Positions 1-50,579 of a stretch of DNA of 50,579 bases are shown piece after piece (position 1 is the stretch's first letter; every line of letters starts with the position of its first letter). Source of the stretch: an uncultured Clostridia bacterium (GTDB taxonomy: Bacteria > Bacillota > Clostridia > Christensenellales > Aristaeellaceae). The notes beneath the pieces are model-generated. The model saw only the letters and a list, made by a program, of their open reading frames with translations. It was not told the origin of the DNA and did not search any database. The stretch is taken from the NCBI GenBank assembly GCA_945928315.1, contig CAMENN010000005.1:1-50579 (forward strand), given 5' to 3'. The position numbers and the translations under genes were made by a program.

Positions 1-1092
1 TTCAACATGAACAGCGTCGGCCAGATCGAGGCGGCTGTGCGCATCCACGAGCTGCTGCGCTCCGGCGCGATTCTGCAGGGCGCGGAGGCGAGCAACGCCT
101 TTATGGGCGGCGATCTCGACTTCATGCACGGCTCCGCGGAGGCCAAGCGCGCGGGCGCGAAGAACATCGGCGACGCGGTGAAGAAATTCGGCGCGGACAG
201 CAAGGTGCCCGTTGCGCTGCACCTTGACCACGGCAAGAGCCTGGAGACCGTCAGGGCCTGCATCGACGGCGGCTACACCTCCGTCATGATCGACGGCAGC
301 AGCCTGCCCTACGAGCAGAACGTGGAGCTGACCCGCGAGGTCGTCAAATACGCGCACCCCTACGGCGTGACCGTCGAGGGCGAGTTGGGCGTGCTGGCGG
401 GCGTGGAGGACCACGTCTTCAGCGCGACCTCCACCTACACCAACCCCATGCAGGCGCTCGACTTCTTCAAAAAGACCGGCTGCGACGCGCTGGCCATCAG
501 CTACGGCACCTGCCACGGCGCCAACAAGGGCAAGGACACGAAGATCCGCCGCGAGATCGCCATCGCCATCAAGGAGTGCATGATGCACGAAGGCATCGAC
601 GGCTTCCTCGTCAGCCACGGCTCCTCCACCGTGCCGCAGGAGTATGTGCAGCAGATCAACGCAATGGGCGGCCAGCTCGAGAACGCCTACGGCATCGAGG
701 TCGCCCAGCTGGTGGACGTCGCGAAGGCTGGCATCAACAAGATCAACGTGGATACCGACATCCGCCTCGCCTGCACGCGCAACATCATGGAGCTGTTCCG
801 CGACCATCCGGAGCTGAGGAACAGCCCGTCCATCGGCCAGCTCTACCGCGACATGGTGGCCAAGCCCAAGAACTTCGATCCGCGCAACTACGTCGGCAGC
901 ATCATGGACGCGATCATGTACGGCAGGATCGCCGACGAGGACGTCGCGCGCATCGACCGCTGCATGCAGGACGGCGTCATCGAGTCCGTCGCGCCGCTGC
1001 TGGTGCAGTTCGGCAGCTACCGCAAGAGCCACCTCATCGAGCCGGTGACCTGCGAGCAGATGGCCGACCGCTACAAAAAGGAGGGAATCTGA
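1..1092 (+). CDS. fba: Class II fructose-bisphosphate / ketose-bisphosphate aldolase, 5' end outside window
   Basis: Frame is open from base 1 (FNMNSVGQ...). Class II aldolase motifs: LHLDHGKS, GxVEGELGxLAGxED, ISYGTCHGANKG, FLVSHGSS, KINVDTDIR. Confidence 0.88.
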   Translation, partial: FNMNSVGQIEAAVRIHELLRSGAILQGAEASNAFMGGDLDFMHGSAEAKRAGAKNIGDAVKKFGADSKVPVALHLDHGKSLETVRACIDGGYTSVMIDGSSLPYEQNVELTREVVKYAHPYGVTVEGELGVLAGVEDHVFSATSTYTNPMQALDFFKKTGCDALAISYGTCHGANKGKDTKIRREIAIAIKECMMHEGIDGFLVSHGSSTVPQEYVQQINAMGGQLENAYGIEVAQLVDVAKAGINKINVDTDIRLACTRNIMELFRDHPELRNSPSIGQLYRDMVAKPKNFDPRNYVGSIMDAIMYGRIADEDVARIDRCMQDGVIESVAPLLVQFGSYRKSHLIEPVTCEQMADRYKKEGI

Positions 1093-1931
1093 TGAAGCAC
1101 ATCTTTCTGAACCTCAAGCGGTTTGACATCTCGCCCGAGCACGGTGGCGTGAACCGCCTCGCCCCGATGCGCGACTGGGGCCGCACGATCGTCGAGCAGA
1201 CGCAGGAGCAGCTGCGCGCGTTCCCAGAGGCAGAGTTCGTCATGTACATGCCCGAGGCGCACCTGATCGCCGCAGCGGCGGCGCGCACGGCGGACAGCCC
1301 GGTGAAGCTGGGCAGCCAGGGCGTCTACCGCGCGGACACCGCGAAGGGCGGCAACTTCGGCGCGTTCACCACGAACCGCACGGGCAACGCCGTGCGCGAG
1401 ATGGGCTGCGAATCGACGCTCATCGGCCACTGTGAGGAGCGAAACGACAAGCGCGGCATCCTCGGGGAGGCGGGCGTCGATCCGGCGGAGGCGGCCTCCG
1501 CGACGAACCGGATTCTGAACGCCGAGATCAAGGCGGCACAGGAGGCGGGGCTGTCCGTGCTCTACTGCATCGGCGAGAAGAGCGAGGAGCAGGAGGCCTG
1601 GCAGGAGGTGCTCGGCGAGCAGCTGGAGATCGGCCTTGAGGGCGTCGATATGAGCCGTGTGGTCATCGCCTACGAGCCGGTCTGGTCGATCGGTCCGGGC
1701 AAGACGCCCGCGGACAAGCCGTACATCGAGAAGATCGCGCGCTTTGTGAAGGAGCGCACGGGCGGTCTGCCGGTGGTCTACGGCGGCGGGCTCAAGAAGG
1801 ACAACGCGCAGATGCTCGCCTCGATCGCGGAGATCGACGGCGGCCTGATCGCGCTGACGCGGTTCACCGGCGAAATCGGCTTCTATCCGGACGAGTACAT
1901 CGAGATCATCCGGACGTATCTGGGAAAATAA
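1092..1931 (+). CDS. tpiA: Triose-phosphate isomerase, divergent
   Basis: ATGA overlap with the aldolase. LIGHCEER (cf. GHSERR), VVIAYEPVWSIGPGKTP, VVYGGGLKKDNA; N-terminal NLKRF replaces NWKMN but keeps the Lys. Confidence 0.85.
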   Translation: MKHIFLNLKRFDISPEHGGVNRLAPMRDWGRTIVEQTQEQLRAFPEAEFVMYMPEAHLIAAAAARTADSPVKLGSQGVYRADTAKGGNFGAFTTNRTGNAVREMGCESTLIGHCEERNDKRGILGEAGVDPAEAASATNRILNAEIKAAQEAGLSVLYCIGEKSEEQEAWQEVLGEQLEIGLEGVDMSRVVIAYEPVWSIGPGKTPADKPYIEKIARFVKERTGGLPVVYGGGLKKDNAQMLASIAEIDGGLIALTRFTGEIGFYPDEYIEIIRTYLGK

Positions 1932-2280
1932 GGGCGAGTTTTCGCCGGACGGCTTGAAACCGCGCGAAGCGGGGAAGGGGTCTGGGGACAATGTCCCCAG
2001 GCCAGGGGTTTGGGGGATGAAATCCCCCAACGTCCCTCATCGCGAAGCGATCCAAGAAGAAAGCAGTCAGGGAGCGAAGCGATACCTGACGGCGGATTTC
2101 CGCATACCCGAATCGTCTATAAACGCATCGCATCAGGCGCGAAGCGGGGAAGGGTCAAGGGGCTAAGCCCCTTGCGGGGTTCAGGGGCAGCGCCCCTGAG
2201 CAGGGTTTGGGACGGCAGTCCCAACGTTCCTGCCCCCAACGTCGCGCATACCCGAAGAACACATCAAGGAGAAGAACGGC

Positions 2281-3777
2281 ATGAAACTTGATTTTGAATA
2301 CGGCAACGGCTTCATGAGCGCCAACCTGCCGGACAATACCGACATCTTCATCCCGGGCGAGACCGTGCCCGATCCCGAGTGCCTGCCGCAGGACTGGGAC
2401 AGCCTGTACAAGGCGACGCTCGATTCCATCCGCCATCCCATCGGCATGGAGCCCCTCGCCGAGCTGGCGCACAAGGGCAGCACCGTCGTCATCGTCATCC
2501 CGGACATCGTCAAGGGCGGCAACCAGCCGACCAGCCACCGCAAGGTCGCCATCCGCGCGTGCCTCGACGAGCTCTACAGCGCGGGCGTCGAAAAGAAGGA
2601 CGTGCTGCTGCTCTTCTCCAACGGCCTGCATCCGCGTGCGACCGTGCAGGAGATGAAGACCATCCTCGGCGACGAGCTGTTTGGTGAGTTCTACTACTCC
2701 GGCCAGATCACCAGCCACGACAGCGAGGACTACGACCACCTCGTCGATCTGGGCTACACCGATCAGGGCGACCACGTCATCATGAACAAGTACGTCTATG
2801 ACGCGGATGTCGCCGTGCTCATCGGCCACACGCAGGGCAACCCCTACGGCGGCTACTCCGGCGGCTACAAGCACTGCGCCACCGGCATCTCCCACTGGCG
2901 CAGCATCGCGGCGCACCACGTGCCGCAGGTCATGCACCGCCCGGACTTCGTGCCCGTGTCCACCAACAGCCTGATGCGCGACAAGTTCGACCGTCAGGGC
3001 ATGCTGATGGAGGAGAAGATGGGCAAGAAGTTCTTCTGCTGCGATGCCGTGCTCGATACCAAATCCCGCCAGATCGAGATCAATTCCGGCTGGGCGAAGG
3101 AGATGCAGCCCGTCAGCTGGAAGACCGCCGACAAGCGCACCTACGTCCACTGGGCCGAGAAGAAGTACGACGTCGTCGTCTTCGGCATGCCCACCAACTT
3201 CCACTACGGCAACGGCATGGGCACCAATCCCATCCAGATGATGCAGGCGCTCTCCGCCCAGGTCATCCGGCATAAGCGTGTGCTCTCCGACCACTGCGTG
3301 TTCATCGTGCCGAGCATCTGCGACGGCTGGTTCCACGAGGAGCGCTGGCCGTATCTGCGCGAGCTGTATGACATGTTCCAGCACGACTATATGCAGACCC
3401 TGCCGGACATGAACCGCTACGGCGAGTACTTCGCCACCAACGAGGAGTACATCCGCAAGTACCGCTTCGCCAATGCGTTCCATCCGTTCCACGGCTTCTC
3501 GATGATGAGCTGCGGCCATCTGGCAGAGATGCACACCAGCGCCATCTACATCGTCGGCGCGCGCGAGCCGGGCATCGCCCGCGGCATGGGCCTCAAGACC
3601 CGCGCAACCGTCGAGGAGGCGCTCGAGGACGCCAAGCGCAAGATCGTCGGTCCGAATCCGAACATCCTCGCGCTGCCGAAGACGTTCACGACGGCGGCCG
3701 TGCACCTGTGCATGAAGGACCCGGCCGAGAACAGCCACTACCGCGACGACGCGCCCGCGCATCCCTGCGGGTGCTGA
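2281..3777 (+). CDS. LarA/DUF2088-family nickel-pincer-nucleotide-type racemase/epimerase homologue
   Basis: NGLHPRATVQEM, TSHDSEDYDHLVDLG and GGYSGGYKHCATG match LarA-type His/His/Lys motif positions; SD aaggaga upstream. Confidence 0.75.
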   Translation: MKLDFEYGNGFMSANLPDNTDIFIPGETVPDPECLPQDWDSLYKATLDSIRHPIGMEPLAELAHKGSTVVIVIPDIVKGGNQPTSHRKVAIRACLDELYSAGVEKKDVLLLFSNGLHPRATVQEMKTILGDELFGEFYYSGQITSHDSEDYDHLVDLGYTDQGDHVIMNKYVYDADVAVLIGHTQGNPYGGYSGGYKHCATGISHWRSIAAHHVPQVMHRPDFVPVSTNSLMRDKFDRQGMLMEEKMGKKFFCCDAVLDTKSRQIEINSGWAKEMQPVSWKTADKRTYVHWAEKKYDVVVFGMPTNFHYGNGMGTNPIQMMQALSAQVIRHKRVLSDHCVFIVPSICDGWFHEERWPYLRELYDMFQHDYMQTLPDMNRYGEYFATNEEYIRKYRFANAFHPFHGFSMMSCGHLAEMHTSAIYIVGAREPGIARGMGLKTRATVEEALEDAKRKIVGPNPNILALPKTFTTAAVHLCMKDPAENSHYRDDAPAHPCGC

Positions 3778-3792
3778 GTGGGGCGGGATGAT

Positions 3793-4578
3793 ATGATATT
3801 CGTCTGCTTTCTTGTCTGCATCCTGAGCACGATGATCGGCGCGATCAGCGGCATCGGCGGGGGCGTCATCATCAAGCCCATGCTCGATATGACGCTGCCG
3901 CTGGGCATGCCCACGATCAGCCTGATCTCCTCGTTTGCGGTGCTGTCGATGTCGCTGTTCAGCGTCGGCAGGAATTATCTTAAAAAGGATCGCCAGACGC
4001 TCAGCCTGCGCGTCGCCGTGCCGCTTGCCATCGGCTCCACGGCGGGCGGCGTGCTGGGCAAGTCGGCGTTCGCCGCGGTGACGGCGATGCTTGCCGCCGA
4101 CCGGCAGGTCAAGGTCGTGCAGAACGTCGTGCTCTTCGCGCTGATGCTCGTGGTGCTCGTCTCGGCCCTGCGCAGCGGAGAGAAGAAGGAGACGCCCGCG
4201 CGCGCGCCGTGGACGGGCCTCGTCGCGGGCCTGATCCTCGGCGTGCTGGCTGCGTTCCTGGGCATCGGCGGCGGCCCGCTGAACATGCTGGCCCTGACGG
4301 GCTTCTACGGCATGCTCCACAAGGAGGGCGCGCTGTACTCGCTGTTCATCATCATCTTCTCGCAGACGGCGGGCATCGTCACCGCGCTGGTCACGGGCAG
4401 CGGCACGATGCCGCAGCTCTCGATGCTCGTCACCGCGTGCGCGGCGGGCATCCTCGGCGGCGTGATCGGCCGGCGCTTTGCCGCGCGGATGAGCAACACT
4501 GCTGTGCGCAGGCTGTACAACGCTGCGCTGGTGTTCATTCTCGCGATCTGCGCGGTCAATATCCTGTCGATTCTCTGA
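3793..4578 (+). CDS. Sulfite exporter TauE/SafE-family permease
   Basis: Two related half-repeats with GAISGIGGGVIIKP and AAFLGIGGGPLNM; multiple TM helices. Confidence 0.85.
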   Translation: MIFVCFLVCILSTMIGAISGIGGGVIIKPMLDMTLPLGMPTISLISSFAVLSMSLFSVGRNYLKKDRQTLSLRVAVPLAIGSTAGGVLGKSAFAAVTAMLAADRQVKVVQNVVLFALMLVVLVSALRSGEKKETPARAPWTGLVAGLILGVLAAFLGIGGGPLNMLALTGFYGMLHKEGALYSLFIIIFSQTAGIVTALVTGSGTMPQLSMLVTACAAGILGGVIGRRFAARMSNTAVRRLYNAALVFILAICAVNILSIL

Positions 4579-4590
4579 GCACACAAAAGC

Positions 4591-4620
4591 GGAGCCTTCC
4601 CGTTCGGGAGGGCTCCTTTT
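4591..4620. terminator. Intrinsic terminator
   Basis: GGAGCCTTCCC-gttc-GGGAGGGCTCC-TTTT between convergent tauE-like and nth. Confidence 0.85.
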
Positions 4621-4638
4621 GCATGCGGGCGCACGGCT

Positions 4639-5292
4639 TCAGCCGTTTTGCGCTGTTTCCTTTTCCCCGTTCGCGTAGTCGCACCACGCGCGCAGCGTGC
4701 AGGCTTCGCACGCGGGCTTGCGCGCCGCGCAGACCTGCCGTCCGTGGAAGATGAGCCAGTGGTGCGCGCGGCTCCACTTGTCCTTCGGGATGGCCTGCAT
4801 GAGCTGCTCCTCGGTTTTGAGCACGTCCGGCGCGCTGGCCAGGCCGAGGCGGTTGGTGACGCGGAAGACGTGCGTATCCACCGCGATGGCGTCCGCGCCG
4901 AATGCGCAGCTCATGACCACATTGGCCGTCTTGCGCCCGACGCCGGGCAGCTTCGTCAGCTTTTCGTGATCGGCGGGCACCTCGCCGCCGTACTGCTCCA
5001 CCAGCGCGCGCGCTGTGAGCACGAGATTCTTCGCCTTGTTGTGGTACAGGCCGCAGGTGCGGATGTACGGCTCGACCTCCTCCGGCGTCGCTTTGGCGAG
5101 CGCCTGCGCGTCCGGATAGGCCGCGAAGAGTGCAGGCGTGACCATGTTCACCTTCACATCCGTGCACTGCGCGGAGAGGATGACCGCCAGAAGCAGCTGA
5201 TAGGCGTTGTCAAAATGCAGCGCGGGCCTGGCGTCGGGATACAGGCGCTCCAGCTCGGCGAGAATGTGTTCGTTCTTTTCCTGCCGCGTCAA
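4639..5292 (-). CDS. nth: Endonuclease III
   Basis: HhH LPGVGRKTANVV, AVDTHVFRV, C-terminal Cys cluster CAARKPACEACTLRAWC. Confidence 0.95.
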   Translation of the reverse strand: MTRQEKNEHILAELERLYPDARPALHFDNAYQLLLAVILSAQCTDVKVNMVTPALFAAYPDAQALAKATPEEVEPYIRTCGLYHNKAKNLVLTARALVEQYGGEVPADHEKLTKLPGVGRKTANVVMSCAFGADAIAVDTHVFRVTNRLGLASAPDVLKTEEQLMQAIPKDKWSRAHHWLIFHGRQVCAARKPACEACTLRAWCDYANGEKETAQNG

Positions 5293-5365
5293 GTGGATTC
5301 CTTCTTCCTGTGTGGAAAGATGATACCCTGATTATAGCCGTTTTGGCGGGAAAACGCAAGGGCGC

Positions 5366-5392
5366 AAAAACGCCCCGCGTGATCGCGGGGCG
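5366..5392 (-). terminator. Intrinsic terminator of pfp
   Basis: CGCCCCGCG-tgat-CGCGGGGCG followed by TTTTT on the minus strand. Confidence 0.85.
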
Positions 5393-5432
5393 GGAGGCTG
5401 TTGACAGGGACGCGAAGCGGACTTGCAGCGCT

Positions 5433-6674
5433 TTAATCCTGATCCGCAGGCAGGTGCAGGTGGCGCGGCAGGCCGCCGACCAGGATGCACGGGTCGTCGC
5501 CCTGAATCAGCGGACGGACGTAATCGACGAAGTCCTGCGTCACGTTGGTGCCGTCCTCGGTGATCCAGCTGCGCGGCACGAGCTTTTCGCCGTTGGCGAT
5601 CTTGTGCACGTCGTAGATGCCCGTGGCGGACTGGTACGGATCGTCGGAGACGCGGTCGATGACGACCATGCGGCCGCTGTCGCCCTCGTCCGCGGCCTTG
5701 ACCGCCGCGCCGCCGACCATGAACGCCTCGTTGATGTCCACGCGGGAGGCCAGATGCGACGCGCTGCGCTGGAGCGAGCTGAACTCGACCGCGCGGGTCT
5801 TGCAGCCCATCTCGCGGCTGACGAGATTCGCCAGGTACGTCGCCGAGCCGGTGAGCTGCTTGTGGCCGAACGCGTCCACATAGTCGGAGCCGCCGCCGGC
5901 CTGGCTCACATAGGTGCCGTCCGCCAGGCGGATGCCCTCGGAGATGGCGACGAACACGGTGTTCTTGTGCTCGAGCAGGCTGCGCACCTTCGCCAGGAAC
6001 GCCTCGATGTCAAAGGGCACTTCGGGCAGATAGATGAGATCGACGCCCTCGCAGTCCTCGCCCTTGGCCAGCGCGGCCGCGCCGGTGAGCCAGCCCGCGT
6101 TGCGGCCCATGATCTCGATGATCGTGACCAGCTGCTTCTTGTAGGAGAAGCCGTTGCCGTCGCGGATGACCTCCTTGACGGAGGTGGCGATGTACTTCGC
6201 CGCGCTGCCGTAGCCCGGCGTGTGGTCGGTCAGGGCGAGGTCGTTGTCGATCGTCTTGGGCACGCCGAGGAAGCGCTGCGGCTTGCCGGTGAGCAGCGCG
6301 TAGTCGGAGAGCTTCTTGATGGTGTCCATCGAGTCGTTGCCGCCGATGTAGATGAAGCACTCGATGTTGAGCTTGTCGAGAATGTCGAAGATCTTGACGT
6401 AGATGTCCTGATTCTCGTGGATGGCGGGCAGCTTGTAGCGGCAGGTGCCCAGGAAGGCGGACGGGGTGCGCTTGAGGATCTCGATGTCCAGCTCGTTCTT
6501 GATATAGTCGGACAGATCGACGTACTTCTCATCGAGCAGGCCCTGGATGCCGTAGCGCATGCCGTAGACCTTGTTGAAGCCGCGATCCATGGCCGTCTTG
6601 AACACGCCCGCCAGGCTGGAGTTGATGACAGCCGTCGGGCCGCCGGATTGTCCTACGATGATGTTGCCTTTCAT
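5433..6674 (-). CDS. pfp: 6-phosphofructokinase, probably PPi-dependent
   Basis: GQSGGPTAVINSS, IGGNDSMDTI (Asp where ATP-PFKs have Gly), PKTIDNDL, GRNAGWL. Confidence 0.85.
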   Translation of the reverse strand: MKGNIIVGQSGGPTAVINSSLAGVFKTAMDRGFNKVYGMRYGIQGLLDEKYVDLSDYIKNELDIEILKRTPSAFLGTCRYKLPAIHENQDIYVKIFDILDKLNIECFIYIGGNDSMDTIKKLSDYALLTGKPQRFLGVPKTIDNDLALTDHTPGYGSAAKYIATSVKEVIRDGNGFSYKKQLVTIIEIMGRNAGWLTGAAALAKGEDCEGVDLIYLPEVPFDIEAFLAKVRSLLEHKNTVFVAISEGIRLADGTYVSQAGGGSDYVDAFGHKQLTGSATYLANLVSREMGCKTRAVEFSSLQRSASHLASRVDINEAFMVGGAAVKAADEGDSGRMVVIDRVSDDPYQSATGIYDVHKIANGEKLVPRSWITEDGTNVTQDFVDYVRPLIQGDDPCILVGGLPRHLHLPADQD

Positions 6675-6801
6675 GTGTGGGGCACCTCCCAAAGTGATTG
6701 ATCTATGGATTCATTATAGCATAGGGTGTGAAAAAGCGCCAGAAATAAACGGGCAGAGTGACGGGAAAAACAAAACAGATTGCAGGAAATTGTACAAAAT
6801 A

Positions 6802-6837
6802 GCGTCCATGCGGGAGGAAAATGTCCCGCATGGACGC
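6802..6837 (-). other. Perfect 14-bp inverted repeat, possible terminator reading leftward
   Basis: GCGTCCATGCGGGA-ggaaaatg-TCCCGCATGGACGC; minus-strand tail TATTTTG. Confidence 0.6.
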
Positions 6838-6997
6838 AGGAAGTATGGGGTTCGGTTTTCGGGAAAACCGGGAAAAACGGTGTGCGGGTGGTCTGGACAA
6901 GGGGGACGGGGGCTGCGGCGCGCTGGGCTGGGCGGTATGAAGCGGGGACGGGCTGCGGCGCGCGGTCTGTGGATGGAGCGAAGCCGAGCGGAAGCTC

Positions 6998-7155
6998 CCC
7001 GTCAGGTATCGCTTCGCTCCCTGACTGCTTTCTTTTTTTGATCGCTTCGCGATGGGGACGTTGGGGCTTTGCCCCAAACCCCACAAGGGGCGCCGCCCCT
7101 TGACCCCGCAAGGGACGAAATCCCTTGACCTTTCCTCGCTTCGCGCGGCTTTAAG
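6998..7155 (-). repeat. R-family structured repeat, copy R3 (three-hairpin subtype)
   Basis: Read on minus: GCGCGAAGCGAGGAAAGG...AAGGGATTTCGTCCCTT...AAGGGGCGGCGCCCCTT...TTGGGGCAAAGCCCCAA...ATCGCGAAGCGAT...GTCAGGGAGCGAAGCGATACCTGACGG. Starts 10 nt after the stop of the minus-strand DUF3343 gene. Confidence 0.9.
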
Positions 7156-7164
7156 CGGCCTTTT

Positions 7165-7434
7165 CTACATCAAGGGCGTCAGCCGGATGTCCCTCGTCCC
7201 GAAATCGTCCACTCGGTAAAAACCCACCAGCGCGGTGGGGTTCAGCCTGCGGTAGACGGCCATGACCTGCCGAAGCTCACTCAACTCGAACCGCACGGAC
7301 AGCCCGCAGCCGATGGCGACCTGCCGCGGCGTCGAGATCACGCCGGCGGACAGCCCCGCGCGGCGCAGCGCATCCTCCATGCGCAGCACCTGCGTGCGCG
7401 AGCGAAAGGCGGCGATGCCGAAGGATGAATTCAT
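7165..7434 (-). CDS. DUF3343 protein (putative Se/S-carrier-like)
   Basis: About 90 aa; FRSRTQVLRMEDALRRAGLSAGVISTPRQVAIGCGLSVRF with the conserved CG motif. Confidence 0.8.
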   Translation of the reverse strand: MNSSFGIAAFRSRTQVLRMEDALRRAGLSAGVISTPRQVAIGCGLSVRFELSELRQVMAVYRRLNPTALVGFYRVDDFGTRDIRLTPLM

Positions 7435-7531
7435 ATGCGCTCCCTCCTGAATCTTCCTCGGGGAATCCCTCATATACTGCCAGTGTATGCCGGGCGCCGG
7501 ACGGGGTGCGCCGGCGCGGAGGGGGATGCGC

Positions 7532-8662
7532 ATGATTTATCTGGACAACGCGGCGACGAGCTTTCCCAGGCCCGCGAGCGTGGCGCGCGCGATGTCGGAC
7601 GCGCTCACGCAGTGCGGCGCGAATCCGGGACGCGCGGGCCATCGGCTCGCCCTGGCCGCAGGGCGGATCGTCGAGGGCTGCCGGGAGGACCTGGCGGCGA
7701 TGCTGGGGGAGACGGACGCCTCGCGCGTGGCGTTCGCCTGCAACGCGACGGACGCGCTCAATATGGCGATTCACGGCGTGGTGCGCACGGGCGACCACGT
7801 CGTCACAACGCTGCTGGAGCACAACTCCGTGCTGCGCCCGCTCTCGGAGCTCTCGCGCAGCGGCGCGATCACGCTGAGCATCGTGCCGCCGGACGCGCAG
7901 GGGATGATCCGCGCGCAGGACGTGGCGCAGGCGATGACCCCGCGCACGCGGCTGGTCGCCATGACGCACATGTCGAACGTCCTCGGCGCGGCGCAGGATG
8001 TCGCGGCGGTCGGCATGCTATGCCGAAGGCGCGGGGTGCTCCTGCTGGTCGATTGCGCGCAGACGGCGGGGCATCTGCCGCTCACGCCGCGGGCATGGGG
8101 CGCGGCGCTGCTGGCGATGCCGGGGCACAAGGGACTGCTCGGGCCGCACGGCACGGGCGCGCTGTGGGTGCGGGAGGACGTGCAGCCTGCGCCGCTCAGG
8201 CAGGGCGGCACAGGCTCCGCGTCGGAGAGCATGTTCCAGCCGCGGATGATGCCCGACGCATTGGAGAGCGGCACGCTGAACCTGCCGGGCATCGCGGGGC
8301 TGCGCGCGGGCATGCGCGAAGCGCTTGCGCACCGGGAGGAGGCGCATGCGGCGGCCGTCGCGATGTGTGACGGCATGCGCGCGGAGCTGCTCTGTCTGCC
8401 GGGGGTGCGGGTGTATACGCCGGAGGGCGCGTCGCTGCTCAGCTTCACTGTGGAGGGCATTGCCTCGCAGGAGGTGGCGGCGGCGCTGGACGGCATGGGG
8501 ATCGCCGTGCGCGGCGGGCTGCACTGTGCACCGGGCGTACACCGGTTTTTGGGGACGCTGGAGAGCGGGGCTGTGCGCGTGAGCCCGGGAATCTATAATA
8601 CGAAGCAGGATGCACAGGCGCTGCTGATGGCCGTGCGCCGGATCGCGAGGGGAAAGCGATAA
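7532..8662 (+). CDS. Aminotransferase class V, cysteine desulfurase-like (EF2568-type)
   Basis: MIYLDNAATSFPRP, LLEHNSVLRPL, VDCAQTAGHLPL, MPGHKGLLGPHGTGALWV, RGGLHCAPGVH (catalytic Cys). Confidence 0.88.
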   Translation: MIYLDNAATSFPRPASVARAMSDALTQCGANPGRAGHRLALAAGRIVEGCREDLAAMLGETDASRVAFACNATDALNMAIHGVVRTGDHVVTTLLEHNSVLRPLSELSRSGAITLSIVPPDAQGMIRAQDVAQAMTPRTRLVAMTHMSNVLGAAQDVAAVGMLCRRRGVLLLVDCAQTAGHLPLTPRAWGAALLAMPGHKGLLGPHGTGALWVREDVQPAPLRQGGTGSASESMFQPRMMPDALESGTLNLPGIAGLRAGMREALAHREEAHAAAVAMCDGMRAELLCLPGVRVYTPEGASLLSFTVEGIASQEVAAALDGMGIAVRGGLHCAPGVHRFLGTLESGAVRVSPGIYNTKQDAQALLMAVRRIARGKR

Positions 8663-8672
8663 TCGCCAGGCT

Positions 8673-8830
8673 GCTTCAAACCGCGCGAAGCGAGGAAGGG
8701 TCAAGGGGCTAAGCCCCTTGCGGGGTCTGGGGCGGCGCCCCAGGCGGGGTTTGGGGCAGCCGCCCCAACGTTCCCCCATCGCGAAGCGATCCAAAAAAGA
8801 AGCAGTCAGGGAGCGAAGCGAGCCCTGACG
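8673..8830 (+). repeat. R-family structured repeat, copy R4 (three-hairpin subtype)
   Basis: CCGCGCGAAGCGAGGAAGGGTC AAGGGGCTAAGCCCCTT ... CTGGGGCGGCGCCCCAG ... TTGGGGCAGCCGCCCCAA ... ATCGCGAAGCGAT ... GTCAGGGAGCGAAGCGAGCCCTGACGG. Confidence 0.9.
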
Positions 8831-8936
8831 GTGAGTTTCCTGAAACCCGGGCTTGCCCTGAACACCAAAAGCCGCCCTCCACTGCTGTCTGTTTCCAGAA
8901 CACCGGGGGAGGGCGGCCATGCGCCTTTGCGATGTG

Positions 8937-9410
8937 TCACTGTACGCCGCTGAAGCTGGCGACGAGCTCGTCGATCTGGTCGCGCAGCTGCGTGGTCAGG
9001 TCGGTGAGCACGCTGCCCGCCTGCAATCGCGTGTCGCACTGATCGAGCGTGCTCACGCAGCTGGTGAGCAGGTCCGCGTCAGCGACGAGCGTGCCCGCGC
9101 CGTAGATGTTCGCCGTCAGCGTGTTGAGGCTTTGCAGCGTGTAGATGTGGCCGCGCACCGTGGCCAGCAGCGAGGCCGTGTTCGTGCCGCTGGACTGCGT
9201 CAGGCGGTAGACGGCGTTCTGCGCGGAGCCAGCTTCGCTGACGGCCCGGGCGATGAGCGCCTCGCTGGTGGCCTCGCTCACGCGGGCGGCCTTCACATAG
9301 GCGAAGGTCACGCCGACCAGCGCAATGATCAGGATGAATATGATGATGTACAGAAGACGGACGAGCTGTTTGTTCTTGCGCCGGCCGCTGCCGGCCTGAA
9401 ATGAATACAT
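8937..9410 (-). CDS. Hypothetical protein with one N-terminal TM helix
   Basis: MYSFQAGSGRRKNKQ + hydrophobic LVRLLYIIIFILIIALVGVTFAYV + helical Ser/Thr/Ala-rich tail; SD aaaggagg. Confidence 0.7.
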   Translation of the reverse strand: MYSFQAGSGRRKNKQLVRLLYIIIFILIIALVGVTFAYVKAARVSEATSEALIARAVSEAGSAQNAVYRLTQSSGTNTASLLATVRGHIYTLQSLNTLTANIYGAGTLVADADLLTSCVSTLDQCDTRLQAGSVLTDLTTQLRDQIDELVASFSGVQ

Positions 9411-9591
9411 AGGCAACCTCCTTTGACCGTTGCAGGAACGGTCATGCTCCGCACCATTATAGCACAACATGCGGATGGAGGTAAAGGAGGCTAATTTCCC
9501 GCAAAACCGACATTTGCGTGGAGCGAATGCGTGAAAATCTGTCGGATTGTGGTGAAAAAGTGGAGAATATGGCCCAAATCCGTGCAGAGAC

Positions 9592-9621
9592 TTGAAGACC
9601 GGCGGCAAAATGGCGTATAAT
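9592..9621 (+). promoter_or_regulatory. Candidate sigma-A promoter of cmk
   Basis: TTGAAG-18-TATAAT. Confidence 0.55.
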
Positions 9622-9672
9622 TGAAACAACAGCAAAGGCGGCATGCGCTGCCGGTTTGGGGAGGAAGACATC

Positions 9673-10347
9673 ATGCCGATGAACATTGCCATCGACGGGC
9701 CGGTGGGGGCGGGAAAGTCCTCCATCGCGGACGCGGTGGCCGGAAAACTGGGCATTCTGCATCTGGATACGGGCGCGATGTACCGCGCCCTCGCGCTCTA
9801 TGCGCTGCGCAGCGGCGTGGAGCTGACGGATGAGGCCGCGGTCAGCGCCTGCTGCGCGCAAGCGGACATCGCCGTGGGCTACGCGGACGGGCGTCAGCGC
9901 ACGCTGCTCTCCGGCGAGGACGTGAGCGACCTCATCCGCACGGGCGAGGTTTCCGCGGCCGCGAGCGTCGTCTCGAAGTGGCCGGCTGTGCGCGAGCGCA
10001 TGGTCGCGCTGCAGCAGGAGCTCGCCAGGAAGGGGAACATGCTCATCGACGGGCGGGACATCGGCACCGTCGTGCTGGCGGATTCCCCCTGCAAGATCTA
10101 TCTGACTGCCTCGGCGGAGGAACGCGCCCGCAGGCGGTATCTGCAGAATCTCGAAAAGGGTGACAATACGCCCTTTGAGGACGTGCTTGCGGCGCTCAAC
10201 GCACGCGACGCGCAGGACATGGGCCGCGCGGTCAGCCCGCTGCGGCAGGCGGAGGACGCGGTGCTCGTGGATTCCACGGACATGACGCGCGAGGAGGTCG
10301 TCGATGCGATCGTGAGGATTGTGGAGGGCATCTATGGAAAGCAATAA
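9673..10347 (+). CDS. cmk: Cytidylate kinase
   Basis: IAIDGPVGAGKSSIADAVAGKLGILHLDTGAMYRALAL, DGRDIGTVV, ARRRYLQ. Confidence 0.95.
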   Translation: MPMNIAIDGPVGAGKSSIADAVAGKLGILHLDTGAMYRALALYALRSGVELTDEAAVSACCAQADIAVGYADGRQRTLLSGEDVSDLIRTGEVSAAASVVSKWPAVRERMVALQQELARKGNMLIDGRDIGTVVLADSPCKIYLTASAEERARRRYLQNLEKGDNTPFEDVLAALNARDAQDMGRAVSPLRQAEDAVLVDSTDMTREEVVDAIVRIVEGIYGKQ

Positions 10348-11131
10348 GCAGGGCGGCGCGGCCGTGCAGGAGGCTCCTGTTGCGCAGGAAGCGACGGCGG
10401 CTCAGGCAGCGCCTGCCGCTCAGGCAGCGCCTGCCGCGCAGGCAGCGCCGGTTCAGGAAGCCCCGGCTGCACGCAAGGCGAAGCAGCCGGAGCCGATTCA
10501 GATGGCGAAGACGAAGCGCACGGTCATCTATTCCATCGTGGTGTTTCTGTACTGGATTATCGTCAAGCTGATCTTCTTCATGCGCTTCGAGGGCCGGGAG
10601 AACATCCCGAAGGACAAAAACGTCATCCTCATGGGCAACCACCAGTGCCTCCTGGACCCGGTGACGCTGGCGCTGTGCGCGCGCGACCGCGAGATTCACT
10701 TCATGGGCAAGAAGGAGCTGTGGAACAACAGGCTCCTCGGATGGGTGTTCACGCAGGTGCACGGCTTCCCGGTCGACCGCGGCAACATGGACATGGGCGC
10801 CATCCGCACGGCGATGGGCGTGCTCAAGGGCGGCGAAACGCTGGGCATCTTCCCGGAGGGCACGCGCTCGAGGGACGGCTACATGCTCCCGCTGCTCTCC
10901 GGCGCGAGCATGCTGGCGCTGCGCAGCGGCTGCGAGGTCATTCCCGTGTACATCGACGGGCGCTACAAGCCCTTCCGCCGCATGACTGTGCGCGTGGGCA
11001 GGGCGGTGGAGATGGACGACCTGCGCGCCGGGCGCGTGACCAAGGAGAGCTGCGACGAGCTGACCGGGCGCATCGAGGAAGAGTTCTATGCGCTCAGCGG
11101 CGGCAAGTCCCGCCGGCCGAAAACGGAATAA
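10334..11131 (+). CDS. plsC: 1-acyl-sn-glycerol-3-phosphate acyltransferase with Ala/Gln/Pro-rich N-terminal extension
   Basis: GNHQCLLDPV (HX4D-type), FPEGTRSR, VIPVYIDGRY; overlaps cmk by 14 nt. Confidence 0.88.
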   Translation: MESNKQGGAAVQEAPVAQEATAAQAAPAAQAAPAAQAAPVQEAPAARKAKQPEPIQMAKTKRTVIYSIVVFLYWIIVKLIFFMRFEGRENIPKDKNVILMGNHQCLLDPVTLALCARDREIHFMGKKELWNNRLLGWVFTQVHGFPVDRGNMDMGAIRTAMGVLKGGETLGIFPEGTRSRDGYMLPLLSGASMLALRSGCEVIPVYIDGRYKPFRRMTVRVGRAVEMDDLRAGRVTKESCDELTGRIEEEFYALSGGKSRRPKTE

Positions 11132-11140
11132 GGACAAGGC

Positions 11141-11283
11141 CGCTTGAAGCCGCGCGAAGCGAGGAAGGGGTCTGGGGACTAAGTCCCCAGGCTAGGGGTT
11201 TGGGGGATGAAATCCCCCAACGTTCTCCCATCGCGAAGCGATCCAGGAAGAAAGCAGTCAGGGAGCGAAGCGACACCTGACGT
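11141..11283 (+). repeat. R-family structured repeat, copy R5 (two-hairpin subtype)
   Basis: CCGCGCGAAGCGAGGAAGGGGTC TGGGGACTAAGTCCCCA ... GGGGGATGAAATCCCCC ... ATCGCGAAGCGAT ... GTCAGGGAGCGAAGCGACACCTGACG. Confidence 0.9.
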
Positions 11284-11630
11284 CGGGTTTCCTGAAGGCC
11301 CGAATGGATTGGAGAGCGGGATCAAAAATGGAGCGGACAGCTGCGCATGGCGGCGGTCAGCTCCGGTGTTTTGTCTCACCGGAAGCTGCGCAGTCCAAAC
11401 GTACGATAGGCACCGAACAGCACGATTCGGTCAATCTGTTTGGAGCGGTCGCGGTCTCTGGCCGCATTTTTGGTGTGACACCGCCCGCGCGGCGGGATGC
11501 TCAAAAAAATTTCGAAAAAAGAAAATTTCTTGCAGGAAATCCGCAGAACGTATAGAACATAAAAAGATGGGGTAAATGGAAGGGTGGAACTGTACCCTTC
11601 GGAAGGACGCCCAACCGGCAGGAGTGACCT

Positions 11631-12488
11631 ATGGAACTGACGATCGGCAAGCACGCGGGCTTCTGCTTCGGCGTGCGGCGCGCGGTGCAGACCGCCTTTG
11701 ACGCCGCAAAGACGGAGGTCCCCTGCGTCACGCTCGGCCCGCTCATCCACAATCCGCAGGAGGTCGAGCGCCTCGAGCGCGCAGGCATCCGTGCGGTGGC
11801 CTCGCTCGACGAGGTTGAGCCCGGGCAGACGGTCATCATCCGCTCCCATGGCGTGACGCCGGATGTCTATGCCCGGTGCGAGGCGCGCGGCATCCGCTAT
11901 ATCGACGCGACCTGCCCGCATGTCGCCCACATCCACGAGCTCGTCAGGACGTACAGCGAGGGCGGGGATGCCGTGCTCATCGTCGGCGAGGCGGAGCATC
12001 CCGAGGTCGTCGGCATCGCCGGCTGGGCCGCGGGACCGGTGTTCATCCTGCCCGACGCGCAGGCCGCAAGGGCGGCGCAGCTGCCCCGGCGCGCGATGGT
12101 CGTCGCCCAGACCACCATCCGGCGCGAGCGCTTTGAAGAGGTCCTCGCCGTGCTGCGCGAGCGCGTGGGCGAGCTGACCGTGCGCATGACCATCTGCGCG
12201 GCGACGAGCCAGCGCCAGCAGGAGGCCGGGGAGCTCTCCCGGCAGGCCGATGTGATGGTCGTCGTCGGCGGCAGAAACAGCTCCAATACCCAAAAGCTCT
12301 ATGAGACGTGCCGGGCCCGCTGCCCGCGCACGCTGCTGGTGGAAACGCCGGAGGACCTGCCCGAGGGCGCGTTCTCCGCGACGGACCGCGTGGCGATCAC
12401 CGCAGGCGCGTCCACACCGCAATGGCTGCTCGATCAGGTGCGCGCGCGCATCGAAGCGGGCACAGCGCAAGACAGCGCAAAAGAATAA
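11631..12488 (+). CDS. ispH: 4-hydroxy-3-methylbut-2-enyl diphosphate reductase
   Basis: HAGFCFGVRRAV, LGPLIHNPQEVERL, IDATCPHVAHIH, AATSQRQQEA, VVVGGRNSSNTQKL, TAGASTPQWLLDQV. Confidence 0.95.
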   Translation: MELTIGKHAGFCFGVRRAVQTAFDAAKTEVPCVTLGPLIHNPQEVERLERAGIRAVASLDEVEPGQTVIIRSHGVTPDVYARCEARGIRYIDATCPHVAHIHELVRTYSEGGDAVLIVGEAEHPEVVGIAGWAAGPVFILPDAQAARAAQLPRRAMVVAQTTIRRERFEEVLAVLRERVGELTVRMTICAATSQRQQEAGELSRQADVMVVVGGRNSSNTQKLYETCRARCPRTLLVETPEDLPEGAFSATDRVAITAGASTPQWLLDQVRARIEAGTAQDSAKE

Positions 12489-12530
12489 GGCGTATCCCGG
12501 CGGTGCCCCCGCCGTGATCCAATAAAGTAT

Positions 12531-12566
12531 GTATCATTTCCGGGCCCAACCGCCCGGCAGAGATAC
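12531..12566 (+). promoter_or_regulatory. 5' leader hairpin of rpsA
   Basis: GTATC-attt-CCGGGC-ccaacc-GCCCGG-caga-GATAC just upstream of the SD TTGAGGAGGT. Confidence 0.6.
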
Positions 12567-12585
12567 TTGAGGAGGTAGTACCCAC

Positions 12586-13713
12586 ATGAACGACATGGAA
12601 AAGAATCAGATTCCCGAGGGCAGCGAGGACTTTGCCGCGATGCTCGAGGAGACGATGATCAAGTTCCGCCCCGGTCAGATCGTCAAAGGCGTCGTGGCTC
12701 AGGTGAGCGATGACGGCGTCGTCGTGAGCATTCCCGGCAAGGCTGACGGCTACATCAAGAAGAACGATCTGGTCACCGCCGATGCCAAGGTCGGCGACGA
12801 GATCGAAGCCGAGATTGTCAAGCTCAACGACGGCGAAGGCTATGTGCTCCTCTCCGAGCGCAAGGTCATGGCCAGCAAGAACTGGGAAAAGCTCATCGCC
12901 GAGTATGACACCGGCGCGTGCGTCGAGGCCACCGGCCGCGAGGCCGTCAACGGCGGCCTGATCGCCGATGTGATGGGCGTCCGTGCGTTCATCCCGGCCT
13001 CCCATCTGTCCCGCCGCTTCGTCGAGAACATCGGCGAGTTCGTCGGCAAGACGATGACCGTCAAGATCATCGAGGTTGACAAGGCCAAGAAGCGCATCGT
13101 CGCCAGCCGCAAGGCGTATCTGCTCGACGAGAAGAAGAAGGCCTGGGAGAAGATCGAGAAGGATCAGGTTGTCACCGGCATCGTCCGCCGCCTGACCGAC
13201 TTCGGCGCGTTCGTCGACATCGGCGGCGTCGATGGCCTCATCCATGTGACCGATCTCGCCTGGCACCGCGTCAAGCATCCCTCCGAGATCGTGACCCCGG
13301 GCCAGGAGGTTCAGGTCAAGATCATCGGCGTCGACAAGGAAAAGGAGCGCATCCAGCTGAGCCTGAAGGCGCTGCAGCCCCAGCCGTGGGACGTCGCCGA
13401 GGAGAAGTACCCGGTCGGCTCCATCGTCGAGGGCAAGGTCGTCCGCATCACCACGTTCGGCGCGTTCGTGGAGCTCGAGCCGGGTCTTGACGGCCTGGTG
13501 CACATCTCCCAGTGCGCGCTCAAGCGCATCGCGAAGGTCGAGGACGCCGTGCAGGTCGGCCAGATCGTCCGCGTGAAGGTGCTCAAGGTGGACACCGAGG
13601 CCAAGCGCATCAGCCTGTCCATCCGCGAGGCGCTGACCGACGAGGTCGATTACAACGCCGAGGTGCAGGGCCTGGACTTCGAGGATGTCGAGGAGACCCC
13701 GGACGCGGAGTAA
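12586..13713 (+). CDS. rpsA: 30S ribosomal protein S1-like protein, four S1 domains
   Basis: Four S1 repeats, e.g. [31 protein letters not shown] and [29 protein letters not shown]. Confidence 0.92.
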
Positions 13714-13735
13714 TTTCCAAAAGATAAGGGATCGT

Positions 13736-13762
13736 GACCGCTCTGCGGCGCGGTCCCTTTTT
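13736..13762 (+). terminator. Intrinsic terminator of rpsA
   Basis: GACCGC-tctgcggc-GCGGTC-ccTTTTT. Confidence 0.75.
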
Positions 13763-13834
13763 GCATCCGGATGAGGCGGATGGGCCCGCAGCGGACATTC
13801 CGATGGGCAATTTGTATCTTTGGAACGGTTCCGA

Positions 13835-13863
13835 TTGACTTTTGCCCCGCCGTGAAGTATCAT
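13835..13863 (+). promoter_or_regulatory. Candidate sigma-A promoter of ftsH
   Basis: TTGACT-17-TATCAT; GGAACgGTTCC dyad at 13822-13832 just upstream. Confidence 0.6.
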
Positions 13864-13911
13864 GGGGCCATCACGAGACGGGGTGCGCCGCCGCCCCGGA
13901 AAGGAAAGGCT

Positions 13912-15819
13912 ATGAACGAAAAGAAAGACTCGAAAAAGCCGCTGATCGTCTACTATATCATTGCGCTGATCGTGGTCATGCTGCTCAACGCGCTGCTCTT
14001 CCCGCAGATTCAGCGCTACAGCGTCAAGGAGGTCGCCTACTCCGAGTTCCTCACGATGCTCGAAGAGGGAAAGATCAAGTCCGTCCAGATCGACGACACA
14101 CAGATCGCCTTCACCCCGACCGAGCAGCTCGACGACGGCAAGGCTACCTACTATGTGACCAACCGCGTCACGGCGGATGACAAGATCGTCGACCGCCTGC
14201 TCGACGCTGGCGTGACCTTCACGCAGATCGTCCCGGAGGAGATGAGCCCGATCATCGAGTTCCTGCTCTCCTGGGTGCTGCCGCTGGTCATCTTCTACGC
14301 CCTCGGCTCGTTTATGTTCCGCAGGATGAGCAAGCAGATGGGCGGCAATTCCATGACGTTCGGCAAGTCGAACGCCAAGGTCTACGTCGAGGCGCAGACC
14401 GGCAAGACGTTTGACGACGTCGCGGGCGAGGACGAGGCCAAGGACGCCCTCAAGGAGATCGTCGATTTCCTGCACGACCCGCAGAAGTACCGCGACATCG
14501 GCGCGAAGCTGCCCAAGGGCGCGCTGCTCGTCGGCCCTCCCGGCACCGGCAAGACGCTGCTGGCCAAGGCCGTCGCGGGCGAGGCGAAGGTGCCGTTCTT
14601 CTCCATCTCCGGCTCGGAGTTCGTGGAGATGTTCGTCGGCATGGGCGCGGCGCGCGTTCGCGACCTGTTCAAGCAGGCTGGAGAAAAGGCGCCGTGCATC
14701 GTGTTCATCGACGAGATCGACGCCATCGGCAAGAAACGCGACGCCGCGGGCGTCGGCGGCAACGACGAGCGCGAGCAGACGCTCAACCAGCTGCTCACCG
14801 AAATGGACGGCTTTGACGCCGGCAAGGGCGTCGTCATCCTGGCGGCGACCAACCGCCCGGAGATCCTCGACAAGGCGCTGCTGCGCCCTGGCCGCTTTGA
14901 CCGGCGCATCCCGGTGGAGCTGCCCGACCTGGCCGGCCGCGAGGCGATCCTGCGCGTGCATGCCAGGGACGTGAAGACCGAGCCGAACATCGACTACACG
15001 CAGGTGGCGCGCGCCACCAGCGGCTGCTCCGGCGCGGAGCTGGCCAACATCGTCAATGAGGCCGCCATCGCCGCCGTCAAGGACGGCCGCAAGAGCGTCG
15101 CCCAGCGCGACATGGAGGAGGCGATCGAGATCGTCATCGCCGGCTATCAGCGCAAGAACGCCGTCGTCTCCCAGCGCGACAAGCTGACCGTCTCCTATCA
15201 CGAGATCGGCCACGCGCTCGTCGCGGCGAAGCTCGAGAACGCCGCGCCCGTGCAGAAGATCACCATCATCCCGCGCACGTCCGGCGCGCTGGGCTACACC
15301 ATGCAGGTGGACGAGGAGGAGCGCCTGCTGATGACCCGCGAGCAGATCCTCGACAAGATCACCACCTTCTGCGGCGGCCGCGCGGCGGAGGCGCTCATCT
15401 TCGGGCGCATCACCAGCGGCGCGAGCAACGACATCGAGCAGGCGACCAAGCTCGCCCGCATGATGATCACCCGCCTGGGCATGAGCGACACCTTCGGCAT
15501 GATGGCGCTGGAGACCCAGAGCGGCCAGTACCTCTCCGGCGACGCGAACCTCGTCTGCTCCGATCAGACCGCGGCTCGCATCGACGTGGAGGTCAAGCAG
15601 ATCATCGCCCAGTGCTACGAGCGCGCGATGCAGATTCTGACCGACAACAAGGAGAAGCTGCACGAGCTGGCAAAGATCCTGCTGGAGAAGGAGACGATCA
15701 CCGGCATCGAGTTCATGGCCGTGCTCGCGCCGAACCAGCTGCCCTCCACCTTTGAGCCGACGGATGCGGCGCAGAGCGGCGCGCAGGGCGATGCGCAGAC
15801 CGACGGGGGACAGGCGTGA
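13912..15819 (+). CDS. ftsH: ATP-dependent zinc metalloprotease FtsH
   Basis: TM N-terminus, Walker [26 protein letters not shown], zinc motif HEIGH. Confidence 0.97.
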
Positions 15820-16094
15820 TGCTTCGGGGAATCTGGATCGTCTACCTTATGCTCAACGTCATCGCGTTTTCTCTCTTCGGGCTGGACAAGCAGCGTGCCA
15901 AAAGGGGCCTGTGGCGCATTCGCGAGAGCGCACTGCTGGCCGTCATCTGGCTGATGGGCGGCGTGGGCGCGTGGCTGGGCATGCGGCTGTTCCGCCATAA
16001 GACGCAGAAGCGCCGGTTTGTCATCAGCGCGAACGTCGCGTCCGTGCTGCAGCTGGCGCTCATTGCGCTGGCGACCATTCGATTGATGGCATAA
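15819..16094 (+). CDS. DUF1294 membrane protein
   Basis: FGLDKQRAKRGLWRIRESALLAVIWLMGGVGAWLGMRLFRHKTQKRRF; ATGA overlap with ftsH. Confidence 0.85.
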   Translation: MLRGIWIVYLMLNVIAFSLFGLDKQRAKRGLWRIRESALLAVIWLMGGVGAWLGMRLFRHKTQKRRFVISANVASVLQLALIALATIRLMA

Positions 16095-16150
16095 TCCCTG
16101 GCCGGAGTCCGTGTGGGCTCCGGCATCTTTGAATTGAAGGAGGCTTTCCG

Positions 16151-17212
16151 ATGAACGAACGCTATGAGGCCGTGTGGGCGATGCTTGCGGCGCAGCCGCG
16201 GGAGACGCTGGGCTTCTTCCCGACGCCGCTGACCCGGCTCGACCGCCTGTCCGCGCAGCTGGGCGTGAATCTCTACGTCAAGCGCGACGACTTCTCGGGC
16301 ATGAGCCTGTTCGGCGGCAACAAGATCCGCAAGCTCGAGTACCTGCTGGGCGACGCCGTGGCGAAGGGCTGCGACACTGTGTTCACCTACGGCGCGACGC
16401 AGTCGAACCACGCCATGCAGACCGTGACCGCGTGCAGGCGGCTCGGCCTGACGCCCATCCTGTACCTGAATGCCTACGTGCAGCCGGACGAAAACGACGT
16501 GCGCTCCAACATGCTGCTCGACCGCATCCTCGGCGCCGAGATGCACATCGTCGAGAGTCTGCCGGGCGAAACGGAGGCACAGACCGAGGCGCGTTGCTTC
16601 GCCATGGGCAGGGAGCACGCCGCGAGACTTGAGGCGGAGGGACACCGCTGCTACGACGTGCCGATGGGCGGCGCGAGCCCCGTCGGCTCCTGCGGCTTCA
16701 TCGGCGGCTATCTGGAGTTCGTGCAGCAGTGCGATGATCTGGGCATCGACCCGGACTTTGTCTATACCGCGACCGGCACCGGCGGCACCCTCGCCGGACT
16801 GACAGCGGGGCACAGGCTGCTTGCAAAGCGCGCGCGGATCACCGCCATCGCCGTCAGCCCCAAGGACGCGGGCTACGAGGCCCGCTGCGCGGCGCTGGGC
16901 ACGCAGGCGCTGCGGCAGCTGGGCAGCGCGGAGACGCTTGAAGCGGCGGACTTCGCCGTCGACCGCGGGTACTTCGCGCCGGGCTATGAGCAGCCCAACG
17001 CGGCTGCGACCGAGGCCATCCGCCTGCTCGCGCGCACGGAGGGCCTGCTCGTCGATCCGGTGTATACCGGCAAGGCGTTCGCGGGGCTGCTCGACCATGT
17101 GCGCACGGGGAAGGTGCCGCAGGGCAGCACTGTCGTGTTCTGGCATACCGGCGGCGCGACCGCGCTCTTCGCGGAGAAGGAGATTCTCGGCGACCTCAGT
17201 CAAGAGGATTAA
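16151..17212 (+). CDS. D-cysteine desulfhydrase / ACC deaminase-family PLP enzyme
   Basis: FFPTPLTRLDRLS, LYVKRDDFSGMSLFGGNKIRKLEYLL, TYGATQSNHAMQT, TGTGGTLAGL. Confidence 0.85.
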   Translation: MNERYEAVWAMLAAQPRETLGFFPTPLTRLDRLSAQLGVNLYVKRDDFSGMSLFGGNKIRKLEYLLGDAVAKGCDTVFTYGATQSNHAMQTVTACRRLGLTPILYLNAYVQPDENDVRSNMLLDRILGAEMHIVESLPGETEAQTEARCFAMGREHAARLEAEGHRCYDVPMGGASPVGSCGFIGGYLEFVQQCDDLGIDPDFVYTATGTGGTLAGLTAGHRLLAKRARITAIAVSPKDAGYEARCAALGTQALRQLGSAETLEAADFAVDRGYFAPGYEQPNAAATEAIRLLARTEGLLVDPVYTGKAFAGLLDHVRTGKVPQGSTVVFWHTGGATALFAEKEILGDLSQED

Positions 17213-17267
17213 CGTCATCCGCAGAGTAACGAGCCATAAGCGCGAAGCGAGGAAGGGGTCTGGGGAC

Positions 17268-17362
17268 CCGGGAAACTCGCATAGTCGTGCCGCAAGCGGC
17301 ACTCCTTGCGATTTCCGACGCTCCGCCTGCCTGTTTCCCGCACTGCGGGCGGCAGGCTCCGG
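17268..17362 (+). repeat. S-family repeat (95 nt) in the hairpin-1 loop of R6
   Basis: CCGGGAAACTCGCATAGTCGTGCCGCAAGCGGCAC...GGCGGCAGGCTCCGG; about 88/95 identical by eye to 36130-36224. Confidence 0.88.
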
Positions 17363-17387
17363 TCCCAGGCTAGGGGTTTGGGGGGGA

Positions 17388-17482
17388 CCGAAGCCGAGCG
17401 CGCCCTGTGGGCGGAGAAGCGAGGCGGAGCGTCGGGAACTGCAAGGAGCACAGGCAACGGTGCGACTATGCAGGCTCCCCGG
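17388..17482 (-). repeat. Inverted, diverged S-family repeat (95 nt) in the hairpin-2 loop of R6
   Basis: Reverse complement CCGGGGAGCCTGCATAGTCGCACCG...CTCCTTGCAGTTCCCGACGCTCCGCC...GGCTTCGG shares blocks with the S copy at 17268. Confidence 0.75.
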
Positions 17483-17722
17483 ACTGAAATCCCCCAACGT
17501 CCTCCATCGCGAAGCGATCAAAAAAGAAAGCAGTCAGGGAGCGAAGCGATACCTGACGGGGGCGTTCCGTAAGCCTTCATCAGATTTGATCAAAGCATAG
17601 GCCCGCCTTCTTTTTGCAAACCATCGCTCATCCCATCCCGCCGCACGCGGACCGCCGTTCCCGGCCTCCGCTCGCGGCGGTTTTCTGTCTCCGAACTTTT
17701 TCAAAAACCCTCGAAACACCCC

Positions 17723-17753
17723 TTGACCCTGACGTAACGTCAGGGTGTATCCT
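17723..17753 (+). promoter_or_regulatory. MerR-type promoter/operator
   Basis: TTGACC-19-TATCCT with perfect dyad CCCTGACGT-A-ACGTCAGGG (17727-17745). Confidence 0.8.
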
Positions 17754-17797
17754 GTATCCGTGGTGCGAACCCAACGACGCAAAACCGGAGGAATCCC

Positions 17798-18529
17798 ATG
17801 AAGATCCAGGAAGCGGCCCGCCTCACCGGCGTGACCGAGCGCACCCTGCGCTACTATGACCGCATCGGCCTGCTGCACCCCAGCGGCATGACCGAAAGCG
17901 GCTACCGCCTCTATGACGAGGACGCGCTGCGGCGCCTGCAGCAGATCCTGTTTTTCCGGGAGCTGGGCTTTCCGCTCGCGCAGATCCGCGAGATCATGGA
18001 CAGCCCTGGCTATGACATGAACGAAGCGCTCCGCCGCCATCGCCTGCTGCTCGTCGCTGAGCGCGACAGGCTGAACGGCCTCATCGACCTGGCCGAGCGC
18101 ACATTGAAGGGAGAAAATGACATGAGCTTTGACGCCTTTGACCGCAGCGGCATCGACCGCCAGCGCGACGCGTACGCCGAGGAGGCCCGCCGGCGCTGGG
18201 GCGGCACCGACGCCTACGCCGAGAGCGAGAAAAAGACCGCCGGATACGGCAAGGAGAAGTGGGCCTCCGTGGAGGAGGAGGCGGATGAAATCTTCGCCGC
18301 GTTTGCCGCACTGCGCGGCCATGCGCCTGACGAGCCTGACGTGCAGGCCCTCGTCGCACGCTGGCAGGCGCACATCACGCGGAACTACTACGCCTGCACG
18401 AAGGAAATCCTCGCCGGGCTGGGGCAGATGTACACCGCCGACGAGCGGTTCATGCAGAACATCGACCGCGCCGGGGCGGGCACCGCGCAGCTGATGAGCG
18501 ACGCCATCGCCGTTTATTGCGCGAAATGA
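17798..18529 (+). CDS. MerR-family regulator with TipAS-like C-terminal drug-sensing domain
   Basis: MKIQEAARLTGVTERTLRYYDRIGLLHPSGMTESGYRLYDEDALRRLQQILFFRELGFPL plus a TipAS-like helical domain. Confidence 0.88.
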   Translation: MKIQEAARLTGVTERTLRYYDRIGLLHPSGMTESGYRLYDEDALRRLQQILFFRELGFPLAQIREIMDSPGYDMNEALRRHRLLLVAERDRLNGLIDLAERTLKGENDMSFDAFDRSGIDRQRDAYAEEARRRWGGTDAYAESEKKTAGYGKEKWASVEEEADEIFAAFAALRGHAPDEPDVQALVARWQAHITRNYYACTKEILAGLGQMYTADERFMQNIDRAGAGTAQLMSDAIAVYCAK

Positions 18530-18599
18530 GCGCACGGAGCTGTTCAAACGCCCCGGAATGTGTTATACTTCCTTCCCATACGGGAAGGGAGTGAGCAGA

Positions 18600-19247
18600 A
18601 TGCTTGACGTAAAGGTATACATGGACGAGCTGATCGACCGGCTGCAGCGGCAGTTTGGCGACCGGCTCGTCTATGTCGGCCTGCAGGGCAGCTACATGCG
18701 CGGCGAGGTGACCGAAACGAGCGACATTGACCCGATGGTCGTGCTGCGGGACGTGTCCGCAGCGGACCTGCGCGCATACCGCGCGATGGTGGAGGCGATG
18801 CCAAGCCCGGAGCTGGCCTGCGGCTTCCTCTGCGGGCAGGCGGAGCTCATGCACTGGAACGCGCTGGAGGCGTTCCACCTGCTCCACAGCACACGCGACG
18901 TCCTGGGCGAGCTGGCGCCGCTGCTGCCTGCGTATACGCGGGACGATGTGCGCGCGTATGTGAAGCTCGGTGCGGGCAACCTCTATCACGGGGCCGTGCA
19001 CCGCTATGTGCACGGCACGCCGGAACGCCTGCGCGCCGCGCTGCCGGGCATGGCCAAGAGCGCGTTCTTCCTGCTGCAGGACGCCGCCTGGCTGGAAAAG
19101 GGCGTGTTCGCGGAAAACCGCCGGGCACTGCTGCCGCTGCTGCGGGCGGAGGACGCACGGCTGCTCGCGCTGGATGAGGCCGCAAGCCTTGACGACGCGG
19201 TGGACGCGCTGCTGACGGCCTGCCGGGGCCTGATGGAACGGATATGA
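18600..19247 (+). CDS. Nucleotidyltransferase-fold protein with helical C-terminal domain
   Basis: VGLQGSYMRGEVTETSDIDPMVVL (GS-x-x-RG...DID motif). Confidence 0.75.
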   Translation: MLDVKVYMDELIDRLQRQFGDRLVYVGLQGSYMRGEVTETSDIDPMVVLRDVSAADLRAYRAMVEAMPSPELACGFLCGQAELMHWNALEAFHLLHSTRDVLGELAPLLPAYTRDDVRAYVKLGAGNLYHGAVHRYVHGTPERLRAALPGMAKSAFFLLQDAAWLEKGVFAENRRALLPLLRAEDARLLALDEAASLDDAVDALLTACRGLMERI

Positions 19248-19262
19248 ACGGAGGAGGATACG

Positions 19263-20072
19263 ATGGAGATCGTCAGAAACACAGCCGCGCCGCAGCTTGA
19301 CGCGCTGCTGGGCGAGGATACGAACCTGTTCATGGTGCTGTGGATGCTTCTGCGCGGCTCGTGCGACACGATCGTGACGGACGGCGACCGGCTGATCATG
19401 GCGCTGAGCGCGCGCCCGGCTCCCGTCTGGGTCTTTATGCCGGACGACGCGGCGGAGGATGAGCTCGAGCGCTGCTGGCAGGCGATGCGCGGGACGTTCC
19501 CGCCGGCGCTGGGCGATTCCTTCAACCTCAAACCGGCACACGCGGCGTATATGAAGCGGCGCGCGCAGGAGGAGGGGCTGACGCTGCGCACGACGCGCAG
19601 GCTACGCGCCCATACCTGCACGGCGCTGCGCCCGCCGCACAGGCGCCCCGGCGGCTGCATGGTCGCGGCGAAGCCCGACGACCTCGACGTGGCGGCGGCG
19701 TTCGTGCTTGCGATGCACCGGGATACGCGCGAGAGTGACCAGACGCCCGAGGGATGCCGGGCCATCGCGCAGCAGCGCATCGAGAACACCCGCCTGTTCC
19801 TGTGGAAGGATGAGCAGGGCACGCCCTGCGCGATGTGCGGCGTGTCGCCCGACGGCGAGCGCATGGGCCTGTCGCTCGTCTATACGCCGCTGGAGAAGCG
19901 CAGGCAGGGCTACGCTGCAAGCCTCGTGCACGATGTGACGCATGCGATCCTCGCGCAGCACCGCCTGCCCGTCATCTATACCGATGCGGATTACCCGCCC
20001 TCCAACGCCTGCTACGCGCAGATCGGCTACGTCTGCTGCGGTGAGCTGGAGACGGTCCGGTGGGAAATGTGA
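19263..20072 (+). CDS. GNAT-family N-acetyltransferase
   Basis: MCGVSPDGERMGLSLVYTPLEKRRQGYAASLVHDVTHAIL...YTDADYPPSNACYAQIGYVCCGE. Confidence 0.8.
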   Translation: MEIVRNTAAPQLDALLGEDTNLFMVLWMLLRGSCDTIVTDGDRLIMALSARPAPVWVFMPDDAAEDELERCWQAMRGTFPPALGDSFNLKPAHAAYMKRRAQEEGLTLRTTRRLRAHTCTALRPPHRRPGGCMVAAKPDDLDVAAAFVLAMHRDTRESDQTPEGCRAIAQQRIENTRLFLWKDEQGTPCAMCGVSPDGERMGLSLVYTPLEKRRQGYAASLVHDVTHAILAQHRLPVIYTDADYPPSNACYAQIGYVCCGELETVRWEM

Positions 20073-20077
20073 ATAAG

Positions 20078-20114
20078 GACATCAGGCGCAGCCGGTGAGA
20101 CTGCGCCTGATGTC
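20078..20114. other. Perfect 14-bp stem hairpin after the GNAT gene
   Basis: GACATCAGGCGCAG-ccggtgaga-CTGCGCCTGATGTC; no T-run follows. Confidence 0.75.
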
Positions 20115-20216
20115 TCATATTGCGTCCAACAGGGCCGGACTGTGTGATCCCCGGGCGTCAGGCGACGCTTTGCGCGGAGGCCCCATTCTTCTCTGAAAAA
20201 CGAACCTCCTTTTCCC

Positions 20217-20250
20217 AAAAAGAAGACAGCATGGAGGATTCTCCATGCTG
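20217..20250 (-). terminator. Intrinsic terminator of metQ
   Basis: CAGCATGGAG-aatc-CTCCATGCTG-TCTTCTTTTT on minus. Confidence 0.85.
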
Positions 20251-20267
20251 CCGGAATGGATGGTGCC

Positions 20268-21056
20268 TTACTTGGTCGGCACGACGGAGGTGCCGTAGGT
20301 CTCCTGGATGAAGCTCACGATGGCGTCGCTCTGGAGCACCTCGACCAGCGTCTTGAGCTCCTCACGGTCGTCGCCCTCGCGGATGGCGATGATGTTCGGA
20401 TAGGCGATCTCGGGGGACTCCACCGCGATGGCCGTGCCGACGACCTCAACGCCCGCCTGCAGCGCGTAGTTGGAGTTGATGACGGCCAGGTCGACGTCCG
20501 CCAGCATGCGCGGCACCGCGGCGGCTTCAAACTCCTGAATGTCGATGTTCTTCGGGTTCTCGGCGATGTCGAGCTTGGTCGCGGTCTGACCGGCCGCCAC
20601 TTCGAGCTTGATCAGGCCCTGCGCCTCGAGCAGGTTCAGCGCGCGGGCTTCGTTGGTCGGGTCGTTCGGGACCGCGATCACCGCGCCGTCCGGGATGGTG
20701 TCGATGGTGTAGAGCTTGCTCTGGTTGGTGTAGATGCCCATCGGCTCATAGTGCACCGCGCCGGCGCTCACCAGGTGCGTGCCGTTGTCGGCGTTGAAGC
20801 TCTCCAGATACGGGATGTGCTGGAAGTAGTTCGCGTCGAGGTCGCCGGATTCGAGCTGCAGGTTCGGCTGGACATAGTCGTCAAAGACCACGATCTCCAG
20901 CTCAATGCCCTTTTCCTCGAGCAGCGGCTTGGCCGCCTCCAGAATCTCCGCGTGCGGGGTGGAGGAGGCGCCGACGACGAGCTTGGTGGCGGCGCTGGCG
21001 CAGCCGACGGCCGCGATCAGCGCGATGGCGAGAACGAGTGCAAAAATCTTCTTCAT
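20268..21056 (-). CDS. metQ: MetQ/NlpA-family substrate-binding lipoprotein
   Basis: Lipobox-like AVGCAS; VGASSTPHAEILEAAKPLL, DYVQPNLQLESGDLDANYFQHIPYLE. Confidence 0.92.
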   Translation of the reverse strand: MKKIFALVLAIALIAAVGCASAATKLVVGASSTPHAEILEAAKPLLEEKGIELEIVVFDDYVQPNLQLESGDLDANYFQHIPYLESFNADNGTHLVSAGAVHYEPMGIYTNQSKLYTIDTIPDGAVIAVPNDPTNEARALNLLEAQGLIKLEVAAGQTATKLDIAENPKNIDIQEFEAAAVPRMLADVDLAVINSNYALQAGVEVVGTAIAVESPEIAYPNIIAIREGDDREELKTLVEVLQSDAIVSFIQETYGTSVVPTK

Positions 21057-21159
21057 GGAAATCTCTCCTTTTTGAATTTTGGTTGTCCTATCAGGTAAGC
21101 CTTGCGGCTTGATCGTCGGTGTAGCTGTTTCATGTGCCATCCGTTCCCTGACCGATAGC

Positions 21160-21258
21160 CCCATTCGAGGGCCATCCGCCCGAAGAATGGGAGATGGAAC
21201 CGAAACAGGATCTTTGCGCGCTGCAGCAGCATTCGAGGCCCTTCCGGCCGAAGAATGC
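21160..21258. repeat. Two tandem covarying hairpins between metI and metQ
   Basis: CCCATTC-ga-GGGC-catcc-GCCC-gaa-GAATGGG (21160-21191) and GCATTC-ga-GGCC-cttcc-GGCC-gaa-GAATGC (21229-21258). Confidence 0.75.
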
Positions 21259-21265
21259 GGGTTGA

Positions 21266-21297
21266 AGCAGGCGCGAAGCGGGTGTGGGCACAGCCCA
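21266..21297 (+). repeat. Partial R-like fragment, inverted relative to metI
   Basis: AGCAGGCGCGAAGCGGG followed by GTGGGCACAGCCCAC. Confidence 0.5.
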
Positions 21298-21298
21298 C

Positions 21299-21964
21299 TT
21301 ACTCCCTAATTCTTTTGTCCGTCTTGCGCGAGATGTACATGCCGATCGCCTGGATGATCTGCATCAGAATCACCAGCAGCACCACCGTCACCAGCAGAAC
21401 GTCCGTCTGATACCGGTTGTAGCCGTAGCTGATCGCAATCTGTCCCAGACCGCCGCCGCCGATCGCGCCGGACATCGCGCTGTAGCCCAGAATCGTGCCC
21501 GAAGAAATCGTCGCGCCCACGATCAGGGACGTCTTCGCCTCCGGAATGATCACCTTGAGGATGATCGCCGGAATCGACGCGCCCATCGACTGCGCCGCTT
21601 CGATCACGCCCGGATCGACCTCCAGCAGCGAGCTCTCGATCATGCGCGCCACATACGGCGCCGCCGCGATCACCAGCGGCACGATCGTCGCTGTCGAGCC
21701 GTAGGCCTTGCCCGCGATCAACCGCGTCAGCGGAATCACCAGGATCATCAGGATCAGGAACGGAATCGAGCGGAAGATGTTCACCACCGCGTCGAGCACC
21801 CGGTAGACGAGCGCGTGCGGCCGCAGCCCCTTCGGCGCCGTCAGCACCAGCAGAATCGCCAGCGGGAAGCCGAGCAGATACGCGAAGAGCGTCGACACCA
21901 CCGTCATGTACATCGTGTCCCGGATGCCTCCAAGCATCAACGGGACCATCTTCTCAATGGCCAT
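21299..21964 (-). CDS. metI: Methionine ABC transporter permease
   Basis: MetI-type TM protein: GATISSGTILGYSAMSGAIGGGGLGQIAISYGYNRY. Confidence 0.92.
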   Translation of the reverse strand: MAIEKMVPLMLGGIRDTMYMTVVSTLFAYLLGFPLAILLVLTAPKGLRPHALVYRVLDAVVNIFRSIPFLILMILVIPLTRLIAGKAYGSTATIVPLVIAAAPYVARMIESSLLEVDPGVIEAAQSMGASIPAIILKVIIPEAKTSLIVGATISSGTILGYSAMSGAIGGGGLGQIAISYGYNRYQTDVLLVTVVLLVILMQIIQAIGMYISRKTDKRIRE

Positions 21965-22961
21965 CGCTGCTCACCTCCTCCACGCGCAGCCCCTTGTTGC
22001 GCAGGTAGTAGATGATCTTGTCCTGCTGGAGGTGATCCTCCGGCAGCTGCAGGATCATCTGCCCGAACGTCTTGCCGCCCACGTCGCGCGTGTCCGCGTA
22101 CATGATGTTCACCGAGACATGACATTCCAGAATCAGGCTGGCGATGTACGGCTCGTTGGATGCCGTCCCCTCGAAGACGATGCGGATCATCCGGTCGCCC
22201 ATCACGCCCGTGTCTGCGCCCGCCTTGCGGAAGATCAGCTTCTTCGCCGCCTTCGATTTGGGCTGCGAGAAGACCTGCTCCACCGTGCCCACCTCGGCCA
22301 GCGCGCCGTCGTCGATGATTGCCACGTGCGAGCAGATGCTCTCCACCACGCTCATCTCATGCGTGATGATCACGATCGTGATGCCCAGCGTGCGGTTGAT
22401 CTCCCGTAGCAGGTTCAGGATCGAGGTCGTCGTCGTGGGATCGAGCGCGCTCGTCGCCTCGTCGCACAGGATGATCTTCGGGTTCGTCGCCAGCGCACGC
22501 GCGATCGCCACGCGCTGCTGCTGGCCGCCCGAAAGCTGGCTCGGATAGTTGTGCTGCCGGTCCGTCAGGCCGACGATCTCCAGCAGCTCGTCGATGCGCC
22601 TGTCGATCTCGGCCTTCTTCTTGCCCGCGATCTCCATCGCAAAGGCGATGTTGCCGCGCACGTCCCGCTGCTGAAGCAGGTTGAAGTGCTGGAAGATCAT
22701 CGACACCTGCTGGCGAAGCTGGCGCAGCTCCTTCTGCGAGAGCGTCGAGAGGTCCTTCCCGTCGATGATCACGCTGCCCGACGTCGGGCGCTCCAGAAAG
22801 TTGATGCAGCGCACGAGCGTCGATTTGCCCGCGCCCGACATGCCGATGATGCCGTAAATATCCCCCTGATTGATCTCCAGGTTGATGTCCCGCAGGGCTT
22901 CGACGGTCTGCGTCTTGCCCTTGAAGGTCTTGGTCAGATGCTTGAGCTCAATGAGCGGCAA
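21954..22961 (-). CDS. metN: Methionine ABC transporter ATP-binding protein (probable TTG start)
   Basis: [41 protein letters not shown]-terminal NIL-like domain; SD aaaggag before TTG. Confidence 0.9.
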
Positions 22962-23007
22962 TGCGGCCACTCCTTTCGTGTCTTGCTGAATTCCTTGAAC
23001 GAGACGT

Positions 23008-23036
23008 ATTATACATGAACGCCGCGGCATAGGCAA
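23008..23036 (-). promoter_or_regulatory. Candidate metNIQ promoter
   Basis: Minus strand TTGCCT-17-TATAAT. Confidence 0.7.
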
Positions 23037-23059
23037 GGATGGATAAAATATGGCTTGCC

Positions 23060-23074
23060 ATAGGGAAAAACTAT
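23060..23074. promoter_or_regulatory. Candidate LysR-type operator
   Basis: ATAG-N7-CTAT dyad between divergent metN and lysR promoters. Confidence 0.5.
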
Positions 23075-23082
23075 ATTTGACC

Positions 23083-23111
23083 TTGCGCGACGGCAAAGAG
23101 ACTGATATAAT
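23083..23111 (+). promoter_or_regulatory. Candidate promoter of the LysR gene
   Basis: TTGCGC-17-TATAAT. Confidence 0.6.
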
Positions 23112-23212
23112 GAAAAAAAGCGCCTGAAAGCGCACAATGTACACAAAACATCAAATTCGCTCATGCTTTTCATGAATTTGTTTCTTCAAACCGGCACAGA
23201 CGAGGTGGCATC

Positions 23213-24136
23213 ATGACCCTTCAGCAGCTCAAATACGTCATCGAGGTCGCCGACCGCGGCTCCATCACCGAGGCGGCCAAGTCCCTGTTCATCGCCCAGC
23301 CCAGCCTGTCCGCAGCCATTCACGAGCTGGAGGCCGAGACGGACACCAAGATCTTCAAGCGCAGCAGCCGCGGCGTGCTCATCACGCCGGAGGGCGCGGA
23401 GTTTCTCGGCTACGCGCGGCAGGTCGTGCAGCAGGCCGCGCTCATCGAGGACAAGTACATCGCGCGCTCATCCGTGCGCCAGCGCTTCTCCGTCTCCACG
23501 CAGCATTACTCGTTCACGTCGAGCGCGTTCGTGGAGCTGGTGCGCGCGCAGGGCGGCGAGGCGTATGAGTTCACGCTGCGCGAGGGCAAGACGTACGACA
23601 CCATCAACGACGTGCGCACGCTGCGCAGCGAGATGGGCGTGCTGTACCTGAGCAGCTTCAACGAGGCGGTCATCCGCAAGATGCTGCGTGAGTCGAACCT
23701 CGTGTTCTCCGAGCTGTTTTCCGCGCGGCCGCACATCTTCGTCGGGCGCAACAATCCGCTCGCCGGGCGGGAAAGCGTGACGCTCGCCGACCTGGAGCCG
23801 CTGCCCTGCCTGACGTACGAGCAGGGCGACCAGAACGCGTTCTACTTTTCGGAGGAGATCCTCTCGACGCTCAACCACGAGAAGAGCATCAAGGTCACGG
23901 ACAAGGGCACGATCATCGATCTGATGGTCGGCACGGACGGCTACACGATCTCCTCGGGCATCTGCCCGTCTTACCTGCGCGGCGAGGACATCATCTCGAT
24001 TCCGCTCACGGTGGACGAGGTCATCCGCATCGGCGTCATCACGCACAGGGATTACCGGCCGACGGTGCTGGGGGAGAAGTATCTGGAGATTCTGCACCGC
24101 GTCGTGGGCGACATGCAGGAGCTGGGGGAGGAATAG
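23213..24136 (+). CDS. LysR-family transcriptional regulator
   Basis: MTLQQLKYVIEVADRGSITEAAKSLFIAQPSLSAAIHELEAETDTKIFKRSSRGV. Confidence 0.93.
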   Translation: MTLQQLKYVIEVADRGSITEAAKSLFIAQPSLSAAIHELEAETDTKIFKRSSRGVLITPEGAEFLGYARQVVQQAALIEDKYIARSSVRQRFSVSTQHYSFTSSAFVELVRAQGGEAYEFTLREGKTYDTINDVRTLRSEMGVLYLSSFNEAVIRKMLRESNLVFSELFSARPHIFVGRNNPLAGRESVTLADLEPLPCLTYEQGDQNAFYFSEEILSTLNHEKSIKVTDKGTIIDLMVGTDGYTISSGICPSYLRGEDIISIPLTVDEVIRIGVITHRDYRPTVLGEKYLEILHRVVGDMQELGEE

Positions 24137-24186
24137 GCCAAGGGGAAAGGAAAAAGTGGCTTATGTTATTCTCGCAAAACAGCGGG

Positions 24187-24290
24187 CTGCAAGCGCGAAG
24201 CGAGGAAGGGGTCTGGGGACTGGTCCCCAGTCTAGGGGTATGGGGGATGAAATCCCCCATCGTTCCCATCGCGAAGTGAACCCTGACGGT
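24187..24290 (+). repeat. R-family repeat, copy R7 (deletion derivative)
   Basis: GCGCGAAGCGAGGAAGGGGTC TGGGGACTGGTCCCCA ... GGGGGATGAAATCCCCC ... ATCGCGAAGTGAACCCTGACGG; lacks the segment between GCGAAG modules. Confidence 0.85.
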
Positions 24291-24343
24291 CGGTCATCGA
24301 GCTGCCCGGTTCTGTCAGAGAGCAGTACGAAGCCCCCGCATAC

Positions 24344-24387
24344 AAAGAAACACGCGGCTTTTCCGGAAAGCCGCGTGCTTGTTTCTT
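24344..24387. terminator. Intrinsic terminator of the DtxR-like gene
   Basis: CACGCGGCTTT-tccgg-AAAGCCGCGTG with T-rich tails on both sides. Confidence 0.8.
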
Positions 24388-24754
24388 ATCTGTATTTCGC
24401 CGCGTGCCGCTTGATCGCCTCGAACGTCTCCTCGCTCAGGTCGTGCTCGATCTTGCAGGCGTCGCGCACGGCGATCTCCCGGCTCACACCCAGCGAGACA
24501 AACAGCTCGCTGATCAGCGTGTGGCGCTCGTAGAGTCCGGCAGCGATGCGCTCGCCCTCCGGCGTGAGGTGGATGTGGTTCATGTCGTCCACTGTGACCA
24601 GACCGCTCTCGCGCATCTGGCGCAGCACGATCGACACCGTCGGCCGCGAATAGGACAGATAGGCGCACACATCCACCGCGTGCACCTCATTCTGGCGCAG
24701 GGAGAGGATGTAGATCGTCTCCAGATAGTTTTCGATGGCTTCGGATACAGCCAT
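24386..24754 (-). CDS. DtxR/MntR-family metal-dependent regulator
   Basis: SEAIENYLETIYILSLRQNEVHAVDVCAYLSYSRPTVSIVLRQMRESGLV...LTPEGERIA. Confidence 0.9.
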   Translation of the reverse strand: MAVSEAIENYLETIYILSLRQNEVHAVDVCAYLSYSRPTVSIVLRQMRESGLVTVDDMNHIHLTPEGERIAAGLYERHTLISELFVSLGVSREIAVRDACKIEHDLSEETFEAIKRHAAKYR

Positions 24755-24797
24755 GGAAAAGCCCCCTCACGCCGCCTCACGGGCGGGGATTTTGATC

Positions 24798-24826
24798 ATT
24801 ATACCATATCCGATGTCCGCCTGCAA
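24798..24826 (-). promoter_or_regulatory. Candidate promoter of the DtxR-like gene
   Basis: Minus strand TTGCAG-17-TATAAT. Confidence 0.6.
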
Positions 24827-24879
24827 TCCCTGAACGCGCCGTGCCGCCCCGGCATACGATGAACCCGAGGTGATGGAGC

Positions 24880-25650
24880 ATGATGGGTGCGCTGTACGCT
24901 GCGTGCGGCACGCTGTTCACGTTTCTGATGACGTCGCTGGGCGCGGCGCTGGTCTTCTGCTTCCGCCGGAGCGTCGGGGAACGCGCGCAGCGGGCCTGTC
25001 TGGGCTTCGCGGCGGGGGTTATGTCGGCGGCATCTGTGTTCAGCCTGCTGTGCCCGGCGGCGGAGCAGGCCGAGCGGATGGGCGCCCTGCCCTGGCTGAC
25101 CGTGACCGCGGGCTTTGCGCTCGGCGTGGCGTCGATCTGGCTGCTGGATGCGCTGACGATGCGTCTGCGTGCGATGCGCCTGGGCACACAGGCGCAGACC
25201 GCGCGCCAGCGGACGCTGCTCTTCACGGCGGTGACGCTGCACAACATCCCGGAGGGCATGGCCGTCGGGCTGGCGTTCGCGCTGGCCGCGCGGGACGGCG
25301 GACTTTCGCTGGCGGCGGCCTCCACGCTGGCGCTGGGCATCGGCGTGCAGAACCTGCCGGAGGGCGCGGCGATCTCGCTGCCGCTGCGCCAGAACGGTAT
25401 GAGCCGCGTGCGCAGCTTCGGGCTGGGCGTGCTCTCCGGCGCGGTGGAGCCGGTCTTTGGCGTGCTGGTGGTGCTGGCCGTAGCTGCGGTGGAGGCGATG
25501 ATGCCGCTGCTGATGGCCTTCGCGGCGGGCGCGATGATGCTGGTGGTCTTTGAGGAGATGATCCCGGCGGCGGCGGGGGAGCGGCTGGGCGTGCTGTGCG
25601 CGATGGCGGGGTATGTGCTGATGATGGCGCTGGATCTGGCGCTGGGATAA
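24880..25650 (+). CDS. ZIP-family metal transporter
   Basis: LHNIPEGMAVGLAFAL and GVQNLPEGAAISLPLR ZIP signatures; 7-8 TM helices. Confidence 0.92.
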   Translation: MMGALYAACGTLFTFLMTSLGAALVFCFRRSVGERAQRACLGFAAGVMSAASVFSLLCPAAEQAERMGALPWLTVTAGFALGVASIWLLDALTMRLRAMRLGTQAQTARQRTLLFTAVTLHNIPEGMAVGLAFALAARDGGLSLAAASTLALGIGVQNLPEGAAISLPLRQNGMSRVRSFGLGVLSGAVEPVFGVLVVLAVAAVEAMMPLLMAFAAGAMMLVVFEEMIPAAAGERLGVLCAMAGYVLMMALDLALG

Positions 25651-25672
25651 GGATGATCGAAGAAAATCTGAA

Positions 25673-25871
25673 AACCGCGCGAAGCGAAGAAGAGGGCTGG
25701 GGACCCGGGAAACTCGCATAGTCGTGCCGTGAACGGCACGACTATGCAGGCTCCCCGGGTCGAAGAAGCGAGGTGAAGCGTCGGAAACGGAAAGGAGCGC
25801 TTGCGCGACTGTTCCGTTTCCCGGACTGAAATCCCCCAACGTTCCCATATCGCGAAGCGATACCTGACGGG
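25673..25871 (+). repeat. R-family repeat, copy R8, with S-derived insert and internal deletion
   Basis: AACCGCGCGAAGCGAAGAAGAGGGCTGGGGAC [S] ACTGAAATCCCCCAACGTTCCCATATCGCGAAGCGATACCTGACGG. Confidence 0.85.
25705..25824. repeat. S-derived composite insert in R8
   Basis: CCGGGAAACTCGCATAGTCGTGCCG-tgaa-CGGCACGACTATGCAGGCTCCCCGG, then a second S-like inverted segment ending GTTTCCCGG. Confidence 0.8.
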
Positions 25872-25968
25872 TCATCCTTGCATGGCTCGATTCGATTAGA
25901 GATGATCATGAAGCACCGTTGACCAACCCCAGCATGCAGACTTTCTCCTTCTCATGGCGCATATCATC

Positions 25969-25997
25969 TTGAAATCTGGTTGGATTGCTAGTATAAT
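25969..25997 (+). promoter_or_regulatory. Candidate pgi promoter
   Basis: TTGAAA-17-TATAAT. Confidence 0.7.
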
Positions 25998-26057
25998 TTT
26001 CTTACGTATACGCCTGCTTCGAATTCACTTTTGCAAAGAATGAGGAGGATTTTCACG

Positions 26058-27638
26058 ATGATCGCTTGGAAAAACATGGATACGCTGACCGCTTATCAGG
26101 AACTGAAGAACGCTCCGAAGGTCGATCTGGCGGCTGCGATGTCCGGCGAGGGCGGCGCGCAGCGCGTGAGGCGCTACAGTGTGCCCATGGGCGCCGGGCT
26201 TGCCTTCAACTTCGGCGCGCGTCCGGTGGACGACGGCATTCTGGCCATTCTGGCCGACTTCGCCAGGGAGGCGCAGCTGACCGGGAAGTTTGCCGAGCTG
26301 TACAATGGCGCGGTCATCAACACCGGCGAGAACCGCCGCGTGCTGCATCATCTGTGCCGCGGCCAGCTGGGCGATGCGGTCATCGCCGACGGCGTTGACA
26401 AGCGCGCCTTCTATGTGGAGCAGCAAAACCGCATCGCGGAGCTGGCCCGCAAGGTGCATTCGGGCGAGATCGCGAATGCCGCGGGCGAGAAGTTCACCAC
26501 TGTCGTGCAGATCGGCATCGGCGGCAGCGATCTGGGCCCCCGCGCGATGTATCTGGCGCTGGAGAACTGGGCGAAGGTCAACGGCTGCCTCAAGATGAAG
26601 GCGGAGTTCATCAGCAACGTCGATCCCGACGATGCGGCGGGCGTGCTCAGCAGGATCGACGTCGCGCATGCGCTGTTCGTGCTGGTGTCCAAGTCCGGAA
26701 CGACGCTGGAAACGCTGACCAACGAGTCCTTCGTCAAGGATGCCCTGGCCAAGGCGGGTCTTGACGCGTCCAAGCACATGATCGCCGTCACCAGCGAAAC
26801 CTCTCCGCTGGCCAAGAGCGATGACTATCTCGCCGCCTTCTTCATGGACGACTACATCGGCGGCCGCTATTCCTCCACCTCCGCCGTCGGCGGCGCGGTG
26901 CTGTCCCTGGCGTTCGGGCCGGAGGTCTTCGCGCAGTTCCTGGATGGCGCGGCCGAGGCGGACAGGCTCGCCAAAAACGAGGACCTGCTGGCCAACCCGG
27001 CGCTGCTCGACGCCCTGATCGGCGTGTACGAGCGCAACGTACTCGGCTATCCGAACACCGCCGTGCTGCCGTATTCCCAGGCGCTCAGCCGCTTCCCGGC
27101 GCATCTGCAGCAGCTGGACATGGAGTCCAACGGCAAGTCCGTCAACCGCTTCGGCGAGCCGGTTGATTATGTGACCGGCCCGGTCATCTTCGGCGAGCCG
27201 GGCACCAACGGCCAGCACTCCTTCTATCAGCTGCTGCATCAAGGCACGGACATCGTACCGCTGCAGTTCGTCGGCTTCCGCAACAGCCAGATGGCGACCG
27301 ACGTCGTCATCCAGGGCAGCACCAGCCAGCAGAAGCTGTGCGCGAACGTCGCCGCGCAGATCGTCGCCTTCGCCTGCGGCAAGGCTGACGACAACCGCAA
27401 CAAGTACTTCGCCGGCGGCCGCCCCTCCAGCATCATCATCGGCGACAAGCTGACCCCGAAGGCTCTGGGCGCGCTGCTGGCGCACTTTGAGAACAAGGTC
27501 ATGTTCCAGGGCTTTGCGTGGAACCTGAACAGCTTTGATCAGGAGGGCGTGCAGCTGGGCAAGGTGCTGGCCAAGCGCGTGCTGGCGCACGACACCGACG
27601 GCGCGCTCAAGGTGTACAGCGAGCTGCTAAACATCTGA
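26058..27638 (+). CDS. pgi: Glucose-6-phosphate isomerase
   Basis: IGIGGSDLGPRAMYLAL, VSKSGTTLETLTNE, YLAAFFMDDYIGGRYSSTSAVGG, FGEPGTNGQHSFYQLLHQG. Confidence 0.95.
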   Translation: MIAWKNMDTLTAYQELKNAPKVDLAAAMSGEGGAQRVRRYSVPMGAGLAFNFGARPVDDGILAILADFAREAQLTGKFAELYNGAVINTGENRRVLHHLCRGQLGDAVIADGVDKRAFYVEQQNRIAELARKVHSGEIANAAGEKFTTVVQIGIGGSDLGPRAMYLALENWAKVNGCLKMKAEFISNVDPDDAAGVLSRIDVAHALFVLVSKSGTTLETLTNESFVKDALAKAGLDASKHMIAVTSETSPLAKSDDYLAAFFMDDYIGGRYSSTSAVGGAVLSLAFGPEVFAQFLDGAAEADRLAKNEDLLANPALLDALIGVYERNVLGYPNTAVLPYSQALSRFPAHLQQLDMESNGKSVNRFGEPVDYVTGPVIFGEPGTNGQHSFYQLLHQGTDIVPLQFVGFRNSQMATDVVIQGSTSQQKLCANVAAQIVAFACGKADDNRNKYFAGGRPSSIIIGDKLTPKALGALLAHFENKVMFQGFAWNLNSFDQEGVQLGKVLAKRVLAHDTDGALKVYSELLNI

Positions 27639-27686
27639 CCTTACAGGCCTTGAGCGCGGGCATGCCCCGCTGAAAAGAAAAATAGA

Positions 27687-27724
27687 AACGCCCGAAGGAG
27701 ACGCTGCCTCTTCGGGCGTTCTTT
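27687..27724. terminator. Intrinsic terminator of pgi
   Basis: AACGCCCGAAG-12-CTTCGGGCGTT-CTTT. Confidence 0.8.
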
Positions 27725-27759
27725 GGTTCGTGAAGGGCTTTTGATTGGATCGTGAGAGC

Positions 27760-28509
27760 CTACACCCGCCTTGCGATTTCCAGTGCCAGATCGAGCTTGG
27801 AAAGCGAGTGATTGGCCTCGCGCAGCCCGTCGGGCGTATAGACCGGCGCGTCGAGTACGTCGCCCGTCATCAGGAAGTCATACAGCGCAAACCCGTGATG
27901 CGCGCACACCGCCTGCACCCCGGCCAGCTCCATCTCCACGGCGATGCAGCCCTCCGCCCGGCGCGCGGCGATCTGCCTGCGCGTCTCGCGGTAGATGGCA
28001 TCGGTCGTGAAGACGCGGCCCGTCACATGCGGCACACCGAGCGCGTCGAACACCCGGCAGACCGTCTGTGCGCCCGGCACGCCGATGTAGTCCGCGGGCG
28101 CGGCGTAGTGGTAGGACATGCCCTCGCCGCGATAGGCCGCCGTCGGCACGACGTAGTGCCCGGCGGTCTTCTCCCGGTCGAGCGCACCCGCCGAGCCGAA
28201 CATCACGAACTTCGTCGCGCCGGTCCGCCAGTTGGCCTCGATGACGCCGGTCGAAGCCATCGCCGAGCCGATGGGCGAGAGGTAGAACGCGACGGTTTTT
28301 CCGTCGAGATCAAAGGTGTGGATCGGGATGTTGCCGTTGCACGCGCCGAGCTGCGCGGCGAGCGTGCAGGGGTAGCGGCGCTGCAGCTCCTCGTATATGA
28401 CCTTCGAGAACAGCACGATGCACACGTCGCACAGGTGTCCCTGCCCGCCGTAGAACGCTTCGGGGGAGATGATCGGCTCGTCGGTGGGATCGAACAGGTC
28501 GGTGATCAT
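27760..28509 (-). CDS. Nucleoside phosphorylase-family protein
   Basis: SPIGSAMASTGVIEANWRTGATKFVMFGSAGALD; VFTTDAIYRET; CIAVEMELAGVQAVCAHHG. Confidence 0.85.
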   Translation of the reverse strand: MITDLFDPTDEPIISPEAFYGGQGHLCDVCIVLFSKVIYEELQRRYPCTLAAQLGACNGNIPIHTFDLDGKTVAFYLSPIGSAMASTGVIEANWRTGATKFVMFGSAGALDREKTAGHYVVPTAAYRGEGMSYHYAAPADYIGVPGAQTVCRVFDALGVPHVTGRVFTTDAIYRETRRQIAARRAEGCIAVEMELAGVQAVCAHHGFALYDFLMTGDVLDAPVYTPDGLREANHSLSKLDLALEIARRV

Positions 28510-29519
28510 GGCTGAGCCTCCTTTTCGGCGGGGATGGGTGAGGGCCCGCAGGAGCCGCGCACGATCAGCTCCGCGTGCAGCAGCAGCGTGCTGATGGGCA
28601 CGCCGCCCAGCTGGCAGGAAAGCGCGTAGAAGGCGCTCTTGCCCAGCTCGGCGCGGTTCTGGCGCACGGTGGTCAGCGGCGGGACGGTGTAGCGGCAGAG
28701 GGGGATGTCGTCAAAGCCGACGATGCTCAGCGCGCCGGGCACCGCGACGCCGCGCTCGGCGCAGTGGATCAGCACGCTGTGGGCGAGCATGTCGTGGCTG
28801 CACACCACGGCGGTGCAGCCCTGCGCGAGCAGGCGGGGCAGGTGGCTTTGCAGGCATTCGGAGGTGTGCTCGGCGCGCCCGGCGAGCGTGTGCCGGTCGT
28901 CAAGCCCCAGCTCGCGCAGTGCGCGGAAGAACGCACGGTAGCGCTGCTGATAGACGTAGGAGCCGCGGCAGGCGCTCAGATAGCCGATGCGCGCGTGTCC
29001 CAGCGCACGCAGGTGGGCGACGGCCATGCGCATGCCCTCGTCGTTGTCCACGCCGATGTGCGTGACGTTCGGGTTTCCGCCGGCACGGTTGTCGTAGAGC
29101 ACGGCGGGCGTGCGGCAGGTTTCGAAGTCGCGCAGCCAGGCGTCGCGCAGGGACAGGCCCAGCACCAGCGCGCCGCGGCAGCCGCGCAGCAGCATGAACT
29201 CGTCATAGCGGTACTGCGCCTGAATCTGCGCCGTAAGCGGGATGACCTCCACGTCAAAGCCCGCGGGCTGCGCCGCCTTGCGTAGGCCGATGATCACGTC
29301 GTAGCCGAAGTCCTCCGGCCGCTCGTAGGCCATGTTCGTGATGAGCACGGCCAGCTTCGGCGCGCCGGAGCGCACCATGCGCGCATAGCCCAGCTCCACG
29401 GCCTTCTCCAGCACGAGCTTTCGCGTTGTTTCGCTCACGTCCTCCGCGCCGCTGAGCGCCTTGGAGACGGTGCCCTTCGACAGCCCCAGCGCGCGCGCGA
29501 TTTCGTCCATGGTCGCCAT
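28506..29519 (-). CDS. LacI-family transcriptional regulator
   Basis: MATMDEIARALGLSKGTVSKALSGAEDVSETTRKLVLEKAVELGY; periplasmic-binding-like sensor domain. Confidence 0.92.
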   Translation of the reverse strand: MATMDEIARALGLSKGTVSKALSGAEDVSETTRKLVLEKAVELGYARMVRSGAPKLAVLITNMAYERPEDFGYDVIIGLRKAAQPAGFDVEVIPLTAQIQAQYRYDEFMLLRGCRGALVLGLSLRDAWLRDFETCRTPAVLYDNRAGGNPNVTHIGVDNDEGMRMAVAHLRALGHARIGYLSACRGSYVYQQRYRAFFRALRELGLDDRHTLAGRAEHTSECLQSHLPRLLAQGCTAVVCSHDMLAHSVLIHCAERGVAVPGALSIVGFDDIPLCRYTVPPLTTVRQNRAELGKSAFYALSCQLGGVPISTLLLHAELIVRGSCGPSPIPAEKEAQP

Positions 29520-29612
29520 GTGGTTCCCTCCCGGCTCTGCTTGGTTACACTGATTATATCGGATGGCGCGCGCAATTGCAATCGTCCGCATGCCAAAAGC
29601 GAAAAAGAAATC

Positions 29613-29641
29613 TTGACGCGCAGGGGCAAAACGGGTATACT
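29613..29641 (+). promoter_or_regulatory. Candidate pulA promoter
   Basis: TTGACG-17-TATACT; cre-like TGAAAACGAAACTT just downstream. Confidence 0.7.
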
Positions 29642-29687
29642 ACGGGTGAAAACGAAACTTTACGAAACCATGGAAGGAAAGGCGAAA

Positions 29688-31619
29688 ATGACGCTTTCGG
29701 AGTGGTTTGGCAGCGCCGCGTTCCGGGAGGAATTTCACTGCGGGGAGCCGCTGGGCAGCTTCTGCTCTGCGGCGGGCACGCGCTTTGCGCTGTGGTCGCC
29801 CATGGCCAAGAGCGTGACCCTCAATCTCTACGGGGACGGCAGCCGGGGCGACGCGTTTGCGCGCATCCCGATGCGCCGCGGGGAGCGGGGGCTTTGGCAG
29901 GCGGAGGACCCGCGCAATCTCGACGGCGCGTACTACGATTACGACGTGACCGTGGACGGCGTCACCCGGCGCACGGGCGATCCCTATGCCCGGGCCTGCG
30001 GGCTGAACGGGCGGCGCAGCATGGTCATCGACCTGGCGCACACGAACCCGCCCGGCTGGGAGAGCGACCGCGCCCCGGCGCGCGCTGCGGAGGACGTGAT
30101 CGCCGAGGTCCATGTGAAGGACTTTTCCATCGACCCGGCCAGCGGCGTCTCCCCGGCGCACCGCGGCAAATACCTCGCATTCTGCGAGACAGACACGACG
30201 CTGGAGAACGACGGCGTGCATCCGACAGGTGTGGCGTATCTTCGCCGCCTGGGGGTTACGCATGTGCAGCTGATGCCGGTGTTCGACTTCGGCTCCGTGG
30301 ACGAGGGAAATCCGGAGGACTACAACTGGGGCTACGATCCGGTCAACTACAATGTGCCGGAGGGCAGCTACGCCACCGACGCAGCGCACGGCGAGGTGCG
30401 CATCCGCGAGCTCAAGCAGGCGATTGCCGCGCTGCACCAAAGCGGCCTGCGCGTGGTGATGGACGTGGTCTACAACCACACGATGAGCCTCGACGTGCCG
30501 CTGTTTTCCAGCGCGCCGTGGTATTTCTACCGTCAGCGCCGGGACGGCCGGCCGTCAAACGGCTCCGGCTGCGGCAACGAGCTGGCCGCCGAGCGCAGCA
30601 TGTGCGCGCGCTACATCCTCGACTCCGTGCTCTACTGGGCGGAGGAATACCACATCGACGGCTTCCGCTTCGACCTGATGGGCCTTCTGCCCGTGAACCT
30701 GATGAACCGCATCCGCAGGGAGCTGGACAAACGCTACGGTCGGGGCGAAAAGCTGGTCTACGGCGAGCCGTGGACCGGCGGGCGGCCCGGTCCGCACAGC
30801 GGCGCGCATCTGGCAGGCCGGGAGCACCTTTCCGCGATGCCGGGCGTAGGCGCGTTCTGCGACGCCACGCGCGACGCGGTCAAGGGCAGCGTGTTCGACG
30901 ACCGCGCGCCGGGCTTTGTGAACGGCGGCGGCTTCAATGCGCAGTGGCTGGCCTGCTGTGTGCGCGGCTGGGTGCAGGCGGGCGACGCGTTCCCCGTGAA
31001 CGCCCCGGCGCAGACGATCACCTACCTCTCCGCGCACGACGACCTGACGCTCTGGGACAAGCTGGTGGCCACGCTCGGGCTGAGCGGGGATGACGACGCG
31101 CTTTCGCCCCGGCTGCTGCGCGCGAACCGGCTGGCCGCGGCGATCAATTTCTTCTGCCAGGGGCGGCCGTTCTTCCTGCTGGGCGAGGAGGCGGCCCGCA
31201 CGAAGCGGGGCGATCACAACTCCTACCGCTCCGGCGCGCAGGTCAACCGCATCGACTGGCGGCGCGCGTGGGCGGCGCAGACGCTCGCTGACTACTATCG
31301 CGGGCTGATCGCGCTGCGCAGACAGCTCCCCGCGCTGTGCGACAAGGGGAAGCACGCGGCCTCGCGCATCGAAAACGTGTATGCCCCGGCGGACGGCACG
31401 GCGGTGATCGTGCTGGACAACGCCGGGCGGGGCAGCGCCTATGCGCATGTGCTGCTGGCGGTCAACGTGCGGGAGGAGGCGCGGCGCACTGCCCTGCCGC
31501 CGGGCGAATGGCTGACGCTGTGCGACGGCGAATCCACCTTCCGCTGGCAGGACCCGCAGCCCGTATCCGGAGAAGCGGAGCTGCCGCCGGTCTCGGCGCT
31601 GATCCTCGGACAGCGTTGA
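29688..31619 (+). CDS. pulA: Type I pullulanase / GH13 debranching enzyme
   Basis: YNWGYDPVNYNVPEGSYATDAAHGEVRIRELKQ, VVMDVVYNHT, DGFRFDLMGLLP, GEPWTGG, YLSAHDDLTLWDKL. Confidence 0.9.
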   Translation: MTLSEWFGSAAFREEFHCGEPLGSFCSAAGTRFALWSPMAKSVTLNLYGDGSRGDAFARIPMRRGERGLWQAEDPRNLDGAYYDYDVTVDGVTRRTGDPYARACGLNGRRSMVIDLAHTNPPGWESDRAPARAAEDVIAEVHVKDFSIDPASGVSPAHRGKYLAFCETDTTLENDGVHPTGVAYLRRLGVTHVQLMPVFDFGSVDEGNPEDYNWGYDPVNYNVPEGSYATDAAHGEVRIRELKQAIAALHQSGLRVVMDVVYNHTMSLDVPLFSSAPWYFYRQRRDGRPSNGSGCGNELAAERSMCARYILDSVLYWAEEYHIDGFRFDLMGLLPVNLMNRIRRELDKRYGRGEKLVYGEPWTGGRPGPHSGAHLAGREHLSAMPGVGAFCDATRDAVKGSVFDDRAPGFVNGGGFNAQWLACCVRGWVQAGDAFPVNAPAQTITYLSAHDDLTLWDKLVATLGLSGDDDALSPRLLRANRLAAAINFFCQGRPFFLLGEEAARTKRGDHNSYRSGAQVNRIDWRRAWAAQTLADYYRGLIALRRQLPALCDKGKHAASRIENVYAPADGTAVIVLDNAGRGSAYAHVLLAVNVREEARRTALPPGEWLTLCDGESTFRWQDPQPVSGEAELPPVSALILGQR

Positions 31620-31748
31620 GGGCGGCGCAGCATAGGCTGATAGCGGGGCGCTGCCGCGCATAGGCAGGCCCGGCGCGGGGCATCCTGCGCATGAAGCATG
31701 AATTGTTAGCGCCCTTGTGGGCGTTCCCATACAGGAAAGGATGAGATC

Positions 31749-34016
31749 ATGACCACGAATCTTGAAGACCGGCTGAACGCGGCGCTTGCGCGCACCTGCG
31801 GCAAGACGTTCGCGCAGGCGGACAAAGCCGAGCTGTACGCCGCGCTGATGAGCGCCGTGCGCGAGGAGATGGCCGCGCGCCCGAGGATCGAGGGGACGCG
31901 CAAGCTCTACTACGTCTCCGCGGAGTTCCTCATCGGCAAGCTGCTCAGCAACAACCTGATCAACCTCGGCTGGTTTGACGAGGCGAAGGCGCTGCTTGCG
32001 CGCCGGGGCATCGCGCTGGAGGAGATCGAGGAGCAGGAAAACGAGCCCTCGCTGGGCAACGGCGGTCTGGGCCGCCTGGCGGCATGCTTCCTCGATTCCA
32101 TCGCGGCGCTGGGGCTGTGCGGCGACGGCGCGGGCATCTGCTATCACGAGGGGCTGTTCCATCAGCGCTTCAGGGATCACAAGCAGGTGGAGGAGAAGGA
32201 CCCCTGGATCACGAAGGAGAGCTGGCTGCGGGATACGGGCGTGCGCTTCCCGGTGACGCTGGGGGAGCTGCACACCGAGGCCGTCATGTACGACGTCGAT
32301 GTGCCGGGATACAATGGCGGGCGCAACACGCTGCACCTGTTCGATCTGCCCACGGTCGACGAGTCGATCATCGGCGAGGGCATCGGCTTTGACAAGACGG
32401 ACATCGCGCACAACCTGACGCTCTTCCTCTATCCGGACGACAGCGACGAGGCGGGCCGCCTGCTGCGCGTGTATCAGCAGTACTTCCTCGTCTCCTGCAC
32501 GGCGCAGCTGATATTGAAGGAGCTGCGCGAGCGCGGCTACAGTCCGAAGCAGCTCAGCGAGCACGTCGTCGTGCAGATCAACGACACGCACCCGACGATG
32601 ATCATCCCGGAGCTCATCCGCCTGCTGGTGGCCGAGGGCCTTTCGATGGACGAGGCGATCGCTCAGGTGAAGGCGGCCTGCGCCTACACCAACCACACGA
32701 TCCTCGCCGAGGCGCTGGAAAAGTGGCCGATCGCATTCCTCGAGAAGGCCGCCCCGGCGATCGTGCCGGTCATTCGGGAGCTGGACCGCCGCGTGCGCGC
32801 GCAGAACGACGACCCGGACGTGCAGATCATCGACAAAAACGACGTCGTGCACATGGCGCACATCGACATCCACTACGGCTTCTCCGTCAACGGTGTCGCC
32901 GCGCTGCACACGGAGATCCTCAAGAAGTCGGAGCTTGCCAAGTTCTACGCGCTCTACCCGGAGAAGTTCAATAACAAGACGAATGGCATCACCTTCCGCC
33001 GCTGGCTGCTGCACTGCAACGCGCCGCTGACGGCGTTCATCGAGGCGCGCATCGGTCAGGGCTTCAAAAAGGACGCCACGGAGCTTGAGCGGCTGCTGGC
33101 CTTCGCCGACGACAGGAAGACGCTCGATGCGCTGCTGGAAATCAAGGCGGAGCAAAAGCGCGCGCTGGCGGATCACCTTTTCCGCAAGCAGGGCGAGCGC
33201 ATCAATCCGGACTCCATCTACGACGTGCAGATCAAGCGCCTGCACGAATACAAGCGCCAGCAGATGAACGCACTCGACGCCATCCGCCGGATTCTCGCCA
33301 TCCGCGCGGGGCACATGCCGGCGCGCCCCGTCACCATGATCTTCGGCGCGAAGGCGGCGCCTGCCTACACCATCGCCAAGGACATCATCCACCTGATCCT
33401 GTGCCTGTCCGAGCTGGTGAAGAACGACCCGAAGGTCGCGCCGCACCTGCGCATCGTGATGATCGAGAACTACAATGTGACCGAGGCGGAGCACATCATC
33501 CCGGCGTGCGACGTCTCCGAGCAGATCAGCCTCGCCTCCAAGGAGGCCAGCGGCACGGGCAACATGAAGCTCATGCTCTCCGGCGCAGTGACCCTCGGCA
33601 CGCTCGACGGCGCAAACGTCGAGATTCGCGACCTGGTCGGTAAGGAGAACATCGCGATCTTCGGCCGCCATTCCGACGAGGTCATCGCGCTCTACGACAA
33701 GAAGGCCTACAGGCCGCAGGAGCTGGCGCAGGACCCGGCGATCAAGCCGCTGCTCGACTTCATCATCTCCCCGGAAATGATGGCCATCGGCGACAAGGAG
33801 AGCCTGACGCGCCTGCATCACGAGATCGTCACCAAGGACTGGTTCATGGCGCTGCTCGACCTCACGGACTATGTCCGCGTCAAGGACGCGCTCTTTGCGC
33901 GCTACGAGGACCGCGAGGCCTGGGCGAAAATGAGCCTTGTCAACATCGCGAAGGCGGGCTATTTCTCCTCCGACCGCACGATTGCCGAGTATAACCGGGA
34001 CATCTGGCACCTGTGA
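31749..34016 (+). CDS. glgP: Glycogen/alpha-glucan phosphorylase
   Basis: [75 protein letters not shown]. Confidence 0.97.
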
Positions 34017-34046
34017 GAGAAATTCGGCGCGAGTTTTCCAAAACGC

Positions 34047-34075
34047 TTGAAAAAGCCCATGGGATGTACTATATT
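34047..34075 (+). promoter_or_regulatory. Candidate malQ promoter
   Basis: TTGAAA-17-TATATT; cre-like CCAAAACGCTTGAA overlaps the -35. Confidence 0.65.
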
Positions 34076-34131
34076 AGACGTAATCAGACCCCTGCCGCGG
34101 CTGCGCGGGGCCAAAACAAAGGAGAATCCCT

Positions 34132-35694
34132 ATGAAACGATCCGCAGGCATTCTGCTTTCCGTGACCAGCCTGCCGTCCCGCTACGGCATCGGCTGCTTT
34201 GATCAGAGCGCGTACGATTTCGTGGATTTCCTGGCGAAATCCGGTCAGAAGTACTGGCAGATTCTGCCGCTGGGCGCGACCAGCTACGGCAAGTCCGGCG
34301 ATTCCCCATATCAGGCGTACTCCGCGTTCGCCGGCAACCCGTACTTCATCAGCCTCGATGCGCTGGTGGAGGAGGGCGTGCTCACCCGCGAGGAGTGCGA
34401 CGCGGCGGACTTCGGCGACGATCCCGCCGACGTCGATTACGAGAAGCTGCACGCTGCCCGCTGGGGCCTGCTGCGCCGCGCCTATGAGCGCAGCGACATC
34501 AGCCGCAACCCGGAGTATCAGCAGTTTGTGCGCGAGAACGCGTGGTGGCTGTCCGACTTCGCGCTGTTCATGGCGGTCAAGAACTTCTTCGGCGAGATGC
34601 CCTGGTATGAGTGGCCGGAGGACATCCGCATGCACTGGGGCTTCGCGCTCGACTATTACCGCCGCGAGCTCTACTTCGACATCGAGTTCCAGCAGTACAT
34701 GCAGTTCAAGTTCTACCAGCAGTGGATGCGCCTCAAGCGCTACGCCAACAGCCGGCAGATCGACATCGTGGGCGACATTCCGATCTATGTCTCGCCCGAC
34801 AGCGCGGACGTCTGGGCGCACCCGGAGCTGTTCCAGCTGGATGAGAACAACCGGCCCACGCGCATTGCGGGCTGCCCGCCGGACGGCTTCTCGGCGACGG
34901 GCCAGGTCTGGGGCAATCCGCTCTACCGCTGGGACTATCACCGCGAGACGGGCTACTCCTGGTGGGTTTCGCGCCTGTGGTACAGCTTCAAGCTCTACGA
35001 CGTGGTGCGCATCGACCACTTCCGCGGCTTTGACGAGTACTTCTCCATCCCGGCAGGCAGCGAGACGGCCGCGACCGGCCATTGGGAGAAGGGCCCGGGG
35101 ATGGACCTGTTCCGCCGCGTGGAGGAGTGTCTGGGCCACCGCCGTGTGATCGCGGAGGATCTGGGCTATATGACCGATTCCGTGCGCCGGCTGGTGCGCG
35201 ATTCCGGCTTCCCGAACATGAAGGTGCTGGAATTCGCCTTCGATTCGCGCGATTCCGGCGCGGCGAACGACTATCTGCCGCACAACTACGGCGAGAACTG
35301 CGTGGTTTATACGGGCACGCACGACAACGAGACGATCGTGGGCTGGTTTGACTGCATCAAGCCGGAGGAGCGGGAGATGGCGCGCGACTACCTGTGCGAC
35401 CACTACACGCCGGACAGCGAGCTGTATCATTCGTTCATCAGCCTGGCGATGATGAGCCGCGCGGCGACCTGCATCATTCCGATTCAGGATCATCTGGGGC
35501 TGGACAACAGCTGCCGGATGAACAAGCCCTCGACGGTGGGCAAGAACTGGCGCTGGCGTCTTACGCCCGGCCAGATCACGGAGGAGCTGTCGAAGGAGCT
35601 GCTTGCGCTCTCCAAGCGCTACGGGCGCACGAACTGGGACGCGCTGCATGTGCTCGAGGCCGAGGAGAAGGCAAGGAAGGAAAAGGCGGAATAA
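34132..35694 (+). CDS. malQ: 4-alpha-glucanotransferase
   Basis: GILLSVTSLPSRYGIGCF, WQILPLGATSYGKSGDSPYQAYSAFAGNPYFIS, RIDHFRGFDEYFSIP, IAEDLGYMT, YTGTHDNETIVGW. Confidence 0.97.
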   Translation: MKRSAGILLSVTSLPSRYGIGCFDQSAYDFVDFLAKSGQKYWQILPLGATSYGKSGDSPYQAYSAFAGNPYFISLDALVEEGVLTREECDAADFGDDPADVDYEKLHAARWGLLRRAYERSDISRNPEYQQFVRENAWWLSDFALFMAVKNFFGEMPWYEWPEDIRMHWGFALDYYRRELYFDIEFQQYMQFKFYQQWMRLKRYANSRQIDIVGDIPIYVSPDSADVWAHPELFQLDENNRPTRIAGCPPDGFSATGQVWGNPLYRWDYHRETGYSWWVSRLWYSFKLYDVVRIDHFRGFDEYFSIPAGSETAATGHWEKGPGMDLFRRVEECLGHRRVIAEDLGYMTDSVRRLVRDSGFPNMKVLEFAFDSRDSGAANDYLPHNYGENCVVYTGTHDNETIVGWFDCIKPEEREMARDYLCDHYTPDSELYHSFISLAMMSRAATCIIPIQDHLGLDNSCRMNKPSTVGKNWRWRLTPGQITEELSKELLALSKRYGRTNWDALHVLEAEEKARKEKAE

Positions 35695-35701
35695 ATCTTA
35701 T

Positions 35702-35855
35702 TCAGGCGCGAAGCGGGGAAGGGTCAAGGGGCAATGCCCCTTGCGGGGTTTGGGGCGGCGTCCCAAGCAGGTTTTAGGGCGGCAGCCCTAACGTTCCCAT
35801 ATCGCGAAGCGATCAAAGGAAAAAGCAGTCAGGGAGCGAAGCGAACCCTGACGGT
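35702..35855 (+). repeat. R-family structured repeat, copy R9
   Basis: GCGCGAAGCGGGGAAGGGTC AAGGGGCAATGCCCCTT ... TAGGGCGGCAGCCCTA ... ATCGCGAAGCGAT ... GTCAGGGAGCGAAGCGAACCCTGACGG. Confidence 0.9.
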
Positions 35856-35903
35856 CGGTTATCACTCAGCTCGATTTTATCAGTGAATAGTCTTATACAG
35901 GCA

Positions 35904-35940
35904 CGAAGCCCCGGCGGCGTACGGACGTCCCGGGGCTTCG
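35904..35940. terminator. Terminator-like hairpin
   Basis: CGAAGCCCCGG-15-CCGGGGCTTCG followed by cttattct. Confidence 0.6.
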
Positions 35941-36052
35941 CTTATTCTGTGAAGTTTTCAGACTGACTGTGGATGTAAGGGCGGCTTCAAGCGGCGCTGC
36001 ATCGGCCGGAATAGTCGCCTTCGGCTCCGCTCCGGCCTGCGTCTTTTGGCTG

Positions 36053-36260
36053 CGCATGGGGGACGTTGGGGCTGCCGCCCCAAGCCCTACTCAGGGGCGC
36101 CGCCCCTGAACCCTGCAAGGGGCTTCTGTCCGGGAAACTCGCATAGTCGTGCCGCAAGCGGTACTGCTTGCGATTTCCGACGCTCCGCCCGCCTGTTTCA
36201 CCCACTGGGCGCGGCAGGCTCCGGTCCCCTTGACCCTTCTTCGCTTCGCGCAGTTTCAAG
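36053..36260 (-). repeat. R-family repeat, copy R10, interrupted by S; distal end degenerate
   Basis: Minus strand: GCGCGAAGCGAAGAAGGGTCAAGGGG[S]AGCCCCTTGCAGGGTTCAGGGGCGGCGCCCCTGAGTAGGGCTTGGGGCGGCAGCCCCAACGTCCCCC. Confidence 0.88.
36130..36224 (+). repeat. S-family repeat (95 nt) in the hairpin-1 loop of R10
   Basis: CCGGGAAACTCGCATAGTCGTGCCGCAAGCGG...GGCGCGGCAGGCTCCGG. Confidence 0.9.
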
Positions 36261-36269
36261 TTTATTTCC

Positions 36270-36533
36270 TTATTCCCGATGGAAGTGGATCTCCTCCGGC
36301 GGGTTATTCGGATTATCCTTGCCGACGTTGCCCTGCGGCTTCACCTGATGAATCGCGTAGAGCGCGGACAGCGAGCGCGCCTTGCTCTCCGTCTCCGGCA
36401 CCTGCTGCATCAGCCCCGTGCACTCCGTGGCGCTCTGCACGTCCCGCTCCGCGTGGAACGCCTCGTCGGCGAACTCCCCGATGGGCGGCGGGTTCCATTG
36501 CCATGCGCCGTGCGGCTTTCTCTCTGTCTTCAT
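36270..36533 (-). CDS. Small hypothetical protein (87 aa)
   Basis: MKTERKPHGAWQWNPPPIGEFADEAFHAERDVQSATECTGLMQQVPETESKARSLSALYAIHQVKPQ...; SD agggagg. Confidence 0.75.
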   Translation of the reverse strand: MKTERKPHGAWQWNPPPIGEFADEAFHAERDVQSATECTGLMQQVPETESKARSLSALYAIHQVKPQGNVGKDNPNNPPEEIHFHRE

Positions 36534-36600
36534 GCGTCTGCCTCCCTCTCGCGTCTCTGCTTTATAGAATGACGCGGGCGGGGAAAACGATACAGGAAAA

Positions 36601-37494
36601 TTATCCGTCGAGCAGGGCAAGCAGCGCACCGGGCACCGGCTCATCGAGCCGGATGCGCTTGCCGGTGACCGGCTGCGTGCAGGAAAGCGCCGCCGAATGC
36701 AGCGCAAAGCGCCCGCCGAGCGCCGGCAGCTCTGTGCCGTAGAGGTAGTCGCCGCAGATCGGGCAGCCGATGTGCGCAAGATGGACGCGGATCTGATGCG
36801 TGCGCCCCGTCTCCAGCCGCAGCCGCACGAGCGCGCGGCTGTTTTTTTCCTGTTCGACGCGGTAATGCGTGACGGCGCGCTGTCCGTCCTCGCGCACGCC
36901 GCGCTTTGCGCCCGCGGAAAGCCGCGCGATGGGCGCGTCGATCGTGCCCGACGCCTCTGGCGGAACGCCCTCGGTGACGGCGACGTACTCGCGGACAAAG
37001 CTGCCGGTATGCAGCTGAGCGCCGAGCAGCCGCTGGGCATACGCGTGCCGGGCGACGGCCATCAGCCCGCTCGTGCCCTTGTCGAGCCGGTTGACGGGGT
37101 GATAGCCAAACGTCTCCGCGTCCGCGCCAAGCATGGCGATGAGCTGCTCGCGCAGGGTGCCCGTGCGGATGTGCCGGGCGGGCAGCGTGGCCAGCGGCGC
37201 GCCCTTGGCGACGATGAGCATGTCCTCGTCGAGATAGCGGATGAACGACGGCGGACCGGCGGGCGCCGTCGCCGCGTCGGGCGCATGCGCCTCGTCGCTG
37301 GGGAGCAGAAGCTCGATGACGTCGCCCGCGGCAAGGATGCGGTCGGCGCGGGCGGTTTCGCCATTGACGCGGATGCCGCCCAGCACCTTGAGGCGGCGAT
37401 AGGCGTGCGTGCCGAGCGAGAAGCGGCGGGGCACGACGCTGCGCACGGCGCGGCCCGCGTCCTCCGGCGTTACTGTATAGGTGAGGATGCGCAT
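36601..37494 (-). CDS. RluA-family pseudouridine synthase
   Basis: HPVNRLDKGTSGLMAVARHAYAQRLL, LRLETGRTHQIRVHLAHIGCPICGDYLYG. Confidence 0.93.
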   Translation of the reverse strand: MRILTYTVTPEDAGRAVRSVVPRRFSLGTHAYRRLKVLGGIRVNGETARADRILAAGDVIELLLPSDEAHAPDAATAPAGPPSFIRYLDEDMLIVAKGAPLATLPARHIRTGTLREQLIAMLGADAETFGYHPVNRLDKGTSGLMAVARHAYAQRLLGAQLHTGSFVREYVAVTEGVPPEASGTIDAPIARLSAGAKRGVREDGQRAVTHYRVEQEKNSRALVRLRLETGRTHQIRVHLAHIGCPICGDYLYGTELPALGGRFALHSAALSCTQPVTGKRIRLDEPVPGALLALLDG

Positions 37495-37801
37495 AGTCAG
37501 CCTCCTGTATCACAGGGAAATGAGCAAAGGACCGTGCGGCGGACACAGCCCGCTGCACACTGCAAAACAGCGAAAGAGCAGCTCCGGGGATGTTTGAAGG
37601 GGCCGCAGCCCCTTCGTGGAAATCCGCAGCGGCGGCATACGCGCGAGAGAAATGATGTTTTCCGCAGCCCAACCGCTGCAAGGATGCGAAGCAGACTTGC
37701 AGCGCCTGCGCAACATTATAGCACAGCGGCGGTCAATTGACAAAGCCTGCGCGCCGGGTTACAATGAAGCAAACGGAAGCATCTGGAAATGAGGGACGCA
37801 T

Positions 37802-38653
37802 ATGAACGCGGTCACGGCGTTTGAACACAGAGAGGATGCGCTGCGCGCGCAGCTTGAAAAGGCACAGGATATGCAGGCGGCGGTGTCAGCCTGCGCGATG
37901 GCGCTGGAGCAGGCGGCCTGCGAGCTGGCGCAGGATGAGCAGGACGAGCATGCGCGCCAGCGGCAGCAGGCGGTGATGGCCCTGGCGCGGCAGACGCCGC
38001 TGCTGCTGCAGAGCGCGCGGGCGCGGGGCGAGCTGGTGGTGCAGGAGGCGCAGCTGGAGACCTCGTCCTGGGCGAAGCTCGCGCGCGGAATGCAGCTTTG
38101 CGGCGTGCTGGCGCTCACGGCGCTGGCGGTCGTCGATTTCGTGCGCGGGCGCGCGGGCATGGCGCTGGTGCAGGCGCTGGGCGTGCTGCTGCTGGCGGCG
38201 GGGAGCCTGCGCGTGTCGGGCGCTCCGCGGGAGCAGGCGGTGGCGCGGGGCATACCGTGCGTCGATGCGCAGGCACTGATCGTGCAGCTGAAGCGGCTTT
38301 GCCAGGCGGCGGACGTGTGCGTGAGCGACCTGGCGCTGCTGGATCATCCGGCGGGCGGTACGCGTCTGACCGGCACGGCGGACGACGCGATGCTCGACCT
38401 GCTCGTCGCGCTGATGGAGGCGAAGGCCTCCGGGCGCGACGAGATGGCGATGCGCTCGCTCTCGCTGGCGGAGGAGTACCTGCGGATGCTGGGCGTGGAG
38501 GTCGTCTCCTACGCGCCGGAGCGCGCGGCGATGTTCGACTGGCTGCCCACGGTGGGCGCGGCGCGCACGGTGCGCCCGGCGCTTCTCAAGGACGGCAGGG
38601 TGCTGCGCCGCGGCGTGGCGGCGGTGGCGATGGAAGGAGGTGCGCATGCGTGA
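37802..38653 (+). CDS. Predicted membrane protein with GrpE-like C-terminal segment
   Basis: N-terminal coiled-coil-like region, TM hairpin (LCGVLALTALAVVDFV, ALVQALGVLLLAAGSL), C-terminal LGVEVVSY...RTVRPALLKDGRVLRRGVAAVAMEG resembling the GrpE beta-domain. Confidence 0.55.
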   Translation: MNAVTAFEHREDALRAQLEKAQDMQAAVSACAMALEQAACELAQDEQDEHARQRQQAVMALARQTPLLLQSARARGELVVQEAQLETSSWAKLARGMQLCGVLALTALAVVDFVRGRAGMALVQALGVLLLAAGSLRVSGAPREQAVARGIPCVDAQALIVQLKRLCQAADVCVSDLALLDHPAGGTRLTGTADDAMLDLLVALMEAKASGRDEMAMRSLSLAEEYLRMLGVEVVSYAPERAAMFDWLPTVGAARTVRPALLKDGRVLRRGVAAVAMEGGAHA

Positions 38654-40554
38654 AGATCCTCGGGTTTGACCTGGGCGACGGCGAGAGCGCCGTCACGCTG
38701 CTCGATGGGGAATCGACCGTCGAGCCGCGCGTGCTGCCGCTGGCCGGGCGCACGAGCATGATCTCCGCCGTGGCGACGCGCGACGGGCGCATCGTCGTGG
38801 GCGAGGAGGCGAGCGTGCTCGCCGGGGCGCTGGACGCGCAGGTGCGCTTCAAGTCCCGCTATCTGACCGATCCGCAGGCGGCTGCCTCGGTGCGCGCGTT
38901 CGCTCAGGGCGTGATGGGCCTGCTGCTCGCCGAGGAGCCGGGGCTGATGGCCGAGGTGTCGAGCACGGTGGTCGGCTGTCCGGCGGGCTGGGGCGAGGGG
39001 CGGCGTGAGCAATACGCCGCGCTGATCGAATCGGCGGGCTTCCCGAACGTGCGCGTGGTGCCGGAGCCGCGCGCGGCCTTCCTCTATGCGCGCCATGCGC
39101 GGGGCCTGCGCATCGACGCGGAGCTGATGCGCGAGAGCGCGATGGTCATCGACATCGGATCCTCGACGACGGACTTCGCCTATATCGTGGACGGGCATCA
39201 GCAGAACCTCGCGCTCTTCGGCGATACGAACCTGGGCGGCGGCGTGCTCGACGAGCTGATCCTGCGCCGGGCGATCGCACAAAGCCCGGACGCCAGGGAA
39301 CTTGCGCGCGTGATGGAACAGAGCCCGGCCTGGCGCAGCTACTGCGAGCTGGAGGCCCGCAGGCTGAAGGAAAAGTACTTCCTCTCCGAGGAGAAGGGCC
39401 GCGAGGGCGCGCTCTCCGCGCCGCTGACCGTCTGCTATGACAGCACGCTGATGCTGGAGCTGCGCCTTGACGAGGCGATTGTGGACGGGCTGATCCATGA
39501 GCCGGCGCTGGCGCTGGGCGGGCGCAGCTTTATGACCTGCCTGCATGACGCGCTTCGCGCCGCGCAGGAGGCCAGCCGCGAGCGGCCGCCGAAGGTCGTC
39601 ATCCTGACCGGCGGCGCGTCGCGCATGGCGTTCTTCCGGGAGGCATGCCAGCAGGCGTTCCCTGGGAGCGTGATGGTCGTCTGCCCGGAGCCGGAGTGCT
39701 CCATCGCGCGCGGGCTGGCCTATGCCGGGCGCGTCGATGAGCGGCTCTCGGTCTTCCGCGGCGAGGTGGCCTCCATCGCCCGGGGCGAGCGGCTGGGCGC
39801 GCTGGTGGACGAGCGCGTGCACGAGCTGTATGCGCCGATGGCGTCCGCGCTGTTTGAGACGGCGCGCGAGAGCGTGATCAAGTCCGTGCGGCTGTGGCGG
39901 CGCGGCGGCGTGCGCACCATCGACGAGCTGGACGCGCTGATGCAGAAGGAGATCGCGAAGGCGTTTGCCGGCGAGGCGGGGCAGGCGCGCATCGAGGACG
40001 TGCTGCGCGATTGGCTGGCGGACCTGATGCAGCGGCTGGAGGGCGAGCTGACGGCGCTGTGCATGCGCTGCGGCGTGCCGCCCGAGCGCATGTCGCTGAG
40101 CGGAACAAGCGTGGATGCGGGGCTCTCCGGGGTGAAGCTCTCGCTGATGGACGCGATGGGCATGGACATGCTCAGCGGGCTGATGGGCGTCGTGCTGGCG
40201 GTCGTCGGCGCGAGCCTCGGCGGGGGCGGCGGACTGGCGCTGGTGAGCGCGGGACCGGTGGGCATGGCCGCGGGCGCGGCAGCGGGCGTGCTGCTGGCGC
40301 TGGTGGGCAAGGCGGGCATGGAAAAGGCCATCCGCCGGGCGGACCTGCCGCGCTTTGTGCGCCAGCTGGTGACGGACAAGGCCATCCTGCACGGCATGAA
40401 CCGCCAGCGTGAGGAGCTGGAGAGCGCTATCGTGCGCACGCTGGCCGACCCCAGGAACGGCTTTTCCACGCGGCTGTGCGCCAGCATCTCCCGCACGCTG
40501 GGCGTGCAGCTGGAGGAGATGGCCCGCGGCGCGGAGATGTCCATCTGCGCATAG
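38650..40554 (+). CDS. Divergent Hsp70-family ATPase with glycine-rich membrane C-terminal region (GTG start)
   Basis: ILGFDLGDGESAVTLL, VPEPRAAFLYARH, MVIDIGSSTTDFAYI, VVILTGGASRMAFF; SD AAGGAGG before GTG; hydrophobic Gly/Ala region GVVLAVVGASLGGGGGLALVSAGPVGMAAGAAAGVLLALVG. Confidence 0.85.
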   Translation: MKILGFDLGDGESAVTLLDGESTVEPRVLPLAGRTSMISAVATRDGRIVVGEEASVLAGALDAQVRFKSRYLTDPQAAASVRAFAQGVMGLLLAEEPGLMAEVSSTVVGCPAGWGEGRREQYAALIESAGFPNVRVVPEPRAAFLYARHARGLRIDAELMRESAMVIDIGSSTTDFAYIVDGHQQNLALFGDTNLGGGVLDELILRRAIAQSPDARELARVMEQSPAWRSYCELEARRLKEKYFLSEEKGREGALSAPLTVCYDSTLMLELRLDEAIVDGLIHEPALALGGRSFMTCLHDALRAAQEASRERPPKVVILTGGASRMAFFREACQQAFPGSVMVVCPEPECSIARGLAYAGRVDERLSVFRGEVASIARGERLGALVDERVHELYAPMASALFETARESVIKSVRLWRRGGVRTIDELDALMQKEIAKAFAGEAGQARIEDVLRDWLADLMQRLEGELTALCMRCGVPPERMSLSGTSVDAGLSGVKLSLMDAMGMDMLSGLMGVVLAVVGASLGGGGGLALVSAGPVGMAAGAAAGVLLALVGKAGMEKAIRRADLPRFVRQLVTDKAILHGMNRQREELESAIVRTLADPRNGFSTRLCASISRTLGVQLEEMARGAEMSICA

Positions 40555-40570
40555 GAATAATAGCAGAGCT

Positions 40571-40715
40571 GCTTCAAACAGCGCGAAGCGAGGAAGGGAG
40601 TCTGAGGGAAATATCCCTCAGGCAGGGGTTTGGGGGCAAGGCCCCTAACGTTTTCCCCAATCGCGAAGCGATCAAAGAAAAAAGGCCGTCAGGGAGCGAA
40701 GCGATCCCTGACGGG
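40571..40715 (+). repeat. R-family structured repeat, copy R11
   Basis: GCGCGAAGCGAGGAAGGGAGTC TGAGGGAAATATCCCTCA ... GGGGGCAAGGCCCC ... ATCGCGAAGCGAT ... CCGTCAGGGAGCGAAGCGATCCCTGACGG. Confidence 0.9.
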
Positions 40716-40892
40716 GAATCATCGCCGATCTGCGGCATATCCTGCACGGTGTGTCTTCCCCGTATGGCGCGCATGGCAGCGTGCGCCGGTCAAATGTGAA
40801 AAAAGGACAAATTCCACGCGGAAATTCATGGAAAGCCGTTGAAAACTGTGCTATAATGGGGATAACTGAAAAACTCGATTAGGAGGGATCTC

Positions 40893-41615
40893 ATGGAATT
40901 CCATGTCTACGAGACCGCCAAGGCCGCCTGCGAAGCGGCAGGCATGCTGCTGGGCGCGCAGATCACCCGCAAGGGCGACAGCGTTCTGGGACTGGCCACC
41001 GGCTCCACCCCGATTCCCGCGTATGAGACGCTGGTCAAGTGGTACAATCGCGGCGTCATCGACTTTGACCGCATTGTGACCTTCAACCTCGACGAGTATG
41101 TGGGCATCGATCACAAGAATCCCCTGAGCTATCACGCGTTCATGGACGAGCACCTGTTCAGCAAGGTGAACGTGCGCCCGGAGAACGTGCACCTGCCCAG
41201 CGGCCACTCCGCGGCGGCGGGCGCGGCCTATGACGCGGCTATCCGCGCGGCCGGCGGCATCGACATCCAGCTGCTGGGCATCGGCCGCAACGGCCACATC
41301 GGCTTCAACGAGCCGGACGACAAGTTCACCTATGGCACCCACGTCGTCACGCTAACGGAGAACACCATCCAGGCGAACGCGCGCTTCTTCAGGAGCCCGG
41401 ACGAGGTGCCGCGCCAGGCCATCTCGATGGGCATCGGCAACATCATGGCGGCCAAGTGCGTCGTGCTCGTGGCCACCGGCAGGGACAAGGCCGAGGCCGT
41501 CTACAACACCATCCGCGGACCGATCACCCCGAGGGTGCCTGCGTCCATTCTGCAGCTGCATCCGTGCTGCGTGATCCTCACCGATACGGAAGCCGCCTCG
41601 CTGATGAAGGACTGA
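40893..41615 (+). CDS. nagB: Glucosamine-6-phosphate deaminase
   Basis: LGLATGSTPIPAYETLV, FNLDEYVGIDHKNPLSYHAFM, LLGIGRNGHIGFNEPDD. Confidence 0.96.
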   Translation: MEFHVYETAKAACEAAGMLLGAQITRKGDSVLGLATGSTPIPAYETLVKWYNRGVIDFDRIVTFNLDEYVGIDHKNPLSYHAFMDEHLFSKVNVRPENVHLPSGHSAAAGAAYDAAIRAAGGIDIQLLGIGRNGHIGFNEPDDKFTYGTHVVTLTENTIQANARFFRSPDEVPRQAISMGIGNIMAAKCVVLVATGRDKAEAVYNTIRGPITPRVPASILQLHPCCVILTDTEAASLMKD

Positions 41616-41619
41616 GCCG

Positions 41620-42738
41620 ATGAGCATTCTGGTCAAGAACGGCACGGCGTTCGTGGACGGCGCGTTTGCGCGCGCCGACGTGCGCATCCGTGACGGAAAA
41701 ATTGCGGAGGTCGGCGCGCTTTCGCCCGAGCAGGGCGAGGACGTGCGCGACTGCGCGGGGCTGTATGTGCTGCCGGGCTTTGTGGACATCCACATCCATG
41801 CCTACGGCGGCGCGGACTGCATGCGCGGCGAGGAGGACGTGCGGCGCATGAGCCGCGGCCTGCTTGACACCGGCGTGGCAGCGTTTGTGCCCACGACGAT
41901 GAGCGCCTACCCGAAAGAGACGCACGAGGCGCTGTGCGGGATTCAGGCCGTCGTCGACCGCCCTGAGACGCGCGGCGCGGCGGTGCTGGGCGCGCACATG
42001 GAGGCGCCGTTCCTGGCGCCCGCCTGCAAGGGCGCGCAGCTGGGCGAGTGCCTGCAAATGCCCTCCGTCGGGGCGTATGACGCCATGGTGCAGGGGCTGA
42101 CCTGCGTGAAGATGATGACGCTGGCCCCGGAGCTTGACGGCGCGATCGCGCTCATCCGCGAGCTGACGCGCCGCGGCGTGGTCACCTGTGCGGCGCACAG
42201 CCAGGCGAAGGCGGCGGATGTGCACGCGGCGGCGGACGCGGGCCTTTCGCAGATCACGCATCTGTTCAACGCGCAGTCGCCGCTGCATCACCGCGAGCCG
42301 GGCGTGCCGGGCGCGGGCCTGGCGGACGAGCGCATCCTCGTGCAGGTGATCGCCGACGGCATCCATCTGCATCCGGACATCCTGCGCATCGCGGCGCTGT
42401 GCAAGGGCGCGCGCGGCATGGCGCTCATTTCCGATTCGATGGAGGCGGCGGGCCTGCCGGACGGGCAGTATGACCTGGGCGGCCAGGCGGTCTATGTGAA
42501 GGACGGCGCGGCGCGGCTCCAAAATGGCGTGCTCGCCGGATCGACGCTGCTGCTGCACCAGGCGATTCGCAACATGATCACGCTGGCGCGCATCGCGCCG
42601 GAGACGGTCATCCCGATGGCGACGAGCACCCCGGCGGATTCCGTCGGCGCGAAGGGCTTCGGGCGCATCGAGCCGGGCGCGTGCGGCGTGCTCGCGCTGA
42701 TGGATCAGCAGTGGGGCTTTGCGGGCGTGGTGGCCTGA
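41620..42738 (+). CDS. nagA: N-acetylglucosamine-6-phosphate deacetylase
   Basis: LPGFVDIHIHAYGG, GAHMEAPFLAP, AHSQAK, ITHLFNAQSPLHHREPG, LISDSMEAAGLPDG. Confidence 0.94.
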   Translation: MSILVKNGTAFVDGAFARADVRIRDGKIAEVGALSPEQGEDVRDCAGLYVLPGFVDIHIHAYGGADCMRGEEDVRRMSRGLLDTGVAAFVPTTMSAYPKETHEALCGIQAVVDRPETRGAAVLGAHMEAPFLAPACKGAQLGECLQMPSVGAYDAMVQGLTCVKMMTLAPELDGAIALIRELTRRGVVTCAAHSQAKAADVHAAADAGLSQITHLFNAQSPLHHREPGVPGAGLADERILVQVIADGIHLHPDILRIAALCKGARGMALISDSMEAAGLPDGQYDLGGQAVYVKDGAARLQNGVLAGSTLLLHQAIRNMITLARIAPETVIPMATSTPADSVGAKGFGRIEPGACGVLALMDQQWGFAGVVA

Positions 42739-42797
42739 CAACATGCACATCCGGGTGCGGGGGCTTGTCTCCCGCACCTGTTTTCGGAGGACTTGCG

Positions 42798-43286
42798 ATG
42801 GAGTGTTCGATCTATGCACTGGGCGAAGTGAAGAAGAAGCGCCTGCGGGAGGCGCGCAGCCTGCTCGTGCTCGCGCGCAGCGGGTCTGGCGACGGCGAGG
42901 ACGGGGAAAAGCTCATCCTCGTGCGCGACGAGCTCAACGCGCTGTGGATGCTGCCCGGCGGCGTCTGCCAGAAGGGCGAGGACGAGGCGGAGGCGGCGCG
43001 CCGGATTCTGGGCGATGCGCTGGGCGAGGCCGTGTTCGATGTGCGCGCGCTGTGCGGCTTCGGCGTCACGGAGGAGGACGGCAGGGAGCGCACCGGCACG
43101 GCGTATCTGGCCGACGTGCGCGAATGGCCGGACGAGCGCGTCAGCCATGCGAAGGCGTTCGCGCGCATGCCGCTCGGCTCGCAGATGGCGGAGGCCGCGC
43201 TGTGCTTCGGCCTGCACCGCTTTGCGGGCGAGTTCTTCGACGCAAGGCTCACGATCGAGCGCCTCGGTCAGCCCGCTGCGCTGTGA
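42798..43286 (+). CDS. NUDIX-fold protein with degenerate Nudix box
   Basis: LNALWMLPGGVCQKGEDEAEAARRILGDALGEAV. Confidence 0.75.
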   Translation: MECSIYALGEVKKKRLREARSLLVLARSGSGDGEDGEKLILVRDELNALWMLPGGVCQKGEDEAEAARRILGDALGEAVFDVRALCGFGVTEEDGRERTGTAYLADVREWPDERVSHAKAFARMPLGSQMAEAALCFGLHRFAGEFFDARLTIERLGQPAAL

Positions 43287-43293
43287 GCGGGGC

Positions 43294-43322
43294 TTGACGA
43301 ACGTCCCCAAACGGGGTATCAT
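43294..43322 (+). promoter_or_regulatory. Candidate promoter of the DUF896 gene
   Basis: TTGACG-17-TATCAT; CCCC-aaac-GGGG dyad in the spacer. Confidence 0.65.
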
Positions 43323-43353
43323 AGGGCGCAGAACAACCTGGGAGGGCGAATGC

Positions 43354-43566
43354 ATGGAGCATGAACAGATTGAGCGCATCAACGAGCTGGCGCGCAAGAA
43401 GAAGACCGTGGGCCTCACAGCGGACGAGCTGGAGGAGCAGGCGCAGCTGCGCGCGCAGTATCTGCGCGAGTTCCGCGCCAACATGGAGGACACGCTCCGG
43501 CGCGTGCGCGTGGAGCAGGCCGACGGCAGCTACAAGCCGCTGGTCAAGAAGGACAAGCTCAACTGA
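43354..43566 (+). CDS. DUF896 (YnzC-like) protein
   Basis: IERINELARKKKTVGLTADELEEQAQLRAQYLREFRANMEDTLRRVRV. Confidence 0.92.
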   Translation: MEHEQIERINELARKKKTVGLTADELEEQAQLRAQYLREFRANMEDTLRRVRVEQADGSYKPLVKKDKLN

Positions 43567-43640
43567 CAGGGCATGCGGATGACGGACTGTCAGGATACGG
43601 TCCGGAAAAATGATGGGTCCGGCTTTGCAAAGTCTGAAAA

Positions 43641-43677
43641 GGAGCTGCCAGGTTTTGGCCTGACAGCTCCTCTTTTA
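43641..43677. terminator. Bidirectional terminator
   Basis: GGAGCTGcCAGG-ttttgg-CCTGaCAGCTCC-TCTTTT. Confidence 0.8.
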
Positions 43678-45219
43678 TCGGGTTTTCCTGATCCGTCCAG
43701 GCAATCGTCCGACGCCCTGCGCCAGCAGCTCCAGCCCCAGCGCCGCAGACGGAAGCGTCAGCAGCATGTAGATATAGGCGTACTGCGATTTGGCCTCAAA
43801 CAGAACGTGGTAGAGCACCCCACCCAGCACATACAGCGGCAACAGCAGCTGCAGGCTGCCCGGTTTGCGGCGGATTGTGCCTGCGAGTCCCACGCAGGCA
43901 AGCAGGTACAGCACCTGCTGAAACACGTTCATATACGCCTCCAGCGCCGTGCGCAGCGCACCGCCCTGCGCATACACCTGCTGCGCCAGCGCAGCCAGAG
44001 TGCCGGTCGGTTCGCTGAGATGGGCGTACCACAGGATGCCGCAGGTCGGCTCCAGCCACTGGCTGAGCAGCTTGCGCGCAAAGAAATCCCCCGCCAGCGC
44101 CGGGTCCGCCTTCATCTCCTGCAGGCGCTGCGTCAGATCCGATAGCGCTGCGGCACGCTCCTGCGCTGCAGTCACCTCCAGCGGAAAGAACTGCTCGATA
44201 TACTGGTTGTACCAGCCGGCCTCCACGCGCCCGTCCTGCATGCCCATGGTCAGACGCGCCAGCATGCTCACGTTGCCCGTCAGCGTCACGCCGCTGCGAA
44301 GCTCATATTGCCAGATGACCGCGCGGAGGAACAGCACGCCCAGCACTGCCGAGAGCAGCGCAAAGCCGACGATACGTCCATCCCGGCTGCGCAGCGCGTC
44401 CAGCACCGAGCAGATCAGCAGCGCCAGGATCGGGATGGCCGCATTGGGCTTGAACATGTAGGCAAACCCCATCAGCACCGTCCAGGCAAGGCCCCAGCGC
44501 GCGTGACGCGTACTGAGATAGCGCGCAAAGCAGCACATCGCCGCCACGGTGCAGAAGAACATCGGCAGCGTGTTGTAGGCATGCACCGGATTGAGCATCG
44601 CCGGCAGGAACAGGCACGACAGCAGGAGTGTCGTCCAAGACACGCCGGCGCCAAACGCCTGCCCCGCCAGCCAGGCGAGCATCGCCGCACAGGCCGCATT
44701 GAGCACCACGCCCAGCCCCTGCATGAACAGATTGACATCAAGCCCCGGCAGCAGCCGCAGCACGATCTCCAGCGGCAGGCAAAGGCCCAGCTGATACGAG
44801 CAGGCGTGGAAGTACGGCAGCTGCATCACCTTGTAGTTGCCCTGAGCAAAGAGCTGCGCAGCCTCCAGAACGTAGGCTGCGTCGTACGACTGGGGTGTCC
44901 TGGCGCCCAGCAGAAACGTCATCGAGCCGCATGCCAGCAGCAGAGCAGCCGCCGTCAGCACCCTGTGCCCTGCGCGTCCTGCGAGCAGACGGCGCAGCGC
45001 CGGCAGCGCAGCCAGCAGCGCAGCTGTTGCCGCCAGGTTGGGCCAGAACGCCTCCCGGACAAACGTGACCACCTCCACGGCCTGCTCCGACGAGCTCACC
45101 TCCACCCGCACAAACAGGCCGCACACGGCAAAGCACAGCATCGCTGCCAGCGCCAGCAGCAGCGCCGCGCGGATGCACAGCCGCTGTGCGCGCTCTTTCA
45201 CGTTTTCCATGATCTTCAT
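43675..45219 (-). CDS. Polytopic membrane protein, GT-C glycosyltransferase-like
   Basis: About 11 hydrophobic segments; RTPQSYDAAYVLEAAQLFAQGNY and NPVHAYNTLPMFF suggest a GT-C/PMT-like fold. Confidence 0.55.
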   Translation of the reverse strand: MKIMENVKERAQRLCIRAALLLALAAMLCFAVCGLFVRVEVSSSEQAVEVVTFVREAFWPNLAATAALLAALPALRRLLAGRAGHRVLTAAALLLACGSMTFLLGARTPQSYDAAYVLEAAQLFAQGNYKVMQLPYFHACSYQLGLCLPLEIVLRLLPGLDVNLFMQGLGVVLNAACAAMLAWLAGQAFGAGVSWTTLLLSCLFLPAMLNPVHAYNTLPMFFCTVAAMCCFARYLSTRHARWGLAWTVLMGFAYMFKPNAAIPILALLICSVLDALRSRDGRIVGFALLSAVLGVLFLRAVIWQYELRSGVTLTGNVSMLARLTMGMQDGRVEAGWYNQYIEQFFPLEVTAAQERAAALSDLTQRLQEMKADPALAGDFFARKLLSQWLEPTCGILWYAHLSEPTGTLAALAQQVYAQGGALRTALEAYMNVFQQVLYLLACVGLAGTIRRKPGSLQLLLPLYVLGGVLYHVLFEAKSQYAYIYMLLTLPSAALGLELLAQGVGRLPGRIRKTR

Positions 45220-45270
45220 TGCGCCTCCCTTTGCCCTCTATCGTACCGTGATCAGGCGCGTTTGTCAATG

Positions 45271-45303
45271 AAAAAGGAGCTGTCCCGTAAAACGGACGGC
45301 TCC
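45271..45303 (-). terminator. Intrinsic terminator of the ArsR-like gene
   Basis: Minus: GGAGCCGTCCGT-ttt-ACGGGACAGCTCC-TTTTT. Confidence 0.8.
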
Positions 45304-45322
45304 TTCTCTTGACGGATTTTGT

Positions 45323-46384
45323 TTATGACCCCTTCCCCACCATCGCGCCGAGATCGTCCATCAGCGCGCGCAGGCCCTCGCTGTTCAGCCGGTAGAGCAC
45401 GCGGCTGCCGGTCGCCTCCGCGGAGACGAGCTGCGTGTTGACCAGCTCCGTCATGTGGTAGCTGACCGTCGCGGGGGAGAGCTGCGTCAGGTCGGCGATT
45501 TCGCCCGCGTTGTGCGGGCGCAGCATCAGCGCGCGCACGATCTTGAGGCGGCGGCGGTCGCCCAGCGCGCGCAGTCGGGCGATGAGCCGGTTGTCCGTCT
45601 CGTCGGACATCGCCACGGAGATGGGGTCGAAGAGCACGCCGTAGCGAAGGGGCTGAGTGCCGTCCGGCTCCGGGGTGAACGCCAGCAGCGAGGAGAAGCT
45701 GATCAGCGCAGGAACGAGCACGTAGTGCCAATCCTCGCTTTGCAGGCGCAGCATGCCGCAGATCTCGCCCGTCTCCCGCATTTTGGGCAGACGCGGCTCA
45801 AGCGCTGTCGCCCAGCTGTCCACCAGCGGCTCCACAAGCGCACGCTTTTCCTCAAAGCGGGGCAGCGCCTTGTCGAGCAGCGCGTGCAGCCAGGCGATGT
45901 CCTCGTCCCAGCAGGCCAGCATCTGCGTGAGGTTCATCACGTATTTGCGGTCGTAGCCCAGCTTTGTCGCCTCGCGCACGAACGCATCCAGCGGCACCTC
46001 CTGCGGGACGTGCGGCGTGCGCTCCTCGTCGCTCATGGCGAGCAGGATGTCCTGTGCGCAGACGCCCGGTGTGATGCCGCGCTGCATGCCGGTGTAGAGG
46101 TGAATGCCCGGCTGCGTCTCCATGCGCGGGGCGGTGAACAGGCGGCGCAGGCGCTCGTCATCGACGCTGACGGCGGCAAGCACGTGCTCCTCCAGCTCCG
46201 TCAGCGCGTCGAGCGCGGGACGCAGCGGCTTCAGCGCCGGCGCAGTCAGATAGTGCGCGGCGGCGCTGCGCATGCGTCCGTCGCCGCGCTGGTCCGCGTT
46301 GGGGTAGCGCTCGCTGGCCATGCCGCAGAACATGGAGACGATCTCGCGGCCGGGATCGATTTCGCGGCTGAGGGTGATGTTCAT
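45323..46384 (-). CDS. ArsR-type winged-helix regulator with large N-terminal domain
   Basis: C-terminal LRALGDRRRLKIVRALMLRPHNAGEIADLTQLSPATVSYHMTELVNTQLV; about 250 aa N-terminal region. Confidence 0.85.
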   Translation of the reverse strand: MNITLSREIDPGREIVSMFCGMASERYPNADQRGDGRMRSAAAHYLTAPALKPLRPALDALTELEEHVLAAVSVDDERLRRLFTAPRMETQPGIHLYTGMQRGITPGVCAQDILLAMSDEERTPHVPQEVPLDAFVREATKLGYDRKYVMNLTQMLACWDEDIAWLHALLDKALPRFEEKRALVEPLVDSWATALEPRLPKMRETGEICGMLRLQSEDWHYVLVPALISFSSLLAFTPEPDGTQPLRYGVLFDPISVAMSDETDNRLIARLRALGDRRRLKIVRALMLRPHNAGEIADLTQLSPATVSYHMTELVNTQLVSAEATGSRVLYRLNSEGLRALMDDLGAMVGKGS

Positions 46385-46395
46385 GGGGACCTCCG

Positions 46396-47667
46396 TTACA
46401 GGTTATTGTACGCCCGCATGCGGCTCATGGCGGCGAAGATCGTCAGGCAGAGCAGGCCGCCGAACGCCAGCATCGCGGGCACGCTGATGAAGCTGACCAG
46501 CGCGGAGCACAGCAGCGCGCCGACGGGCATCGCGCAGGTGAGGACGGCGTTGACCGCGCCGGACGTGCGCGTGAGCTGGTCCGTGGGCGTGGAGCGCATG
46601 AAGGCCGCCGAGAAGGCGATGCTCAGCATCGCGTTGAACGCACCGAACACGAACGTATCGCAGCAGGTGAGCGCCAGGCGCAGCGTATACGGCGCGACGG
46701 ACGGGAATACCGCCATCGCCAGATAGCACAGCGCCGCGCCGAAGCCGCCAATGAGGATCTGGACGCGCACGCTCAGGCGATCGAGATGCGGCGTGACGTA
46801 GGAGCCGATCATCGTGCCGACGACGAACGCGATCTGCAGCAGCGAGAGCGCATAGGCGTCGCCGCCGAGGTTCGTGGTCACATACGGCGTGAAGAAGACG
46901 GAGTAGGGCACGGCCGTAAAGTTGAGCGCCATGCCCAGCAGCACGACGGCCCGCAGCAGCGGCGTCCGCGCGATCTGGACGAACACGCCGCGAAGCTCAT
47001 GCGCGATATGGGAAATCTTCGACGCGAGGCGGGCATTTTCCTCCTCCCCGGGCGCAGCCTCAAGCGGCGCGGGGCGGATACAGGCGATGAGCGCGGCGGA
47101 GAGCAGGAACGTGCCCGCGTCGATGGCCAGCGCGGCGGAGATGCCCAGCGCGCCGACGATCGCGCCCGCGCAGGCCAGGCCGATCAGCTCCATCGTGCTG
47201 GAGAGCGTCTTGCGCAGCGCGATGCCGGCGGTGTAGAGCTCCTCGCTGAGCAGGCGCGGCACGATGCCCACACCCGCGGGGGTGGAGAGCGCCTCCAGCG
47301 TGGAATGGATGAGCACGCCCAGCAGGATGAGCGGCGTGGTCAGCAGGCCCATCGCGTAGAGCGCCGCCTCCGTCAGCACGCAGACGCCGCGGCCGAGGTC
47401 GCACAGTGACATCAGGCGCACGGGGTTCATCTTCTCGGTCACCACGCCAGCGATGGGCTGGAGGATGACGGTGGGCAGGTAGTTGATCGCCAGCACGAAC
47501 GCCATCAGCGCCGCGCTGCCGGTGATCTCGTAGGTGAGCAGGCTGTAGGCGATGGCATCGATGGAATCGCCGAAGCGGTTCACCACGGACGATGTGATCA
47601 GCTTGAGGTATTCCTTCTGCGTCTTCAGCGGCGCGTAGACGGATTTTTTCGACGACTTCGATTTCAT
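46396..47667 (-). CDS. MFS transporter
   Basis: 12-TM pattern; SSVVNRFGDSIDAIAYSLLTYEITGSAALMAFVLAINYLPTVILQPIAGVVTEK. Confidence 0.9.
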   Translation of the reverse strand: MKSKSSKKSVYAPLKTQKEYLKLITSSVVNRFGDSIDAIAYSLLTYEITGSAALMAFVLAINYLPTVILQPIAGVVTEKMNPVRLMSLCDLGRGVCVLTEAALYAMGLLTTPLILLGVLIHSTLEALSTPAGVGIVPRLLSEELYTAGIALRKTLSSTMELIGLACAGAIVGALGISAALAIDAGTFLLSAALIACIRPAPLEAAPGEEENARLASKISHIAHELRGVFVQIARTPLLRAVVLLGMALNFTAVPYSVFFTPYVTTNLGGDAYALSLLQIAFVVGTMIGSYVTPHLDRLSVRVQILIGGFGAALCYLAMAVFPSVAPYTLRLALTCCDTFVFGAFNAMLSIAFSAAFMRSTPTDQLTRTSGAVNAVLTCAMPVGALLCSALVSFISVPAMLAFGGLLCLTIFAAMSRMRAYNNL

Positions 47668-47698
47668 GCGAACACCTTCTTCGAATTTCTCCAAAATC

Positions 47699-47727
47699 AG
47701 CATACGACGGATTTAGGGGATTGTCAA
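47699..47727 (-). promoter_or_regulatory. Candidate promoter of MFS-arsR operon
   Basis: Minus strand TTGACA-17-TATGCT; TTTTCGAAAA palindrome at 47744-47753 upstream. Confidence 0.75.
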
Positions 47728-47917
47728 CATCATATTTTGAAATTTTTCGAAAAGTGGAAAATGGAGGCGCACACTGGCGCGCGGGACGCCGCTGTGGTAT
47801 ACTACACAGGAAGAGGAAAGACGGGCAGGGAATTTTTTTGCCGGAGGGAGAAATCCTGAAAGAATTTGCCAGGCTCGTTCGTCTTATATACACAAGACCA
47901 AAGGATGGGTGAGAAAC

Positions 47918-49180
47918 ATGAGGAAGAACCTGTTGAGGCTGCTGGCGCTGCTGACGCTGCTCTTCGCGCTGCCCGCGATGGCGCTTGCGGCGGACTATGC
48001 CGTGATCAGGGGCGGGCGGCTGCATCTGCGCGAGTATGCCAGCTCAGGCAGCCGCAGCCTTGGCCTGTATGATTCCGGCACCTGGGTGGAGCTGGTGGAG
48101 AATGCGGGCAGCGGCTGGTGGAGCGTGCGCACGCCGGACGGCAAGCGCGGCTACATGGCGCAGAGCTATCTGAACCTCGGTGCGTCGGCGGAGAGCGGCA
48201 CCGTGCGCTATGCGAACGGCGGCTATGTCAACCTGCGCAGCGGGCCGTCGCTGAATTATTCCGTGCTCATGCGCGTGACCTCCGGCACGTCGGTCACCGT
48301 CGTGAACGACAGCTACGAGTGGAATTACATCGCCGTCCCGACGAGCGGCTCGACGGTGTACGGCTATATGCACGATTCGTTCATCGACCGCGGCACGGCG
48401 ACGGCCACCGTCACCACGAAGTACGGCGGCAAGGTGAACGTGCGCTCCGGCCCCGGCTCCTCCTATAAGAGCGTCGGCTCGCTGGCGACCGGCACGCGCG
48501 TGACCGTGCTGCTTAGCGGCAACGGCTGGAGCAGGATCTCCGGCGGCGGGCTGACGGGCTATATGGCCAGCAGCTATCTGTCGGCGACCGGCAGCGGCTC
48601 CGGCGGCTCCGGCAGCTCCGGAAGCTCCGGTGGCACCGGCAGCACGAGCTCGACCACAGCCTATGTCAACAACCCGCGCAGCACGCAGGTGCTCAACCTG
48701 CGCGAATCGCCCTCGCAGACCGCGCGCTCCATCGGCCAGTACCGCAACGGCACGCAGGTGAAGGTCGTCTCCTACGGCTCGACCTGGTGCGAGGTGTATG
48801 TGGGCACGCGCCACGGCTACATGATGACGCAGTACCTGAGCTTCAACGGCACCTACACGCCGCCGACGTACCCGACGACCACGAGCGTGCCGAGCTATCC
48901 GTCTGCGACGAGCGTACCGAGCTATCCGACCGTGACGAGCGTGCCGAGCACGCCGTCCGGCAGCACGGGCCCGGCGGCGGGCACCGCGGGCACGCTGGCG
49001 GTGAGCGCGGGCAGCGGCTCGACGCTGATCAACATGTACGCTGAATCGACGCTAACCACCGTGAAGGCGACCTATCCGGCGGGCCAGCGCATGACGATCC
49101 TGCAGTATGGTCCGAGCGTCTGCATGATCATGGTGGGCACCGAGGTGGGCTATGTGTCCACATGGAATGTGAATTACTGA
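47918..49180 (+). CDS. Secreted protein with about five SH3b-like repeats and low-complexity linkers
   Basis: Signal peptide MRKNLLRLLALLTLLFALPAMALAADY; VNLRSGPSLNYSVL, VNVRSGPGSSYKSVG, LNLRESPSQTARSIG. Confidence 0.88.
   Translation: MRKNLLRLLALLTLLFALPAMALAADYAVIRGGRLHLREYASSGSRSLGLYDSGTWVELVENAGSGWWSVRTPDGKRGYMAQSYLNLGASAESGTVRYANGGYVNLRSGPSLNYSVLMRVTSGTSVTVVNDSYEWNYIAVPTSGSTVYGYMHDSFIDRGTATATVTTKYGGKVNVRSGPGSSYKSVGSLATGTRVTVLLSGNGWSRISGGGLTGYMASSYLSATGSGSGGSGSSGSSGGTGSTSSTTAYVNNPRSTQVLNLRESPSQTARSIGQYRNGTQVKVVSYGSTWCEVYVGTRHGYMMTQYLSFNGTYTPPTYPTTTSVPSYPSATSVPSYPTVTSVPSTPSGSTGPAAGTAGTLAVSAGSGSTLINMYAESTLTTVKATYPAGQRMTILQYGPSVCMIMVGTEVGYVSTWNVNY
48869..48949 (+). repeat. 3 x 27-bp imperfect tandem repeat encoding YPxxTSVPS
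   Basis: tacccgacgaccacgagcgtgccgagc / tatccgtctgcgacgagcgtaccgagc / tatccgaccgtgacgagcgtgccgagc. Confidence 0.9.
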
Positions 49181-49198
49181 TTCATTGTGAGCGACGGA

Positions 49199-49248
49199 CC
49201 GCCGCGCACCGGCTTCTCCCGAAACGGGGAACGGTGCGCGGCGGCTTT
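49199..49248 (+). terminator. Intrinsic terminator
   Basis: CCGCCGCGCACCG-20-CGGTGCGCGGCGG-cttt. Confidence 0.75.
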
Positions 49249-49296
49249 GTATATTTGGGAAAAAAGTTGCGTACACTGTCTCCCGGAGGGATGGAC

Positions 49297-50313
49297 ATGA
49301 AGCGATGGCTGCTGATGGTGATGCTGGCTGCGGCGCTGACGGCCGGCGGCTGTGCTGCGCGCGGCACGGGGACGGACAAGCCCGCGCTGCCCCGGCCGGA
49401 TGAGACACCCGCCGCGGACGCGCAGGCCTCACCCGGGCGCGCGGCGGCGGAGCTGGTGCCCGACCGGCTTGACCGGGACGCGGAGGGCGTGCCGGTGCTG
49501 CGGGTGTACGACGTGAAGAATAAGCAGATCGAGCGGCTCTCCGTGGAGGAGTATCTGCCGGCCGTGCTGGCGGGCGAGATGGCGGGGGACTGGCCGTTGG
49601 AGGCGCTCAAGGCGCAGGCGATCCTCGCGCGCACGTTTGTGCTGCAGTTTGTGACGCAGAAGACGTCCATGTATGACGGCGCGGACATCTCCACGGACAT
49701 CAAGGAGGCGCAGGCGTACGACGCCGCTGGCGTGAACGAGCGCATCCGGCAGGCGGTAGCGCAGACGCGCGGCCTGGTGCTCAACGCGGGAGGCGAGCTG
49801 CCCTATGCGTGGTTCCACGCGCACTCCGGCGGGTTGACGGCGCGCGCGAAGGAGGGGCTGGACTACGAGAAGGCCGAGCCATACTACACGCAGTGCGTGA
49901 AGGGCATGGAGAACGACGAGGCCCCGCCGGAGGCCGCGCACTGGGAGGCGACCTTCACGGCGGCGGAGGTGCTTGCCGCGGCGCGCGATGCGGGCGCGTC
50001 GGTCAGCGAGCTGACGGGCATCTCGATCGGCCAGCGCGGCGAATCCGGCCGCGCCACGACGCTGCTGATCTCCGGCAGAGAGGTCTCCGCGCCGGCGTTC
50101 CGGCTGGCGATTGGCTCGACGAAGATGCGCTCCTGCCTGATTGAGAGCCTGCGCGTGGAGGACGGACAGGTAATCATGAGCGGCAAGGGCTACGGGCACG
50201 GCGTGGGCATGAGCCAGTGGGGTGCATATGCGATGGCGCAGGCGGGAAAGACGGCGCAGGAGATTGTGCTGCACTACTTCACCGGCGTGACGCTCGACAG
50301 CGCCTGGGAGTGA
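49297..50313 (+). CDS. SpoIID/LytB-domain lipoprotein
   Basis: Lipobox LTAGGC; LSVEEYLPAVLAGEMAGDWPLEALKAQAILARTFVL, GYGHGVGMSQWGAYAMAQAGKTAQEIVLHYFTGV. Confidence 0.92.
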   Translation: MKRWLLMVMLAAALTAGGCAARGTGTDKPALPRPDETPAADAQASPGRAAAELVPDRLDRDAEGVPVLRVYDVKNKQIERLSVEEYLPAVLAGEMAGDWPLEALKAQAILARTFVLQFVTQKTSMYDGADISTDIKEAQAYDAAGVNERIRQAVAQTRGLVLNAGGELPYAWFHAHSGGLTARAKEGLDYEKAEPYYTQCVKGMENDEAPPEAAHWEATFTAAEVLAAARDAGASVSELTGISIGQRGESGRATTLLISGREVSAPAFRLAIGSTKMRSCLIESLRVEDGQVIMSGKGYGHGVGMSQWGAYAMAQAGKTAQEIVLHYFTGVTLDSAWE

Positions 50314-50419
50314 GCGAAAAAGCGTTGTGCCGCAAGGAAAAAGGCGCTTTCTGCCGGCCCGGGATGCGGGACACGCACACAACGGACACAAAAAATGCGA
50401 AAAAAAGTGAAAAACAGGG

Positions 50420-50448
50420 TTGACATTCGCGCCCGTCTGCGATATAAT
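50420..50448 (+). promoter_or_regulatory. Consensus promoter of tRNA-Ala
   Basis: TTGACA-17-TATAAT. Confidence 0.9.
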
Positions 50449-50461
50449 ATGTTTCGTTGAC

Positions 50462-50537
50462 GGGGCATTAGCGCAGTTGGTAGCGCGTTTGAATGGCATT
50501 CAAAAGGTCAGGGGTTCGACTCCCCTATGCTCCACCA
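50462..50537 (+). tRNA. tRNA-Ala(GGC), CCA encoded
   Basis: GGGGCAT acceptor pairs ATGCTCC; D arm GCGC/GCGC; anticodon arm TTTGA-ATGGCAT-TCAAA; T arm AGGGG-TTCGACT-CCCCT; CCA end. Confidence 0.95.
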
Positions 50538-50543
50538 CAATTT

Positions 50544-50573
50544 GTCCGAGAACGTCAGTTTTCGGACTTTTTT
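50544..50573 (+). terminator. Intrinsic terminator after tRNA-Ala
   Basis: GTCCGAGAAC-gtca-GTTTTCGGAC-TTTTTT. Confidence 0.88.
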
Positions 50574-50579
50574 CTTGTA

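Follow-up and report, generated by a model that had tools for sequence, protein, structure and literature searches.

We analyzed two overlapping genes in a 50,579-nucleotide stretch of DNA (hereafter the window; contig C5 of a 2.9-Mb genome in 189 contigs) and found them to form a dedicated pair, in which the second gene encodes an Hsp70-type ATPase lacking the substrate-binding domain and the first a membrane-hairpin protein whose C terminus is likely GrpE-like. The reading that we favor, and hold to be reasonably probable, is that the two proteins make up one membrane ATPase machine, an ATP switch at the membrane that a membrane-bound exchange factor of its own resets.

Organization and inheritance of the gene pair

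Gene 1 (P0002, 283 amino acids; a membrane-anchored, putatively GrpE-like protein and candidate nucleotide exchange factor) occupies positions 37802..38653 of the forward strand, from an ATG at 37802 to a TGA at 38651-38653, and gene 2 (P0001, 634 amino acids; the Hsp70-type ATPase) follows on the same strand at 38650..40554, from a GTG at 38650-38652 to a TAG at 40552-40554. The genes overlap by four bases at the junction GTGA, and the coordinates of the open reading frames agree with the original prediction that the gene 2 start codon lies inside the gene 1 stop codon. The Shine-Dalgarno sequence AAGGAGG at approximately 38634-38640, just 5' of the start of gene 2, gives this gene a strong ribosome-binding site of its own. 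A sigma-70-like promoter (TTGACA-17-TACAAT, forward strand, 37737..37765), identified by consensus match only with 11/12 bases agreeing, ends 36 bases 5' of the gene 1 start codon; three promoter-like sites of such quality were found in the region, compared with 0.2 expected. Two divergent promoter-like sites overlap within 37715-37765, one facing gene 1 and the other the gene for an RluA-type pseudouridine synthase. On the other side, an inverted repeat at 40686-40714 (13-nucleotide arms, 92% complementary), possibly a terminator, separates the pair from a NagB-like gene. The neighbors within the window are metabolic or housekeeping genes and include, besides these two, genes for a phosphorylase, a 4-alpha-glucanotransferase and a NagA-like protein. 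The host genome carries ordinary grpE and dnaK genes on other contigs.

Both reading frames are kept in dozens of species at 15-83% identity, a conservation that, judged by sequence comparison, is far beyond chance. We surveyed 150 genomes of the host family with a profile of gene 1 and a profile of the gene 2 tail and found each gene in 52/150 genomes (35%) and both genes in 51. Of the two mismatches, one is a genome whose contig ends inside gene 2 (G217) and the other a genome with gene 2 in which the gene 1 profile did not detect gene 1 (G167). Among the 39 host-family loci fetched, 37 keep the order gene 1, gene 2, with gene 2 starting within about 1.5 kb downstream, and three of these 37 carry unrelated genes in between; in the remaining two (G207 and G321), gene 2 is found approximately 10 kb off on the same contig and strand. 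Gene 1 lies directly upstream of gene 2 in 21 more loci from a collection of genome contigs. The pair is near-universal in several genera of the host family and rare in the phylum outside it, and is found in gut Clostridia and in some cyanobacteria, where true relatives occur in 8/292 genomes with gene 1 upstream in 8/8 loci. A Calothrix conjugative plasmid and two IMG/VR contigs carry the pair as well, the latter in the same order. The near-obligate co-inheritance of the two genes bears out the claim, made from this locus alone, that they form a dedicated pair. The pairwise distances of the partner proteins are also correlated (Spearman 0.77 over 49 loci), a value to which shared ancestry alone contributes.

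The surroundings of the pair vary. Genes for a small P-loop protein or for acetyltransferase-like or methyltransferase-like proteins stand between gene 1 and gene 2 at three loci (L084, L085 and L086), with both genes persisting, and at two others (L101 and L104) a shared block of other genes takes the place of gene 2 after gene 1, and gene 2 lies some 10 kb off, still on that contig. In the two IMG/VR contigs (L115:3106-9666 and L116:2180-9657), a HerA-type (DUF87) ATPase gene directly downstream overlaps gene 2 and an EF-Tu-type protein is encoded beside it, an arrangement that looks like a separate island-type system. At L112 (reverse-complement 7222-10282), gene 2 is diverged, and the gene after it encodes a 349-amino-acid protein that has hydrophobic stretches and whose end vaguely resembles that of gene 1; this protein goes unrecognized by the gene 1 profile, and its gene lies 3', not 5', of gene 2. 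A phage collection contained no full-length relatives, and the matches found there were partial ones confined to the Hsp70 region.

The distribution bears on an explanation that we consider improbable, namely that the pair is a defense or conflict module in which an NTP-driven membrane effector is held restrained and released on infection. Such a module would fit the patchy spread over family genomes, cyanobacteria and a conjugative plasmid, the HerA-type and EF-Tu-type neighbors in the two IMG/VR contigs, and the HSP70-GrpE themes described in predicted conflict systems (Kaur et al. 2020, PMC7159879). However, the pair is near-universal in several genera, with the divergence of one partner mirrored in the other, and its neighbors in the window are housekeeping genes; across 58 loci, no third gene is conserved around the pair and no effector or defense gene recurs.

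The ATPase head and helical tail of gene 2

The first 362 residues of gene 2 (38650..39735, forward strand) form an Hsp70-type nucleotide-binding domain. The curated Pfam model PF00012 matches residues 98-361 with E 2.7e-10 and 39.6 bits, above the cut-off of 20.6, and the AlphaFold2 model of the protein (mean pLDDT 80.8, pTM 0.74) retrieved Hsp70 in all of the 50 PDB matches listed by Foldseek, the best with E 6.8e-14. Strong matches in the BFVD database were likewise to Hsp70-type heads only. The nucleotide-binding motifs from which this domain had originally been recognized are all present, GFDLGDGES at residues 5-13, EPRAAFLYA at 139-147, VIDIGSSTTDF at 166-176 and LTGGASRM at 319-326. When 25 diverse relatives with 19-71% identity to P0001 were aligned, residues E139, D168, T173 and D175, which correspond to E171, D194, T199 and D201 of Escherichia coli DnaK, proved to be kept in at least 24/25. 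The sole exception is a degenerate second copy of gene 2 at one locus, L107, that lacks both aspartates. F67-K68 is invariant or nearly so, and K68 is probably equivalent to K70 of DnaK, the position fitting although the alignment is gapped there. Taken together, the profile, the fold matches and the residue tally show that gene 2 has the Hsp70 ATPase fold with its catalytic residues. The EEVD tail marks the eukaryotic cytosolic Hsp70s, and its absence is therefore uninformative for a bacterial protein.

Two relatives depart from the usual number of heads. At L107 (reverse-complement 6743-10664), gene 1 is followed by two copies of gene 2, the second of which no longer has the aspartates of phosphate 2 or the adenosine motif and therefore looks like a pseudo-ATPase partner. 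A cyanobacterial gene 2 at L199 (reverse-complement 2995-6231) encodes 1,078 amino acids, with two tandem Hsp70-type heads followed by one stalk.

The same comparisons make it very unlikely that gene 2 is a filament-forming relative of actin, of the MreB, ParM or FtsA type, with gene 1 as an anchor unrelated to GrpE. Weak matches to the MreB and FtsA profiles were seen, and the actin fold is common to all these proteins, but Hsp70 scored higher and none of the 50 PDB matches listed was MreB or ParM. The MreB model gave 22.2 bits against a cut-off of 27, and we rejected an identity of gene 2 as MreB or ParM from the scores.

Beyond the head, residues 363-634 (39736..40551, forward strand) form a C-terminal stalk of approximately 270 residues, which is all-helical in the AlphaFold2 model, with low confidence at a Gly/Ala-rich hydrophobic hairpin at residues 499-563 (40144..40338, forward strand). 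The hairpin is supported by hydropathy peaks at 507-555 and a conserved GG...GP motif, and the observation that the protein ends in a Gly/Ala-rich hydrophobic stretch and helices holds in both hydropathy and model. The tail is homologous at long range, with the Calothrix protein and the relatives at L112 and L115 all scoring far above shuffled controls. We found no Hsp70 linker in gene 2 and, in agreement with what had been noted from the letters of the gene, no beta-sandwich substrate-binding domain; the PF00012 match stops at profile position 373/599, and the model of the tail is helical. Two relatives (L030:1370-3067 and L200:2705-4708) lack the hairpin in gene 2 and nevertheless keep the membrane hairpin of gene 1. 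Membrane insertion of gene 2 is thus nonessential to the family, and these cases suggest that gene 1 can anchor both proteins at the membrane.

A further explanation, which corresponds to the envelope proteostasis suggested at the outset, is that the pair is a membrane-bound chaperone: gene 1 would serve as the exchange factor, and the helical C terminus of gene 2 would bind clients that are exported or reside in the membrane. An Hsp70 head and a GrpE-like partner are the core of a chaperone machine, and both proteins carry hydrophobic hairpins. We nevertheless regard this explanation as unlikely: the substrate-binding domain is missing, nothing in the surrounding carbohydrate and amino-sugar genes hints at a stress regulon, and the absence of a linked J-protein, noted originally for this locus, extended to all 58 loci.

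A comparably unlikely explanation, rated level with the chaperone or slightly below it, is that of an ATP-driven counterpart of dynamin, with an Hsp70 head on a dynamin-type trunk and paddle that is reset by a membrane-embedded GrpE relative and bends, remodels, tethers or fuses membrane. Its evidence comes from distant relatives of gene 2. One of them, P0006, whose C terminus is homologous to that of P0001, matched models of the dynamin-like Leo proteins along the trunk and in the segment directly behind the GTPase domain (E values: LeoBC, 2.3e-11; LeoA, 1.4e-8; LeoB, 1.8e-6), as did those at L116 (LeoB, 2.3e-7) and L112 (LeoBC, 1.8e-6); for a distant relative, the piece preceding the hairpin alone gave 2.1e-6 with LeoA, compared with approximately 1e-3 for window-shuffled or reversed decoys. 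P0001 itself, however, matched LeoBC (PADLOC) with 0.0018, the level of reversed decoys, and a dynamin profile made from Bacillota dynamins and one cyanobacterial protein gave no signal above noise. Moreover, Gly-rich stretches give false matches near 1e-6 with unrelated transglutaminase-like proteins. For these reasons we take the dynamin trunk to be no more than a lead. The dynamin G-domain was absent from the listed Pfam families of all 25 gene 2 members, a search of a relative's C-terminal part against PDB sequences gave no credible match, and no dynamin fold was among the PDB matches listed, where the Hsp70 head would mask one. False matches to the hydrophobic stretches, rejected as relatives, were two cyanobacterial transglutaminase-like proteins (L201 and L202), a tail-tape-like protein (G636) and a P-type ATPase (G426).

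The membrane hairpin and C terminus of gene 1

Three parts were distinguished in gene 1, all on the forward strand. An N-terminal helical region (residues 1-68; 37802..38005) was taken from the AlphaFold2 secondary structure. It is followed by a transmembrane hairpin (38078..38215), placed by hydropathy at helices 93-114 and 118-138 and modeled as helices 89-114 and 118-138, and then by a C-terminal domain (residues 156-276; 38267..38629) composed of helices plus a small beta part, described as GrpE-like on the basis of the model, Foldseek and a profile comparison. The hydrophobic stretch is kept in the aligned relatives, and the C-terminal domain has conserved residues at Y237, F245, P249, P259-A260 and G271. 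The membrane hairpins predicted for the two proteins were thereby recovered, from hydropathy in both and additionally from model helices in gene 1. The AlphaFold2 model has a pLDDT of 79.9 and a pTM of only 0.47, and its strands flank the two-helix transmembrane hairpin. At a Calothrix plasmid locus (L117:9009-9990), gene 1 is frameshifted, and its lost C terminus, PALLKGDRLLRRG, can be read in the following frame.

The original prediction likened the C terminus of gene 1, whose quoted residues (LGVEVVSY...) are present as described, to the beta domain of GrpE. Profile searches gave nothing directly: P0002 had no Pfam match even at E 10 and no NCBIfam or PDB sequence match, and a search of the host genome with PF01025 recovered nothing but the ordinary GrpE, encoded on a different contig. 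When the model was compared with 350,542 PDB chains, Foldseek ranked GrpE of Thermus thermophilus first, with E 0.19 and a probability of 0.54. We then aligned the gene 1 profile to a GrpE profile from the same order, using 52 unrelated neighbor families as decoys (hhalign). The GrpE profile was the best of the 53, aligned the C termini in register and gave a local P of 0.026 and a global P of 0.0043, compared with 0.047 and 0.18, respectively, for the best decoys; its score was also above those of all 60 column shuffles. The order of elements in the model, bundle helices and then a small C-terminal beta domain, fits GrpE. Taken alone, the single tests (Foldseek E 0.19, local P 0.026) are nonsignificant. 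Combining these weak lines with the presence of an Hsp70 partner, we consider a GrpE-like fold for gene 1 quite likely; the predicted likeness thus stands as probable on the top structural rank and the best of 53 profiles, and short of proof on an E value of 0.19 and a protein that matches no Pfam family.

Proposed mechanism and known systems

In the mechanism that we favor, the hairpin of gene 1 would sit in the cytoplasmic membrane and expose the GrpE-like portion, made of a helix and a beta domain. Gene 2 would be an ATP switch of the Hsp70 type in which the helical stalk takes the place of the client-binding domain; at the end of the stalk, the Gly-rich hydrophobic hairpin could enter the membrane. 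The GrpE-like domain would hold the switch at the membrane and open its nucleotide cleft at subdomain IIB, letting ADP out and ATP in, and ATP hydrolysis would move the stalk and hairpin rather than clamp a client peptide. Interaction of the partners, exchange activity and a cytoplasmic topology are what we infer for the pair, and the stalk would presumably act by tethering or remodeling the membrane or by moving a membrane protein. The roles suggested at the outset, envelope proteostasis or stress sensing, gained no specific support, and a membrane-remodeling output is equally open. Because the carriers include cyanobacteria, some of which are genetically tractable, the role of the pair is testable.

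Hsp70 is usually viewed as a clamp for unfolded proteins. If the proposed mechanism is true, the Hsp70 engine has been reused for other membrane work, with the ATPase kept, the clamp dropped, and a membrane stalk and a membrane-anchored exchange factor of its own put to use.

In the literature searched, a scope outside which most subscription journals fall, we found no description of such a pair. The nearest published idea that we found is the theme of HSP70 and GrpE, including HSP70 without a peptide-binding domain, in the predicted GAP1-N2 DO-GTPase conflict systems (Kaur et al. 2020, PMC7159879). Those systems resemble the pair, by description only, in having an HSP70 without the substrate-binding domain near a GrpE gene, but they come with genes for a GTPase, GAP1 and FNIII that do not recur around the pair. 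The dynamin-like LeoA and LeoBC proteins (PMC4159319) share with distant relatives of gene 2 a possible helical trunk and a Gly-rich hydrophobic tip; they differ in having a GTPase head instead of an Hsp70-type ATPase head, and the similarity of P0001 to them is at noise level. A cyanobacterial cluster of dnaK, dnaJ-like and dynamin genes (L032:5818-11945, Tychonema) similarly encodes Hsp70 and dynamin side by side, but its Hsp70 is an ordinary full-length DnaK with the substrate-binding domain, accompanied by a J-protein and a separate dynamin-like GTPase, and it was rejected as a family member.

Judged from sequence, the pair lies outside the strict Hsp70 chaperone family, lacking the substrate-binding domain, and outside the curated GrpE family, gene 1 being too divergent for the Pfam model PF01025. 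In comparison with DnaK and GrpE, it lacks the linker, the substrate-binding domain and a linked J-protein, and both of its proteins carry membrane hairpins. What it has in common with them is a nucleotide-binding domain of the Hsp70 type whose catalytic residues are conserved and, in the partner, a C-terminal part that probably resembles the helices and beta domain of GrpE, and by analogy the two proteins may work like the DnaK-GrpE pair.
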